NCBI GenBank assembly: GCA_002702575.1
Contig: PAAJ01000016.1
Coordinates: forward strand, 1 to 64,000
Origin: Phycisphaerae bacterium
Lineage (GTDB): Bacteria; Planctomycetota; Phycisphaerae; Phycisphaerales; SM1A02
Direction: 5' to 3'
DNA length: 64,000 nucleotides
In this document: piece by piece, positions 1-64,000 of the stretch
Layout: the number at the start of each line of letters is the position of its first letter
Numbering within the stretch: position 1 is the stretch's first letter
The notes under the pieces: model-generated
Told to the model about the DNA's origin: nothing
Databases searched by the model: none
Seen by the model: the letters and a program-made list of their open reading frames with translations, nothing else
Position numbers and translations under genes: made by a program

Positions 1-3
1 TCC

Positions 4-2607
4 ATGATGACCGCAACCGCCTTTGTCGCAATCATCATCTTTGGAGGGATCCTGACATTCATCCTGCAGGCCGAGGCTGCCCTTCAACAGCAGAATGCGG
101 AGCAGGAACGTCTTGAAAGCCTCAGACAACAGGAATTGAGAGCAGTCGTCCAGGAAGAGGCCAGGCGTTCTGAAATCGTGAATGGATTTGTCGGCGACAT
201 GCTCGAGGACATCCACCTCTACCTGGCCGGCTCGGGCAACAAGGAGCTCATCCTTCGAATTCTCAACGAAGTAGACAATTCAAGATGGACGAGAGACTAC
301 AGCCTTGAAGCAGCCGAGATTCTCGGGATCATCGCCGATACGCTTCTGTCTCTTGGGGAGTATGCACAAGGCGAAAGGCATGCTTCGCGATCGCTTGAAA
401 TCCGTCGCGCTCTCCTTGGAGAAGACGATCGAGCAACACTGCAGTCCATGAACACCTTGAGCGAACTGCTCCTGAAACAGAAAAGGGATGAAGAAGCAGG
501 CGATCTTCTTGCGTCTCTTCTGGAGACCGCTCGCCGTGTGCTTGGAGACGAAGACATCATCACGCTTGAGGCCCTGAGCAACAAAGGCAGGCTGCTTAGA
601 CGCCATGAGAACTATGAGCAATCATTTTCCGCCTATGACGAAGCGCTCAAGACCAGCAGACGAGTGCTCGGTTCTGATCACGAATTCACCCTGATCTCGA
701 TTGTCCGGATGGCTCTTCTCCTCAAGAGTCTTGATCAGCTTGAAGAGTCCATGGCCCTGAACAGAGAAGCCAGACTGATCAGTCGTCGGATGAAGGGCCC
801 GGAACACCCAACAACACTTTCGATCATGAACAACATGGGCACTCTCTATGTTGAAAATCAAAGCTTCGAACTGGCCAGATCATTGTATGAAGAGACTCTT
901 CAGGCAAGCCGTCGTGTGAGAGGGGACGATCACCCAAGTACGCTCAACCTGTTCAACAACATGGGCCACGTGCTGACGAAGCTCGGAAAACACGATCAAG
1001 CGCTGCCTTACTACAAGGAAGCCTTGCAGGGGCGACGTAAGAGGCTTGGAGACGATGACCCGAGAACCCAATCTCTTGTCATAACCATCGGCACTCAATA
1101 TGCAAGACAACGCAGTTTCGAAGAATCAGAGCCCTACTTCGCCGAAGCCCTGGACATGAGCCTTCGAACGAATGGAGAGCGAGATCCTCAGACGATCATG
1201 CTCGTCGAAAGAATGGCTGATGTTCTCTACAAACAGTCTAAATATGAAGAATCAATTCCGTTCTATGAACAAGCCGTTGAAAACAAAAGACTGGTTTATG
1301 GAAACGATGACCCCAGCACACTTCTTGCCATCGCAAATCAAGCGAGAATGCTTGCCGATTACGGAGCTTACCAGAGCGCGATCGACCTCTATTCAGAGGC
1401 GATTGATATCAGCCGCCGAATCCATGGTTCTGATCATGGCCTAACCATTCGTTTGACCAACAGCATCGGCAACATCTACTTCAAGCTCTCCATGTATGAC
1501 GATTCCGCCAACTACCATACTGAAGCACTTTCAGCCAGCAGACGTACAAATGGCGAGCAACATATACAGACTGTTCGACTGGCTGGAACTACGGCAGAAT
1601 CGCTTTATATGAATGGCCAGCATGCCGAAGCACTGCCCCTTTTCCACGAAGCTCTGAAGGTAAGTCGTAGCCAGAATGGAGACGACCACGCTGAAACTCT
1701 AAGGCTGTTGAAACGCATCGCTTCTTCACTCTCGAATCAGGAAAAGTATCCAGAAGCACTTTCTTGTTACAGGGATGCACTCGCCACTTCACGTCGTATC
1801 AACGGCGACCAGGCTCTAGAGACCATACAACTGATCGGCCAAGTTGGCGTTCTGCTGCACAGAATGAACAGAAGCCGGGAAGCCAAGCCGTACTACCTTG
1901 AGGCTCTGGAACTCATTCGTCTGAATCTAGGCGAGGAAGCCATCACCACACTGGACACCGTCGATCCCATGGGAGTCTGGCACTATACGAGAGGTGAATA
2001 CACGGATTCGATACCGTTTCTGGAGGAAGCGCTTTTCAGACAGCGACAACGACTTGGCAACAGCCATCCAAGAACACTTGAATCCTTGCGGAACATGGGT
2101 TACATGTTCTATCGAGTCGGGATGCTTGAAAAATCATTGTCTTGTCTGAGTGAGGCCATCCAGATTCAACGAGTCGTACTTGGATCCGAGCATCCTTCCA
2201 CTCTCACTTCGATGACCAGGCTCGCTGACCTGCTTGCGAGTCAGGCCCGTAACGACGAAGCCTTGAACTATCGAGCTGAAGCGCTGAAGATCCAGCGACT
2301 TGTACTTGGCAATACGCATCCCAATACCGTCGATTCCATCGAAGCCATAGCGGACATTTACTTCCATCAGAAGGAGTTCGCAAAAGCACGATCCTTCCTT
2401 GTCGAAGCACTCGACAACAAGCGAGTTGAACTCGGCGAAGATCATCACGATCTGATCTGGACACTTGATTCTCTGACAAAAGTTCTCAACGCCTGGGACA
2501 AGACCGAACCCGACGCCGGCCATGATGTCGAAGCGGAGAAGTACCGCCAGATGCTGGAAGACCTCCGGGACGATAGCAACACCACTACGAGTCCCAGCAC
2601 GCCCTGA
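4..2607 (+). CDS. TPR (kinesin-light-chain-like) repeat protein; probably the C-terminal part of a larger protein (e.g. Ser/Thr kinase-TPR) whose N-terminus lies outside the window
   Basis: 867 aa ORF open to the window edge; hydrophobic segment TAFVAIIIFGGILTFIL, then about 17 units of ~42 aa with G-[DE]-[DH]-x-x-T-L motifs. Confidence 0.8.
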   Translation: MMTATAFVAIIIFGGILTFILQAEAALQQQNAEQERLESLRQQELRAVVQEEARRSEIVNGFVGDMLEDIHLYLAGSGNKELILRILNEVDNSRWTRDYSLEAAEILGIIADTLLSLGEYAQGERHASRSLEIRRALLGEDDRATLQSMNTLSELLLKQKRDEEAGDLLASLLETARRVLGDEDIITLEALSNKGRLLRRHENYEQSFSAYDEALKTSRRVLGSDHEFTLISIVRMALLLKSLDQLEESMALNREARLISRRMKGPEHPTTLSIMNNMGTLYVENQSFELARSLYEETLQASRRVRGDDHPSTLNLFNNMGHVLTKLGKHDQALPYYKEALQGRRKRLGDDDPRTQSLVITIGTQYARQRSFEESEPYFAEALDMSLRTNGERDPQTIMLVERMADVLYKQSKYEESIPFYEQAVENKRLVYGNDDPSTLLAIANQARMLADYGAYQSAIDLYSEAIDISRRIHGSDHGLTIRLTNSIGNIYFKLSMYDDSANYHTEALSASRRTNGEQHIQTVRLAGTTAESLYMNGQHAEALPLFHEALKVSRSQNGDDHAETLRLLKRIASSLSNQEKYPEALSCYRDALATSRRINGDQALETIQLIGQVGVLLHRMNRSREAKPYYLEALELIRLNLGEEAITTLDTVDPMGVWHYTRGEYTDSIPFLEEALFRQRQRLGNSHPRTLESLRNMGYMFYRVGMLEKSLSCLSEAIQIQRVVLGSEHPSTLTSMTRLADLLASQARNDEALNYRAEALKIQRLVLGNTHPNTVDSIEAIADIYFHQKEFAKARSFLVEALDNKRVELGEDHHDLIWTLDSLTKVLNAWDKTEPDAGHDVEAEKYRQMLEDLRDDSNTTTSPSTP

Positions 2608-2632
2608 ATACCTGAGACCCGGAACACAATGA

Positions 2633-2663
2633 GAGCCGGACTGCTACATCTGCAGACCGGCTC
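2633..2663 (+). terminator. Candidate terminator hairpin after the TPR gene
   Basis: GAGCCGG...CCGGCTC inverted repeat followed by cttgcttcatt, 25 bp after the stop codon. Confidence 0.35.
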
Positions 2664-2772
2664 CTTGCTTCATTGAATTCTCGAACTCTGTATGGACCTA
2701 ATCACATGGGACCCAGGCATCCATCAGGGCCAGTATGTCATCCGCATCGTCATTGCCATGACCTATGAAGAA

Positions 2773-2804
2773 CCAGCCGGGATCATCACGATGATCCCGG
2801 CTGG
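2773..2804. terminator. Long perfect hairpin between convergent genes (candidate bidirectional terminator)
   Basis: CCAGCCGGGATCATC-ac-GATGATCCCGGCTGG, 15 bp perfect stem, 2 nt centre. Confidence 0.55.
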
Positions 2805-2829
2805 CCGAACAGCTTCAGGCTTGAATGGA

Positions 2830-3939
2830 CTACAGGGACGGTGGTGCCACCAACCCCGCCGTCGGGTTGCAAAAGCCCCAGGCACTGAGCAGCAGACTGA
2901 GGTCGCCCCCATCGACCAGCGCATCACAGTTCAGATCCGCGACCGAGTCCGTACTGCTCCATTCGACAAGCAGAAGCGCCAGATCCGCACCGTCGACCTT
3001 GCCATCGCCGTTCAGGTCGGCCTGGCAGGGCTTCAAGGCTGGTGCATACGCCGGTGTCGCGGTCTTCAATTGCAGCAGACAGGGCATCTCCGGAAACGAA
3101 GCTTCGCCACAGACGATCGGATCGAGCGGACTGATGATCCGATGTCGAAAGATCGGATCCACATCGGGTTCCTCGATGGCTTCGGTAGTCAGCGACATGA
3201 GAACCGTATCGACTCCAACCATCGCCGCCCAACCATCACCACAGATGTCTTCTCTCTCCGGCAGAGGATCCCCGGGTACGTTCACTGCGGTCAGTGAGAT
3301 TTGATCCAGATCCACAATCGGGAAGGCGACACCGCAGACCGGCTGAGCCACATCGGCGCCCCAGCACAATACGCTGAACTCGACGTCGTACAGAAACTCA
3401 TCCGGATTCGATCCCTCAGGCAGTGGCAGTGACAGCTGCGCCGTACACCAGCCACGGTTGGCATCCTGGAGTGCATCTTTGACGCTCATCCCAAGGAGCT
3501 GATGATCCCGGGAGGCTCGAACGATGTTGCCTTCACGGGCCTTGAGTTCGACCAACAGACCATAGAACCCCGTGACACCGGTAGATCGATAGTCGAACTG
3601 AAGCATGACGTGATCCAGGTCTCCACATTCCTCAAGCACGATGTCATGCTGAAGCAGCATCGGCTTCTGGTCAGGAAACGCATCCTCATTGCCGATCAGA
3701 CGATCAACCTCCATGCGGATGTAGGCACCACGACTGGTTTCCGGTTCACTCTCGATACCCACGAGAAACTCGAATGCATCGGAGATGTACTGGGTGTACT
3801 GCCATCCATCCTTGGAGGCCTCGGCAAAGCTTCCGTTGCGAATACCGTCATTGGGACCTGCGATGACATTCGTGGTACCGATGGCCAATGGAAAGACGAG
3901 AGCGCATGCAGACAACATTCGTGAGCGGTTCATAGACAT
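2830..3939 (-). CDS. Secreted protein with C-terminal dockerin-like repeats
   Basis: Signal peptide MSMNRSRMLSACALVFPLAIGTTNVIAG after SD ggaggag; C-term DLNGDGKVDGADLALLLVEW...DLNCDALVDGGDLSLLLSAWGFC. Confidence 0.75.
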   Translation of the reverse strand: MSMNRSRMLSACALVFPLAIGTTNVIAGPNDGIRNGSFAEASKDGWQYTQYISDAFEFLVGIESEPETSRGAYIRMEVDRLIGNEDAFPDQKPMLLQHDIVLEECGDLDHVMLQFDYRSTGVTGFYGLLVELKAREGNIVRASRDHQLLGMSVKDALQDANRGWCTAQLSLPLPEGSNPDEFLYDVEFSVLCWGADVAQPVCGVAFPIVDLDQISLTAVNVPGDPLPEREDICGDGWAAMVGVDTVLMSLTTEAIEEPDVDPIFRHRIISPLDPIVCGEASFPEMPCLLQLKTATPAYAPALKPCQADLNGDGKVDGADLALLLVEWSSTDSVADLNCDALVDGGDLSLLLSAWGFCNPTAGLVAPPSL

Positions 3940-4140
3940 GATTCTCCTCCCGTGCGATTCAAATGATTGAATGCACGTCTTCATGACACGTTATGGATTT
4001 CAGGGGCTGCCCCGCAGCCCCCCCGAGATCCCCCGCCGACTTCAAACTAACGAGACCGCTCTTCTTTCCAGCAGCAAAAATCCGAAGTGCATCACACTTC
4101 AAACATCAATGAAAATTGAAGTCGAAAGCGTCCCGCGTTG

Positions 4141-4593
4141 TCAGGGCTGATCCGATTCAGCAGCAGCAGCAGCAGGCCTCGGTCCGCTGAGAAGCGAACG
4201 AACTTCCGAAAAGTAACGTTCCGCCTCGAACTGGAACTTGGTCGGCAGACTGAAGGCCCTGTTTCGGATCACCACGCCGGGTGGATCCCCCTGAACCAGC
4301 TCCACGGTGAAGATCCACGAGGCTTCCTGATGAAGCGGTTTGGTCATCGGCCGCTGAAGAACACGTTCAAGCAATCGATCGATCTCGATCACATGCGCGT
4401 CCTCATCGATCTCGACGAAGTTGTCCACAACCGTCCATCGCTTGGTGTAATGCGCCGTCTGGTAATCGGGCTGCTGCGCAACGGCCTTCATCGCCGTCCA
4501 GACCTGCTGGTCCGTCGACCCCGGAAATCGGGCCTGCATCGAACAACCCGTGGAGATCAGGACCGGAAGCAGCATGAGCAACAGGTGTTTCAT
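4141..4593 (-). CDS. Putative lipoprotein of unknown function
   Basis: MKHLLLMLLPVLISTGCSMQ lipobox; start overlaps the stop of the upstream acylphosphatase (ATGA). Confidence 0.7.
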   Translation of the reverse strand: MKHLLLMLLPVLISTGCSMQARFPGSTDQQVWTAMKAVAQQPDYQTAHYTKRWTVVDNFVEIDEDAHVIEIDRLLERVLQRPMTKPLHQEASWIFTVELVQGDPPGVVIRNRAFSLPTKFQFEAERYFSEVRSLLSGPRPAAAAAESDQP

Positions 4594-4880
4594 CAGTCGT
4601 ACCGTACCTTGAAATCGCTGAACGACCCCGATGCCGCCGTCCGGCACTCGGTCGTCTCGACAATGTAACCGGCCATCGTCTCCTGGACCTCGAAAACAAA
4701 GGCCTTGATCACGTCTGGAGCACCCTCGACCACGCATTGGACAGTCCGATCCGGCTTGTTCATGACCCAACCGGTGACATCATGCCCCTCTGCGATTCGA
4801 TTCGTCGTATAGCGAAAGCCCACACCCTGGACAGTGCCCCGGAAGATGAATTCGCAGCGAACATGACCCGAATCCGACAC
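4593..4880 (-). CDS. acyP: Acylphosphatase
   Basis: 95 aa; FRGTVQGVGFRYTTNRIAEG...VTGWVMNKPDRTVQCVVEG signature. Confidence 0.93.
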   Translation of the reverse strand: MSDSGHVRCEFIFRGTVQGVGFRYTTNRIAEGHDVTGWVMNKPDRTVQCVVEGAPDVIKAFVFEVQETMAGYIVETTECRTAASGSFSDFKVRYD

Positions 4881-4885
4881 GAGGA

Positions 4886-5638
4886 CTAACCATCCAGCGA
4901 GGCCATCACCTCGTCGGGAATATCGGCGTTCGTATAGACCTTCTGGACATCGTCATGATCCTCGAAGATCTCGACCAGAGTCATGACCTTGCGAGCGGTG
5001 TCCGCATCGCACTTGACCTGCAGGTCCGGAATCATCGTGATTTCAGCCGAAACCGTTTCGATATTCGCATCTTCGACCGCTTTGAGAACCGCGACGAACT
5101 CGGATGGTTCGCTGGTGATCTCCCAGCCGCCATCGCCTTCGGTGACATCCTCGGCACCGGCTTCCAACGCGAGTTCGACCAGCTGATCCTCCGTAGCCGC
5201 CGAGGCTTCGATCAGGATCACACCCTTGGTCTGGAAACCGAATGCCACGGCACCCGGCTTGGCAAGATTGCCACCGTGCTTCTCGAACGCATGTCGCAGA
5301 TCCGGAGCCGTACGTTGAACATTGTCCGTCAGGCAATCGATGATGATGGCGACGCCGTTCGCGCCGTACCCCTCGTAGCGAATCTCCTGAAAGACGGCAC
5401 CGCCCGAGCCTTCACCACTGGCCTTGGCAATCGCCTTCTGGATCGTATCCTTGGGCATGTTGACGCTCTTGGCGTCCAGAATCGCGTATCGAAGCGTGAG
5501 GTTGGTGTCCGGATCAGGTCCGCCATTCTTCACTGCGACCATGATGGCACGGCTGCACTTCGACCAGGCTTTGCCTTTGACGGCGTCCTGTCGTGCCTTG
5601 CGGTGCTTGATATTCGCCCATTTACTGTGACCGGCCAT
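4886..5638 (-). CDS. yebC: YebC/PmpR family DNA-binding regulatory protein
   Basis: MAGHSKWANIKHRKARQDAVKGK... 250 aa, full-length family match. Confidence 0.96.
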   Translation of the reverse strand: MAGHSKWANIKHRKARQDAVKGKAWSKCSRAIMVAVKNGGPDPDTNLTLRYAILDAKSVNMPKDTIQKAIAKASGEGSGGAVFQEIRYEGYGANGVAIIIDCLTDNVQRTAPDLRHAFEKHGGNLAKPGAVAFGFQTKGVILIEASAATEDQLVELALEAGAEDVTEGDGGWEITSEPSEFVAVLKAVEDANIETVSAEITMIPDLQVKCDADTARKVMTLVEIFEDHDDVQKVYTNADIPDEVMASLDG

Positions 5639-5660
5639 CGCTCATGACTCCACTTGAGGT

Positions 5661-7202
5661 TCACCTTGATTCCAGATCGACCAACGGCTGTACCGGACAT
5701 GGTTCTCCGGTCTTCAGAGCCGCCAGCTTGGACTCCAGGTTCAGTTCCAGAGAACCGAATGCAAGATCATACAGTTCGTTCGGATCACGGATTCGACGCC
5801 CCCAGATGGTTCCCTGAATTTCCTGGTTCAGTCGAACGGCCTCCTGCCGGTGCCTTGGATCCAGAAGGATCGCCAGTGCCGACGTCCACGCATCACGGGC
5901 GTCATCCACACGGCCAACTCGGTAGAAGGCATCACCAAGATGATCGAGAATCTCCGGACTCGGTTGATCTGCAGTACGCCGATGGGCTTCCTCCAGAAGT
6001 GAGATGGCACCCGGGCCCTCATCATCATCCTCGAATCGGCCAAGGAGATACTGCAGCCAGCCATACGTATCGAGTATCGCCGGCTGTTCGGGCGCGTCAC
6101 GCCACGCCGTCCGGATCATCCTGATCACGTTCGAGTCCAACCGACCATTGACCATCTCGTAGTAGGCGAGATTGTTTCGAGCCATGACATTCATGGGTTC
6201 ATGCTCGAGCACGTCCTCATAAAGCCATGCCGCACCATCCCGATTTCCCATGTTGCTGTAGAGCATCGCAACCTGGAACAGCAGCTCTGCTGCTGCAGAG
6301 TCGCCGGTTGGCTGTGGAACGAGGATCTCGAGCGTCTTCTCGGGCATCTGATCAACGAGCGACGAAAGTTCGCTGCCGTCATCGAACAGGACCGCCACCC
6401 CTACTGCCATGTCGAAAAGATCGTTCCGCGTCTTCGGTTTCATCTGTGGAAGGTTGTAGAGAACAACCAACGCATCAAATGCGGAATGCTGGGAACCATC
6501 CGTCTGGAAGAGTGAAATCAGATCGAACCACTTGTCCTGCCCCATCTGATAACGAGATCGCCCGTTGATCATCGCATCGATGTCCCGGCGAAGAGATTGT
6601 CTCAAGGACTCGGCCGCCTGCGGCTCGTCAATCTGATACAGAAGCGATGCAAGCAAGGCTTCACCGCGCATCACCTTGTCCGGTCTTGGACGTGTCGACT
6701 TGAGCATGACATTCTTGCCGCCACCAAGTCTCCAGGACAGAAGCAGTGCGGCAGCCTGCTCCAGATCGTCGCGTTCTGCAGCCTCCAGTCCGAGGAAATA
6801 CTGGGCATCCACATCCTGAGGATTGATTCGACCGACCTGTTTCCATGCCTGTTCCGCATAGTCGGCACGCCCCAGACCCTCCCAGTAGAGGGCGACCATT
6901 CGCCAAGCGGCGCCGTTGTCCGGATCAAAGTTGGTCGCACTGGAAAGCATGCCGAGTCCAGCGGCATCCTGTCCACGAAGGAGCAGCTGTCGCGCTTCGA
7001 TGTACTCATGCAGACTTTGACGGGTATCAGGCCTGGACCAGATGCGATTGGCTACATCACCTTCACCGACAACATGGAGATCGCGGCGTTTCTGGACATC
7101 CTTGAGAAGATCCGTGAGCTGGTCGGAAGCTGCCGCAGCCATCTGGGATGAAAGAACCAGCATGACGAGACAGCAGACACAACGACGAATCAGATCACTC
7201 AC
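5661..7202 (-). CDS. TPR-containing exported protein
   Basis: N-terminal signal-like segment; repeated TPR-like helices; ATGA overlap with the upstream gene. Confidence 0.75.
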   Translation of the reverse strand: MSDLIRRCVCCLVMLVLSSQMAAAASDQLTDLLKDVQKRRDLHVVGEGDVANRIWSRPDTRQSLHEYIEARQLLLRGQDAAGLGMLSSATNFDPDNGAAWRMVALYWEGLGRADYAEQAWKQVGRINPQDVDAQYFLGLEAAERDDLEQAAALLLSWRLGGGKNVMLKSTRPRPDKVMRGEALLASLLYQIDEPQAAESLRQSLRRDIDAMINGRSRYQMGQDKWFDLISLFQTDGSQHSAFDALVVLYNLPQMKPKTRNDLFDMAVGVAVLFDDGSELSSLVDQMPEKTLEILVPQPTGDSAAAELLFQVAMLYSNMGNRDGAAWLYEDVLEHEPMNVMARNNLAYYEMVNGRLDSNVIRMIRTAWRDAPEQPAILDTYGWLQYLLGRFEDDDEGPGAISLLEEAHRRTADQPSPEILDHLGDAFYRVGRVDDARDAWTSALAILLDPRHRQEAVRLNQEIQGTIWGRRIRDPNELYDLAFGSLELNLESKLAALKTGEPCPVQPLVDLESR

Positions 7203-8362
7203 GCCTTCTTCTTCCTGGTCGCTGCCTTCTTCTTGGCCGGTGCCTTCTTGCGGGCAGGCGCCTTCTTCCTGGCCGGTGCCTTCTTCTTGGCCGGTGCCTT
7301 CTTCTTGGCCGGTGCCTTCTTCTTGGCTGGCGCCTTCTTCTTGGCCGGTGCCTTCTTCTTGGCAGCCGCCTTCTTCTTGGCCGGTGCCTTCTTCTTGGCA
7401 GCCGCCTTCTTCTTCACCGGTGCCTTCTTCTTGGCAGCCGCCTTCTTCTTCACCGGGGCCTTCTTCTTGGCTGGTGCCTTCTTCTTCACCGGGGCCTTCT
7501 TGGCTGCCGCCTTCTTCTTGGCCGGAGCCTTCTTCGCAGGCGCCTTCTTCACGGCAGCTTTCTTCGTCGCTGCCTTCTTGGCTGCAGCTTCCGCCTTCGC
7601 AGCCGCTTCTGCCTTGGCGGTCTTCTTGGCTTCCTTCTTGCGAGCCTCCGCTTCAGCAGCCTGAATGGCCTTGCGTTTCTCGGCTTCAAGCTTGGCTACC
7701 TGCTTCTTGCGATTCTGAGCATCCTGTTTCTGCTCGGCGAGAAGCTCCTTGGCCAGTCGAACGGATTCCTGATCAGCCCACTGCTGCAGACGCGCCGCGA
7801 CGTCGGGACTGTCATCGCTGCTGACCTGCCTCGACACCCAGGCATTCACTTCTGCAATGTCTGCCGATTCATCGATCGCACCCTTTTCCAGAAGCAAGCG
7901 TCGCATCTGATCATCGATCGGCACCCCCTGGACATCACAGGAATGCATCAACACGAATGACGAGACATACGGAACCATGCCATCCAAGGTCTCGACATAG
8001 TCGCGCGCTTCACGCTTCTTCATGTCGGCCAGCGAATCAAGGGACGTCTCATGCTCTCTGAGAAAGACCGCGTGCAACGCACTCTTGAGCCGCCTGGCAC
8101 GCTCGGTCTTCATGGCATCGTTGAACCCCGCCATCTCGACGATCTCAGAGGGCTTGCAGACCCTCAGATGATTCCAGTCAACCAGTCCATCACGGAGCTT
8201 GCGGCAACTTTCGAGCGCCTTCTCCGTGGTCGATTCCCATGCACAGAAGGCGAATGCCAGTACGGTCACCGGATCCTTCTCGGCAGGCAACACGGATTCC
8301 GCCGCCTTCAGCTTCTTCAAAACCGCCTTCAGCTTGGTGGCATGTTTCGTGGAGTTCTTCAC
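7199..8362 (-). CDS. HhH-GPD (endonuclease III)-like N-terminal domain fused to a histone H1-like lysine/alanine/proline-rich tail
   Basis: N-term ~190 aa with LDGMVPYVSSFVLMHSCDVQGVPIDDQMRRLL resembling the HhH-GPD core; C-term (KKAPAK)n tail; overlaps the rbfA stop by 4 bp. Confidence 0.7.
   Translation of the reverse strand: MKNSTKHATKLKAVLKKLKAAESVLPAEKDPVTVLAFAFCAWESTTEKALESCRKLRDGLVDWNHLRVCKPSEIVEMAGFNDAMKTERARRLKSALHAVFLREHETSLDSLADMKKREARDYVETLDGMVPYVSSFVLMHSCDVQGVPIDDQMRRLLLEKGAIDESADIAEVNAWVSRQVSSDDSPDVAARLQQWADQESVRLAKELLAEQKQDAQNRKKQVAKLEAEKRKAIQAAEAEARKKEAKKTAKAEAAAKAEAAAKKAATKKAAVKKAPAKKAPAKKKAAAKKAPVKKKAPAKKKAPVKKKAAAKKKAPVKKKAAAKKKAPAKKKAAAKKKAPAKKKAPAKKKAPAKKKAPAKKKAPARKKAPARKKAPAKKKAATRKKKA
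7203..7560 (-). repeat. Coding minisatellite: degenerate ~18-bp units encoding KKAPAK/KKAAAK
   Basis: Repeated gccttcttcttggccggt / gccttcttcttcaccggt units read directly. Confidence 0.85.
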
Positions 8363-8769
8363 GTCGTCTCGTCCTCGGTAGGTGTCTGATCAGCCTCATC
8401 GGGCTGCTTGTTGTTCTTCAGTGACTCTTCGCGACGCTTGGCTTCGTTGATGGCTGCCAGAACCTCGGCTTCGCGTTTCAGTGATTCATCGATCTTGTAC
8501 CGCAGTCGCGGCACGCGTCGCATTTCCAGTTTCTCTTTCAGCTCCCTGTGGATCCTTCCAGCAGCGTGCTTCAACCCCTTTTCGACAAGTCCACTCTTGC
8601 TCGCCGGCATGACCGAACACCAGACCGTTCCCTGACGTCCATCAGGACTGATCTCCACACGTGTCACGGTAATGACTCCACTGATCCGTGGGTCCGAAAG
8701 ACCCCTCGCGAAAACGTCCTGGACGCTTCGTTTCAGTACGGACTCGATCTGGGCGCGATGATGACCCAT
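8359..8769 (-). CDS. rbfA: Ribosome-binding factor A
   Basis: 136 aa; DPRISGVITVTRVEISPDGRQGTVWCSVM...; immediately follows infB. Confidence 0.92.
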   Translation of the reverse strand: MGHHRAQIESVLKRSVQDVFARGLSDPRISGVITVTRVEISPDGRQGTVWCSVMPASKSGLVEKGLKHAAGRIHRELKEKLEMRRVPRLRYKIDESLKREAEVLAAINEAKRREESLKNNKQPDEADQTPTEDETT

Positions 8770-8793
8770 GTCTACTCTTGACGAACGAGGTCG

Positions 8794-11538
8794 TCACAGC
8801 GTTGGTGCAACCTCCTGGGACTTGTAGCACTCGAGCACATCGCCGACCTTGATGTCGTCATAGCCATCGATGAGCATGCCACATTCCTGTCCACTGCGGA
8901 CCTCCTTGGCATCGTCCTTGAACCGCTTCAGCTGTGACAGCTTGCGATCTGCCTCGATGACGATGTCCTCACGTGTCACACGAATAAGTGCGTTCCGCTC
9001 AATGGAACCATCCGTGACATAACAACCGGCAACCATGCCGACCTTCGAGATCTTGAAGACCTCCCGAACCTCGGCATGACCGATGACCTCGATGCGATGC
9101 TCCGGATCCAGAAGACCGACCATCGCTTTCTTCAGATCGTCACTGATGTCGTAGATCACGTCATACAAGCGGATATCGACACCAGCCTTCTCAGCGGCAC
9201 GACGGGCACCTGCCGATGTCGTGACATTGAAACCGATCACGATGGCACCGGAGGCCTCCGCCAGGGCGACATCGGACTCGTTGATACCGCCTACTGCCGT
9301 GTGCTTGACGGACACCGTGATGTCATCCGTGGAAAGCTTCTTCAAGGTGACATCGAGTGTCTCGACGGAACCCTGGACATCACCCTTGATGATGATGGGC
9401 AGTTCCTTCTGATCCGCACCTTCCAGCTTCTCGAAGATGTTGTCGAGCGTGACCTTCTCGCGGGACAGGGCCTTGTTTCGATCCGCTTCGATCCGTTCCT
9501 TGGAAGCCGTTTCAGCCTCACGGATGGATTTGACCACATAGAACTTGTCACCGGCGTCCGGAACCTCGTTCATGCCGGAGATGGCGACTGGCGTCGATGG
9601 AAGGGACGACTCGATACGTCGACCATGATCGTCGATCATGTCACGAACCCGGCCGTAGGCACGACCGAGAACGATGAAGGAACCTTTCTCGAGCTTGCCT
9701 TGCTGGACGAGAATGTTGGCGACGGCGCCTCGGCCTTCCTGCAACTGGGCTTCGAGGACGATTCCCTCGGCACGACCACCGAAATCGGCGGTCAGTTCGA
9801 GCAGCTGGGCCTGAAGATCCAGCACCTCGAGGAGATCCTGTACACCGTCTCCATTCGTGGCACTGGTCCTGACGACCTCGATGTCACCGCCCCACTCGAC
9901 CGGATTCAATTCATGTTCGGCCAGCTGACCGAGAATCCGCTGGATGTTGTTGTCCGTCGCCTCAGCCTTGTCGATCTTGTTCAGAGCGACCACGATCGGA
10001 ACACCAGCAGCCTTTGCGTGATTGATCGACTCGATGGTCTGGGGCATCACGCCGTCATCGGCAGCAACGACCAGTACGACGATGTCGGTCGCCTGCGCAC
10101 CACGAGCTCTCATGGCCGTGAATGCCTCGTGACCAGGGGTATCGATGAAGGTGATCAGCCGGTTTTCATCACCGAGTGTGACGGGCACCTGGAAGGCACT
10201 CGTAGCCTGAGTGATTCCACCCGCCTCGCCTTCGGCAACATTGGCATTTCTGATTCTGTCCAGCAGCGAGGTCTTGCCGTGATCGACATGACCGAGAATG
10301 GTGACCACGGGCGAACGGCCCTGTTCATCGACCATCTCACGATCAGCGAAATCCTGAGCAATCTGTTCCTCGGCGGTCTTCTGTTCGATGACCTCCAGCT
10401 CGATGCCGAATTCCATCATGGTCTCGATTGCCGACTCGCTGTCCAGCACGCTGTTGACCGTTGTCGTATGACCGGCCAGGAACAGTTTCTTGACGATGTC
10501 GGCAGCCTTGACGCCTGTCGCGGCACTGAGCTCCTTGATCGTGATCGGCTCAGTCACCTTGACGGCGCCGCCGGTCTCGGCAGCGGTCTTGGCACGCTGT
10601 CCGCCTGAACCATCCGTTCGCTTCTGGACATCACGTCTTGCGGCCTTGAAGAAACCACCCGCACGTGAAAGTCGTCGTTCACGCTCGAGAAGATCCTGTT
10701 GTCGCCAACTGCCCTGGCGACCCTGCTCTGGCGTGAGCGTTCCTCGGCCGGAACGACCCTCGGGACGAGATGAACTGCGACGCTTGTTTCTTCGGGACGG
10801 GCGACGGTCATCACCTGGTCCACCGTCCCCGGGTGGCATCATGTCCGGGCCACCGGCGGGTCCTCGAGCAGCGGGCGACCGAGATGGTCGCGGCTGCCGA
10901 ACGGGCTCCGGCTGCTCGACACGAATGACCTTGGGGCCTGCAAGCGTGGTCTTCACGGGCTGCTTCAATTGACGCCCTGCCGGCGTCACGACCTTCGGCT
11001 TCTCAGGTGCATTGGGAACCGCATCGGGAACCTTTTCAAGCTGAGGAAGATCGGGGCTGTCGGAATCTGGACTGGATCCATCATCATCCGTCTGTTCACT
11101 GACGCTTTCACTTGGGGGAACCATGTCACCAGTCGAGGTTGCGGGAGGCGTTGACGCCGCAACTTCGGGCACCGGTGGCACCGCGATCTCGGAAGGTGGA
11201 GCAATCGGTGGTGGCGGCGGAACCGATGGTGGTGGTTCTACCGGCGCTTCAACCGTTGGCTCGACCGGCTTGGCCTTTGGAGCTCGCCGCTTGGCACGAG
11301 CACGCGCTTTGTCCAGATCGACAGGTGCTGCCGTCTGAACGGCTGATCCACCATCGGCCTCGGCGGCGGATGAGAACCACTCGCGGATCGTGGCCGCAAG
11401 CCCTGCCGACAATGTCGACATGTGATTGGTTACCTGTGAGATCCCCTCATTGGAACACTTCGCGACAACGTCCTTCGACGTCACACCAAGTTCCTTGGCG
11501 ATCTGGTGAACCCTGATTGTGCCCGTTTTTTTCGCCAC
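8794..11538 (-). CDS. infB: Translation initiation factor IF-2
   Basis: [24 protein letters not shown] GTPase motifs; IF2_N domain [15 protein letters not shown]. Confidence 0.98.
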
Positions 11539-11613
11539 GTCCTGCTCCCGGAAACCGTCGTCTCATGGACGCGGATCCGATTCAACGCTTCATGTGAATC
11601 ACGACTGCTTTGG

Positions 11614-13041
11614 TCAAGCCGTGTTCGAAGCGTCCTCCTCGTTCGTGTCTGATTCGCTTGCAGCCGAATCGACTGCATCCTCAACAGACTCCTCCGAGTC
11701 TGCAACTGGTTCCGATGCTTCCGTCACTGCCGGGGCCACCGGGCCTCCACCAAGAATGGCGTCAGCTGCAGCCTCTGCGGAAACGTCCTGCTCACCACCC
11801 GCCAGAACGGCATCGGCAGCGGCCATTTCTTCGGTGCGACGCTTCTCTTCCTCTTCCTTCTCACGCTGCTGCTGCTCGGCAACTTCCTTGGCTCGCTCTG
11901 CACAGACAGCCGCCACCGTGTTCGACAGGGCTTCGTCCATGCCGACCTCGGACTGAAGGACTTCGACACCGACTTCCTCGACATCGAAGACACTGATCAT
12001 GCCCAGTGCGCCCATGCGGTCCAGCATGGTGTCCTCGATACCTTCAATAGGTCGAACGGTGGACTCCAAAGTCTCCAGGCTCTTGGCGAACTCAGCGGGC
12101 GTCAGGATGTCGATATCCCAACCGGTCAGACGCGCTGCCAGTCTCACGTTCTGGCCACGACGACCGATGGCCAGTGAGAGCTGATCCTCGCGAACGATGA
12201 TGGTCGCTCTTCCAAGTTCGAAACAGAGGCTGACTTCCTCGACCTCCGCAGGCTTGAGTGCATTGGCGATCAGGATCTGACTGGATTCGTTCCAACGCAC
12301 GATGTCGATCTTCTCGCCACCGAGTTCATCGACGATGTTGCGGATACGACTGCCACGAACACCCACGCAGGCACCGACTGCATCCACCTTCGAATCGATG
12401 GATGACACCGCGATCTTGGTCCTGAATCCGGCTTCGCGGGCCATGGCCTTGATCTCGATGATGTGCTCCGACACTTCCGGAACCTCGGCCTCGAAGAGGC
12501 GGCGGATGAAATCGGGATGGCTCCTGGAGAGCACGATCTTCACCCGGCTTCCATCCTCGCGGACTTCCTTGATCAGACACCGGACTCGATCGCCCGGGTG
12601 GAACTGCTCGCCCTGGATCTGCTCCGAACGGGGCATGAAGCCCTCCGTCCGCTCGATCTGGACGACGAGTGCACCACCCTCATACCGGTGAGCCGTGCCG
12701 GTGAGCACTTCACCAACGCGCTTGGAGAACTCGTCCAGAATGCTGGCGCGTTCGTCTTCACGGAAACGCTGGATCATCACCTGCTTCGCGGTCTGGGCGG
12801 GGATCCTGCCAAGACTCGCGATGGGGATCTCGCTGAAATGACCTTCTTCATCCGCTCGCCACAGATGCATGTCACCGTTGAGCGGATCGATCTGACACCG
12901 GAATTCCTCGGCGTCCAGTGAATTGAAGTGCTTGCGTGCAGCACTGACCATGGCCTGCTCGAGGTCGTTGATCAGCAGCTCCCGTTCGATATTCCGATCA
13001 CGCGCGATGGCGTCAATGATTCGGATGGTCTCAGCGTTCAT
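11614..13041 (-). CDS. nusA: Transcription termination/antitermination factor NusA
   Basis: MNAETIRIIDAIARDRNIERELLINDLEQAM; S1/KH motifs ACVGVRGSRIRNIVDELGGEKIDIV and LAIGRRGQNVRLAARLTGWDIDI. Confidence 0.97.
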   Translation of the reverse strand: MNAETIRIIDAIARDRNIERELLINDLEQAMVSAARKHFNSLDAEEFRCQIDPLNGDMHLWRADEEGHFSEIPIASLGRIPAQTAKQVMIQRFREDERASILDEFSKRVGEVLTGTAHRYEGGALVVQIERTEGFMPRSEQIQGEQFHPGDRVRCLIKEVREDGSRVKIVLSRSHPDFIRRLFEAEVPEVSEHIIEIKAMAREAGFRTKIAVSSIDSKVDAVGACVGVRGSRIRNIVDELGGEKIDIVRWNESSQILIANALKPAEVEEVSLCFELGRATIIVREDQLSLAIGRRGQNVRLAARLTGWDIDILTPAEFAKSLETLESTVRPIEGIEDTMLDRMGALGMISVFDVEEVGVEVLQSEVGMDEALSNTVAAVCAERAKEVAEQQQREKEEEEKRRTEEMAAADAVLAGGEQDVSAEAAADAILGGGPVAPAVTEASEPVADSEESVEDAVDSAASESDTNEEDASNTA

Positions 13042-13310
13042 GTTCGTTGCTCGTTCACCGCCTGGAAGCGGTCTGGAAAAGGCGGACAAGCCGCCGGAAT
13101 CGGTCCCGCGTGGTCTCCCTGGACGTCACAGGCCACGGGCAACATGCCGTTTCCGGCTGCCAGCCCGTGGCCCGCGGTTGCCCGGCAGCATCGTGCCTTC
13201 CGAGCGAACGTCGTGATGAACGCTCACTCAGACCACGGTGCCACCTGAAATCAAGGCCACACGCGGACCATCTGAAATGTCGAGCCGACGGATGACATCA
13301 TCCGTCGCAC
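13042..13310 (-). promoter_or_regulatory. Structured leader upstream of nusA with several inverted repeats, including a terminator-like hairpin with a competing pairing
   Basis: Perfect inverted repeats at 13286-13307, 13131-13172 and 13081-13095; the last is followed on the minus strand by TTTT. Confidence 0.45.
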
Positions 13311-13534
13311 CCACGTACACACCATGAAGCGTTTCACGCGTCATGATGTTCTTCTGAAAATGTCGCGGACTGGTTCACGGAGGAACTCCCGAAACACTGG
13401 TAGATACCCTGCACAACCGCCTTCAGCACACGCTGGGCGGCGTATTCCGTACTGTATCCACGCCCCGAGTACCCCGCAACCAAGCCAACGCCTGGGCAGA
13501 TCCATAAGCCGCTTTTTCACTGTCTGGAAGGGGT

Positions 13535-14548
13535 TCAGCGACTGGACGGGCTGTCTGGGCCCAATACCTGGACGGCCCGACGGCCAGCATGCTGTCCTTG
13601 AGCGGCCTTGAACTTCGAGCGACCCTCGACGCAGATGGTGGCCGGTGTCCTGGTCGACACACCCGTCAGAATCACATCTCCGGGTTGCATCGATCTCAAT
13701 TCACTCAGCGTGATGCTGGTCGAGGCCAGAACGGCTGACAACTCCACGGGCGCGTCCGAGAGGTGCTCGCGGACGGCAGGTGCGTGATGACTGCCACCAT
13801 CCAGAGGTTCGCCGGTTGCCGTCCAGGATCTCGTTCCAAGATCATCGATCAAGGTTTCAATCAGAGCGTATGGAAGGCAGAGGCTCAAAGATCCGCTTCC
13901 ACCAGCCAGACCGACTCTGAACCGAACCGCCAGAACGACTTCATTGGGAGACACGATCTGAGCGATCTGTGGGTTGGATTCGACGTTCTCGATCGTGAAA
14001 TTCACGGCACGAAGCCCGGACCATGCTTCATGCAGTGGCTGCATGGCCCGGTGAAACACCGAACGGGCCAGGCGGGTCTCGATGGAGGTCAACGCCCTGT
14101 CCGGCACGATCGAACCATTCACGTCCCCACCAAGCAGACGTTCAATCAATGGATAGAAGACCTGCTGAGACATCTCGAGGACAAGTCTTCCGCCAAGTTC
14201 CGGTGCACGAACCGTGGCGAAACAGGTCTGATGTCCCAGGCCGCTGATGTACTCGGCATAGGAGATCTGCTCTGCAGACTCGATTTCCATGTCGACGATC
14301 ATGCGGCTCATGCCGGTGAGCTGACCGCCATAGCTGCGAGCGAAGGTCTCATGAAGCGATTTGAGTGACCTCAGCTGGTCCTGACTGATACGTTCCGGAC
14401 GCTTGAAGTCATAGGGCCGGACCGGAGGGGCCGCTGGGGAGTCACCTGCAAGGGTGTACAGAGCACCGCCGGAATCAGAATCCGTCGACGGATGTCGTGT
14501 CGAAATACCTTCTGGCTCAAACCCTTGATGGTTGTGAGATCGGGTCAT
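13535..14548 (-). CDS. fliM: Flagellar motor switch protein FliM
   Basis: YDFKRPERISQDQLRSLKSLHETFARSYGGQLTGMSRMIVDME...SLCLPYALIETLIDDLGTRSW. Confidence 0.92.
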   Translation of the reverse strand: MTRSHNHQGFEPEGISTRHPSTDSDSGGALYTLAGDSPAAPPVRPYDFKRPERISQDQLRSLKSLHETFARSYGGQLTGMSRMIVDMEIESAEQISYAEYISGLGHQTCFATVRAPELGGRLVLEMSQQVFYPLIERLLGGDVNGSIVPDRALTSIETRLARSVFHRAMQPLHEAWSGLRAVNFTIENVESNPQIAQIVSPNEVVLAVRFRVGLAGGSGSLSLCLPYALIETLIDDLGTRSWTATGEPLDGGSHHAPAVREHLSDAPVELSAVLASTSITLSELRSMQPGDVILTGVSTRTPATICVEGRSKFKAAQGQHAGRRAVQVLGPDSPSSR

Positions 14549-14698
14549 GAGGCTGACTGGCTCCGTTGGGGCCCCCTTGCGGACCTATTTCATACCACTG
14601 CAGATCACCGCGGCGGTATGCTTCTGTTTATCGGAAGGCATGGGAAGCCCGCTTGAGTCAGGCTCCATTCCGGACGATTCCCACCCCTGGACCCTCAG

Positions 14699-16837
14699 GT
14701 GACTGGATTGCCCCCAATCATGCTCACAACACTCCTTTTGACCATTCTGAGCCTTCTTGGACCCGGAGATGACTTCAAATTGCCGGGTCTTGGCCTGCCC
14801 CAGATTCCCGTCCCGGGTGCCGCTGCCGAGGAGATCTTCAATGACTCTCGAGATCGGGTGAGCGTCGAGGTTCTCACCGATCGCACCCGAGCCGTCCCCG
14901 GTGAGCAGCTCGTTCTGGCGGTGATCTTCGACCATGATCCCGGCTGGCATATCCATACCAATGATCCGGTTGTTCCCCCTGAATTGGGCGAACCCTCCGA
15001 CTACATCAAGACCGAGCTGATCTTCGAACCTCTTGATGGACCCATCCAGGTTCATCCTCAGTTCACCCAATGGCCGGAGGTGCACGACATCCAGGTCTCG
15101 TTCACCGGGAGCCCGGTGAGCTATGGCGTCTTTGAAGGCAAGGCCATTGCCTATGTACCACTGACGATTTCCAAAGAAGCACCACTTGGACCAGCCAGCC
15201 TTACGGTCAAACCGGTCTTTCAGGTGTGCGATGACACGAGTTGCCTGATGCCGACACCGGGGCCCGGCGGCTATGGCTGGGATGACTACAGCGGACTCAC
15301 GGTCACTGTCGAAATCGTTTCCGAGGACGCCATCAAGGCAGATCCCGACCCCCCCGCCCATCCCGACATCTTCGAAGACTTCGATGCGGATGCCGTTGGA
15401 CCTCTCAACCCGCCATCAGGATCTCGATCATCAGACGGATCCCGATCCTCGAGTTCGATCAATACGACTGAAGCCACCCCCGAGGAGACCGCTGAGTTCG
15501 AGGATGAAACGGCATCCTTCTTTGGACTGAAGGTGCCCAAGACCGGAGGCTTTCTCGGCGGCCTCATCCTGATTCTGCTCGGCATTCTCGGCGGATTCAT
15601 TCTCAATCTGACGCCATGCGTATTGCCGGTGATCCCGATCAAGATCATGACGCTCTCGCAGCACGCCGGTACGCCCGGTCGGGCCTTCTCGCTGGGACTG
15701 TGGATGGCGTTGGGTGTCTTCGCCTTCTGGCTGGTCATCGGTCTGCCGGCCGTGCTCTTCGCCTCCTTTGCAGACCCCTCCATGATCTTCGGAATCTGGT
15801 GGGTGACATTCGGTATCGGTCTCCTCATCGGAATCATGGGGATCGGCATCATGGGTCTCTTCACCCTGTCGCTTCCACAGTCGACCTACATGATCAATCC
15901 GAAAGCCGACAACGCCTGGGGCTCGTTCCTCTTTGGTGTCATGACGGCGGTGCTTGGCCTGCCCTGCTTTGGATTCATCGCCGGCGCCTTGTTCGCCAGT
16001 GCAGCAACACTGCCCCCGTTCGTCACCATCCTGATCTTCGGATCCATCGGCATCGGCATGGGCGCGCCCTATCTGCTGCTGGCGGCGTATCCAAAACTGG
16101 TTGAACGCATTCCCCGGACCGGTCCGGCAAGTGATCTGGTGAAGCAGGTCATGGGCCTTCTGCTGCTGGCTGCGGCGGCGTACTTCATCGGCTCCGGTCT
16201 GATCGGTCTGGTCGCTGAACAACCATGGATGGCCAAACTGCTCCACTGGTGGGCCATCGCCATCGCCCTCATTCTCGCAGGCGGATGGCTGTGTCTGCGC
16301 ACCTTCCAGATCACGTCGCATGCCGGTCACCGCATCATCTGGACACTCGTCGCCCTCATCCTCGCCGCGATTCCGACGATCTATGCCATCGGGGCCACTG
16401 AAAAGGCACGGAACACCTGGCAGGTTCTTGAAGAAGCCCGATTGAAATCTGCAGGCGCCTACCTCACCACGGTGTGGAATCCATACGACCCGATCACATT
16501 CGAGGCGGCCCGGGAAGACGGCAAGATCATCGTGGTCGACTTCACCGCCGAGTGGTGCATCAACTGCAAGGCGCTCAAGGCGACGGTGCTCGATCAGGAT
16601 CCGGTCAAGCAACGACTCGCAGAGGACGATCGAATCGTGATGTTCACCGCTGACAACACTTCCCGTACTGCCTACGGATGGGAACTCATGAGGGAAATCG
16701 GTCAGACCGGCATTCCACTGCTCGCGATCTGGAGTCCTGATGATCCCTTCACGGAACCCTGGCAGTCCACCGCGTACACCTCTCAACAGGTGATGGAAGC
16801 ACTGGATGAAGCCGAAGGCGAACTGGACGCACCCTGA
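14699..16837 (+). CDS. DsbD-family protein-disulfide reductase (periplasmic domain, TM domain, thioredoxin-like domain)
   Basis: LNLTPCVLPVIPIKIMTLSQHAG TM core; C-terminal VVDFTAEWCINCKALKATVL thioredoxin motif; start GTG 14699 or ATG 14720. Confidence 0.9.
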   Translation: MTGLPPIMLTTLLLTILSLLGPGDDFKLPGLGLPQIPVPGAAAEEIFNDSRDRVSVEVLTDRTRAVPGEQLVLAVIFDHDPGWHIHTNDPVVPPELGEPSDYIKTELIFEPLDGPIQVHPQFTQWPEVHDIQVSFTGSPVSYGVFEGKAIAYVPLTISKEAPLGPASLTVKPVFQVCDDTSCLMPTPGPGGYGWDDYSGLTVTVEIVSEDAIKADPDPPAHPDIFEDFDADAVGPLNPPSGSRSSDGSRSSSSINTTEATPEETAEFEDETASFFGLKVPKTGGFLGGLILILLGILGGFILNLTPCVLPVIPIKIMTLSQHAGTPGRAFSLGLWMALGVFAFWLVIGLPAVLFASFADPSMIFGIWWVTFGIGLLIGIMGIGIMGLFTLSLPQSTYMINPKADNAWGSFLFGVMTAVLGLPCFGFIAGALFASAATLPPFVTILIFGSIGIGMGAPYLLLAAYPKLVERIPRTGPASDLVKQVMGLLLLAAAAYFIGSGLIGLVAEQPWMAKLLHWWAIAIALILAGGWLCLRTFQITSHAGHRIIWTLVALILAAIPTIYAIGATEKARNTWQVLEEARLKSAGAYLTTVWNPYDPITFEAAREDGKIIVVDFTAEWCINCKALKATVLDQDPVKQRLAEDDRIVMFTADNTSRTAYGWELMREIGQTGIPLLAIWSPDDPFTEPWQSTAYTSQQVMEALDEAEGELDAP

Positions 16838-16853
16838 CACCGCATGACTGCGA

Positions 16854-19094
16854 TCAATCAGGCGTTCCGCTCATCCGAAAGTCGGATACCCGCTGTTCGA
16901 TGTCAACTCGATCACGATCGGTGAGTCGTCGCATGGAATCGATTTCTCTCGCTGCATCAATGGCGAGGACACGTTCATAGACGGCGATCGACCTGTCCTG
17001 CTCACCGCGTTCCCAGAGCACATCAGCGAGATGCCGCTGGGACCACAGACCGACGGGATCCAGTTCCGAGACGGCAACGGCAACGGGCAACGCACGTGAC
17101 AGTCCAGCCGGTTCTCCATTTGAGAGCAACGCACTGATCACGATGTGCCCGGCCTCCACGGAACCGGTCCGCTCGAACACGTCCATGCTGATGTCAACGA
17201 CCTGCTCACCTGCCGCATCGATATCGGAAGATGGTGCCGGCTGATCGAGCGCACTCGACATCACCATGCCATCGAGCAGTTGATCCGCCGCTGCCAATCG
17301 CAAACGATCATCATCACGGATACGGGCCGCTTCCAAGAGTCCCTCTGCGGCACTGCGGCGTTGCATGAGAACGTCACGCCCGTCGGCAAGACCACTTGAT
17401 TCGTGAAGTGACCAGCCCAGATCGGAGACGATGCGATCCGTCTTGGCAGCGGGCAGATAGCCGATCACGAAGAGCATTCCGGCGAGACAGACGCATGCTG
17501 CAAAAGCCACTCCAGCCCAGGCCCTCGCGATGTGACGTCCTTCATGGCCAGGACGACCCACGGGTGCCGAGATCCCCAGCATCGCGAGAATCCAGGGCAC
17601 CGTCGTCGCCTGCTCGATACTCATCTCGACCTGCGCATGGACAACGAGAACGACCGCAGCCACCCAGGCGCCGATCCGCATGCCTGTTGCAATCTGTCGC
17701 CAGAGCGAAGCCAGCAGGATCGCCATGACAAGGAAGAGCGCCCAGCCGATGACATGAACCATGACGGCTGAGCCGCCGAGATACCGGATTTCACTGGCGG
17801 ACATCAGACCCGACACGATCGTCAGCACAGCGATGCCCAGAACCCAGGATCGCAGCGACAGACCCCATGAGGCTTCAGCTGTTCCCGTTTCCTCGAGTCT
17901 TCGTGGACCCCACATCAGAGTCGCGACGACCAATGCCATCCATGACAGGGACAGGACTCCGACGGTGGCGATCCAGTCCCATGGCATGGAATGAGGCGAC
18001 ACGATTTCCTCCGGGCTTCCCGCATCGCGAACCTGAAGCCACGCTGCCTGAAAACCGGAAGGACCGACACCACGCCAGGGTGACTCCAGGAAGATCTGGG
18101 CCGCACCACTGACATAGCCGCTTCGCACGATGAAACTGCGAATACCCGGCAGCTCGCCGATCAGGCTTCCCAATGGGGCCGCAAGCAGTGCCAGTACGAC
18201 CAGTGCCACCGCCACCCAACCGCCGACTCGTTGCCAACCGGACAGGAACAGACATGCCGATGCCATGCACAAGCCAAGCAACATCACGACCCAACCACCG
18301 ATCGATTCCGTCGCGATCACGATGCAGATCATGGACAAGCTGATCAATGCACACAGTCCCGAAAGACCGGATGTCATCTTCTTGCGGACGGTCAGAACGG
18401 TGATGGCGAACCAGGCGCTCGCGCCGGCAGCCATGACACTGGCCAGCAGATTCGTGCTGGAGAACCAACCGGTCGGCACGGCGTTCCGGAGCCTTCTCTC
18501 GAACACTCGAGCAGCGGATGAGCCCGGCTCGATGCCCAGCATGGCGAACTCCTCGGCGCGATTCGCATCGAAGTAGGCGATGGTGGCGGGGATGTCCCAG
18601 GCAACCTGGACAATCGACTTGATGACGAGCGGCGCCAGCCCCGCAAGAAGAATGCACAGTCCGACGGCTCGGATCCAGTCCATTCGGGCGCCGTGTGCAA
18701 GTGCGACCGCCGCGAGGGCGGACGAGAACCAGAGGCTGCCCTGCTCCAGGTCGGCCGGGTCGTTCCAGCCATGCCACAGAAGGACTGGAACGGGAAGGGC
18801 TGCGAGCAGCAGGACCCACCACGAGGCACCCTGACCACGAACGAATTGACCACCCAGAATCAAACCTGCGCCGATGAGCATCAGGATGTCGAATCCAAAT
18901 CGAGCCGATGGAAGAAGGCCGATCGCAGGATGATCGATCGACGTCGGGTCGACATCGAACCAGGGCATCTCGATCGCCGCAGTCATCAGACGAATGACGA
19001 CAGATGAAACGATCAAGGCGGTTCCAATCAGGATCGCACAGGATCCTGCCGACCATCCGCCTTGCCGTTGTTCCAGGTTGGAAGCGTCAATCAT
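16854..19094 (-). CDS. O-antigen ligase/polymerase-like membrane protein with C-terminal TPR-like region
   Basis: Polytopic protein from MIDASNLEQRQ...; Wzy/WaaL-like 'ESPWRGVGPSGFQAAW' loop; C-term soluble repeats. Confidence 0.7.
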   Translation of the reverse strand: MIDASNLEQRQGGWSAGSCAILIGTALIVSSVVIRLMTAAIEMPWFDVDPTSIDHPAIGLLPSARFGFDILMLIGAGLILGGQFVRGQGASWWVLLLAALPVPVLLWHGWNDPADLEQGSLWFSSALAAVALAHGARMDWIRAVGLCILLAGLAPLVIKSIVQVAWDIPATIAYFDANRAEEFAMLGIEPGSSAARVFERRLRNAVPTGWFSSTNLLASVMAAGASAWFAITVLTVRKKMTSGLSGLCALISLSMICIVIATESIGGWVVMLLGLCMASACLFLSGWQRVGGWVAVALVVLALLAAPLGSLIGELPGIRSFIVRSGYVSGAAQIFLESPWRGVGPSGFQAAWLQVRDAGSPEEIVSPHSMPWDWIATVGVLSLSWMALVVATLMWGPRRLEETGTAEASWGLSLRSWVLGIAVLTIVSGLMSASEIRYLGGSAVMVHVIGWALFLVMAILLASLWRQIATGMRIGAWVAAVVLVVHAQVEMSIEQATTVPWILAMLGISAPVGRPGHEGRHIARAWAGVAFAACVCLAGMLFVIGYLPAAKTDRIVSDLGWSLHESSGLADGRDVLMQRRSAAEGLLEAARIRDDDRLRLAAADQLLDGMVMSSALDQPAPSSDIDAAGEQVVDISMDVFERTGSVEAGHIVISALLSNGEPAGLSRALPVAVAVSELDPVGLWSQRHLADVLWERGEQDRSIAVYERVLAIDAAREIDSMRRLTDRDRVDIEQRVSDFRMSGTPD

Positions 19095-20226
19095 CGTTCT
19101 GGTCCTGAACAGCGCGACGGGATGCATGCTCGAGCACTCCGAGGAGCAGAAGCACGAGCAGGACCTGGACGCCGACCAGGATCGCCTGCCATGGGGCGAG
19201 ATGGGCCAGTGAGACACCTGCGATTCCAGTGACCGCGGCAATGCACCAGATGACACCGACCGCACCTCGGGATGAAAGACCGCGTGCGACCAGCCGATGT
19301 GAATAGTGCTGTTGATCTCCGACAAAGGGACTTCGCCCCTGTTTCAATCTCAGCAGACTGACGGTCACCAGGTCGTAGAGCGGAACCGCGAGGATCGCCA
19401 ACGGCATGAAGATGCCGTACCACCCGCTGCCCATTCCCGTGCCCTGTTCGGCAGGGTTGTAGAACGTCGTGCGTGCGATGAGCACGGCCAGAGCGAAGCC
19501 GATCACGAGGGATCCGCCATCGCCCATGAAGATCCTGGCTGGAGCCACGTTGAAGACCAGGAAGCCAAGCAGCGATCCGATCAACACCGCCAGCGATGCC
19601 GCAATGAACCATTGATCATTCAGCAACGCCGCCGCCATCAGGAACCCCGCTGCGATCGCGGAAACGCCACCGGCAAGACCGTCCATGTTGTCCATGAAGT
19701 TGATGGCGTTCGTCACAAGCACGATCCAGAACACCGTGAGGATCACGCTTGGAACCGGTCCGATGCCCAGTGGTTCATCGATGACCTTCAGCAGTCGGAT
19801 ATCGAACCAGATCGCCAGGATCGTCGCCAGGGCGATCTGTACAAGCAGCTTCAACCATGGCCCGAGACCTCTTCGATCATCCAGTACACCGACGACATGG
19901 ATGATCAGCAGACTGAGCGCGAAGGCGATCACGGTCGGCATCGTGCCGGCCAGTCTGTCTTCGTATGCCGACAGATCAGGAACGATCGAGAGAAGACCAT
20001 CCCACGCGAAGCACACACAGAACGCCCCGACCAGCAAGGAAAGGATCAGGGGCCATGCGATGGCGATACCACCGATGTTGGGGATATTGCGAATGACCTT
20101 GTCATGGCCGGATGAACCTGGCGAATCCATGGCGCCGACACCACGTCCGATCCGGATGAGCAGTGCAGTCAGGATCACGCTCACGAAGAACGCTACGGGC
20201 ACCAGCAGAACCACGGGCCAGACCAT
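19087..20226 (-). CDS. Undecaprenyl-phosphate GlcNAc/hexosamine-1-phosphate transferase, MraY/WecA family
   Basis: VVGVLDDRRGLGPWLKLLVQ, NAINFMDNMDGLAGGVSAIAA, VAPARIFMGDGGSLVIGF motifs. Confidence 0.92.
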   Translation of the reverse strand: MVWPVVLLVPVAFFVSVILTALLIRIGRGVGAMDSPGSSGHDKVIRNIPNIGGIAIAWPLILSLLVGAFCVCFAWDGLLSIVPDLSAYEDRLAGTMPTVIAFALSLLIIHVVGVLDDRRGLGPWLKLLVQIALATILAIWFDIRLLKVIDEPLGIGPVPSVILTVFWIVLVTNAINFMDNMDGLAGGVSAIAAGFLMAAALLNDQWFIAASLAVLIGSLLGFLVFNVAPARIFMGDGGSLVIGFALAVLIARTTFYNPAEQGTGMGSGWYGIFMPLAILAVPLYDLVTVSLLRLKQGRSPFVGDQQHYSHRLVARGLSSRGAVGVIWCIAAVTGIAGVSLAHLAPWQAILVGVQVLLVLLLLGVLEHASRRAVQDQNDD

Positions 20227-20273
20227 GCATCCATGGTACCGACCGAACCCTTGATCATGTCATCCGAATGCCA

Positions 20274-20900
20274 TCAGGCTTTCGAAGAGGAATCCTGGTC
20301 TTGTTCCCAGTCCCCGGAAGGGACCATGAGGCTCGGATCCACCACATGCGTCGGATTGGTGATGATCGCTTCGAGCGTCTCCTCGGGCGTCTCATGATGA
20401 TGCAGATAGCCCATGACACCCCTGCTGATGAACTTGTTGGAGATCCCGTCCTCCAGCAGATTCACGAGGACATCCAATGCACCATTCACATTCACGAGGC
20501 CAATGGGCTTCTCATGATGGCCCAGCACTCGACCCACGAAGGCATCGAAGAACTCCTCGTAGGTGCCAAGACCACCGGGCATGACGATCACGGCGTCACC
20601 CTGGTCGATCAGGGCTTTCTTGCGCTCGGCGAGCGTCTCCATGACCAGAAGCTCATCGCAGTCGGGGTGTGCCTGTTCCAGTTCGACGAACTGCCTGGTC
20701 GTGATTCCGATGGTCTTCGCACCAGCGGCCTGCGCGCCTTCGAAGAGCGTTCCCATCAAGCCCACGCTGCCGCCTCCGAAGACAAGCGACAAGCCGCGTC
20801 TGCCAAGCAGCGTTCCCATCTCTCGGGCCGCATCCATGAAGACGGCATCGGCCCGTGTCGAAGAACTGCAGAAGACGGTGACTGACTTGATCGTACTCAT
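20274..20900 (-). CDS. LOG/TIGR00730-family Rossmann-fold protein
   Basis: VFCSSSTRADAVF...LGRRGLSLVFGGGSVGLMG...VMPGGLGTYEEFFDAFV (PGGxGTxxE motif). Confidence 0.88.
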   Translation of the reverse strand: MSTIKSVTVFCSSSTRADAVFMDAAREMGTLLGRRGLSLVFGGGSVGLMGTLFEGAQAAGAKTIGITTRQFVELEQAHPDCDELLVMETLAERKKALIDQGDAVIVMPGGLGTYEEFFDAFVGRVLGHHEKPIGLVNVNGALDVLVNLLEDGISNKFISRGVMGYLHHHETPEETLEAIITNPTHVVDPSLMVPSGDWEQDQDSSSKA

Positions 20901-20962
20901 CCCTACAGCCTAGCAGGGCACTCCTTCAGCCTGCCGCGGCGACACCCTCATACAATGGAACC

Positions 20963-21811
20963 GTGCAAAGCCAGGGACCCATCGGACTGATTGCAGGTGA
21001 GGGCCGACTTCCGGTCATCGTCGCCGAAGGCATGCGACAGGCTGGCCGTGAGGTCATGTGTGTCGCCTTTCGCGGCCATGCGGATTCCATGCTTGCTGCA
21101 CACTGTGATCGATACCGGACGGTCGGTCTCTACCGAATGGGCCAGTGGCTTCGGACATTGAGACGATGGGGCGCCTCCGAAGCCGTCATGGTCGGTCGGG
21201 TCTCCAAGGCCCGCATGCACGACCCGTTCCGGCTTGTCCGGGAAATCCCGGACATCCGAACCGCCCTGCTCTGGTATCGTCGACTTCGACACGATCGCCG
21301 GAACGCGACGGTCCTTGCAGCCGTTGCGGAAGAACTGGCGCGTGGAGGTGTTGACTTGCTGGATTCCACGACATTCATCGAACAGCACATGGCGGACGAT
21401 GGTGTTCTCGGCAACGTGCAGCCAACGGATCTGCAGAAGGCGGACATTGCGCTTGGCTGGCCACTGCTGGAGCAGACCGTGGAAATGGACATCGGGCAAT
21501 CCATGGCGCTACGCGAAGGTGATGTCATCGCCGTCGAAGCACTCGAGGGAACGACCGGCATGATCAGTCGTGCGGGTCAGCTCTGTCGGCGGAGTGGCTG
21601 GACACTCCTGAAGACTGCCAGCAATCATCATGATCGAAGATCCGACGTACCGACCATCGGTGTCCAGACCATCGAAGAACTGTCTGCAGCTGGTGCGGGT
21701 TGCGTCGCCATTGGATCCGGACGGGTCATCCTGATCGATCGACCAGCCGTCCTGGCGGCTGCAGACAAGGCGTCCATCGCGGTCGTCGGTGTTCCGGCAT
21801 CCGAGCGCTGA
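20963..21811 (+). CDS. lpxI: UDP-2,3-diacylglucosamine diphosphatase LpxI
   Basis: GPIGLIAGEGRLPVIVAEGMRQAGREVMCVAFRG... DUF1009-like full length; GTG start. Confidence 0.88.
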   Translation: MQSQGPIGLIAGEGRLPVIVAEGMRQAGREVMCVAFRGHADSMLAAHCDRYRTVGLYRMGQWLRTLRRWGASEAVMVGRVSKARMHDPFRLVREIPDIRTALLWYRRLRHDRRNATVLAAVAEELARGGVDLLDSTTFIEQHMADDGVLGNVQPTDLQKADIALGWPLLEQTVEMDIGQSMALREGDVIAVEALEGTTGMISRAGQLCRRSGWTLLKTASNHHDRRSDVPTIGVQTIEELSAAGAGCVAIGSGRVILIDRPAVLAAADKASIAVVGVPASER

Positions 21812-21816
21812 TTCCC

Positions 21817-22434
21817 ATGCCCGATGATCAGAAGCCTCAGGGCAAGAGATGGGTTTCACGCGCCGGCGAGAAGATGGATCACGCCCTGACGACCTTCGGA
21901 CTGGATGTGACCGGCATGCGGTGTGCGGACTTCGGATGCAGCACCGGTGGCTTCACGGACTGCCTCCTGCAACGAGGTGCGGCCAGTGTCATCGCCGTGG
22001 ATACCGGTTATGGCGTGCTCGACTGGTCACTGAGACAAGATGATCGGGTGGATGTCCGGGAGCGTTCGAATGTCCTGCATGCCACCCCACCGGAGGACCC
22101 CGTCGACCTTGTGGTCATCGATGTCGGCTGGACACCCCAGGCGCGAGTCCTCCCGGTCGCCGCGAACTGGATCGGACCGGGCGGTCGCGTGATCTCCCTC
22201 ATCAAACCCCACTACGAGCGTTCCGCCGAGACACGGGGCCGAGGCCCCGTTCGACTCGAGGATGAGGATGCCCGGTTGGCCTTTGAGGAGACCCTGTCGA
22301 GGATGCCCGGACTCGGCTGGGAAGTACTTGCCCACACCCCCTCCCCAATTCGCGGGGCCAAGAGTGGGAAGGGTCGAAAAGGCGGCGGAAATCTCGAGTT
22401 TCTGGCCATGATCCAGCCCTTTTCAGGAAGCTGA
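21817..22434 (+). CDS. TlyA/FtsJ-like SAM-dependent rRNA methyltransferase (no S4 domain)
   Basis: WVSRAGEKMDHALTTFGLDVTGMRCADFGCSTGGFTDCLLQRGAASVIAVDTGYG. Confidence 0.85.
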   Translation: MPDDQKPQGKRWVSRAGEKMDHALTTFGLDVTGMRCADFGCSTGGFTDCLLQRGAASVIAVDTGYGVLDWSLRQDDRVDVRERSNVLHATPPEDPVDLVVIDVGWTPQARVLPVAANWIGPGGRVISLIKPHYERSAETRGRGPVRLEDEDARLAFEETLSRMPGLGWEVLAHTPSPIRGAKSGKGRKGGGNLEFLAMIQPFSGS

Positions 22435-22591
22435 TCCACTGGCTTTTTCGTGGGCTGCAAAGCCGCGTGAGAACCCTCGCGGAAGGCCTCTTTCAGGTAG
22501 AATGACCAGTCCGGAATCGGACGCGGTTCGGCTTGTTCGGACCCCCGTCTGAGAACTGGATTTCCATGGAAGATTCGAGACCACACACACG

Positions 22592-25225
22592 ATGACTGAT
22601 CGCGACATGCCAATGGATGATGCCCAGTCACCCGACCCTTCGACCAATGGTCATGGGCACGTGATCGAGCAGCAGATCGATCGGGAACTGCATGACAGTT
22701 ACCTGACCTATGCCATGTCCACCATCATGGACAGGGCGTTGCCCGATGTCCGCGACGGCATGAAACCTTCACAACGTCGCATCATGGTCGCGATGAACGA
22801 TCTGAATCTGTCGCCTGGTCGCAAGCATCGTAAATGCGCGAAGATCGCCGGCGACACCTCCGGCAACTATCACCCCCACGGCGAGTCCGTCATCTATCCG
22901 ACCCTGGTCAATCTTGGACAGGACTGGAAGATGCGCGCGATGCTCGTGGACAAGCAGGGCAACTTCGGATCCATCGATGGTGATCCACCGGCTGCCATGC
23001 GATACACGGAAGCTCGCCTGACGCCGGTTGCCGTGGAGATGCTGGACGACCTCAAGCTCGACACGGTCGATTTCGTCGCCAACTACGACGAGACCAGGAC
23101 AGAACCAACGGTTCTGCCAGGCCGGTTCCCGAATCTTCTGGTCAATGGATCCAACGGCATCGCAGTCGGCATGGCCTGCTCGATGCCGCCACACAATCCA
23201 ACGGAAGTCTGCGACGCGATCATCGCGATGATCGACGAACCCGATATCGAAATCGAAAAGCTTCTGGAAATCATGCCGGGGCCGGACTTCCCAACCGGAG
23301 GTGTCATCGTCGGCCGCTCCGGAATCGCACAAGCCGCCGTCAACGGACGAGGTCGTGTCCGAGTTCGCGGTCGTGTGACCCACGAGACAGTCGGCAAGCG
23401 TGAAGCCATCGTCATCAACGAGATCCCATACCAGGTCGTTCAGAACAATCTGATCGACAAGATGGTCGACGCGACGAAATCAGGTCGAATCGAAGGCATC
23501 TCGGACATCAAGAACCTGTCGGGCAAGTCCCACCGGACCCGTATCGTCGTCTACCTCAAGAAAGGTGCCGATCCTGATGTGGTCGAGAAACAGCTGTACC
23601 GGCATACACCGCTGCAGACGACCTATTCGATCATCAACATCGCACTGGATCGAAACAGACCGCGGACACTCGGCCTCAAGCCACTGATCCGCTGCTACAT
23701 CGATCACCGCCGAAACGTGATTCGCCGGCGGACGGAATACCTGCTTCGCGAAGCCCGTAAACAGGCCCACAAACTGGAAGGTCTGATTCTGGCAGTCTGC
23801 GATGTGGACGACGTGATCAAGCTGATCCGTGCCAGCAGAACTCGGGAGGAAGCCATCCAGTCCCTGATGGACAGAGCCTTCCAGATCGCGTCCTCCCATG
23901 AGTATGCACCGCAGGTACCCGCAGCGCTCCTCGAACGCTCACAGCAAGGTGATGGCATCACGCTCACGCGTGTTCAGGCCGAAGCCATTGGTGCCCTGCG
24001 GCTCATTCAGCTCGTCGGACTTGAAATCGAGAAACTGACAGCCGAGTACACGTCCCTGCTTGAGCAGATCGAAGAATACGAGTCCATCCTCAACAGCGAG
24101 GAACGAGTCCTTCATCTGATCCGTGAGGATTGCATCTCCATTCGAGATCGATTCGGATCGCCTCGCAAGACGGCCATCGAGGAGGGTGAAGACGACGGCT
24201 TCGACATGGCCGAGCTGATTACGGAACACGATGTCGTCGTCACCATCTCCCATGAGGGATACATCAAGCGTGTACCGCTCGAGACGTATCGCGAACAGGG
24301 TCGTGGAGGCCGAGGCATCAAGGGCGCGGGAACTCGCGATGAGGATTTCATCGAGCACCTGTTCTCCTCCTCCAGCCATGACGACCTTCTCTGCTTCACG
24401 GACACGGGCCGCGTGTTCAAGCTCAAGGTCTGGCAGGTCCCGGAAATGTCGCGGACCAGTCGTGGCCGAGCCATCGTCAACCTCCTTCGACTGAAGGACG
24501 GCGAACGAGTCGTGGCGTTCCTGAGTATCAAGGACTTCGAGAAGGGCGAGAACTTCCTCTTCTTCGCCACGGCAAGTGGTCGAGTCAAGCGGACGGCCCT
24601 GAGCGACTACAGGAACGTGAATGTTGCAGGGATCAACGCAATCAATCTTCGTGACGGTGATCGCCTGATCGGCATCGTCCACACAGACGGCAGCGACCAT
24701 GTCCTGCTGGCAACCGCCGAAGGCATGTCCATCCGATTCGATGAAAATGACGCTCGCGTCATGGGACGCGCCGCATCGGGCGTCAAGGGAATCGACCTGG
24801 CGAAGGACGACGAGGTCGTCGGCCTCGTTCGTGTGATCGACGACGCCGACCTGCTGACCGTGACCGAAAACGGCTACGGAAAGCGAACCGCCATGGAGGA
24901 GTACCTCGTCCGTTCGGAGGGTGGCGCAGTTCGACCACAGAGCCGAGGCGGCAAGGGACGCCGCGACATCCGCACCACGGAACGAAACGGCAAGGTCGTT
25001 TCCATCCGGTGCCTTGAATTCGGTGAATCCGTGATCCTGGTCAGCATCGGTGGCATGCTCGTCAGAATTCCTGGCGACTCCATCAGTCAAATCGGTCGAA
25101 ACACCATGGGTGTCCGACTGGTCAACCTGAAGGCCGGAGATACGGTCGTAGCCACCGCCAAGGCCCAGGAAGGCGACGAGTCCTCCGAAACGGAGGTCCC
25201 GAGCGAGCAGACCGAACACGCCTGA
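22592..25225 (+). CDS. gyrA: DNA gyrase subunit A
   Basis: [33 protein letters not shown]...[20 protein letters not shown]...[32 protein letters not shown]. Confidence 0.98.
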
Positions 25226-25290
25226 CACACCATGTCGGGTAGGATGAATGAGCACCACCCGCACGGGAACGCACTAGAGGGAGAGTCATC

Positions 25291-25647
25291 ATGGCCCTGA
25301 ATTCATGGTCCGACACGATTGTCATCGCAGAGCTGAATGATGAGCCCATGTTCTCTGAGGACATGGATAATCTTCTTCAGCGACTTCGAACACTCCGCGA
25401 TGCCAAGGAAGAGGTTCCTGATGTCATCGTGGATCTCCAGAATGTCGCAACGGTGAATTCCTCGAATCTCGCAGCGCTGCTCACGGCACGTGAACTGCTT
25501 GAGAAGGCGGAGCCCAAGCATCGCCTGATCATCTGCAGCGTGAGTGACGGAATCTGGACCGCACTGCTGGCGACCGGACTGGACCGCATCTTCACCTTCA
25601 GCGAAAACGTGACCACGGCATTGGCGACGCTTCAGCTGGATCTCTAG
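25291..25647 (+). CDS. STAS-domain protein (anti-sigma factor antagonist-like)
   Basis: 118 aa; VPDVIVDLQNVATVNSSNLAALLTARELLEKAEPKHRLIICSVSDGIWTALLATGLDRIF. Confidence 0.82.
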   Translation: MALNSWSDTIVIAELNDEPMFSEDMDNLLQRLRTLRDAKEEVPDVIVDLQNVATVNSSNLAALLTARELLEKAEPKHRLIICSVSDGIWTALLATGLDRIFTFSENVTTALATLQLDL

Positions 25648-25664
25648 TCGGCACGAGGCACTTC

Positions 25665-26102
25665 ATGCTCAGACTTCGTCGGGAAGAACTCGAACCACGC
25701 ATCGAACTGATGCCCCTGATCGACGTGATCTTCCTGATCCTGACGTTCTTCATCTATGCCATGGTCCTCATGGTCCGTGTCGATGTTCTGCCCGTCCCGC
25801 TTGAAACCTACGCATCATCCGACGAGCCCAAGAGCACTCCTGCCGTGGGCATCACACTGAGACTGGATGGGTCCATCTATGTCGGACACGATGAAGTTGG
25901 ACTGAACAACGTCCTTCAGTCCGTCCAGCAGGTCCTCGAGGACGAGCCTGGAACCATCGTCTACCTCGTCATGGAGGATGGCAACGGCACGGTTGACCGT
26001 GGACCGATCCTGACGGGGCTGTGGGACAGTCTTCATCTCGCAGGCATTGATATCCAGCTGGTCGGCCAGGATCGTGAAGGCCTGGAGCCACCGAATCCAT
26101 GA
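25665..26102 (+). CDS. ExbD/TolR-family biopolymer transport protein
   Basis: IELMPLIDVIFLILTFFIYAMVLMVRV TM segment with conserved Asp. Confidence 0.88.
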   Translation: MLRLRREELEPRIELMPLIDVIFLILTFFIYAMVLMVRVDVLPVPLETYASSDEPKSTPAVGITLRLDGSIYVGHDEVGLNNVLQSVQQVLEDEPGTIVYLVMEDGNGTVDRGPILTGLWDSLHLAGIDIQLVGQDREGLEPPNP

Positions 26103-27349
26103 TGACCCGGGAGCGTTACATCATCTGGATTGCGCTCGTGGCATCCATCGGGATTCATCTCTTCATCCTGTTGCCTGGACTCGTCGAGGCATCCACGGCA
26201 GCGAAGCGTGTTGAAGAAGACACCGCGGTCGTGAACAAGTCGGAGTTCAAGCGGGAAGAAGAGGAAGAAGAAAAGCTGGAGCTCGGTATCGACGAGTCGG
26301 AAGCCTCCACGCTGACCTGGATCGGCTACAAGGAATATCAGGAACACATGGCACGGCTCGCCGAGGTGGAGCAGGCTGAACTGCAGGCTGGCGCCGCCAT
26401 GCCTGTCTCCGGCGGTGCGCCTCCGGCACCCGAGGTTCCTCAGGTCACGCCTCAGCAACCCACGGAGCCGACCACCCAGACACAGGAGCCTTCGCCTGAA
26501 GCAGCAATGGAACCTGCCCAGGATCAGGAGATCGCTTCAAACGCACAGCCACAGGATGCGACACCCGCCCCTCAGGCCAGTCCGGAATCATCAACGCCCA
26601 GTGAAGCACCCCCGCCACCGGGCGGCCTGAAGAAGTTGCCCGAGGGCCCCGCCCCACCCGGTGAAACAACCAACCCTGAAACAGGCATCGAGACACCAAA
26701 GCCGGCAGAAACCCTTCCGGAATCACAGGATCAGAAACCAACGGATCCGGTCCAGAATCCACAGGATGCACAGAAGCCGGCATCCGACGAGCAGGCCCCG
26801 AAGCCACAGTCGCCACCCGAGCAGACCAAGCCGGACAAGACGACGCCCGAGCAGCCCAAGCCACCGACGGAACCCACGCCACCGGTACAACCAACTCAGC
26901 CCGGCCCTGGCGGTACGGCCGGTGACGGTCCACCAGCACCGGATTCAATGCCTGCACGAGATGAAACGGAGCAGGACCTTCCTCCAGTTCCGGATGCGGC
27001 GAAATCGGATTCCCAAGCCACATCGACCGTCAAGGTCCCGATGAAGGATTGGAAGAAAGGCAAGCCACTGGCAGCTCATGGCCTCCGACTCTTTCCACGC
27101 CGCCCGACTTTCACAGCCTTGCAGGGTGTCACGAATGGTGGCAGCAAGAACATTCTTGTTCGATTCGAGTTCGCGAGCAACGGCAAGCCTGCCAAGGTCA
27201 CCCTGGTCAGAGGATCCGGCAATCCTTCACTGGATCGCCTGTTCAAGGCAAGCTTCTACCAGTGGCGAGCCAGCGGCAAGCAGCTCTCGAAGCTGAAGAA
27301 GAAGGAATATGTTCCGATTCAGCTGGAAATCATCCTGACGGTGAACTGA
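26099..27349 (+). CDS. TonB/TolA-like energy transducer with proline-rich spacer
   Basis: N-term TM; long P/E/Q/K-rich spacer; C-term ILVRFEFASNGKPAKVTLVRGSGNPSLDRLFKASFYQWRASGK. Confidence 0.75.
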   Translation: MMTRERYIIWIALVASIGIHLFILLPGLVEASTAAKRVEEDTAVVNKSEFKREEEEEEKLELGIDESEASTLTWIGYKEYQEHMARLAEVEQAELQAGAAMPVSGGAPPAPEVPQVTPQQPTEPTTQTQEPSPEAAMEPAQDQEIASNAQPQDATPAPQASPESSTPSEAPPPPGGLKKLPEGPAPPGETTNPETGIETPKPAETLPESQDQKPTDPVQNPQDAQKPASDEQAPKPQSPPEQTKPDKTTPEQPKPPTEPTPPVQPTQPGPGGTAGDGPPAPDSMPARDETEQDLPPVPDAAKSDSQATSTVKVPMKDWKKGKPLAAHGLRLFPRRPTFTALQGVTNGGSKNILVRFEFASNGKPAKVTLVRGSGNPSLDRLFKASFYQWRASGKQLSKLKKKEYVPIQLEIILTVN

Positions 27350-28142
27350 CCACGGGATTCTGGAACTTCTCACGCCACGTCTGCATGCGAGCCTCGTCGG
27401 TCATGACGTAGCTCAACGGTGTCACGCTCGCATGACCATCCAGAACCGCCTCGACATCCGAACCAGGAGCGGTCTTCGCGAAGGTCAAGCCGGTACCCGC
27501 AGCCCAGTAGTAAACCTGACCGTAGGGACTCGTCCGTCGCTCGTAGGCCTCTTCCAACGGAGCGCTGTTCATGCCGACCACACGGACCTCGGGCATGGGC
27601 TGATCGGCCAACTCCGTCTTTGGAATATTGATGTTCACGACTTCGTGAGGATCGAGCGTTCTCTCCAGCACACGATCAATGATCGCCCGCCCGATTTCCG
27701 CAGCCCGATCCCACTGCGTGCGTTTACGATCTCTGAGCAGCAGACTCACGGCAATCGACGGAACACCGAGAAATGCCGATTCGATCGCCGCGGCCACCGT
27801 ACCCGAATAGATCACGTTGATCCCGATGTTGGCGCCGCTGTTCATTCCACTGATTGTGAGATCAGGACGACTGCCTTCACCAAACCGGTCTTCCCAGAGC
27901 TCACGCATGGCGAGCTTCACACAGTCCGCAGGTCGTCCGTCCACTGCGATTCCCCTGACGCCCGGCATCATCTCGACTTCGGTGACCATCAGGGGTTCCG
28001 TATAGGTAATGCCATGACTCGTCGCGGACTGAACCGTCTTGGGCGCGATCACGACGATCTCCCCGAGGCCTTGAATCGCCTTGTACAGCGCACGAATCCC
28101 CGGAGCCATGATGCCGTCATCGTTCGTCAACAGGATGCGCAT
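27330..28142 (-). CDS. surE: 5'/3'-nucleotidase SurE
   Basis: MRILLTNDDGIMAPGIRALYKAIQGLGEIVVIAPKTVQSATSHGIT...SGMNSGANIGINVIYSGTVAAA. Confidence 0.96.
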   Translation of the reverse strand: MRILLTNDDGIMAPGIRALYKAIQGLGEIVVIAPKTVQSATSHGITYTEPLMVTEVEMMPGVRGIAVDGRPADCVKLAMRELWEDRFGEGSRPDLTISGMNSGANIGINVIYSGTVAAAIESAFLGVPSIAVSLLLRDRKRTQWDRAAEIGRAIIDRVLERTLDPHEVVNINIPKTELADQPMPEVRVVGMNSAPLEEAYERRTSPYGQVYYWAAGTGLTFAKTAPGSDVEAVLDGHASVTPLSYVMTDEARMQTWREKFQNPVVSSPSG

Positions 28143-28162
28143 AGCGTTGATTCCTTGCTTCT

Positions 28163-29362
28163 TCAGCGAGCTTCCAATACGTACGAGCGACCACCCCATG
28201 TGACCGGCTCACCACGCTGCAGGACCTTGGCGCCATCTCTGAGGATGCGGGCCAGATCCTCGCAACCAAGGGGAAATCGCCAGACATCCCACGGGGTCTG
28301 GTTGAAGGTTCGATAGATCGCGGCCAGCACACCAAGCTGCGTCAGCAGTGCAAGCATCGAGACGATCAGAACCGTCAGGCCGGATGCCGGTTCGCCCAGC
28401 GACCAGGTCACAGCACCGACTCCGATGCCCAGCAGGCAGCCCAGTGGCCCCATGAGACCAAGCAGTCTCATGCGAAACGCCCAACGTTTCATCCGATCTG
28501 GTTTGCGACGGCACGACTCGATGAAGATCCGCTGCCAGCCTCGTCGAAACGCCGTCGAGGATGAATACATGGAGCACACGAGCATGCCGTCGGAGCTCCT
28601 CAGGTGGACTCGTCCGCCTTCGGATTCGACTCGACGCGCGAACGCGATGTCCTCCAGAAGATCATCCCGGACGGCTTCATGTCCACCGATCTTCTCATAC
28701 CACTCTCGATCAAAGAGCATGAACTGACCATTTGCAAAGGGTCTCGAGTCCGTCTCCCTGTTCACTCGATCAGGTGGATAGAGCGTCAACAGCAACATGG
28801 ACGCCACAGTCTGGGTCCGTCGTTCATAGATCGCGTCCGTCGTCAGTTTCGACAACAGACTCAGCATCGAAGACTGCTTCGCTCTGGCCGAATTCACAGC
28901 CGATCGGATCAGTTCCGGAGCGGAGAAGGTGTCCGCATCCATGAAGATCAGGTAGCGACCACACGCTCCAGCCGCACCCAGTCTTGCCGCATTGCACTTC
29001 CCTGCCCAGGAGTCCGGACAGTCGTGATTCTCGATGATCCGGACCCGATCATCGCCACGACTGGCCTCACGCAGAATGCTGACCGTTTCATCGGTACAGC
29101 GATCCGCCACGAAGATGATCTCGAGATTGGGCCAGTTCTGAGCCATCAGACTTCGAACACAACGGTCGATGATCCTGGCCTCATTGTGAGCAGGAACGAT
29201 GATGGACACCATCTCTTCGTCGATCTCATCATCATGGTGCTGCTGGATCCCCAGGCCCGTTCCCAGCGCTCGATTCAGCCGCCAACCAACCACGGCCCAT
29301 ACCGCAAGGGTGAGCAGTGAAATGACAAGTGCAATCCAGCAAAGCACCATCAGAGCGATCAT
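28163..29362 (-). CDS. Glycosyltransferase family 2
   Basis: VSIIVPAHNEARIIDRCVRSLMAQNWPNLEIIFVADRCTDET...LIFMDADTF; membrane segments. Confidence 0.88.
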   Translation of the reverse strand: MIALMVLCWIALVISLLTLAVWAVVGWRLNRALGTGLGIQQHHDDEIDEEMVSIIVPAHNEARIIDRCVRSLMAQNWPNLEIIFVADRCTDETVSILREASRGDDRVRIIENHDCPDSWAGKCNAARLGAAGACGRYLIFMDADTFSAPELIRSAVNSARAKQSSMLSLLSKLTTDAIYERRTQTVASMLLLTLYPPDRVNRETDSRPFANGQFMLFDREWYEKIGGHEAVRDDLLEDIAFARRVESEGGRVHLRSSDGMLVCSMYSSSTAFRRGWQRIFIESCRRKPDRMKRWAFRMRLLGLMGPLGCLLGIGVGAVTWSLGEPASGLTVLIVSMLALLTQLGVLAAIYRTFNQTPWDVWRFPLGCEDLARILRDGAKVLQRGEPVTWGGRSYVLEAR

Positions 29363-29452
29363 TCTCGAAGTGTAGCGAAAACGGCATGTCGACAAGGATC
29401 GATCCCATCCTGCGTCCCTTCCAGCGCCACCATGGGATCGTTAGACTTCGGC

Positions 29453-30130
29453 ATGAACGAATCCAGCAGAACAAACGCACCTCTGATCTTCGACCGCGCG
29501 GGTATTCGAGAAGTGGATCGACGTGCCATCGAAGTTCATGGAATGAACGGACTTGTTCTGATGGAGAATGCGGCCGTCGGTGCTTCGAGGATCGCGTTCG
29601 ATTATCTCAAGGGAACACGCGTCGTCATCGCATGCGGCTCGGGAAACAACGGTGGCGACGGATACGCCATGGCACGGCATCTTCACAATGGCGGTGTCGA
29701 TGTCCGGATCCTGGCGTGTTCTCAACCACGACAGGATTCCGATGCCTGGCAGAATGCACGAATCGCACACACCATGGATCTGCCCATCGAAGAAGATCTT
29801 GATGTGCTCTCACAGGCCGATCTTGTCATCGATGCGCTTCTGGGCACCGGATTGGATCGACCGGTGAAGGATCGATATCTGGACTGCATCGAACGAATCA
29901 ACAGCATGCCGACGACGACTTTGTCGATCGACATCCCATCCGGTCTCGATGCCGATACGGGACGCCCCCTTGGTACCGCCATGCGAGCGACGGCAACCGC
30001 CACGTTCGTCGGATGGAAATCAGGTTTCCTGCAGGACACTGCCAAGGCCTTTACAGGCTCGATCCACGTGGTCGACATCGGGGTCCCGGCAGCCCTGGCA
30101 ACCGCCCTGTGCCTGCCTCAGCCCGAATGA
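29453..30130 (+). CDS. nnrE: NAD(P)H-hydrate epimerase (YjeF N-terminal domain)
   Basis: FDRAGIREVDRRAIEVHGMNGLVLMENAA...VVIACGSGNNGGDGYAMARHL...SIDIPSGLDADTG. Confidence 0.92.
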   Translation: MNESSRTNAPLIFDRAGIREVDRRAIEVHGMNGLVLMENAAVGASRIAFDYLKGTRVVIACGSGNNGGDGYAMARHLHNGGVDVRILACSQPRQDSDAWQNARIAHTMDLPIEEDLDVLSQADLVIDALLGTGLDRPVKDRYLDCIERINSMPTTTLSIDIPSGLDADTGRPLGTAMRATATATFVGWKSGFLQDTAKAFTGSIHVVDIGVPAALATALCLPQPE

Positions 30131-30166
30131 TGGCGGAAAATCTCCAGCGGCTATCATTCGCATCTC

Positions 30167-32053
30167 GTGTATCACTTCCTTCTCACCAGTCGTTACCTGA
30201 CGAGCAGGATCATTCCCCTGCTGGCGATCGCAGCCGTCGCATTGTGCGTGGCACTGGTCATCGTCGTCGTCTCGGTGATGACCGGTTTCCTCGACATGAT
30301 CCGCGACTCGGGTCGTACCCTGATGGGCGACGTGATGATCTCCTACCCGGTGAACGGAATCCCCTGGTACGACGATCTCATCGAGGAAGTCGAAGCCATG
30401 CCGGAAGTCGTAGCGGCAGCCCCCATGGTCGAGACCATCGGTGTATTGCGGATGCCGTATCCACGTGGGGCCGTCAAGGAACCCAAGATGGTTCAGATCT
30501 GGGGCGTGGACCCCGAACGCTTCGCCAAGGTCACGACATTCGCCGATACGCTCATGTGGCCGGAAGTTCCCGAAGTAGCGCGTTATCAGGTCTCGCATGA
30601 CCAGGCCTATGGCCCGATCATCGAGACCTTCGACCGTGCTCAGAGGATTGCCATTCTCCGTGCATCCGACTGGACGAATACCGAAGGCATGAGTGATTCC
30701 CAGGTTGCCGACATGGGAAGCGCGTTGACTCTTCCCGAGTGGTATGAGCACATGCGTCACCTGATGCTGAACAAGGGCCGGGCACTGCCCGACATCCTTC
30801 GGGATGATCAGCGGCTCGAGATGCAGAAGGTCATTGCCATGGAGCAGGCAGGTGATCTTCCGGTCGATCTCGATGTGACGACCGAGGGCCTCACCATGAC
30901 CCGGGACGGACGCCCGGGCATCGTCGCTGGCATCCATGTTTCGGATGCCAACTACCGGGACAGCAATGGCAACTACCAGATCGGTGGAAACGGACACTGG
31001 TGGCTGCCGCGATATGAAGGTGCGCTGACCACCATTCCGGTGGATGCTTCCGGCGGGACGCTGGAGCCTGAAACCGAGCTGATGCCATTCGTGAACGAGT
31101 TTTCCAGTGGTGTCTTTGCGGTCGATGAGATCCGGGTGATGATTCCACTTGATGTCGCCCAGCGAATGATGCATCTGGATGCCGCCGAAATCGTGGATGA
31201 ACTGGATCCGATGAAGGTCGTCGGTGAGGAACCGGCACGAGCCACCATGATTCTCGTACGCGGCCAGGACGATGTGGATCCGCTCACGCTGAGAGAGCTT
31301 GTACGAGCCGCCTATCAGAGATTCGCGGATGGAATCCTGGAGGATCGTCCCGGAAGCGTCAGACCTCCGATCGAGGGCATCAATCCGAGCCTGCGCATTC
31401 TCACATGGGAAGAGCAGAACGCGGCGTTCATCGGACCTGTTGAGAAGGAACGCGAATTGATGCGGACCCTCTTCTCAATCGTCTATGTCGTCTGCGCCGC
31501 GCTGGTCCTCGCGATCTTCTGGGCGATCGTCCATGAAAAGACCCGGGATATCGGCATCCTCCGAAGCATCGGTGCCTCTCGCCCCGGAATCGTCTGGATC
31601 TTCCTGCTGTATGGATTGGTCGTCGGCATCATCGGGTCGATTCTTGGATTTGGACTGGGCTGGCTGATCACCGTCAATGTCAACGGCATTCATGATCTCC
31701 TCGCCCAGCCTCCCGACTGGCTGGCCTGGACGCTGACGGCAGTCACCGGAATCATGGTGCTCTGGACAGTCATCAAGCTCTTCAGCGGAAGAATCCTGCC
31801 CGTCATGCTCGGAATCATGATCTCCGGCATCCTTGGTCTGCTCACTGCCCTCGTCTTCATCCTGGATGCACAGGGTGGTGTGGTCATCTGGGATCCGGCG
31901 GTCTACTACTTCAGCGAGGTACCCAACACCATCGATCTTCCCTCGGCGATCATCACCATGATCGGTGCCGTGATCTTCAGTCTGATCGGTGCCGCGATTC
32001 CAGCCGCACGTGCCGCCGATATCGATCCAGTCAAGGCGCTTCGATATGAGTGA
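30167..32053 (+). CDS. ABC transporter permease, LolC/E (FtsX-MacB) type
   Basis: N-term YLTSRIIPLLAIAAVALCVALVIVVVSVMTGF; C-term FtsX block REKTRDIGILRSIGASRPGIVWIFLLYGL; ends RAADIDPVKALRYE; GTG start. Confidence 0.88.
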   Translation: MYHFLLTSRYLTSRIIPLLAIAAVALCVALVIVVVSVMTGFLDMIRDSGRTLMGDVMISYPVNGIPWYDDLIEEVEAMPEVVAAAPMVETIGVLRMPYPRGAVKEPKMVQIWGVDPERFAKVTTFADTLMWPEVPEVARYQVSHDQAYGPIIETFDRAQRIAILRASDWTNTEGMSDSQVADMGSALTLPEWYEHMRHLMLNKGRALPDILRDDQRLEMQKVIAMEQAGDLPVDLDVTTEGLTMTRDGRPGIVAGIHVSDANYRDSNGNYQIGGNGHWWLPRYEGALTTIPVDASGGTLEPETELMPFVNEFSSGVFAVDEIRVMIPLDVAQRMMHLDAAEIVDELDPMKVVGEEPARATMILVRGQDDVDPLTLRELVRAAYQRFADGILEDRPGSVRPPIEGINPSLRILTWEEQNAAFIGPVEKERELMRTLFSIVYVVCAALVLAIFWAIVHEKTRDIGILRSIGASRPGIVWIFLLYGLVVGIIGSILGFGLGWLITVNVNGIHDLLAQPPDWLAWTLTAVTGIMVLWTVIKLFSGRILPVMLGIMISGILGLLTALVFILDAQGGVVIWDPAVYYFSEVPNTIDLPSAIITMIGAVIFSLIGAAIPAARAADIDPVKALRYE

Positions 32054-32756
32054 ACAGCCAAACACTCCACTGCTCGAAGCGATCGACCTGCGAAAGACCT
32101 ATCGCATGGGCTCCGTGGACGTTCCCGTCCTCCGGGGAAGCTCGATGAAGCTCCTTCCCGGGGAATGGGTCGCCGTTCTGGGATCCAGTGGATCGGGCAA
32201 GAGCACCCTGCTTCATCTGCTCGGCGGCCTGGACACACCGGATCGCGATGGTGGAGAAGTTCTCTACAAGGGGAAGACGATCTCCAAGCTCGCTCGAGGT
32301 GCGAGGAATCGTTATCGAAACCGTGAAGTTGGACTCGTCTTCCAGTTCTATCACCTGCTGCCGGAACTCACCGTCCTCGAGAACACCCTGCTTCCGGGAC
32401 TCGTGGGAAGTGGCGTTCGAGTGGACCGTGAACGGGCCCGCGAACTGCTGAGTACGTTCGGACTCGATCATCGACTGACTCACAGACCCCGCGAACTCTC
32501 CGGTGGTGAACGTCAACGCGTCGCGATTGCACGGGCCCTGCTCAATCAACCGGAAGTTCTGCTGGCCGATGAACCGACCGGCAACCTCGATGAACAGACG
32601 GGTTCAGAGATTCTCGACTTGCTGAAGAAGGAACACCAGGCCGGTCTGAGCATCGTCATGGTGACCCATGATCGTGCCATCGCCGAGATGGCCGATCGAG
32701 TCGTGGTGCTGCATCACGGTCAGGTCGAACAGGATCAGTCATTCAGCATCCAGTAG
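32046..32756 (+). CDS. ABC transporter ATP-binding protein, LolD/MacB type
   Basis: LGSSGSGKSTLLHLLGGLD Walker A; LSGGERQRVAIARALLNQPEVLLADEPTGNLD. Confidence 0.93.
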   Translation: MSEQPNTPLLEAIDLRKTYRMGSVDVPVLRGSSMKLLPGEWVAVLGSSGSGKSTLLHLLGGLDTPDRDGGEVLYKGKTISKLARGARNRYRNREVGLVFQFYHLLPELTVLENTLLPGLVGSGVRVDRERARELLSTFGLDHRLTHRPRELSGGERQRVAIARALLNQPEVLLADEPTGNLDEQTGSEILDLLKKEHQAGLSIVMVTHDRAIAEMADRVVVLHHGQVEQDQSFSIQ

Positions 32757-34090
32757 CGCAGGTGCCTGGCCATCGACTCCGAGGGCATCACACCCATCGC
32801 CTCCTTGTAGGCATCCTCGACCTGTTCCCCACGCTTGATCCGTCGAATCCAGTCGGCAATCTGCGATGGCTGTTCTTCGAGCAACCGTGCGACGACCAGA
32901 CCGGCTGCCGCCGTATCGACGCCATCCAGAGTCCAGTGACCCGGCGCATACGGGCGTGACAGAAGGGACTCGGCCACCCCTGGTTGCCTCAGATAGGCGA
33001 TGGCTTCAGCCCGCCATGGCTGTTGCGAGGGTGAACTACGCCACCACGCAAAGGCATGCGCCAGCCCTTCGTTGAACCATGCCGGTGGACGACGTGGTGA
33101 CGACATCCGATGCATCCAGGCATGGACCAGTTGATGTCGAAGCGCCGGCATGACCGATGTGATGTCCGCGCCATCGACCGTCATGACCAGATCCGATCGG
33201 GTTGGTCCGACAGGTTCGTAACTGACGGGTTCAATCGGACGGCCGAAGACCGTCCTGACCACCTGCTCATGATTCCCTGACTGGGAACACACGAGGATCG
33301 CCAGACGGGGCGCGAAGATGCGTTCATCGGATTCCAGACCGAAGAGTTCGTTCAACTCCCGAAACAGATCATCTGCCTGCAGCCCAATCGACATCAGATC
33401 GCCTCGGGGCTGATCACTGGCAAGCAACGCATGACGCGATTTTCGAAAACGTCGCATGCCTGCCTGTGTCGCACCCGGATCGCCCGCGATGTCATCGAGT
33501 CGCTGGTTCAACCAGCCTTCCAGATCACTGGATCGACGGAGTTCCTCCGCCTGATCATCGTCCGGCCATGGATCGGAATTCCACTGCCAGGCCTCTGGGC
33601 CCAACTGACGACGCACCGCCGCGGCTTCCCTGGAGAGTCGCGCTTCACGTGCCTCGATCCAGTCCACAACTTCGGATTGAAGTTGCGTGATCCTCTCCTC
33701 ACCATCAGGCAGACGACGGGTCGCCTCTGCCAAGAATCGGGCGGCCATCCTGCGGTCCTCCTGATCAGCTTCCGGATGAATCAGGAGAACCCAGGCCGCA
33801 TCCAACCAGTCCTCACCACGATCCCGTCTCATCACCTTCAGCCAGAGCTTCCCGGCCTCTCTGGGCCGGATGGACTCCCAGGGAACCAGGCCCTCTCGAG
33901 TATGGATGCCGGATCGATCCAGCCTCAGGGCCTCAAGTCTCAGGGGCGATCGATCCACGGAGACCACTCGAACAGCCCTCGGGGGGTCGAAGATCACATC
34001 TCCTTGGCCGAAAGTCGCCATCAAGGCGATCATCAGGGCCTGAAATGCCGTATTGAGAGATATGGACGAGATCGAGTTCACGTGGACCAT
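32735..34090 (-). CDS. Peptidase_MA/gluzincin-like protein with degenerate HExxH (HQLVH)
   Basis: ALRHQLVHAWMHRMSSPRRPPAWFNEGLAHAFAWW; ORF extends antisense into clpC but a plausible ATG lies at 34090. Confidence 0.65.
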   Translation of the reverse strand: MVHVNSISSISLNTAFQALMIALMATFGQGDVIFDPPRAVRVVSVDRSPLRLEALRLDRSGIHTREGLVPWESIRPREAGKLWLKVMRRDRGEDWLDAAWVLLIHPEADQEDRRMAARFLAEATRRLPDGEERITQLQSEVVDWIEAREARLSREAAAVRRQLGPEAWQWNSDPWPDDDQAEELRRSSDLEGWLNQRLDDIAGDPGATQAGMRRFRKSRHALLASDQPRGDLMSIGLQADDLFRELNELFGLESDERIFAPRLAILVCSQSGNHEQVVRTVFGRPIEPVSYEPVGPTRSDLVMTVDGADITSVMPALRHQLVHAWMHRMSSPRRPPAWFNEGLAHAFAWWRSSPSQQPWRAEAIAYLRQPGVAESLLSRPYAPGHWTLDGVDTAAAGLVVARLLEEQPSQIADWIRRIKRGEQVEDAYKEAMGVMPSESMARHLRYWMLND

Positions 34091-34240
34091 TTCCTGACCG
34101 ATGACACCCTGCGACCGGTCCGCTGCCGGCCCCCATGGGCACCCTAGCACCCGGAACGTGTCGCGGGATGGTGCTTTGGCGGATACCCTGATGAAACTCG
34201 ACGGCGAGCAGCCGTTCAAACAGGAACCTGGAGATTCGAG

Positions 34241-36766
34241 ATGTTCGAGCGATTGACGGATCGTGCCCGCAAAGTGATGGCCCTGGCCAATCAGGAAGCC
34301 CAACGATTCAACCATGAGTACATCGGGACCGAGCACATACTCCTTGGCCTCGTCAAGGAAGGCTCCGGAGTCGGTGCCAATGTTCTCAAGAACCTCGACA
34401 TCGACCTCCGCAAGGTCCGCCTCGAAGTCGAGAAGCTCGTCAAGTCCGGTCCCGAGATGGTCACCATGGGCAAGCTGCCCCAGACGCCTCGTGCCAAGAA
34501 GGTTCTTGAATACGCCATCGAGGAAGCCAGGAATCTCAATCACAACTATGTCGGCACCGAGCATCTTCTGCTTGGACTGCTGCGTGAACAGGACGGTGTC
34601 GCTGCTCAGGTACTCATGAACCTCGGCGTCAAGCTGGAAGAGGTTCGAGAGGAAGTGCTCAATCTTCTGGGTGCCGGTGTCGAGTCCGAAGAAACCGAGG
34701 AAGCCGGAGATCCTGTCTCCGCTGAAAGCGGCAGCGCACCGCGTCGAGGCAAGAGCAAGACGCCTGCACTGGACAGCTTCGGTCGTGATCTGACCGAGCT
34801 GGCTCGCAACGGTGAACTCGATCCGGTGATCGGTCGCCATGATGAGATCGAACGACTCGTCCAGATCCTCTGTCGTCGAACAAAGAACAATCCCGTCCTC
34901 CTTGGAGAGGCCGGCGTCGGCAAGACCGCCATCGTCGAAGGACTTGCCCAGCGGATCATCAACAAGGATGTCCCGGACCTCCTGCATGATCAGCGAGTCG
35001 TGGTCCTCGACCTCGCCATGATGGTGGCCGGAACGAAATACCGCGGTCAGTTCGAAGAACGCATCAAGGCCGTGATGAACGAGGTTCGCAGAGCTCGCAA
35101 CGTCATCCTCTTCATCGACGAGCTCCACACACTGGTCGGTGCCGGTGGTGCCGAAGGTGCCATCGATGCATCCAACGTTCTGAAGCCCGCCCTCTCGCGT
35201 GGTGAGATCCAGTGCATCGGTGCAACGACCTTCGATGAGTACCGCAAGTACATCGAGAAGGACTCCGCCCTGGAACGCCGTTTCCAGAGCATTGCCGTCG
35301 AGCCTCCGAATCCGGAACAGACCGTCGAGATTCTCAAGGGACTCCGTGGTCGTTACGAGGAACATCACCGCGTGACGATCACCAATGAAGCTGTTGAAGC
35401 AGCCGTTGAGCTTTCCAGTCGCTACATGCCGGACCGGGTCCAGCCTGACAAGGCCCTCGACATCATCGACGAGGCCGGTGCACGTGTCCGTTTGAGCTCC
35501 ATGACCAAGCCACCGGATCTTGCGGAACTTGAATCCCGCATCGAGATGCTCGGCATCGAGAAGGAGGGCGCCGTCAAGGCGGCCGACTACGAGAAGGCTG
35601 CTGATCTTCGGGATCAGGCGGAGAAACTTCGTGCCGAGAAGGACAAGGTCCAGAAGGACTGGCGGGATCAGATGAGTGAGACCGCCGGCGAGGTGAACGA
35701 GGAAGTCATCGCGGAAGTGGTTTCGAAGATCACGGGCGTGCCTTTGACGAGACTCGAGGAAGCCGAGTCGGCCAGACTCCTCCAGCTCGAAGAAGAGCTC
35801 CATCGCATGGTCATCAGCCAGCATGAAGCCGTCAAACATGTTTCAAAGTCCATCCGAAAGGCCCGCAGTGGCCTCAAGGATCCGAATCGACCCATGGGTT
35901 GCTTCCTGTTCGTCGGACCTTCGGGCGTCGGCAAGACGCTCCTGGCCAAGGCGCTCAGCGAGTTCATGTTCGGCAATCAGGATGCCATGGTCTATCTCGA
36001 CATGTCCGAGTACATGGAGAAGCACACCGTCTCACGTCTCGTCGGCGCCCCTCCCGGCTACGTCGGGTACGAAGAGGGTGGACAGTTGACCGAGCAGATC
36101 CGTCGACGTCCCTATGCCGTGGTCCTGCTCGATGAGGTCGAGAAGGCTCACCCGGACGTCTTCAACATGCTGCTCCAGATCATGGAGGAAGGTCGACTGA
36201 CCGATTCCTTCGGCCGTCGTGTCGACTTCAAGAACACCATCCTGATCATGACATCGAACATCGGTGCCGATCTGATCAAGGGCGGACAGTCGTTCGGATT
36301 CGGCAAGCGTGGTGATGTCATGCCTTATGACAAGATCCAGGACGCGCTGAAGTCCGAGGTCGAGAAGTTCTTCCGTCCGGAATTCATCAACCGACTCGAT
36401 GACACCGTCATCTTCCAGCCACTGGTCAAGGATGATCTCTACGGCATCATCGATCTTGAACTGGAGAAGGTCTGTGAACGAATGCGGGCCAAGGGCATGG
36501 AACTTGTGCTCGACGACAAGGCCAAGGATTTCATCATCGAGAAGGGCTACAACCCTGATTTCGGTGCCAGGCCACTGCGTCGTGCGATCAGTACTCACAT
36601 CGAGGACCCACTCGCAGAAGCGTTGCTTTCAGGCGAGTACCACAGTGGTCTCAAGATCGTGGTGACTCATGTAGAAAATGCCACTGAACTGGCCATGAAT
36701 TCAGAGAAAATGCCTGAACCAGCCGCCGAAGAACCGGCCGATACCGTCACGGAATCAAGCAGTTGA
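34241..36766 (+). CDS. clpC: ATP-dependent Clp protease ATP-binding subunit ClpC
   Basis: [37 protein letters not shown]; two AAA+ modules [15 protein letters not shown] and [14 protein letters not shown]. Confidence 0.97.
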
Positions 36767-36772
36767 TGAACG

Positions 36773-37399
36773 TCAGCGGATCGTGTGCAGCTTCAGCTCG
36801 CGATCTTCGCTGACGATCACGACTTCCTTGAACTTGAACTCCGGACGAAGTCGCTGGCAGAGAAAGCAGTAGACGGTTCCGTCGTCACCGGTCTCGATGA
36901 TGACTTCGTTGAAGGTCTGACCCACCACCATGCGATTGAGCAGCGCGGCCATGTCCCGGCGGTGCTTGCGAAGATCCTTTTCATAGGCCTCGAACCCGTC
37001 CTCCTGCGACTCATAGAAGGAACGGGTGGATGAAGACAGCATCTGATCCCAGAGCAGGTCGTATTCGTTGTTCCTGAAACAGGCCAGGGCATTCACGAGG
37101 ACATGCCTGGGTGTCTTGGCCCGCAGCGTCACGGTTCCATCATCAGCCTCTTCGCGGATCCTGAAGACCTCCCCACCGATACGCTCCTCCATGGAATCCG
37201 GCGCGATCCGTTCGGGTTCAAGCCAGCGGATCTCCACACCGTCCTGCGTTGTTCCATTCTTGAAGCTCGAAGTCGTCATCTGATCGTAATAGGACGGTTT
37301 GGTCCTGTATTCGATGACATAGGGCTTGCAGCCGCCGGCCATGATGCCGGACACGGCCACGAGCAGAGACCATCGAATCTGTTGCGGAAAACGACGCAT
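36773..37399 (-). CDS. Putative lipoprotein of unknown function
   Basis: WSLLVAVSGIMAGGCKPYV lipobox; 208 aa. Confidence 0.7.
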   Translation of the reverse strand: MRRFPQQIRWSLLVAVSGIMAGGCKPYVIEYRTKPSYYDQMTTSSFKNGTTQDGVEIRWLEPERIAPDSMEERIGGEVFRIREEADDGTVTLRAKTPRHVLVNALACFRNNEYDLLWDQMLSSSTRSFYESQEDGFEAYEKDLRKHRRDMAALLNRMVVGQTFNEVIIETGDDGTVYCFLCQRLRPEFKFKEVVIVSEDRELKLHTIR

Positions 37400-37407
37400 G
37401 TTCCAGC

Positions 37408-37414
37408 TATGCTA
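37408..37414. promoter_or_regulatory. Overlapping divergent -10 elements (TATGCT on +, TAGCAT on -)
   Basis: TATGCTA in the 25-bp gap between divergent start codons. Confidence 0.35.
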
Positions 37415-37424
37415 CTCCGCCGAC

Positions 37425-38069
37425 ATGATCAACGAACCAAGCCATGAATGCCCGCCGACGATCTTCGCGGACAATCGAATGATCATCTTCGAGAAGCCCA
37501 CGGGACTGCTCTCCGTACCGGGAATCGGCCCTGAAAAGGCGGATTGTCTCGCCGCCAGGGCGGAGCGGGCGTATCCGGGAGCACGCATCGTCCATCGACT
37601 GGATCGAGACACCTCCGGACTGATCGTCATGGCGCGAGATGCGGATGCTCATCGCGAACTCAGCAGACAGTTCCAGGATCGCGAAGTCGACAAGAACTAC
37701 GAAGCCGTCGTGGGTGGTCTCGTCGCAATCGACGAGGGCACCATCGATGCCCCCATCCGAAAGGACATGGACAATCCTCCGCGGCAGCTGATCGATGACG
37801 TTCACGGCCGGCCGTCCGTCACGCACTGGGAAGTCATCGAACGGCAGGGCGATCGGACGAGATTGAAACTGCATCCGATCACTGGGCGGTCACATCAGTT
37901 GAGACTGCATCTGCTGAGCATCGGCCATCCGATTCTCGGAGACGATCTGTATGCACCGGAAGATCTTCGGGATGCGGCAACCAGACTCATGTTGCATGCC
38001 ACTCTGCTGGGGTTGAAGCATCCGACCGACGGCAAGCTGCTGGTGTTCGAGAGCCCCTGTCCGTTCTGA
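37425..38069 (+). CDS. RluA-family pseudouridine synthase
   Basis: IIFEKPTGLLSVPG...ARIVHRLDRDTSGLIVMARD...GRSHQLRLHLLSIGHPILGDDLY. Confidence 0.93.
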   Translation: MINEPSHECPPTIFADNRMIIFEKPTGLLSVPGIGPEKADCLAARAERAYPGARIVHRLDRDTSGLIVMARDADAHRELSRQFQDREVDKNYEAVVGGLVAIDEGTIDAPIRKDMDNPPRQLIDDVHGRPSVTHWEVIERQGDRTRLKLHPITGRSHQLRLHLLSIGHPILGDDLYAPEDLRDAATRLMLHATLLGLKHPTDGKLLVFESPCPF

Positions 38070-38072
38070 GAC

Positions 38073-40130
38073 TCAGTCCGTCACAGATTCGATCTTGGGT
38101 CGCATCCGCTGGACGGGTTCGACACCGGTACTCGATTCGGGAGTGTCACGGAGAACACGGGCGAGTGCCATCACCGGGAAATACAGGCGATACAGGTGAT
38201 ATCTCAGATAGAACACTTTCGGGAAGCCTGTGCCTGTGAACCAGGGTTCCGCCCACGAACCAGCCGGATCACCGTCCGGATTGATCACGGGATCGCTGGC
38301 CTCTGCATCCGACAGCTGCGTCTCGACCAGCCATTCAAGCGCGGCGAGCACGCTGGGATCCTCCGAGCCATAGATGGCATGCAGCGTCATGGCTGCCCAT
38401 GCCGTCTGGGAAGCCGTTGACGGACCGATTCCCTTGAGCGATGGATCCATGTAGGAATCCGCCGACTCGCCGAAGGAACCGTCCGGCTTCTGGACGCTTT
38501 TCAACCACGCACCTGCCCGCTGCACCCAATCCTCGTCGGTACTGACACCACAGCGAATCGGGCCGACGAGTGCCTGCCAGGTTCCGTAGATGTAGTTCAC
38601 ACCCCAACGACCGAACCAGGGGCCAGCCGGATCCTGAGTTCGTCGGACATACTCGACCGCTTTTTGAACCTGCGGATGCTCGATGGTGTAGCCGTACCAC
38701 GAAAGACATTCCAGGCAGCGACCCGTGATGTCCGAACAGGATGGATCCTGCATGGCATTGTGATCGGCGAAGGGGACGTATTCGAGGATCTGACGATGCG
38801 TCGTCTTGTCGAAGGCGGCCCAGCCACCATCATCATTCTGCATGGACAGCATCCACTCGACGCCACGACGTCCGGCTGCACGGTTGCGATCACCACCGGC
38901 TCGATACAACGCCATCGAGACCATGGCGGTGTCATCCACATCCGGATACCAGGCGTTCGCGTATTCGAAGTACCAACCGGAAGCTTCCTCACTGGGCTGG
39001 ACGATGTCCGACCAGTCACCCTTGAACCGGCATTCCTTGCCGCGAAGCCACTCGGTTGCCGCTCGTACGGAGGGATCTCCCTCATCAAGGCCTGCTTCCG
39101 TCAAGGAGTAGAGCGCGATGCCCGTGTCCCAGACCGGACTCAGGCAAGGCTGGATCTTGATCGACTTGCCGCCCGGACGCTCCAGGAAGAAGTCATCCAG
39201 ATCCCGTTCGGCACGTTGGCGAACTTCATGATCCCGCGACCATCCCATGGCATTCAACGCCACCTGAAAATAGACCATCGCGGGAAAGATGGCGCCCAGA
39301 CCTTCCGTCGGTGCAGGTTCGTCCTGGGACGCCCGCTTGAGAATCCAACTGGTGCACTCACGCATGGCTTTTCGCCTGAATGGCGTACCACCCACGTGAT
39401 GCAGCGCTTTGAGGCTGCTGTCGATTCCCTTGAAGAACAGGCGCCAGAAAGTCGGCGCATTGTTTTCACAGGTCAGGCGTCTTCTCTCCCGCTGGTCGAT
39501 GAAGAGTTCATCAATACCCTTCTCAGGGCCAACCTTCCTGGTGGGCCTCAACGTCGTGACAATCGAGAGTGGGAGAATCATTGTCCTGGTCCAGGCACTG
39601 ATCTTCGTGAGATGGAAATAGAACCATCGTGGCAGGAAGATGATTTCCGGTGGAATCGACGGAACAGCGTTCCATGGAACCTGACCCAGGCTGGCAAGGT
39701 AGAACATGGTGAAGGTGTTGCACTTCTCGGCACCCCCACCCTCGAGGATGCAGTTGCGGGCCTTGACCATGTGAGGGGCTTCGGGATCGTCTCCCATCAA
39801 CTTGAGCGCGAAGTAGGCCTTGACCGTCGCACTGAGATCCATCCCCGCCTCGGGATACTGCCCCCATTCGCCAGACGTTCTCTGCTGGTCGCGAAGCCCT
39901 TGGGCAATCTGCTCCAGCCGTTCTCGACCACTCCCATCCACGAATGGCTGATCTTCCTGGCCGAGAATGAACTTCATCAGGAGATATTCGCTCTCCAGGA
40001 TCGAATCACCCTCGAGCTCGGCGCACCAGTGACCATCCGAATTCTGCAGATGTCGCAGCGCAGCGACACCACGAGCAAGCGATTTTCGAAATCGGCTGAT
40101 CGAACTCGTCTGTTCGTTGGTATCGGGCAT
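38073..40130 (-). CDS. shc: Squalene-hopene cyclase
   Basis: DVDDTAMV (DxDD) catalytic motif; QW repeats QNDDGGWAAFDK, QDPAGPWFGRWGVNYIYGTW; ~685 aa from MPDTNEQ. Confidence 0.95.
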   Translation of the reverse strand: MPDTNEQTSSISRFRKSLARGVAALRHLQNSDGHWCAELEGDSILESEYLLMKFILGQEDQPFVDGSGRERLEQIAQGLRDQQRTSGEWGQYPEAGMDLSATVKAYFALKLMGDDPEAPHMVKARNCILEGGGAEKCNTFTMFYLASLGQVPWNAVPSIPPEIIFLPRWFYFHLTKISAWTRTMILPLSIVTTLRPTRKVGPEKGIDELFIDQRERRRLTCENNAPTFWRLFFKGIDSSLKALHHVGGTPFRRKAMRECTSWILKRASQDEPAPTEGLGAIFPAMVYFQVALNAMGWSRDHEVRQRAERDLDDFFLERPGGKSIKIQPCLSPVWDTGIALYSLTEAGLDEGDPSVRAATEWLRGKECRFKGDWSDIVQPSEEASGWYFEYANAWYPDVDDTAMVSMALYRAGGDRNRAAGRRGVEWMLSMQNDDGGWAAFDKTTHRQILEYVPFADHNAMQDPSCSDITGRCLECLSWYGYTIEHPQVQKAVEYVRRTQDPAGPWFGRWGVNYIYGTWQALVGPIRCGVSTDEDWVQRAGAWLKSVQKPDGSFGESADSYMDPSLKGIGPSTASQTAWAAMTLHAIYGSEDPSVLAALEWLVETQLSDAEASDPVINPDGDPAGSWAEPWFTGTGFPKVFYLRYHLYRLYFPVMALARVLRDTPESSTGVEPVQRMRPKIESVTD

Positions 40131-40213
40131 GATGGTCCTTCCCCCCGGGCTTCTTCTGCGAAGGTGCCATTGTAGCCACACGGGCATGCCACTTCGAGGG
40201 TAGCATCGCTCGA

Positions 40214-41431
40214 ATGCTCTCCTGGTCGACATCCGATCCCGTTCCCGGTGGCTGGGCTGGTGCCTCGGCAACCAGCGCACACCCGGATACCGTCACGGCT
40301 GCCACCGAGGTGGCCGACACACTGCATGACCGGTTCGGAACCCAACCCGACCTGATGATCGCCTTCGGCAGTTTCCAGCATGTGGCGGCATTCACGGATG
40401 CCATGAACACCATTCGAAGAACGCTTCAGCCTCGTTGCCTTCTTGGAACGACCGCGGAATCCATCCTCGGTGATGATGTGGAACTCGACGGTGTCTCGGG
40501 TCTGACCGCCATGGCGTTACGACTTCCGGAAGTCCGGATCACACCCTGGCGAAGCACACCGACTCATCCCCTTCCCTTGTCGCGACCGGATGAACTGCCG
40601 GAACGTCTTGGTATCGAACATGACACCAAGTGCATGATCCTGCTTGCCGATCCGTTCACCACCCCCACCCATCGAACACTGCAGACCATCTCGAAATGCC
40701 CTGAAGACGGATCGCCCATACCGATTGTCGGCGGGCTTGCTTCCGGTGGCTCCCGGCCGGGTATCAATCGACTGGTTCTGGATGACACCTTCCAGACATC
40801 CGGTGCCGTCGGGGTCACCTTGAGCGGACGCCTTGAGTGTGATGTGATTGTTTCGCAGGGATGTCGCCCGGTCGGCAAGCCCATGGTCGTTACCGGTGTG
40901 AAGGATCAGCATGTGATCACCGAACTCGGTGGTGTGCCCGCCCTGGCCCAGCTGCAGTCCACGGCCCAGTCTCTGTCCAAGCAGGACCGCGATCTGCTCG
41001 AGAAGGGACTCTTGATCGGGCTTGTCGTTGATGAACATCGAAATCACTTCGGTCGAGGAGATTTTCTGGTTCGATCGGTGCTTGGTGCGAACCAGGCGGA
41101 TGGCAGCCTTTCGATCGGTGCGGTCATTCGCCCCGGGCAGACCATCCAGTTCCAGGTTCGTGATGCCCAAGCCGCTCATGAGGATCTGCAACTGCTCCTC
41201 GACGGGCAGCAATTGGCCGGCGATCCGCTTGCCGCCATGCTGGTGACCTGCAATGGTCGAGGCAAATCACTCTTCGGAACGCCTGGTCACGACATCGCCA
41301 TGACACGTCGCCGACTCAACGAGCCACCAATCGCAGGATTCTTCGCTGCGGGTGAACTGGGTCCCATCGGCGGTGAAAGTTATCTGCATGGTCACACTGC
41401 GGTCCTGACGGTGTTCCGGCCCGGTATGTGA
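40214..41431 (+). CDS. FIST N/C-domain sensory protein
   Basis: MIAFGSFQHVAAFTDAMNTIRRTLQPRCLLGTTAESILGDDVELDG... C-term CNGRGKSLFGTPGHD...FFAAGELGPIGGESYLHGHTAVL. Confidence 0.88.
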   Translation: MLSWSTSDPVPGGWAGASATSAHPDTVTAATEVADTLHDRFGTQPDLMIAFGSFQHVAAFTDAMNTIRRTLQPRCLLGTTAESILGDDVELDGVSGLTAMALRLPEVRITPWRSTPTHPLPLSRPDELPERLGIEHDTKCMILLADPFTTPTHRTLQTISKCPEDGSPIPIVGGLASGGSRPGINRLVLDDTFQTSGAVGVTLSGRLECDVIVSQGCRPVGKPMVVTGVKDQHVITELGGVPALAQLQSTAQSLSKQDRDLLEKGLLIGLVVDEHRNHFGRGDFLVRSVLGANQADGSLSIGAVIRPGQTIQFQVRDAQAAHEDLQLLLDGQQLAGDPLAAMLVTCNGRGKSLFGTPGHDIAMTRRRLNEPPIAGFFAAGELGPIGGESYLHGHTAVLTVFRPGM

Positions 41432-41458
41432 TTCCGTACTCCATCAAAGAACTTCATC

Positions 41459-43459
41459 GTGACCAAATCCTCCGAGACATCCCTGGAAACCGATCAGCCT
41501 CTGCAGAGAGGCTCCAGCAGCCTTCGATTCAAGAGGTACAAGAAATCGCATCGTGCGAAAATCAAGCAGCAACGCACGGATCGCACGTATGTGACTTTTC
41601 GCGGTACATCCCGCAGCATGAAGCGAACGCGTTCGGCGATCAGTCTGTTCCGCACATTTGTTTCCATGCTTGGTCGACGCCGCAGAACGCTTGTCTTCGC
41701 ACTGACGATTCTGTCGATCTCGACCATTCTGGCCCTGATCCCACCAGCTGCGACCAAACTGGTCATCGACTACGCCTTCACTGGTGATTCACTCCCAGCA
41801 AGCGTCTCGGCCTGGGTTCCCGATTCCTGGCAACTCGATGATCATCCAAAGCGACTGCTTCTGACCATCGCGATTGCCCTGGTCATCGTCGCCTTCGCAA
41901 GTGTGGCCTGTGGTCTGACCGGTCGATGGCAGGCCACCAAGGCCACCCGAACCCTCGCCGTCGCCTTGCGCAAGAAGGTCTTTGACCATGCCGTCAGGTT
42001 GCCCCTGAACCGGATCAGCGAACTTCGATCCGGCGGCGTCGCGAGTCTTCTTCGGGAAGATGCCGGCGGGATCGCCGAACTCATCTTCGGCATGATCTAC
42101 AACCCATGGCGAGCCATCATCCAGTTGGCCGGCATCCTCGTGATCCTGGCCTTCACCGACTGGCGATTGCTGCTGGGTGCGCTGGTGCTGCTTCCCATGG
42201 TCTGGTTCACACATCGGACCTGGATCGGTCGCATTCGACCGTTGTATCGAGACATCCGCGCACAACGCTCGAACATCGATGCGCATGCCACCGAAGTGTT
42301 CTCGGGGATGCGGGTCGTTCGGGCCTTCGGTCGTGATCGTTCCGAAACCTCACGATTCACATCCGGCAATCACATGCTGGCACGCCAGGAAATCCATGCG
42401 TGGTGGTGGTCGCGCATCACCGAGACGACATGGGCCCTGGCCATTCCGATTGCCAGTGCCGCCCTGCTCCTCTACGGAGGCACTCAGGTGCTCGAGGGCA
42501 CCATCACGATCGGTGATCTCGTCATGTTCCTGACCTACCTGGTCCTGCTGCTGGGTCCGATCGAAACACTGGCCTCCAGTGCGACGTCCTTCCAGACCAA
42601 TCTTGCCGGGCTCGATCGCGTGCTCGATCTGCTCGATGAACAGCGTGAGCTCCCGGATCGTGAACAGGCCCTTCAGCTTGACATGGCCAACGCTCAAGGT
42701 TGCATCGAGATCACGGATCTGGGCTTCACGTATCCGCGTGCGACCGAACCCGTCCTGCACGACATCAGCTTCACGGCACAACCCGGTCAACTGATCGCCT
42801 TCATCGGCGCTTCGGGTGCCGGCAAGACCACCTTGTGCAATCTGATTGCCCGCTTCTACGATCCGACTTTGGGTTCGATCCAGATTGATGGTGTCGACCT
42901 TCGCGACATCAGGCTGGACAGCTACCGCAATCTGATCGGCATCGTGGAACAGGATGTCTTTCTCTTCGATGGCACGATTCGGGACAACATCGCCTTTGGT
43001 CGTCGAGGCGCGAGTGATGCAGAGGTCCGGTCAGCAGCGGAAGCCGCCAATGCACTGGAGTTCATCGAGGACACGCCGCAAGGCTTCGACACGTTGATCG
43101 GCGAACGTGGTGTCCGGCTCTCCGGTGGCCAGCGACAGCGGCTGGCCATTGCCCGCGCGATCCTGGCCAATCCGCGGATCCTGATCCTGGATGAAGCGAC
43201 CAGCAACCTCGACACGCAAAGTGAACGACTGATCCAGTCATCGATCGATCAACTGCTCGAGAACCGCACGACCTTTGCCATTGCACATCGCCTCTCGACG
43301 ATTCGTCATGCGGATCTGATCATCGTTCTCGAAGGTGGCACCATCGTCGCCCAGGGCACCCATGACTCCCTGTTGGAATCGAACGATCACTATCGCGACA
43401 TGGTCGCGGCCCAGACGGCCAAGGCCGAACGCCCCGTTCCTTCAGTTTCTAAGGAGTAG
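41459..43459 (+). CDS. ABC transporter (MsbA-like fused permease-ATPase) with basic N-terminal extension
   Basis: GASGAGKTTLCNLIARFYDPTLGSIQIDG; LSGGQRQRLAIARAILANPRILILDEATSNLD; GTG start. Confidence 0.9.
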   Translation: MTKSSETSLETDQPLQRGSSSLRFKRYKKSHRAKIKQQRTDRTYVTFRGTSRSMKRTRSAISLFRTFVSMLGRRRRTLVFALTILSISTILALIPPAATKLVIDYAFTGDSLPASVSAWVPDSWQLDDHPKRLLLTIAIALVIVAFASVACGLTGRWQATKATRTLAVALRKKVFDHAVRLPLNRISELRSGGVASLLREDAGGIAELIFGMIYNPWRAIIQLAGILVILAFTDWRLLLGALVLLPMVWFTHRTWIGRIRPLYRDIRAQRSNIDAHATEVFSGMRVVRAFGRDRSETSRFTSGNHMLARQEIHAWWWSRITETTWALAIPIASAALLLYGGTQVLEGTITIGDLVMFLTYLVLLLGPIETLASSATSFQTNLAGLDRVLDLLDEQRELPDREQALQLDMANAQGCIEITDLGFTYPRATEPVLHDISFTAQPGQLIAFIGASGAGKTTLCNLIARFYDPTLGSIQIDGVDLRDIRLDSYRNLIGIVEQDVFLFDGTIRDNIAFGRRGASDAEVRSAAEAANALEFIEDTPQGFDTLIGERGVRLSGGQRQRLAIARAILANPRILILDEATSNLDTQSERLIQSSIDQLLENRTTFAIAHRLSTIRHADLIIVLEGGTIVAQGTHDSLLESNDHYRDMVAAQTAKAERPVPSVSKE

Positions 43460-45350
43460 GCGCTTCTCGCTCGATCGTGACTCGATAGCCGTAGCGTTGA
43501 TAGCTTGAGAAGTGATCCGGAACCGAGACGATGACCAGATAGACTTCGCTTTGCGTGGCGGTGACATTCACCGTACCGCTGCCGTTGAGTGCATCGGTCA
43601 TGTCGATGGACGAGTAGACGGGACCGTCCTCACCCATGACGACGATTCGGCCCATGAAGCGCGACGCTGCGCCTTCAGTGCCGTTGGCATCCCCTTCGAT
43701 CGACATCGTGTACTGGGCAGCCTGACTGTTGTTGATGCGGATGACGTTGTAGGCCCAACCGCGGGGTGCCTGACAATCCGGATCCACCGGTGGTGAATCG
43801 ATGCACGGCTCGAAGGTCCACTGGTCGACGATGTCCACATCGTTGATCTCGGCGATGTAGGGATGGGCGTTCTCCGGATCACCGACCCATTTGGCTTCCG
43901 CAATGGCACGCTCCACCTGTTCCGGTGTCAGGTAGTCGAGTCCACCGGTGTTCCGTCCCGCCCAATCGGCGAACTTGGTTCGGAAGGCTTCAGCGCCGAT
44001 CTGCTGGGACAGGTAGGCCTGCGGACTCAGTTCCGTACCGGTGTAGAACCCGTTGGTGATGATGGCGGGATCGACACCAGCTTCCTTCTCGAGGTAGTAG
44101 AGAAGCGTGTGCATTCCGTACTGTCGCACCTGGTAGTACCAGTCCGTTGGATCACCCGGTGCTTCGTTGCTGAAGCTGTGCCAGAGCGCCAGTTGCGGAT
44201 TGGCCGTGATGGCGGCGGCTTCGATGAAGGCGTTCACATCACCGGGCATGTTGGAAGCGGCATACCACTGGGCACTGCTTTCGATGTACCACTGGCTGTC
44301 ACCGGCATAGGCGAATCCCGGTGAACTGGCCTGATACTGAAAGATGTGGAATCCCTCGTGGAAGGTGTTCGCCGGATCGGTGTTGAGGCCGGCGGGCAGC
44401 GTGAGGAAGGGCATGCCGTTGCTGTCGGTGCCCTGCCCGTTCACCCAACCTTCGGGGAAGTCGTCGTTGGCACCGTGATGCACGTAGATGTTGTAGAAGA
44501 AGCAGGATTCCGGATTGGGCGGGTCACGCATGCCCAGATTCAAGAGGCAATCATCACGGACCGCATTGAACTGCTCGAACATGATCGGCGCATCATCGGT
44601 GTGATCGAATTGCGGCGCCCACCAGATGGCGAAAATTCCATCGGTCACGACGACCGGTGGTTCCGGCAGTTCAAACGTGTTGTTGAGCACGTAGGACGTG
44701 GCGCACTGACCCCATTCGGAGATCACCAGAAGCATATCCAGCACGCCGACTGTGCAGTCGAAGTCAAGATCGCCTGTTCCACCTGGCTGACCCCAGTTTG
44801 CCAGGACGGCCAGGATGTCATCCGCGTTGACCTGGGTGTCGAGGTTGGTATCGGCCGGGCAGTCGCAGGGGTTTTCCTGTGGTTCGATGGAAAGCGTTGC
44901 CATTCCAGGGCCGCCTTCATCGACGGAGTAGCCACCGATGCGAAACAGATATTCGATTCCAGCGGTGGCGATGAAATCAACTTCGGAGTGATACACCTGA
45001 CATGATGGATCGTTCTCCGTATCACCGTTGCAGGCGAGATAGGTCAACGCGTCGCAGTCACACTGCAGGTTCGAGTAGACCATGATGCTGGTATCGAATG
45101 AACCTGGTGCGCAGGTCGAGAGCGTGATCAGCCCATCGACATCGGGTGTGTAGGACATCCAGATGTCGCGGCTCATCTCCCCCATGTAGACACAATTGCC
45201 TTCGACCGGCAGCGTGCCGTCTGCATGGTTGGATGTGTTGAAGATGCTGGACCCCGGCTGGATGGCGATGGCCGTATCACAGTCTTCGCCAGCGAGTCCG
45301 GTGGATGGGCTGCTCAAGAGGAGGGCCAGAATGGTCGCGATCAGGTTCAT
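43449..45350 (-). CDS. Secreted protein with internal dockerin-like module and HEGFH metallopeptidase-like domain
   Basis: Signal peptide MNLIATILALLLSSPSTGLAG; DTNLDTQVNADDILAVLANWG...LDMLLVISEWGQC; NTFHEGFHIFQ...WYIESSAQWYA. Confidence 0.7.
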   Translation of the reverse strand: MNLIATILALLLSSPSTGLAGEDCDTAIAIQPGSSIFNTSNHADGTLPVEGNCVYMGEMSRDIWMSYTPDVDGLITLSTCAPGSFDTSIMVYSNLQCDCDALTYLACNGDTENDPSCQVYHSEVDFIATAGIEYLFRIGGYSVDEGGPGMATLSIEPQENPCDCPADTNLDTQVNADDILAVLANWGQPGGTGDLDFDCTVGVLDMLLVISEWGQCATSYVLNNTFELPEPPVVVTDGIFAIWWAPQFDHTDDAPIMFEQFNAVRDDCLLNLGMRDPPNPESCFFYNIYVHHGANDDFPEGWVNGQGTDSNGMPFLTLPAGLNTDPANTFHEGFHIFQYQASSPGFAYAGDSQWYIESSAQWYAASNMPGDVNAFIEAAAITANPQLALWHSFSNEAPGDPTDWYYQVRQYGMHTLLYYLEKEAGVDPAIITNGFYTGTELSPQAYLSQQIGAEAFRTKFADWAGRNTGGLDYLTPEQVERAIAEAKWVGDPENAHPYIAEINDVDIVDQWTFEPCIDSPPVDPDCQAPRGWAYNVIRINNSQAAQYTMSIEGDANGTEGAASRFMGRIVVMGEDGPVYSSIDMTDALNGSGTVNVTATQSEVYLVIVSVPDHFSSYQRYGYRVTIEREAPTP

Positions 45351-45501
45351 GGGAGATCTTCACGATACCGCATGGACGGACCGGATCAGTCATCGTCTTG
45401 CCTGAAAAGCCAGGCATGATGGCCTACCGACGTCTGTGAACCACAAATACATGAGCGTGATTCAGATCAGAACGAAGTGAAATGGCCCTGAGAAATCCTA
45501 T

Positions 45502-46860
45502 TCAGGGGCAGGCACCAAAGGCACTGAGCAGGTTCAGAATGTCATCGACGTCGACATCGCCATCATTATCTGAATCCGAACTGCAGGGAGCCGGACAGTC
45601 GGCGCACGTTCCGCCTTCGGTCCAGCTGCCGCCGAGATCGGTGCAGGCCGATTCAGCGATGACCGTGCATCCGATCGTCACGCAGCACGCGCCGGTCGTG
45701 GCTGTGCTTGCACTGGAACTGAAGAAGTAGGCACTGCCGGTATAGTCGTTGGTTACCGGGGCCCCGATCACGCAGGTGTCACCGTCGATGGTGACGCTGC
45801 CGTAGTTGCCCTCGTAGTCACCGTTGATGAGTTCAGCGACCTGGCCCCAGGTTCCGCCGCTCTTGGTGAAGAGGTAGGCACTGCCGCTGCTGAAGATCGT
45901 ATCCGTGGCCCCGATCACGCAGGTGTCACCGTCGATGGCGACGCCGATGCCGAACTGGTAGTAACTGAATCCATCGGGGTCGGAGAGTTTCGCGGCCTGG
46001 CTCCAGGTACCGCCACTCTTGGTGAAGACGTAGGCACTACCGGTATAGGAGTTGGTTCCCAAGGCCCCGATCACGCAGGTGTCACCGTCGATGGCGACGC
46101 TGATGCCGAAGGTGTCACCACTTGCTGCATCCGAGGCAGTGAGTTCAGCGACCTGACTCCAGGTGCCGCCATTCTTGGTGAAGACGAAGGCACTGCCGGT
46201 TTCGGAGCTGGTTCCAGCGGCCCCGATCACGCAGGTGTCACCGTCGATAGCGACGCTGATGCCGAACTGGTCTTCGCTTGCTGCATCCGAGGCAGTGAGT
46301 TCCGCGACCTGACTCCAGGTGCCGCCGGTATTGGTAAAGATGTAGGCACTGCCGCTATAGGAGTTGGTTCCCGGGGCCCCGATCACGCAGGTGTCACCGT
46401 CGATGGCGACGCTGATGCCCAACTGGTCTCCGCTTGCTGCACCAGTGGCGGTGAGTGCCGCGACCTGACTCCAGGTGCCATTGGTACTGGTGAAGACGTA
46501 GGCACTGCCGGTTTCTGAGTTGGATCCAGGGGCACTGATCACGCAGGTGTCACCGTCGATGGCGACTCTGGTGCCGAACCGGTCGTAACTTGCTCCATCA
46601 GTGGCGGTGAGTTCCGCGACCTGGCTCCAGGTGCCATTGGTGTTGGTGAAGACGTATGCACTGCCGGTTTCGGAGTTGGTTCCCTGGGCCCCGATCAAGC
46701 AGGTGTCACCGTCGATGGCGACGCTGGAGCCGAAGTTGCCGCTATCGGGGGCGGTGAGTTCGTTGGAAAGATTGACGGGTAATGGAGCCCAGTCACCGAG
46801 TCCGGTTCCGGCGAAGCTCAGCGACGCAACGGTCGCCACGATGATGGTTCGAATAGTCAT
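45502..46860 (-). CDS. Secreted FG-GAP-like seven-repeat protein with GACC Cys module and C-terminal dockerin-like tail
   Basis: Seven ~52-aa units with VAIDGDTCVIGA...GSAYVFT..GGTWSQVAELTA; tail GACCVTIGC...DNDGDVDVDDILNLLSAFGACP. Confidence 0.8.
   Translation of the reverse strand: MTIRTIIVATVASLSFAGTGLGDWAPLPVNLSNELTAPDSGNFGSSVAIDGDTCLIGAQGTNSETGSAYVFTNTNGTWSQVAELTATDGASYDRFGTRVAIDGDTCVISAPGSNSETGSAYVFTSTNGTWSQVAALTATGAASGDQLGISVAIDGDTCVIGAPGTNSYSGSAYIFTNTGGTWSQVAELTASDAASEDQFGISVAIDGDTCVIGAAGTSSETGSAFVFTKNGGTWSQVAELTASDAASGDTFGISVAIDGDTCVIGALGTNSYTGSAYVFTKSGGTWSQAAKLSDPDGFSYYQFGIGVAIDGDTCVIGATDTIFSSGSAYLFTKSGGTWGQVAELINGDYEGNYGSVTIDGDTCVIGAPVTNDYTGSAYFFSSSASTATTGACCVTIGCTVIAESACTDLGGSWTEGGTCADCPAPCSSDSDNDGDVDVDDILNLLSAFGACP
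45750..46770 (-). repeat. Tandem ~156-bp direct repeats coding for a predicted beta-propeller
   Basis: gatcacgcaggtgtcaccgtcgatgg recurs with ~156 bp spacing (e.g. 45913, 46069). Confidence 0.85.
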
Positions 46861-46938
46861 GGATCCCTCTCCCACGGGCACCAGTGCCCAAGCCCCCACT
46901 CTAGAAAACGCAGGGCTGGAATCAATCACATTTCGTGA

Positions 46939-48081
46939 TCATGTGGTCTCAATGCGGTTTTCACCATCATCAACCGAAAAAAGATGAGCCTGTGACAGAT
47001 CAGCACGAAGGGAAGCCGAGTCACCTTCACGCAGTCCGGAACCCGACGCGATTCGGGCCGTCATTCTTCGGTGATCGTTTGCGAGGATCACATCGGTTCG
47101 ATCACCCAACTGCTCCACCACATCCGCTTCACCTGTGAACATGGCATCACCATCTGAGACAAGTTCCAGATGCTCGGGTCGGATTCCCAGCGTGACCCGT
47201 TGACCAACCGACAACGATGGCCAACGATCTTTTGGCAGTTGGATGCGTACATCCCCATCCGCCTTGAACATCACCCCATCTTCGATGACGCCTTCGATGA
47301 AGTTCATCTCGGGCGTACCGATGAACGACGCCACGAATCGGTTGGCCGGCTGTTCATACAACCGGGCTGGTGGCCCACACTGCTGCACGACGCCATCCTT
47401 CATGACCAGCAGACGATCACCCAGGGTCATCGCCTCTTCCTGATCATGCGTGACATGAACCATCGTCGCACCGAGCTGCCGATGCAAACGGCGCAGTTCG
47501 GTACGCATCTCACCGCGCAGTTTGGCATCCAGATTCGAGAGTGGTTCATCCAGGAGGAAGACGCTCGGGTCCCGGACGATCGCACGGCCCAGGGCCACCC
47601 GCTGGCGCTGTCCACCGGAGAGTTCACGTGGCCGACGTTCCAGGAGATCACTGAGACCCAGAACAGTTGCGGCGTCCTGGACACGCTTGCGAATCGAGGC
47701 GCGTTCCTCATGTCGCGATCGGCGGTAGCTGCCTGAGATCAACGAACGAAGCAGACTCGGGTACTGCCGTCGTCGCAACAGACCGAAGGACAGATTCTGC
47801 CCGACACTCATGTGGGGATAGAGTGCGTAATCCTGGAAGACCATCGCGATATCACGATCACGGGCGGCAAGATTGTTGACCTGCTTTCCATTGATGAACA
47901 GATTGCCGTCCGTAATGCTTTCCAGGCCGGCGATCATGCGCAGCGTCGTGCTCTTGCCGCAACCAGACGGACCGACCAGCACGATGAACTCGCCATCGGC
48001 AATCTCCAGTGAGACACCATCGACTGCCCGGACACCGCCCGGGTACGTCTTGCCGATCGTGTCGAGTCGTACATCTGCCAT
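46939..48081 (-). CDS. Carbohydrate ABC transporter ATP-binding protein (MalK/UgpC/MsmK type)
   Basis: LVGPSGCGKSTTLRMIAGLE; LSGGQRQRVALGRAIVRDPSVFLLDEPLSNLDAKLR; C-term TOBE-like region. Confidence 0.95.
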   Translation of the reverse strand: MADVRLDTIGKTYPGGVRAVDGVSLEIADGEFIVLVGPSGCGKSTTLRMIAGLESITDGNLFINGKQVNNLAARDRDIAMVFQDYALYPHMSVGQNLSFGLLRRRQYPSLLRSLISGSYRRSRHEERASIRKRVQDAATVLGLSDLLERRPRELSGGQRQRVALGRAIVRDPSVFLLDEPLSNLDAKLRGEMRTELRRLHRQLGATMVHVTHDQEEAMTLGDRLLVMKDGVVQQCGPPARLYEQPANRFVASFIGTPEMNFIEGVIEDGVMFKADGDVRIQLPKDRWPSLSVGQRVTLGIRPEHLELVSDGDAMFTGEADVVEQLGDRTDVILANDHRRMTARIASGSGLREGDSASLRADLSQAHLFSVDDGENRIETT

Positions 48082-48083
48082 CG

Positions 48084-48947
48084 TCAGCCCTTCACCGCCC
48101 CAGCGCCGATGCCTTCCACGAAGGCACGCTGCGCTGCAAAGAATAGAACAACACAGGGAATCATGGTGACCACGCTCACCGCCATCAGCAGATGGACGTT
48201 ATCAAGCCCGCCGTACTGGTTCCGGAAGGAGTTCAGGGCCAGGGCCAGCGTGGACTGGTCATCGGAGTGCAGATAGATCAACGGTCCGAGGAAATCATTC
48301 CAGACGAAGATGAAGGTGAAGATCGCCGTGATGGCCGTCACCGGCTTGCACATCGGAAGAATGATGCGCCACCAGATACCCAGCATGCCGTACCCGTCGA
48401 TGCGGGCCGCTTCGATGAGCGACTCGGAGATCTGGGCAATGAACTGCCGGTACATGAAGATGAAGAAGGCACTGCCGAAGAAGGCGGGGATGACCAGCGG
48501 CAGAATCGTGTCGATCCAGCCCATCGAACGGAATACGAGGAACAATGGAATCATCGTCACCTGCGCCGGCAGCATCATGGTCGCCAGCATCAGAATGAAC
48601 AACGGTCCACGACCACGGAAGTTGATGCGCGCGAAGGCGAAACCGACCAGACTTGAAGAGAGAACCGTTCCGATCACGACCAGTACCGTGATCACGATCG
48701 AGTTTGCCAGCGCATCGAAGAAACCCTGCCAGGGCTCGGTACCGATCTGCTTGAGCGCCTCGGCATAGTTCGACCAGTGAATCTCCTCGGGCCAGACTGC
48801 AATGGAACCGCCCCCTTCGGCCGCAGCACCGGCGCGTTGCGGTGATTCCAGGGAGATGACCAGCATCCACCACAATGGAAACAGCATCGCCAGCGAACCG
48901 ATCGCCAAGGCCAGACCTGCGAAGAATCGTCCCGTCCAACGACCCAT
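48084..48947 (-). CDS. Carbohydrate ABC transporter permease (MalG type)
   Basis: Six-TM permease with EAARIDGYGMLGIWWRIILPMCKP EAA loop. Confidence 0.93.
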   Translation of the reverse strand: MGRWTGRFFAGLALAIGSLAMLFPLWWMLVISLESPQRAGAAAEGGGSIAVWPEEIHWSNYAEALKQIGTEPWQGFFDALANSIVITVLVVIGTVLSSSLVGFAFARINFRGRGPLFILMLATMMLPAQVTMIPLFLVFRSMGWIDTILPLVIPAFFGSAFFIFMYRQFIAQISESLIEAARIDGYGMLGIWWRIILPMCKPVTAITAIFTFIFVWNDFLGPLIYLHSDDQSTLALALNSFRNQYGGLDNVHLLMAVSVVTMIPCVVLFFAAQRAFVEGIGAGAVKG

Positions 48948-51334
48948 CAGCGCAACCCCTCGTAATGAACCATGCGAGCACTGCCGCGCAACGTCAACAT
49001 CGTCAGACCCAGAATGATCAACAACAGCAACCAGGCCATGGCCGAGGCATAGCCCATCTCGTAGAAATCAAAGGCCTGGTTGTAGAGATACAGAACATAG
49101 AAGCGAGTGTGATCGCCTGGTCCCCCGCCGGTCATCACGAACGCCTGCGTGAAGACCTGGAAGGAACCGATGAGTGACATGATCACGTTGAAGAGGATCA
49201 CCGGTGAAATCATCGGAAGCGTCACACTGAAGAAACGGCGAACAGGACCGGCTCGATCGATCTCGGCCGCTTCGTACAGTGACCGCGGAACATTCTGCAG
49301 ACCGGCGAGATAGATCATCATGCTGCCGCCGACCAGCCAGAGACTCATGATCGCGAAGGCCGGCGCGCCAAAGGCTTCGGCATCACGTACGAACCAGTCC
49401 GGTGGTTCCAGTCCCAATGGTGACAACACGGGATCGAGCATCACGTTCATCAGACCGTTCTCGGCGTTGAACACCCATCGAAACAGAACAGCCATGCCCA
49501 CGCCGGCCAGAATGCTCGGGAGATACCAGGCCGCTCGGAAAAACGAAACACCACGTACCTTCACATTCATCAGGACGGCACCGATCAACGCGACGATCTG
49601 ACCGATGGGAACGGCAAGCAACGCATAGACGGCCGTGACTTCCAGACTGCGCCAGAAAACGTCGTCGTGTCCAAGCAACTGGCTGTAGTTCGCCAGACCG
49701 ACGAAGTCCGCTTCATCAAGCGTGGTGATGCCACTCCATCGTGTGACAGACAACGCCAGGGAGAGCAGAATCGGAACCGCCATGAAGATCAGGAAACCAA
49801 TGACCCACGGTGAGACCAGCAACCAGCCGGATCGTTCTTCAACCATCTGGGCGGGATCAGGTCGATTGCGACGCAACATCCACCAGCCGATGGCCAATGC
49901 GATCAACAGCCCGATGATGAAGACACCGACAATCCACAGCCAGGGCATGCCGGGCAGTGATGGACTGGCCAACGGACTGGTGCGTTCCACGTTCCACCAG
50001 TCGCTTGCCTTCACGAGCGCCTCCTTGACCGGGAGGTCTCCGGTTCGCAGCGCCTGATCAAGTCGCTTGGCAACGGTGCCTTCCAATGCAGGGTTGGTCG
50101 ACCAGGGAACGACCCGTGCATAGTCGACGGGATCGATGAAATCGCGATCACGTGATGGTGGTGTCGCCGGATCGATGAAGGAATCACCTTCTGCCACCGT
50201 GCGATTGGTGGGAACAGCAAGACCGAGTTCGGCCTGCTCGGCCTGCGTAGTCGCACCCGTCAACCAGGACACCAGTTGCCAGGCTTCTTCCGGATGTTCC
50301 GTGCGCGATGAAATCGACCACGCCACCGTCGCAATCATGTTGGCAGACGTCTCGCCCCGCGGCAGCGGTGCGTAATCCCATTGGAAGTCCTCGATGGTTC
50401 GATAGGTCGGTACGACCCAGCGACCGAACGGTCCGGCAAAGCCAAGCTTCCCCCCGAGGAAACGGGAAGCCGGATTGGCCGTCTCCGAACGGCCGCTTGT
50501 CAGCGTGCGTTCTTCATCGTGCCGCCAACTGCGGATGCGATCCAGAACTTCAATGACACGCGGATCATCGGCTCGGATGTTTCCTTCAGCATCGATGAGA
50601 TCGACACCTTCCGTCCAGAGAACGGCCCGCACCATGGAAGCCCATGAAACGAATTCGGCACCGGTGCAGTCAGGAAGCGAACCGACCGCACGCGCCGAGT
50701 CGATGAAGTCGTCCCAGGTCCAGTCGGATGATGGCTCAGGTACACCCGCACGCTCAAGAAGGTCACGGTTGTAATAGAAACCAACGGTCGTGAAGTCCTT
50801 GGGGATGCCCCACAGCGAACCACTGCCGACTTGACCATCTTCGAAACGGAAGGCATCGACCGTCGATGGATAGAAGTCCTGCAGTTTGAAATCACCGGCG
50901 GTGCTGCTGGACGTACTCAGTTCATCAAGCGACAGCAGAAGACCGGCGTCGGCATAGGCTGCCAATCGCTCCGCACCGACGTAGAACACATCCGGCGGAT
51001 CTCCGGCAGCCATCATCGTCTGCAGCTTCGTATAGAAGGAACCAGCATCCCCGGGGTTCAAGCGAGTCACATGGATCGTCGGGTTCGCTTCCTCGAACCG
51101 CGCCAGGGCCCGATCGACGATGGCGTCTTCTGCCGGCCCCCCATCACCGGACCAGTGCATGACCACCAGTTCGGTCTTGCCACCCATGGCCTCGGAGCGA
51201 AAGATCTCCCGGACACCAACCCGTGCAAAGGCCCACGCCACCAGGGCCAGCGAGAGAACTAGCAGCACAGCTCGAGCCAACCGGCCGGCCAGGGCCTTGG
51301 GAGATGAACGTGAGTTGGTCCGTTCAGAGGACAT
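48947..51334 (-). CDS. Fusion of extracellular sugar-binding protein (N) and MalF-type permease (C)
   Basis: N: TELVVMHWSGDGGPAEDAIVDRALARFEEANPTIHV...DPPDVFYVGAERLAAYADAGLLLSLDEL; C: WLLVSPWVIGFLIFMAVPILLSLALSVTRW...EAAEIDRAGPVRRFFSVTLPMISP. Confidence 0.88.
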   Translation of the reverse strand: MSSERTNSRSSPKALAGRLARAVLLVLSLALVAWAFARVGVREIFRSEAMGGKTELVVMHWSGDGGPAEDAIVDRALARFEEANPTIHVTRLNPGDAGSFYTKLQTMMAAGDPPDVFYVGAERLAAYADAGLLLSLDELSTSSSTAGDFKLQDFYPSTVDAFRFEDGQVGSGSLWGIPKDFTTVGFYYNRDLLERAGVPEPSSDWTWDDFIDSARAVGSLPDCTGAEFVSWASMVRAVLWTEGVDLIDAEGNIRADDPRVIEVLDRIRSWRHDEERTLTSGRSETANPASRFLGGKLGFAGPFGRWVVPTYRTIEDFQWDYAPLPRGETSANMIATVAWSISSRTEHPEEAWQLVSWLTGATTQAEQAELGLAVPTNRTVAEGDSFIDPATPPSRDRDFIDPVDYARVVPWSTNPALEGTVAKRLDQALRTGDLPVKEALVKASDWWNVERTSPLASPSLPGMPWLWIVGVFIIGLLIALAIGWWMLRRNRPDPAQMVEERSGWLLVSPWVIGFLIFMAVPILLSLALSVTRWSGITTLDEADFVGLANYSQLLGHDDVFWRSLEVTAVYALLAVPIGQIVALIGAVLMNVKVRGVSFFRAAWYLPSILAGVGMAVLFRWVFNAENGLMNVMLDPVLSPLGLEPPDWFVRDAEAFGAPAFAIMSLWLVGGSMMIYLAGLQNVPRSLYEAAEIDRAGPVRRFFSVTLPMISPVILFNVIMSLIGSFQVFTQAFVMTGGGPGDHTRFYVLYLYNQAFDFYEMGYASAMAWLLLLIILGLTMLTLRGSARMVHYEGLR

Positions 51335-51366
51335 GAATGAGGTGATCGTATAGGGTGGATGGACTC

Positions 51367-53769
51367 ATGTTGCTGTCATTTGTCATTCTGTTGCTGTCCA
51401 TCTTCGACCCCGTGGAATCGACCTGGCCCCCTCCACTGGCCAAGGCCAGATCAACCCACCTCGTGCCGACCCAACTGCCTGCATCCTTCACGGGTCAGCG
51501 TGCCGAGGATGGCTCCTGGCAGCTGGATGTCCGGTTCGAACCGGCATCACCACTGCCAACAGGGTCCAAGGTCAACATCGCCGGCAGTTTCAATCACTGG
51601 AGCACATCGGCGACCCCCATGGTCCGACGGCGACCAGGACTCTGGCATGCTCGCCTGACGGTTCCGGATGGGACCCACTGGTACAAGTTCATCGTCAATC
51701 AGGAGAACTGGCTTCCGGATCCGCTCAACCGCGATACCGAACCCGACGGCTACGGTGGAGTCAATTCCGTCCTGCGACTGGGACCCGAAGCCAATCTGCG
51801 AGCGGATCTCGCCAGACTGGGTGATGGTCACATCGATGCGGCGGGACTGAAGCATGATCCGCTGCAACCACGCTATCTGCAACGAAGAGATTCCGACTCG
51901 TGGCGGATTCGCTTCTGCACACTGACTGGCGATGTCCAGTCGGTCAGCATCGCCAGCCCCGGAACACCGCCGATTCCGATGACGGCTATCCTCAGCAACG
52001 ACCGGGACCAGTGGTGGGAAGCTGTTGTTCCTGATCGTGGCGATGCCTTTCCATATACGTTCATTCTCCAGGACGGTGATACTCGAGAACGCCATCAAGA
52101 CATCCATGCCATGACTGATTCACAACAGATCCAATTCACGACGCCCGAATGGGCACGCGACGCCATCTGGTACCAGGTCATGATCGACCGGTTCCGTGAC
52201 GGCAATCCTGTCAACAATCCCGATCCCGTGAGGCCCTGGAATTCCGCCTGGTACGAGAGCAGTCCCTGGGAAGGCGCGGATGGACAGACGTTCTACGAGT
52301 ACTACGTCTTCTCCAGAATGTACGGCGGCGATATCCAGGGGCTCATGGAACAACTGGACTACCTGTCCGAACTCGGTGTCAATGCGCTGTATCTCAATCC
52401 GGTCTTCGAAGCGGACAGTCATCACAAGTACAACGCCACCAGCTACATCCACATCGACCAGGCATTCGGACAAGGCAGCGACTATCAGCAGGCCGAGGCA
52501 CAGGAAGATCTGCTTGATCCCTCGACATGGACGTGGAATGAAAGCGATCGCATCTTCCTGGACTTTCTCAAGGAAGCCCATGCCCGTGGATTCAAGGTCA
52601 TCATCGACGGCGTCTTCAACCATGTCGGTGTCGACCATCCTGCGTTCCGGGATGTTCTGGAGAATGGCGAGGACTCCAGGTTCACGGACTGGTTCTCGAT
52701 CACATCCTGGGAACCGTTCGAGTACGACTGCTGGGGCGGATTCAAGAGCCTCCCCGTCTTCCGCAAGAACGAGGAGCATGGCATTGCCTCTCAGGAAGTC
52801 CGCGATCACATCATGCAGGTCACGACCAGGTGGATGGATCCGGACGGCGATGGTGATCCCTCCGACGGTATCGATGGTTGGCGACTTGATGTTCCCAATG
52901 AAGTCCCGCTCGCCTTCTGGATCGAATGGCGAAAGCATGTCAAGTCGATCAATCCGGATGCCTACATCACCGGTGAGATCTGGAACCGCGCCGAACAATG
53001 GCTGGATGGACGTTCATTCGACGCCGTCATGAACTATCCATTCGCGGAGAACACGCTGGCCTGGATCGGCAACCGCAACGACAAGATCACACCGACCGAA
53101 CTTGACCGTCGACTGGCCGAGTTGCGACTGGCCTATCCCGAACCGGCCACCAATGTCCTTCAGAACCTGCTTGACAGCCATGACACGGATCGATTCGTCT
53201 CCAAGATCCACAACCCGGATCGGCCCTATGACCAGGGCAATCGCGAACAACAGGATTCCACCTACGACGGATCGAAGCCGCCCGCAGAGGCCTATCGCAA
53301 AGCGAGGCTCGCCGCCTTTGTCCAGCTCACCTACCTGGGCGCCCCCATGATCTATTACGGCGATGAAGTCGGCATGTGGGGATCCGATGATCCGAACAAC
53401 CGCAAACCGATGCCCTGGCCCGATCGAGGCCCCTACGAGGATGAAGGTTTCGAGTTCATGCCGGAGCATCTTGATTTCTATCGACGCGCCATCGCGCTTC
53501 GAAGAAGCTCACCCGCGCTCAGTCGAGGCGAGTTCCAGACGGTGCAGGTCCACGATGACAACGACACCTGGGCCTTCGTCAGAACGCTGGGCGATGAAGA
53601 GGTCCTGGTCGCAATCAATGCGTCGGATCGAGATGCGACCATCGACCTGCCAGATCTCGGAGATGGATGGACGCAGGTCTTCTCCGAACCGGCTGATACG
53701 GATGCCGGGGCACCGCCTCAACTGAAACTGCCGCCACTCGGGGCTGCAGCCTGGCGTCGGAATCAATGA
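51367..53769 (+). CDS. Alpha-amylase family GH13 enzyme (neopullulanase/cyclomaltodextrinase-like), exported
   Basis: CBM48-like PTGSKVNIAGSFNHWS; IIDGVFNHVG, GWRLDVPNEV, TGEIW, LLDSHDTDR GH13 regions; signal-like N-terminus; alternative GTG at 51355. Confidence 0.9.
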   Translation: MLLSFVILLLSIFDPVESTWPPPLAKARSTHLVPTQLPASFTGQRAEDGSWQLDVRFEPASPLPTGSKVNIAGSFNHWSTSATPMVRRRPGLWHARLTVPDGTHWYKFIVNQENWLPDPLNRDTEPDGYGGVNSVLRLGPEANLRADLARLGDGHIDAAGLKHDPLQPRYLQRRDSDSWRIRFCTLTGDVQSVSIASPGTPPIPMTAILSNDRDQWWEAVVPDRGDAFPYTFILQDGDTRERHQDIHAMTDSQQIQFTTPEWARDAIWYQVMIDRFRDGNPVNNPDPVRPWNSAWYESSPWEGADGQTFYEYYVFSRMYGGDIQGLMEQLDYLSELGVNALYLNPVFEADSHHKYNATSYIHIDQAFGQGSDYQQAEAQEDLLDPSTWTWNESDRIFLDFLKEAHARGFKVIIDGVFNHVGVDHPAFRDVLENGEDSRFTDWFSITSWEPFEYDCWGGFKSLPVFRKNEEHGIASQEVRDHIMQVTTRWMDPDGDGDPSDGIDGWRLDVPNEVPLAFWIEWRKHVKSINPDAYITGEIWNRAEQWLDGRSFDAVMNYPFAENTLAWIGNRNDKITPTELDRRLAELRLAYPEPATNVLQNLLDSHDTDRFVSKIHNPDRPYDQGNREQQDSTYDGSKPPAEAYRKARLAAFVQLTYLGAPMIYYGDEVGMWGSDDPNNRKPMPWPDRGPYEDEGFEFMPEHLDFYRRAIALRRSSPALSRGEFQTVQVHDDNDTWAFVRTLGDEEVLVAINASDRDATIDLPDLGDGWTQVFSEPADTDAGAPPQLKLPPLGAAAWRRNQ

Positions 53770-55181
53770 GTCGACCGCATCCCCTCTTCACCAAACGGGC
53801 CGCGGGTGTGCTGATGCACCCCACATCCCTGTCCAAGGGACATGGGATCGGTGACATCGGACCCGGTGCGCGGCACTTCATGAACTGGATGTCCAAGGCC
53901 GGCCTGTCCCTGTGGCAGATGCTTCCCATCGGACCCATCGGCCGTGGCAACTCCCCCTACAGCGGCCGATCGGCTTTTGCTGGAGAGCCGCTGCTCATCA
54001 GTCTTGATGATCTGGCCGAAGACGGTCTGCTCACCAGACGATCGATCCGTTGCCCGGATGATCTGGCCACTGGGCGAACTCGATATGCGGCTGCCCGGCG
54101 TTTCAAGATGGCTCGGTTGAAAGATGCCTTTGATCAGTTTCGGCGGAGCAATCGCGCACGTTCGCGACGCTATCGGGATTTCGTCAAGGAGAATCGATAC
54201 TGGCTGGATGACTGGTGTCTCTTCGCAGGTGGCGATCCAGATGAACAGGTCTTCATCCAGTATGTCTTCGATTCCCAGTGGAAAGCTCTGCGGAAACATG
54301 CCAATGACCAGGGGATCCGACTGGTCGGCGATCTTCCGATCTTCATGGATTCGGACTCGGCGGATGTCACCCAGCACCCTGAACTCTTCGCACTTGACCG
54401 GTCCGGAAAGCCCAAGTGGCTGACCGGCGTACCGCCCGACAGCTTCAGTCGGAATGGACAGCTCTGGAACCATCCTCAATATCGATGGCCGGCGCATCGT
54501 GATGAAAACTGGCGGTGGTGGACAGCACGCTTCCGTCAGGCGCTCGATCGATTCGATGCGCTCCGGCTGGATCACTTCATCGGCTTCGTCAGGCTCTGGC
54601 ACGTTCCGGCTTCAGCCCGGACAGCACGCCATGGAACCTGGCGACCGACTCCAGGGCGGGACCTTCTTCAGACGCTCCGAAGACGCCTAGGACCCTTGCC
54701 CATCATTGCCGAGGATCTTGGTGCCAAGACCCCTGCCGTGGATCGACTTCGCGATGATTTCGGACTGCCGGGCATGAGGATTCTCCAATGGGCCTTCGGC
54801 AGCACGGAGAACGGAGATCTTCCCCACAACCATCCCGCACAGGCCGTGGTCTACCCCGGAACACACGACAATGAAACCGCTTCCGGGTGGGCACGGCAAC
54901 TCGATCCATCCAGCAAAAGGCGTTTCCAGGCCTATGCCGGTGAGGACCAGTCCCCACCGGAGGCGATGGTGCGTCTGGCGATGACGTCGCCGGCGACATG
55001 GGCGATCTGCATGACTCAGGATCTGCTGGACCTGCCGCCCGCAACCAGAATGAACCGTCCCGGAGTCGCCCGTGGCAACTGGACGTGGAGGCTCTCCGAA
55101 GGCACACTGTCGAACCTTCGAGCCAGATCCATCAGACGATTGGTCGAATCCAGTGGACGTCTTTCAGGAGCGAATTCGTGA
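53766..55181 (+). CDS. malQ: 4-alpha-glucanotransferase (GH77)
   Basis: RAAGVLMHPTSLSKGHGIGDIGPGARHFMNWMSKAGLSLWQMLPIGP; ALRLDHFIGFVRLWHVP; IIAEDLG; GTHDNETASGW. Confidence 0.95.
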   Translation: MSRPHPLFTKRAAGVLMHPTSLSKGHGIGDIGPGARHFMNWMSKAGLSLWQMLPIGPIGRGNSPYSGRSAFAGEPLLISLDDLAEDGLLTRRSIRCPDDLATGRTRYAAARRFKMARLKDAFDQFRRSNRARSRRYRDFVKENRYWLDDWCLFAGGDPDEQVFIQYVFDSQWKALRKHANDQGIRLVGDLPIFMDSDSADVTQHPELFALDRSGKPKWLTGVPPDSFSRNGQLWNHPQYRWPAHRDENWRWWTARFRQALDRFDALRLDHFIGFVRLWHVPASARTARHGTWRPTPGRDLLQTLRRRLGPLPIIAEDLGAKTPAVDRLRDDFGLPGMRILQWAFGSTENGDLPHNHPAQAVVYPGTHDNETASGWARQLDPSSKRRFQAYAGEDQSPPEAMVRLAMTSPATWAICMTQDLLDLPPATRMNRPGVARGNWTWRLSEGTLSNLRARSIRRLVESSGRLSGANS

Positions 55182-57322
55182 TCGAACGGAATGTGCCAGG
55201 TGAAGCAGCCAGAAGCAAGCTGGAAGATGATCCACGAGCCATCAGGCATCGGCTGAAGACCTTGTCGAAGGATCTCTGGTGGTCATGGAATGAAATCGGG
55301 CGTCGACCCTTCGCCATGCTCGATCCTGAGCTCTGGGAAACTGTCCGGTACAGCCCGTACAGACTCCTCCAGAAAGTCGATTCCAACAACTACGCCAGCC
55401 GTCTGGCCGAACCCTCTTTTCGCAAGGTCGCCGCCCGTGCGATTGTCGCGCACCATGAGTATCACAATCGACGCAGCTGGTACGAAGCCCAATCAGATCC
55501 CATGGATCCACCGCTTCGGATCGCCTACTTCTGCTCCGAGTATGCGATTCATGAAAGTCTTCCCCAATATGCGGGCGGACTCGGCGTGCTGGCAGGTGAT
55601 CATCTGAAATCGGCATCCGATCTCGGTCTCCCGCTGGTGGCCGTAGGACTGCTGTACCAGCATGGCTATTACAAGCAGGAATTCCGTGATGATGGCACGA
55701 CGCGTGTCATCTATCCCTCCTTCGATGCCGAGGCGATGCCCCTTGATGACACAGGCGTCAGATTGGACTGCCCTGTCGGTGATCGAACCGTTCGCGTGCG
55801 AGTCTGGGCCATGTCGATGGGTCGCGTACCGCTCTACCTGCTGGATGCCAATCTGCCGGGCAACAAACTTGAGGATCGTGCCCTGACCGCAAGCCTCTAC
55901 CAGGGCGATGACGACATTCGCCTGCAAAGGCAGGTGCTGCTGGGGGTCGGCGGCTATCGAGCGTTGAGACTCCTGGAGGAAGTGCCCACGGTCATCCATC
56001 TGAATGAAGGCCATGCCGCCTTCGCCGCAGTCGCGAAACTCTCCGAGCTCGTTCATGGCGGGATGAGCTACGAGGACGCGAAGCAGGCAGTCCGCTCCAG
56101 CACGGTGTTCACGACGCACACGCCGGTTCCAGCAGGCAATCAACGCTATGACGCCATCAAGTTGCGTGATGCGCTCAAGCCCGTCCTCGAACCCGCAGGA
56201 CTGGACCCCGAGATTCTCAACACACTTGGCCGTGAAGACCCTCATGACCAGAATGAAGCTCCATGCATGACCGTCCTGGCCCTGAGACTGGCCGAACGTG
56301 TGAATGGTGTATCTGAACTTCATGGCGCTGTTTCCCGGGAGATGTGGAAAAAGGCCTACGGTCAGGAGGATCCCGACCAGGTTCCCATCAAGCACATCAC
56401 CAATGGGGTCCACACCGGTACCTGGATGGCCCCCGTCGCAGAACGATTCTGGTCGGAAGCCATCGAATACGACAAGGCGCCTGGCCCGAAGAACCCCTGC
56501 TGGGCTCGAGCCCAAACCGTCGATCATCGTGCATTCTGGGAACTCCGATCATCGCTGAGAAGACGCCTGCTCTCCTTCGTCAGACGCAGGCTGGCATTCC
56601 AATCAAGGCGACGTGGTGAAAGCCCTGAACGTGTTGTTCGAAGTCGTCGCATGCTGCAGGACTCTGCATTGACCATCGGGTTTGCGCGCCGTTTCGCAAC
56701 CTACAAGCGAGCCACTCTGCTGTTCCATGATCTCGACCGGCTGGCAGGCATTCTGAGTCACGACGATCGTCCAGTTCAGGTGATCTTCGCCGGCAAGGCT
56801 CATCCGGCCGATGAAGGCGGGCAGGCTGTCGCACAGGAAATCCATGAACTGTGCAGAGAATCCCGATTTGATGGCAAGGTGGTCCTGCTCGAGAACTACG
56901 ACATCGAAATCGGACGTCGACTGACCTCAGGTTGCGATCTCTGGCTGAATACCCCAAGGCGTCCCTTCGAGGCCAGTGGAACCAGTGGCATGAAGCCGCC
57001 GCTTCATGGTGGAATCAACTGTTCGATTCCGGATGGCTGGTGGGTTGAAGCGGACGACGGCCACAATGGCTGGACCATCGGCGATGGATCACCGGCTGAG
57101 AACGAGCAGCTTCAGGATGAGCGTGACGCCAATCGGCTCTACGACCTGCTCGAACACGAGATCATCCCCGCCTTCTGGGATCGGGATGAGCAGGGCCTCC
57201 CACAGGCCTGGATCGAACGTGGCCTGCATACGGTGGCCACCATCCCGGAGTGGTTCAATACGGACCGAATGGTGGCTGAGTACCTTGAATGGGGCTACAA
57301 ACCCGCTTCGATTCAGGTCTGA
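55178..57322 (+). CDS. glgP: Alpha-glucan (glycogen/maltodextrin) phosphorylase
   Basis: RIAYFCSEYAIHESLPQYAGGLGVLAGDHLKSASDLGLPLVAVGLLY; ASGTSGMKPPLHGGINCSIPDGWWVE; GTG start overlapping malQ stop. Confidence 0.93.
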   Translation: MIERNVPGEAARSKLEDDPRAIRHRLKTLSKDLWWSWNEIGRRPFAMLDPELWETVRYSPYRLLQKVDSNNYASRLAEPSFRKVAARAIVAHHEYHNRRSWYEAQSDPMDPPLRIAYFCSEYAIHESLPQYAGGLGVLAGDHLKSASDLGLPLVAVGLLYQHGYYKQEFRDDGTTRVIYPSFDAEAMPLDDTGVRLDCPVGDRTVRVRVWAMSMGRVPLYLLDANLPGNKLEDRALTASLYQGDDDIRLQRQVLLGVGGYRALRLLEEVPTVIHLNEGHAAFAAVAKLSELVHGGMSYEDAKQAVRSSTVFTTHTPVPAGNQRYDAIKLRDALKPVLEPAGLDPEILNTLGREDPHDQNEAPCMTVLALRLAERVNGVSELHGAVSREMWKKAYGQEDPDQVPIKHITNGVHTGTWMAPVAERFWSEAIEYDKAPGPKNPCWARAQTVDHRAFWELRSSLRRRLLSFVRRRLAFQSRRRGESPERVVRSRRMLQDSALTIGFARRFATYKRATLLFHDLDRLAGILSHDDRPVQVIFAGKAHPADEGGQAVAQEIHELCRESRFDGKVVLLENYDIEIGRRLTSGCDLWLNTPRRPFEASGTSGMKPPLHGGINCSIPDGWWVEADDGHNGWTIGDGSPAENEQLQDERDANRLYDLLEHEIIPAFWDRDEQGLPQAWIERGLHTVATIPEWFNTDRMVAEYLEWGYKPASIQV

Positions 57323-57369
57323 AACGGGTCTGATCCTTCAAAAAATAGACTTCATTGCCAATCTCCTGC

Positions 57370-57397
57370 TTGTGCCAGGCCCCCGTGAATCTACTAT
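57370..57397 (+). promoter_or_regulatory. Candidate sigma70-like promoter TTGTGC-16-TACTAT
   Basis: ~63 nt upstream of the 57460 start; same TACTAT hexamer as the next gene. Confidence 0.35.
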
Positions 57398-57459
57398 TAG
57401 GGGCTGAGAAACAATCTCAATGGTCGATTGTGAGACCTTGGAGAAGAGGAGAATTTGAG

Positions 57460-58569
57460 ATGTACATGCGTGCTCGTACTGTGATCGCAGGCCTTGTGGC
57501 CTTCTGTGCCACCACCGCGACAGCCTTTGGACAGGGCGTGCTTGATGGCAGCCTTGATGTGGACATGCCCGATCATTCCGCGCTTCAAGGTATCGCGACG
57601 AATTTCGGCAATAACGATTTCGGACAGCCTGGCTTCTGCAATGGATCCGAGCTCAACGCAGTTCACATCACCAAGCGAGACGGCTTCGTGGTGATCTTCC
57701 TGGCCGGCAATCTCGAGAGCAACTACAACAAACTGGATCTGTTCGTCGATGCACGTGATGGTGGCCAGAACCAGCTTGCCCACGACAATCCAGATGTGGA
57801 CTTCAACGGCCTGAATCGCATGGGCAACTCCAACGAGAACGCAACGGATGGCCTCAAGTTCGACGAAGGCTTTGAACCGGACATCTGGATCACCGTCACC
57901 TGCGGTGATGATGGCAACGGAGGCTTTGTGACCTACGGCACCTTCTCCGAGCTTCGCACGACAGCAAGCGAAGGAACCGGCTTCTACCTTGGCAGCGGAT
58001 CCTCCGGATCAGACGTCATCAACGGTGAAAACGGCATCCAGATCGCGATCGACAACTCGAATATCGATGGTGTCGGCAGTGGCATCGGAAGCAGCTGTGG
58101 TGATGATGTCAACACCGGTATCGAGATCGCGATCCCTGAATTCGCCATCGACTGGAATTTCGAAGGATTCCCGATCGACAACGTCAAGGTGATGGCATTC
58201 ATCAACGGCAACGGTCATGACTTCATCTCCAACCAGGTCATCCCCGGTATCCCCCCATCGGACAACCTCGGGGAACCCAGAGGAATCGATTTCGGGCTCA
58301 TCCCCGGTATTCAATATGCCTCTCTTGATGATGTGGTTACCGACTGCCCGAGTTACGCCTACGGCGCTTGCTGCCTTGGCGAAATCTGCACCTTTACGGA
58401 TCAAGAGAATTGCGAACTGGGTGGCGGTGATTACCAGGGCGACGACAGCTTCTGTGACGAAAGCACCTGCGCTGCACCGGATTGTGCCACCGATGTCAAT
58501 AGCGATGGCAAGACGGATGTCGACGATCTTCTGGAACTTCTGAGTGAGTTCGGGGAAATCTGCAACTGA
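57460..58569 (+). CDS. Secreted protein with GACC Cys module and C-terminal dockerin-like tail
   Basis: Signal peptide MYMRARTVIAGLVAFCATTATAFGQ; GACCLGEICTFTDQENCELGGGDYQG...DVNSDGKTDVDDLLELLSEFGEICN. Confidence 0.78.
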   Translation: MYMRARTVIAGLVAFCATTATAFGQGVLDGSLDVDMPDHSALQGIATNFGNNDFGQPGFCNGSELNAVHITKRDGFVVIFLAGNLESNYNKLDLFVDARDGGQNQLAHDNPDVDFNGLNRMGNSNENATDGLKFDEGFEPDIWITVTCGDDGNGGFVTYGTFSELRTTASEGTGFYLGSGSSGSDVINGENGIQIAIDNSNIDGVGSGIGSSCGDDVNTGIEIAIPEFAIDWNFEGFPIDNVKVMAFINGNGHDFISNQVIPGIPPSDNLGEPRGIDFGLIPGIQYASLDDVVTDCPSYAYGACCLGEICTFTDQENCELGGGDYQGDDSFCDESTCAAPDCATDVNSDGKTDVDDLLELLSEFGEICN

Positions 58570-58598
58570 TCCTGCCTGAAAAGCGGGTCATGAATGGA

Positions 58599-58627
58599 TA
58601 GACCGGTCTGGATCTGACCGCTACTAT
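58599..58627 (+). promoter_or_regulatory. Candidate promoter TAGACC-17-TACTAT
   Basis: ~61 nt upstream of the 58688 start. Confidence 0.35.
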
Positions 58628-58687
58628 CTCATGCACCCCTAGATGGGGCCATGAAATGGAGAATTCGTATACCGAGCTGAGCCAATC

Positions 58688-60751
58688 ATGATGCTTCCCC
58701 CATCAACACGTCCTCGACTCATCAATCCCGCCAAAGCTGTCTTTCTACTCAGTCTGTGCTTCGCACTGCTCTGTGGGCAGACCGCCTTGGCCGAGCCCTC
58801 CAGCCGACCCGGCATGGGCGCCGTTCCGTATTCGGATGGCGATGGTTCAGGTGTCACCTTCAGGGTCTGGGCCCCCAATGCGACGGCGGTCGGTGTTGCC
58901 GGAACCTTCAATCAATGGTCGCCATTTTCGAACCTGCTCGCTCCGGAAGGCGATGGCCACTTCTCACGTGATGTGCCTACCGCCGAAGCTGGCGATGGTT
59001 ACAAGTATGTGATCATCAATGGTTCGAACACGATCTGGAGAAATGATCCACGAGCCATGGATCTGACCAATTCCTCCGGTCATTCGATTGTCGTCGATCA
59101 TGATGCCTATGAATGGAGCGCCGAAGGGTATGTTCCGCCGATCTGGTCGGAGATGGTGATCTACGAAATGCATGTGGGCACTTTCGGACTTCAGCCCGGC
59201 CAATCCGTACCCGGCAATCTTGCAGGCGCCCTGGAGCATCTGGATCATCTCGAATCCCTTGGCGTCAACGTCATCGAACTGATGCCCATGTGCGAGTTCC
59301 CCGGTGACATTTCATGGGGCTACAACCCCTCGTACCCGTTCTCCGTCGAAAGCACCTATGGCGAGCCGGACGACCTGAAGGCCTTCGTGGATGCCTGCCA
59401 TGACCGGGACATCGCCGTCTTCGGCGACCTCGTCTACAACCACCTTGGTCCGACCGACATGGATCTGTGGCAATTCGACGGTTGGTCGGAGAACAACTAC
59501 GGCGGCATCTATTTCTACAACGACTACCGGGCCTACACGCCTTGGGGCGACACTCGGCCTGACTTCGGCCGCGGCGAAGTCCGTTCCTTTCTTCAGGACA
59601 ACCTCAAGATGTGGCTCAACGACTATCGCTTCGACGGTGTTCGAATCGATGGAACGCGATGGATCCGAACCCTTGGAACCAGTGGCGAAGAGATCCCGGA
59701 AGGCTGGTCGCTGCTCAGATGGTTCAATGACGAGGTCGATGCCACCACACCCTGGAAACTGATGGTCTCCGAAGACATGGATTCCAATCCGTGGATCACG
59801 AAATCAACTGGTGAAGGCGGTGCAGGATTCGACTCGCAGTGGGATCCCTGGTTCATCCACCCGATGCGGGAAGCCATGGTCACAGCCGCAGATGACGACC
59901 GCAACATGTTTGATGTCCAGAACTCGATTTCATATGCGTACAACGGCGCGCCTTTCCAGCGGGTGATCTACACCGAGTCGCACGATGAAGTAGCCAATGG
60001 TCGAAGTCGTGTACCGGAAGAGATCTGGCCGAACAATGCGGACAGTTGGTTCGCCAAGAAACGATCCACACTCGGCGCGGCCGTTCTGATGGCTTCTCCC
60101 GGTATTCCCATGCTCTTCCAGGGCCAGGAATTCCTGGAAGACGGTTGGTTCAACGATCAGGATCCAGTGGACTGGACGAAGGCCGAGACGTTCTCCGGAA
60201 TCCTCGACCTCTATACGGATCTGATCCACCTCCGAACCAATCGTGATGGACTGAGTGCCGGGCTCTCCGGGCCGAATCTGAATGTGTTCCATTTGAACAA
60301 TGAAGAGAAGGTCATTGCCTGGCACCGGTGGAATCAAGGCGGTGAAGGCGATGATGTCGTCATCGTGGCCAATTTCAGGAATCAGACCTGGGAGAATTAC
60401 CGCATTGGCCTGCCGAGAGGCGGTAAATGGAAAGTACGCTTCAACAGTGATGCCACTGTCTACGACGAAGACTACGACGGCCATCCCTCATGGGATGTCG
60501 AAGCGGAACCCGTCTCGTGGGACGGCCTCGGCTGGAGTGCAGAACTGTCCTTCGGCAAGTACACGGCTGTGATCCTGTCTCAGTCCCCTCCCTGCCTGGG
60601 TGATCTGAACAACAGTGGCGTCGTGGATGTCGATGATGTGCTCATGGTGATTTCAGGCTGGAACACCGATCAGGGCGATATCGATGGAGATGGCATGACT
60701 GGAGTGGAAGATCTTCTTCTTCTCCTCGAGCGGTATGGAGAATGCCCATGA
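58688..60751 (+). CDS. Secreted 1,4-alpha-glucan branching enzyme-like GH13/CBM48 protein with C-terminal dockerin-like tail
   Basis: Signal peptide; VTFRVWAPNATAVGVAGTFNQWSPF; VIYEMHVGTFG; DLVYNHLGPTDMDLW; FDGVRIDGTRWI; ESHDEVANGRSR; tail DLNNSGVVDVDDVLMVISGW...DIDGDGMTGVEDLLLLLERYGECP. Confidence 0.9.
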   Translation: MMLPPSTRPRLINPAKAVFLLSLCFALLCGQTALAEPSSRPGMGAVPYSDGDGSGVTFRVWAPNATAVGVAGTFNQWSPFSNLLAPEGDGHFSRDVPTAEAGDGYKYVIINGSNTIWRNDPRAMDLTNSSGHSIVVDHDAYEWSAEGYVPPIWSEMVIYEMHVGTFGLQPGQSVPGNLAGALEHLDHLESLGVNVIELMPMCEFPGDISWGYNPSYPFSVESTYGEPDDLKAFVDACHDRDIAVFGDLVYNHLGPTDMDLWQFDGWSENNYGGIYFYNDYRAYTPWGDTRPDFGRGEVRSFLQDNLKMWLNDYRFDGVRIDGTRWIRTLGTSGEEIPEGWSLLRWFNDEVDATTPWKLMVSEDMDSNPWITKSTGEGGAGFDSQWDPWFIHPMREAMVTAADDDRNMFDVQNSISYAYNGAPFQRVIYTESHDEVANGRSRVPEEIWPNNADSWFAKKRSTLGAAVLMASPGIPMLFQGQEFLEDGWFNDQDPVDWTKAETFSGILDLYTDLIHLRTNRDGLSAGLSGPNLNVFHLNNEEKVIAWHRWNQGGEGDDVVIVANFRNQTWENYRIGLPRGGKWKVRFNSDATVYDEDYDGHPSWDVEAEPVSWDGLGWSAELSFGKYTAVILSQSPPCLGDLNNSGVVDVDDVLMVISGWNTDQGDIDGDGMTGVEDLLLLLERYGECP

Positions 60752-61662
60752 TGACCTTGAATGTGACGATCAGAAGAGGCTTCACCCTCATCGAACTCAT
60801 GGTCGTCATCGTCATCCTCGGCCTGGTCGCCTCCCTCCTCATCGTGACGGCTGGCTCCATCTCCTCCACGGCCAAGAGTTCCAAGGACAGCTCGAATCTG
60901 AGAGCGATCGCCAGAGCGAATGCCTCACATGCGATCGACAACAAGGAACGATTGTTCTCTCCACGAACGGAACCACACACGGGTACCGGCCCAGACAACC
61001 CCTCGTCCACAGTCGAACAGATTCGACGCATGTGGGTCCACGCTTTCAATGACAACGTCGACGATCTGGGCAACAGCCGAATCGAAATACAAGCGGCGCT
61101 GACCAAGGGAGCCGCCTGGGAGTACCTCGGCGATGCCACGGCCTACAAGTCTCCCTTGGATTCCACGGAGCGCATCCGCAGCTATTCCCTCAACGCCTTT
61201 ATCGGCGTTGATCGATGTGCCGATGAGTATCCTCAGATGTCCGGCGTCTTCGTACCCGCCTTCAATACCCGGTATCGAGTGGCGTGCCAGACTTCCGCGG
61301 ACATCCCGCAACCGGGAATGACGATCTGCGCCATCGGCGAGGTGGATTTCGGCCAGGCCGGCTATGCGGAGACTTCCAACATCAACGGCTGGCTGGTCTC
61401 TCCAAACCCGAACATGCCGATCTGGAAGGATACGCCTGCCCTCTGGAATGGGAACCGCGTCAACATCTCGCTCATGGACGGCTCGGTGGACACCATCGTG
61501 CTGCAACAGGCGGAACTCATTCGCAACAAGGTTGCTCAAACCGGCTCTTCGCACAACATCATGATCGGCGCGACCGACCAGGACAAGGTCGACTTCCAGG
61601 CCTTCAACAGCCGGCTCCTGCCGGGCGTGCTGAACTACCGCACCGCAGCCGATCAGGAATAG
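60742..61662 (+). CDS. Type II secretion/type IV pilin-like protein with prepilin N-terminal methylation motif
   Basis: RRGFTLIELMVVIVILGLVASLLIVTAGSISS; C-term 'ISLMDGSVDTIVL'. Confidence 0.85.
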   Translation: MPMMTLNVTIRRGFTLIELMVVIVILGLVASLLIVTAGSISSTAKSSKDSSNLRAIARANASHAIDNKERLFSPRTEPHTGTGPDNPSSTVEQIRRMWVHAFNDNVDDLGNSRIEIQAALTKGAAWEYLGDATAYKSPLDSTERIRSYSLNAFIGVDRCADEYPQMSGVFVPAFNTRYRVACQTSADIPQPGMTICAIGEVDFGQAGYAETSNINGWLVSPNPNMPIWKDTPALWNGNRVNISLMDGSVDTIVLQQAELIRNKVAQTGSSHNIMIGATDQDKVDFQAFNSRLLPGVLNYRTAADQE

Positions 61663-61683
61663 TCGACTCCAGTATCACCAAAG

Positions 61684-61715
61684 AAGAACACCCCTGTCTT
61701 CACAGGGGTGTTCTT
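61684..61715 (+). terminator. Rho-independent-type terminator
   Basis: AAGAACACCCCTGT-cttc-ACAGGGGTGTTCTT 14 bp perfect stem between convergent genes. Confidence 0.85.
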
Positions 61716-61749
61716 GTTACATGAACTTGAATTCAATTCCGACTGGGGA

Positions 61750-63078
61750 TCAGACGGCGGCAACCCGCTTGGTAGCCGACTCGACGGCATTGAGCAGATG
61801 ATCCGATTCCTCGATCGTCATGACGAGGGGAAGTCGGAAACGCATCGACTGGGTCCCACAGGGGAGGACGATGACATTGTGATCGAACAGGTCACGCACC
61901 ATCTGGTCTCGTGCCTCAGGCGTCTCGAAACAGCATGCGATCAGTGAACCGACTCCGCGGACATTCTCGAATGCCTGGGTCGAACGTGCGATCTCCCGCA
62001 TGCCGTTGATGACATGATCACCGACCGTGAGGACGTGATCCGCCAGTCCATCCTGGACGATCAGCTCGATGTAGCGTCGACTGCGGACCATGTCGACCAG
62101 ATTGCCGCCCCAGGTGGAGTTGATACGACTGGATCGACGGAAGACGTTGTGTTCGATTTCATCGAGCCGGGATCCTGCATAGATGCCGCAGACCTGCGAC
62201 TTCTTGCCGAATGCGACGACGTCGGGTGCCACACCCTGGTGCTGCCAGAACCATGGCTTGCCGGAACCGAAGAAGCCGGATTGGACTTCGTCGTACAACA
62301 GCAGCGCATCGCAGTCATCCGCATACTGACGAAGACGTGCCATGAACTCGGGCCGGAAATGGTTGTCTCCACCTTCTCCCTGCATCGGTTCGATCAGAAT
62401 GCCCGCGATGCGGTTGACGCATGCAGGACAGGATCCGATGGCGGCCTCGATCTCGGCACAGGCTCGTGCTTCCTCGGCTTCGATGTCGTTGCAGACGTTT
62501 CCATCGTGATCAAATCGGCACGATGGATTGTGGATCCGTGGCCAGTTGAACTTGGGGAACAGCCCGACCTTGTCCGGCAGCGTGTTGGTGACACTCATGG
62601 TGTACCCCGTGCGACCGTGGAACGCCTGACGGAAGTGCATGATCATCAGATCATTGCAGTTGTCCTCGAAGTTGTTCCGACCAAGTCGCCTGGCTTTCCA
62701 GTCAAAGGCCGCCTTCATGGCATTCTCGACCGCAAGGCCTCCGCCGGCGATCCAGAAATGATGATTGAAGCCCTCAGGGGTCGCGTGTTCAGCGAATGCG
62801 TCGACGAACTGAGCCATCTCGACGGAGTAGAGATCCGCATTGGAAACATTGCACAACGACGCGAGCTTGAGCGTCTGAAGGTAGTCGGGGTCCATCATCC
62901 CGGGATGGTTGTATCCGAGGGGCATCGAGGCAAAGCAGGTGAACCCGTCGAGATAACGCTGGCCACTGGCGGCGTCATGGATCCAGACGCCTTCTGATCG
63001 CTCGAGGTCAACCACCAGTGGATAACCATCTACAAGCTGATGTCGAGCAAGTTCATCGAGAACCCTGTTGGGATTCAT
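61750..63078 (-). CDS. lat: L-lysine 6-transaminase (class III aminotransferase)
   Basis: MNPNRVLDELARHQLVDGYPLVVDLERSEGVWIHDAASGQRYLDGFTCFASMPLGYNHP; LLLYDEVQSGFFGSGKPWFWQHQGVAPDVVAFGKKSQVCG. Confidence 0.88.
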   Translation of the reverse strand: MNPNRVLDELARHQLVDGYPLVVDLERSEGVWIHDAASGQRYLDGFTCFASMPLGYNHPGMMDPDYLQTLKLASLCNVSNADLYSVEMAQFVDAFAEHATPEGFNHHFWIAGGGLAVENAMKAAFDWKARRLGRNNFEDNCNDLMIMHFRQAFHGRTGYTMSVTNTLPDKVGLFPKFNWPRIHNPSCRFDHDGNVCNDIEAEEARACAEIEAAIGSCPACVNRIAGILIEPMQGEGGDNHFRPEFMARLRQYADDCDALLLYDEVQSGFFGSGKPWFWQHQGVAPDVVAFGKKSQVCGIYAGSRLDEIEHNVFRRSSRINSTWGGNLVDMVRSRRYIELIVQDGLADHVLTVGDHVINGMREIARSTQAFENVRGVGSLIACCFETPEARDQMVRDLFDHNVIVLPCGTQSMRFRLPLVMTIEESDHLLNAVESATKRVAAV

Positions 63079-63251
63079 GGCGGTCTCCGAAATGATGTCT
63101 GTACATGCCATGCTGGAGGTGGCATCGAACCTTTGAGCGTAGGGCCACGGAACCACTTCGGCAACCCCCCAGCCCCGTTTCATCGGGCAACTATCGATCT
63201 TGGGTTGATTCCCGTGCGGAATCGAGGGGCTGGAAGGCTAAGATGGCTGCC

Positions 63252-64000
63252 ATGGGGATTGGCCTCCTGCTCCAGGAACGTGGACTCGTCAGCCGTGATC
63301 AGCTTGACGAAGCCATCGAAACACAGACCAGAACGGGCGAACGGCTCGATCATGTTCTGGTCAGGCTCGGCTATGTCAGAAGCGAGGACGTCCTTCAGGC
63401 CATCGGCCAGCAGTTCTCGATGCCCATCGTGGACCTCTCCTCGGCGGAAGTCCCGCAGGAGATCCTCGAACTCCTGCCCTCGAGACTCGTCTTCAAGCAA
63501 CAGTGCGTGCCCATCGAGAGACAGGGCAAGACGCTCAGGGTCGCAACCTGTGATCCATTCGAGCTCACGGCGTTCGATGAACTTCGACTTCTGACGAACA
63601 TGGATATCGAGCTGGTACTTGCGGATGAAGCCGATCTTCGCAAGTTCATCCGGACGCATTACGGCGTGGCGGGCGATACGCTTGAAGCCCTTGGAGCCGG
63701 GCAGGAGAAGGCTGATGCCACCACGCAGATCTCCGAAGAAGCGCTTGATCAGGCCGAACAGGCGAGTGTCATTCGCCTGGTCAATGATCTGCTGATCGAA
63801 GCGGTTCGAGAGCGTGCCACGGACGTCCACATCGAGCCTTACGAGGGTTCGTTGGAAATCCGGTATCGAGTTGACGGCATCCTCGTCCAGGCCGGTGTGC
63901 CCGCCACCGTCAATCAATTCCGGAATGCCATCGTCAGCCGTCTCAAGATCATGGCGAATCTGAATGTGGCCGAGAAGCGGATTCCTCAGGATGGTCGAAT
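63252..64000 (+). CDS. GspE/PilB-type secretion ATPase, N-terminal part (truncated by window end)
   Basis: MGIGLLLQERGLVSRDQLDEAIETQTRTGERLDHVLVRLGYV...; ASVIRLVNDLLIEAVRERATDVHIEPYEGSLEIRYRVDGIL; open to the window end; alternative ATG at 63243. Confidence 0.9.
   Translation, partial: MGIGLLLQERGLVSRDQLDEAIETQTRTGERLDHVLVRLGYVRSEDVLQAIGQQFSMPIVDLSSAEVPQEILELLPSRLVFKQQCVPIERQGKTLRVATCDPFELTAFDELRLLTNMDIELVLADEADLRKFIRTHYGVAGDTLEALGAGQEKADATTQISEEALDQAEQASVIRLVNDLLIEAVRERATDVHIEPYEGSLEIRYRVDGILVQAGVPATVNQFRNAIVSRLKIMANLNVAEKRIPQDGR

Follow-up and report, generated by a model that had tools for sequence, protein, structure and literature searches.

We describe a family of planctomycete proteins that appears to derive from the DNA-repair enzyme endonuclease III (EndoIII) and has probably been given a new housekeeping job, because the parts responsible for repair chemistry are lost and one other motif is kept almost unchanged. 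The member examined here is encoded in a 64,000-nt stretch of the genome of a Phycisphaerae bacterium (contig PAAJ01000016.1; the window) and, as judged by structural modelling, belongs to the HhH-GPD (endonuclease III) fold. Sequence comparison and structure prediction mark the family as a third, divergent EndoIII-derived paralogue across Planctomycetota, next to ordinary Nth and MutY, and we see about an even chance that its members share a constitutive, nucleic-acid-associated binding role with no need for base excision. Somewhat more tentatively, we propose a housekeeping “pseudo-glycosylase” family that has lost base-excision chemistry and, by way of a novel surface formed by D-x-N-[DE]-x-R-V and of a Lys-rich tether, has taken on a different nucleic-acid- or ribosome-linked role, co-expressed with RbfA, IF2 and NusA. 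In the mechanism we envisage, the folded head would recognise its ligand, a feature of DNA being the likeliest and RNA or protein possible, via the conserved D-x-N-[DE]-x-R-V motif as a putative surface, and the charged helix and Lys-rich tail that follow would tether the head.

The open reading frame is a real gene under purifying selection, given a core dN/dS of 0.055–0.19 between genus members where this ratio is estimable (dS being near or past saturation). Its GTG start shares 4 nt (GTGA) with the stop codon of rbfA and its own stop shares 4 nt with the GTG start of a TPR-repeat gene; because of these overlaps at both ends, it is probably translationally coupled to both neighbours, and from the overlap we infer co-transcription with rbfA. 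Pfam assignments give the operon order nusA-infB-rbfA-HhH-GPD-like gene-TPR-yebC (Table 1). Two plus-strand open reading frames (7042-7824 and 7233-7664) were rejected as genes, being antisense by-products of the 18-bp tandem repeat (7208-7535) that underlies the C-terminal tail.

Table 1 Positions of the HhH-GPD-like gene, its protein features and its operon neighbours in the window
Feature	Position	Strand	Basis
Complete gene, encoding 387 aa from GTG to TGA	7199..8362	-	ORF list and dN/dS of core
HhH-GPD (EndoIII-like) domain, residues 1-180	7823..8362	-	AF2, Foldseek, profile vs PDB
Family signature VDWNHLRV, residues 61-68	8159..8182	-	Homologue alignment
Degenerate helix-hairpin-helix loop LDGMVPYVS, residues 126-134	7961..7987	-	Alignments
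Asp150, catalytic-Asp position of HhH-GPD glycosylases	7913..7915	-	Aligned with EndoIII-1 and ROS1
Long charged alpha-helix (predicted), residues 182-269 (start to ~residue 203 inside modelled domain)	7556..7819	-	AF2 full length
Disordered Lys/Ala/Pro tail, residues 270-387, KKAPAK-like hexapeptides	7202..7555	-	AF2, DNA repeat
rbfA, directly upstream, 4-nt overlap	8359..8769	-	Pfam RBFA E 1.4e-22
infB	8794..11538	-	Pfam
nusA	11614..13089	-	Pfam
TPR-repeat protein, 4-nt overlap with stop of HhH-GPD-like gene	5661..7202	-	Pfam
yebC	4886..5638	-	Pfam

A sequence-only reading of this stretch had proposed a degenerate EndoIII-type HhH-GPD domain, to be abandoned if structure prediction gave no such fold or pointed to an unrelated family; profile comparison, AlphaFold2 (AF2) and Foldseek all agree on HhH-GPD. 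AF2 applied to residues 1-204 yielded the two-domain, all-helical fold (pLDDT 94.5, pTM 0.90), and a Foldseek search of the PDB placed Deinococcus EndoIII-3, EndoIII-1 and Bacillus EndoIII at the top, then ROS1, MagIII, MIG and MutY, with query TM-scores of ~0.6-0.68 against HhH-GPD enzymes. At the sequence level, a single-sequence search of the PDB returned EndoIII-1 marginally (E 0.016), and a profile of 50 homologues recovered D. radiodurans EndoIII-1 at E 3.6e-13 and Arabidopsis ROS1 at E 8.1e-7, followed by weaker AlkA-, OGG1- and EndoIII-type matches; 1kea scored E 0.06. The Pfam HhH-GPD model (PF00730) matched neither the protein nor any of the 50 homologues (0/50 at E 0.1). Matches to Pfam Bac_luciferase and to a PDB fatty-acid peroxygenase were weak and discarded as chance. 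We also rejected identity with the monofunctional glycosylase DR2438 model NF053634 (27 bits vs a curated cut-off of 400 bits), a match that is unspecific since the model also hits all 14 control genomes and the Nth and MutY of this genome, MutY with the higher score.

The active site departs from that of EndoIII in several places. In the hairpin loop (G128-M-V130), Val130 occupies the position expected for the second Gly of the GxG, a motif that is, to our knowledge, near-universal in active HhH-GPD enzymes, and Val130-Pro131 would remove backbone contacts to the DNA phosphate. Tyr132 aligns with the catalytic Lys of EndoIII-1 and a Cys4 Fe-S motif (C-X6-C-X2-C-X5-C) was not found in the protein, as the sequence-only reading had stated of both. 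Its assignment of an Asp to the catalytic position is likewise upheld, with D150 (P148-I-D150, after the Gly/Pro loop) aligning to the corresponding residue of both EndoIII-1 and ROS1. In the family signature, the protein reads VDWNHLRV against a consensus of D-x-N-[DE]-x-R-V, so that H65 replaces D/E.

Relatives occur in 190 of 246 genomes sampled across Planctomycetota, and an orthologue is present in 60 of 61 genomes sampled down to order level. The 178 homologues that were aligned were split by profile score into near (75), mid (45) and far (58) groups. Patterns for the near clade, scanned against 84,980 species genomes, matched only planctomycete records, a scan that is uninformative on distant members in other phyla. 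A literature search that covered few subscription papers turned up nothing published on an HhH-GPD family in planctomycetes. Across the alignment, every homologue has R67 (178/178), and almost all keep N64 (177/178) and D62 (175/178); the lyase Lys occurs in none of the 178 and the hairpin GxG in just one, outside the near group (0/75). Because the far members were retrieved by a profile that itself carries the motif, the apparent invariance of D-x-N-[DE]-x-R-V is inflated in that group and motif-less members may have been missed; the mid group, which lies a wide margin above threshold, keeps the motif in essentially all 45.

The catalytic Asp is retained in 140/178 homologues (near 74/75, mid 38/45, far 28/58), and its loss commonly leaves N, S or T (6/7 mid, 19/30 far), which could still cap the helix but would do so without the usual catalysis. 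Loss of the Asp is no proof of inactivity, since Sis-HhH-GPD of Saccharolobus, a recently described divergent HhH-GPD protein that likewise has altered catalytic residues (Glu134 in place of the Lys and Ser in place of the Asp), excises alkylated bases (PMC11754123). An EndoIII-type Cys4 motif (typically C-X6-C-X2-C-X5-C) survives in 30/178 homologues (near 0/75, mid 3/45, far 27/58), which argues, independently of fold prediction, for descent from an EndoIII-like Fe-S ancestor; this distribution would fit loss of the Fe-S cluster on the route to the clade of the window. The Asp state and the Fe-S state have each switched at least 10 times, minimum counts taken from a quick tree whose branches are long and whose outgroup is uncertainly placed. 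In 17 of the 30 Cys4-keeping homologues (for example L193, L198, L204 and L206) the catalytic Asp is missing, leaving an Fe-S motif without the usual catalysis. The earlier suggestion that a repair fold has been repurposed is supported by these patterns: GxG and Lys are lost phylum-wide, Asp has been lost repeatedly, and D-x-N-[DE]-x-R-V is near-invariant. Furthermore, this genome also encodes canonical Nth and MutY with motifs intact, so base excision repair is already covered.

Several observations were made alongside this survey. The G055 and G032 genomes carry a second, weaker family match apart from the main copy (L169:3457-4317 (+) and L168), the second G055 copy apparently with an N-terminal extension. 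At L165:1973-3769 (-), a protein of 598 aa joins an EndoIII/DR2438-type HhH-GPD glycosylase with a C5-cytosine DNA methylase (PF00730 + PF00145), a combination that might link the writing of 5mC to T:G repair. An IMG/VR scan for VDWNE[x]RV returned two contigs, both with the same unrelated phage protein, and tblastn of a far member against plasmids returned just ordinary endonuclease III-like genes (~25-33% identity); both leads were dropped.

Among solved structures, the best sequence match is D. radiodurans EndoIII-1 (DR2438; 4unf, 8a5c, 8a5f), an enzyme with weak thymine-glycol activity (PMC5128194) that shares the fold, the aligned Asp and the D-W that opens the family motif, but that, unlike the protein here, retains both Lys and GxG (LPGVGVKT), carries a [4Fe-4S] cluster and lacks N-[DE]-x-R. 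D. radiodurans EndoIII-3 (4uob, 8a5g), the top Foldseek match, provides an EndoIII-like precedent for binding abasic DNA with undetectable activity (PMC5128194); it differs in keeping the catalytic residues and Fe-S cluster, and no such Lys-rich tail has been reported for it. The plant 5mC glycosylases ROS1/DEMETER, the second-best profile match, have VDW-x-x-[IL]-R in common with the family and a core joined to a Lys-rich region, which in ROS1 confers methylation-independent DNA binding and sliding (PMC3526269). In contrast to the protein here, ROS1 has both Lys and Asp, a split domain, a further C-terminal domain and its Lys-rich region at the N-terminus; of the Lys, Asp and Fe-S core that defines ROS1/DEMETER, the protein has neither the Lys nor the Cys4.

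The strongest alternative, which we regard as unlikely though far from negligible, is that in the clade of the window the protein is catalytically active as a monofunctional DNA glycosylase of the MIG/MBD4 type and that far members lost activity later. Asp150 would then activate water with Tyr132 at the Lys site, no Fe-S cluster would be needed and the tail would aid sliding to lesions. MBD4 has no Fe-S cluster, and both MIG and MBD4 keep the hairpin. Like MIG and MBD4, the protein combines an Asp with a Tyr at the position where bifunctional enzymes have Lys (D150, Y132), and Foldseek matches it to the thymine-DNA glycosylase 1kea, to which sequence similarity is marginal. What occupies the Lys position differs between enzymes: EndoIII and OGG1 have Lys, MIG has Tyr, AlkA has Trp and MutY has Ser (PMC11754123). 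In the monofunctional MBD4, D560 acts as general base and Y540 contacts the flipped thymine (PMC12073362). Within the near clade, only five of the 170 columns are more conserved than that of Asp150, and position 132 is Tyr or Phe in 75/75 homologues; this near-invariance would fit retained catalysis, and because of it the glycosylase remains a serious rival. However, the same 75 homologues all lack the hairpin GxG, the residues most conserved phylum-wide sit outside the active site, and Nth and MutY are already present in the genome.

Beyond the core, the sequence-only reading had described a Lys/Ala/Pro tail of ~150 aa. A tail of this composition is present, but full-length AF2 divides the region into a continuous charged helix of ~87 residues, reaching residue 269, and a disordered end of 118 residues (pLDDT about 50). 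The helix has pLDDT about 95 to residue 260 and is to be taken as a prediction, long K/E/A helices often receiving high predicted confidence. The low-complexity composition of the tail is H1-like and resembles that of HC2/Hc1-type bacterial tails, although here it follows a folded domain that resembles an enzyme, and Pfam HC2 did not match this protein. Net charge after the core is about +69 in this protein; in 111 of 121 near and mid homologues the tail has a net charge of at least +5, its length ranges from 7 to 220, and length and charge show at least 24 changes on the quick tree. Four homologues of one related family in the same order (L044, L045, L047, L048) have 7-12 aa after the core with the gene still behind rbfA, a natural tail-less control, and in L129 the C-terminal extension after 7582 is acidic (net -6), possibly through misassembly or a frameshift. 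The same tail type is found on at least four genes of this genome, a lower bound from exact and relaxed DNA patterns: the HhH-GPD-like gene, a TraR/DksA zinc-finger protein, trigger factor and topoisomerase VI subunit A (the last uncommon in bacteria). Tailed trigger factor, Topo VI-A and DksA/TraR-like protein were seen at L242:1176-2711 (-), L243:1058-2263 (+) and L162:2891-3835 (+), respectively. The tail thus appears, from its distribution among sequences, to be a generic module, and because the tailed families act on RNA polymerase, ribosomes and DNA, it implies polyanion binding rather than chromatin.

A second alternative, which we hold to be quite improbable, is an RNA- or ribosome-associated factor in which the fold would now bind either rRNA or a translation factor, with the Lys-rich tail acting like that on the trigger factor of this genome. 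RbfA is a 30S maturation factor. Its gene immediately precedes the HhH-GPD-like gene in 72/72 testable near loci and 40/44 mid loci, in the window as part of the nusA-infB-rbfA operon. The gene for YebC, an RNA-binding translation factor (PMC12234827), lies just downstream in several far loci and is directly adjacent in L166 and L230. With the tail type shared by trigger factor and the DNA-binding hairpin broken, a gene that travels with rbfA would fit a ribosome or RNA role. Set against this, the family descends from an enzyme that acts on DNA, and the clade of the window retains the Asp; the operon position may just reflect constitutive expression, the rbfA link is mostly lost in far members (5/58), and the tail type also occurs on Topo VI-A, a DNA enzyme.

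The chromatin-like, DNA-compacting role that the sequence-only reading had favoured, in which DNA would be compacted by an H1-like tail and the head would contribute a shape or lesion preference, draws on the composition, length and charge of the disordered tail but has very little likelihood, given a conserved head beside a tail that varies widely and is nearly absent in some relatives, the generic nature of that tail, a broken DNA-gripping hairpin and an operon context beside rbfA unlike that of a nucleoid protein.

For the preferred reading of a repurposed EndoIII-derived family, a repair fold that occurs in most of the phylum, lies beside the core translation operon in the order of the window and lacks the lyase and DNA-gripping motifs would point to an unrecognised conserved function of Planctomycetota. 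The family is invisible to Pfam, and its near-invariant motif offers a direct handle for mutagenesis. Ultimately, the Fe-S-keeping intermediates make the route from an enzyme to a possible non-enzyme traceable.
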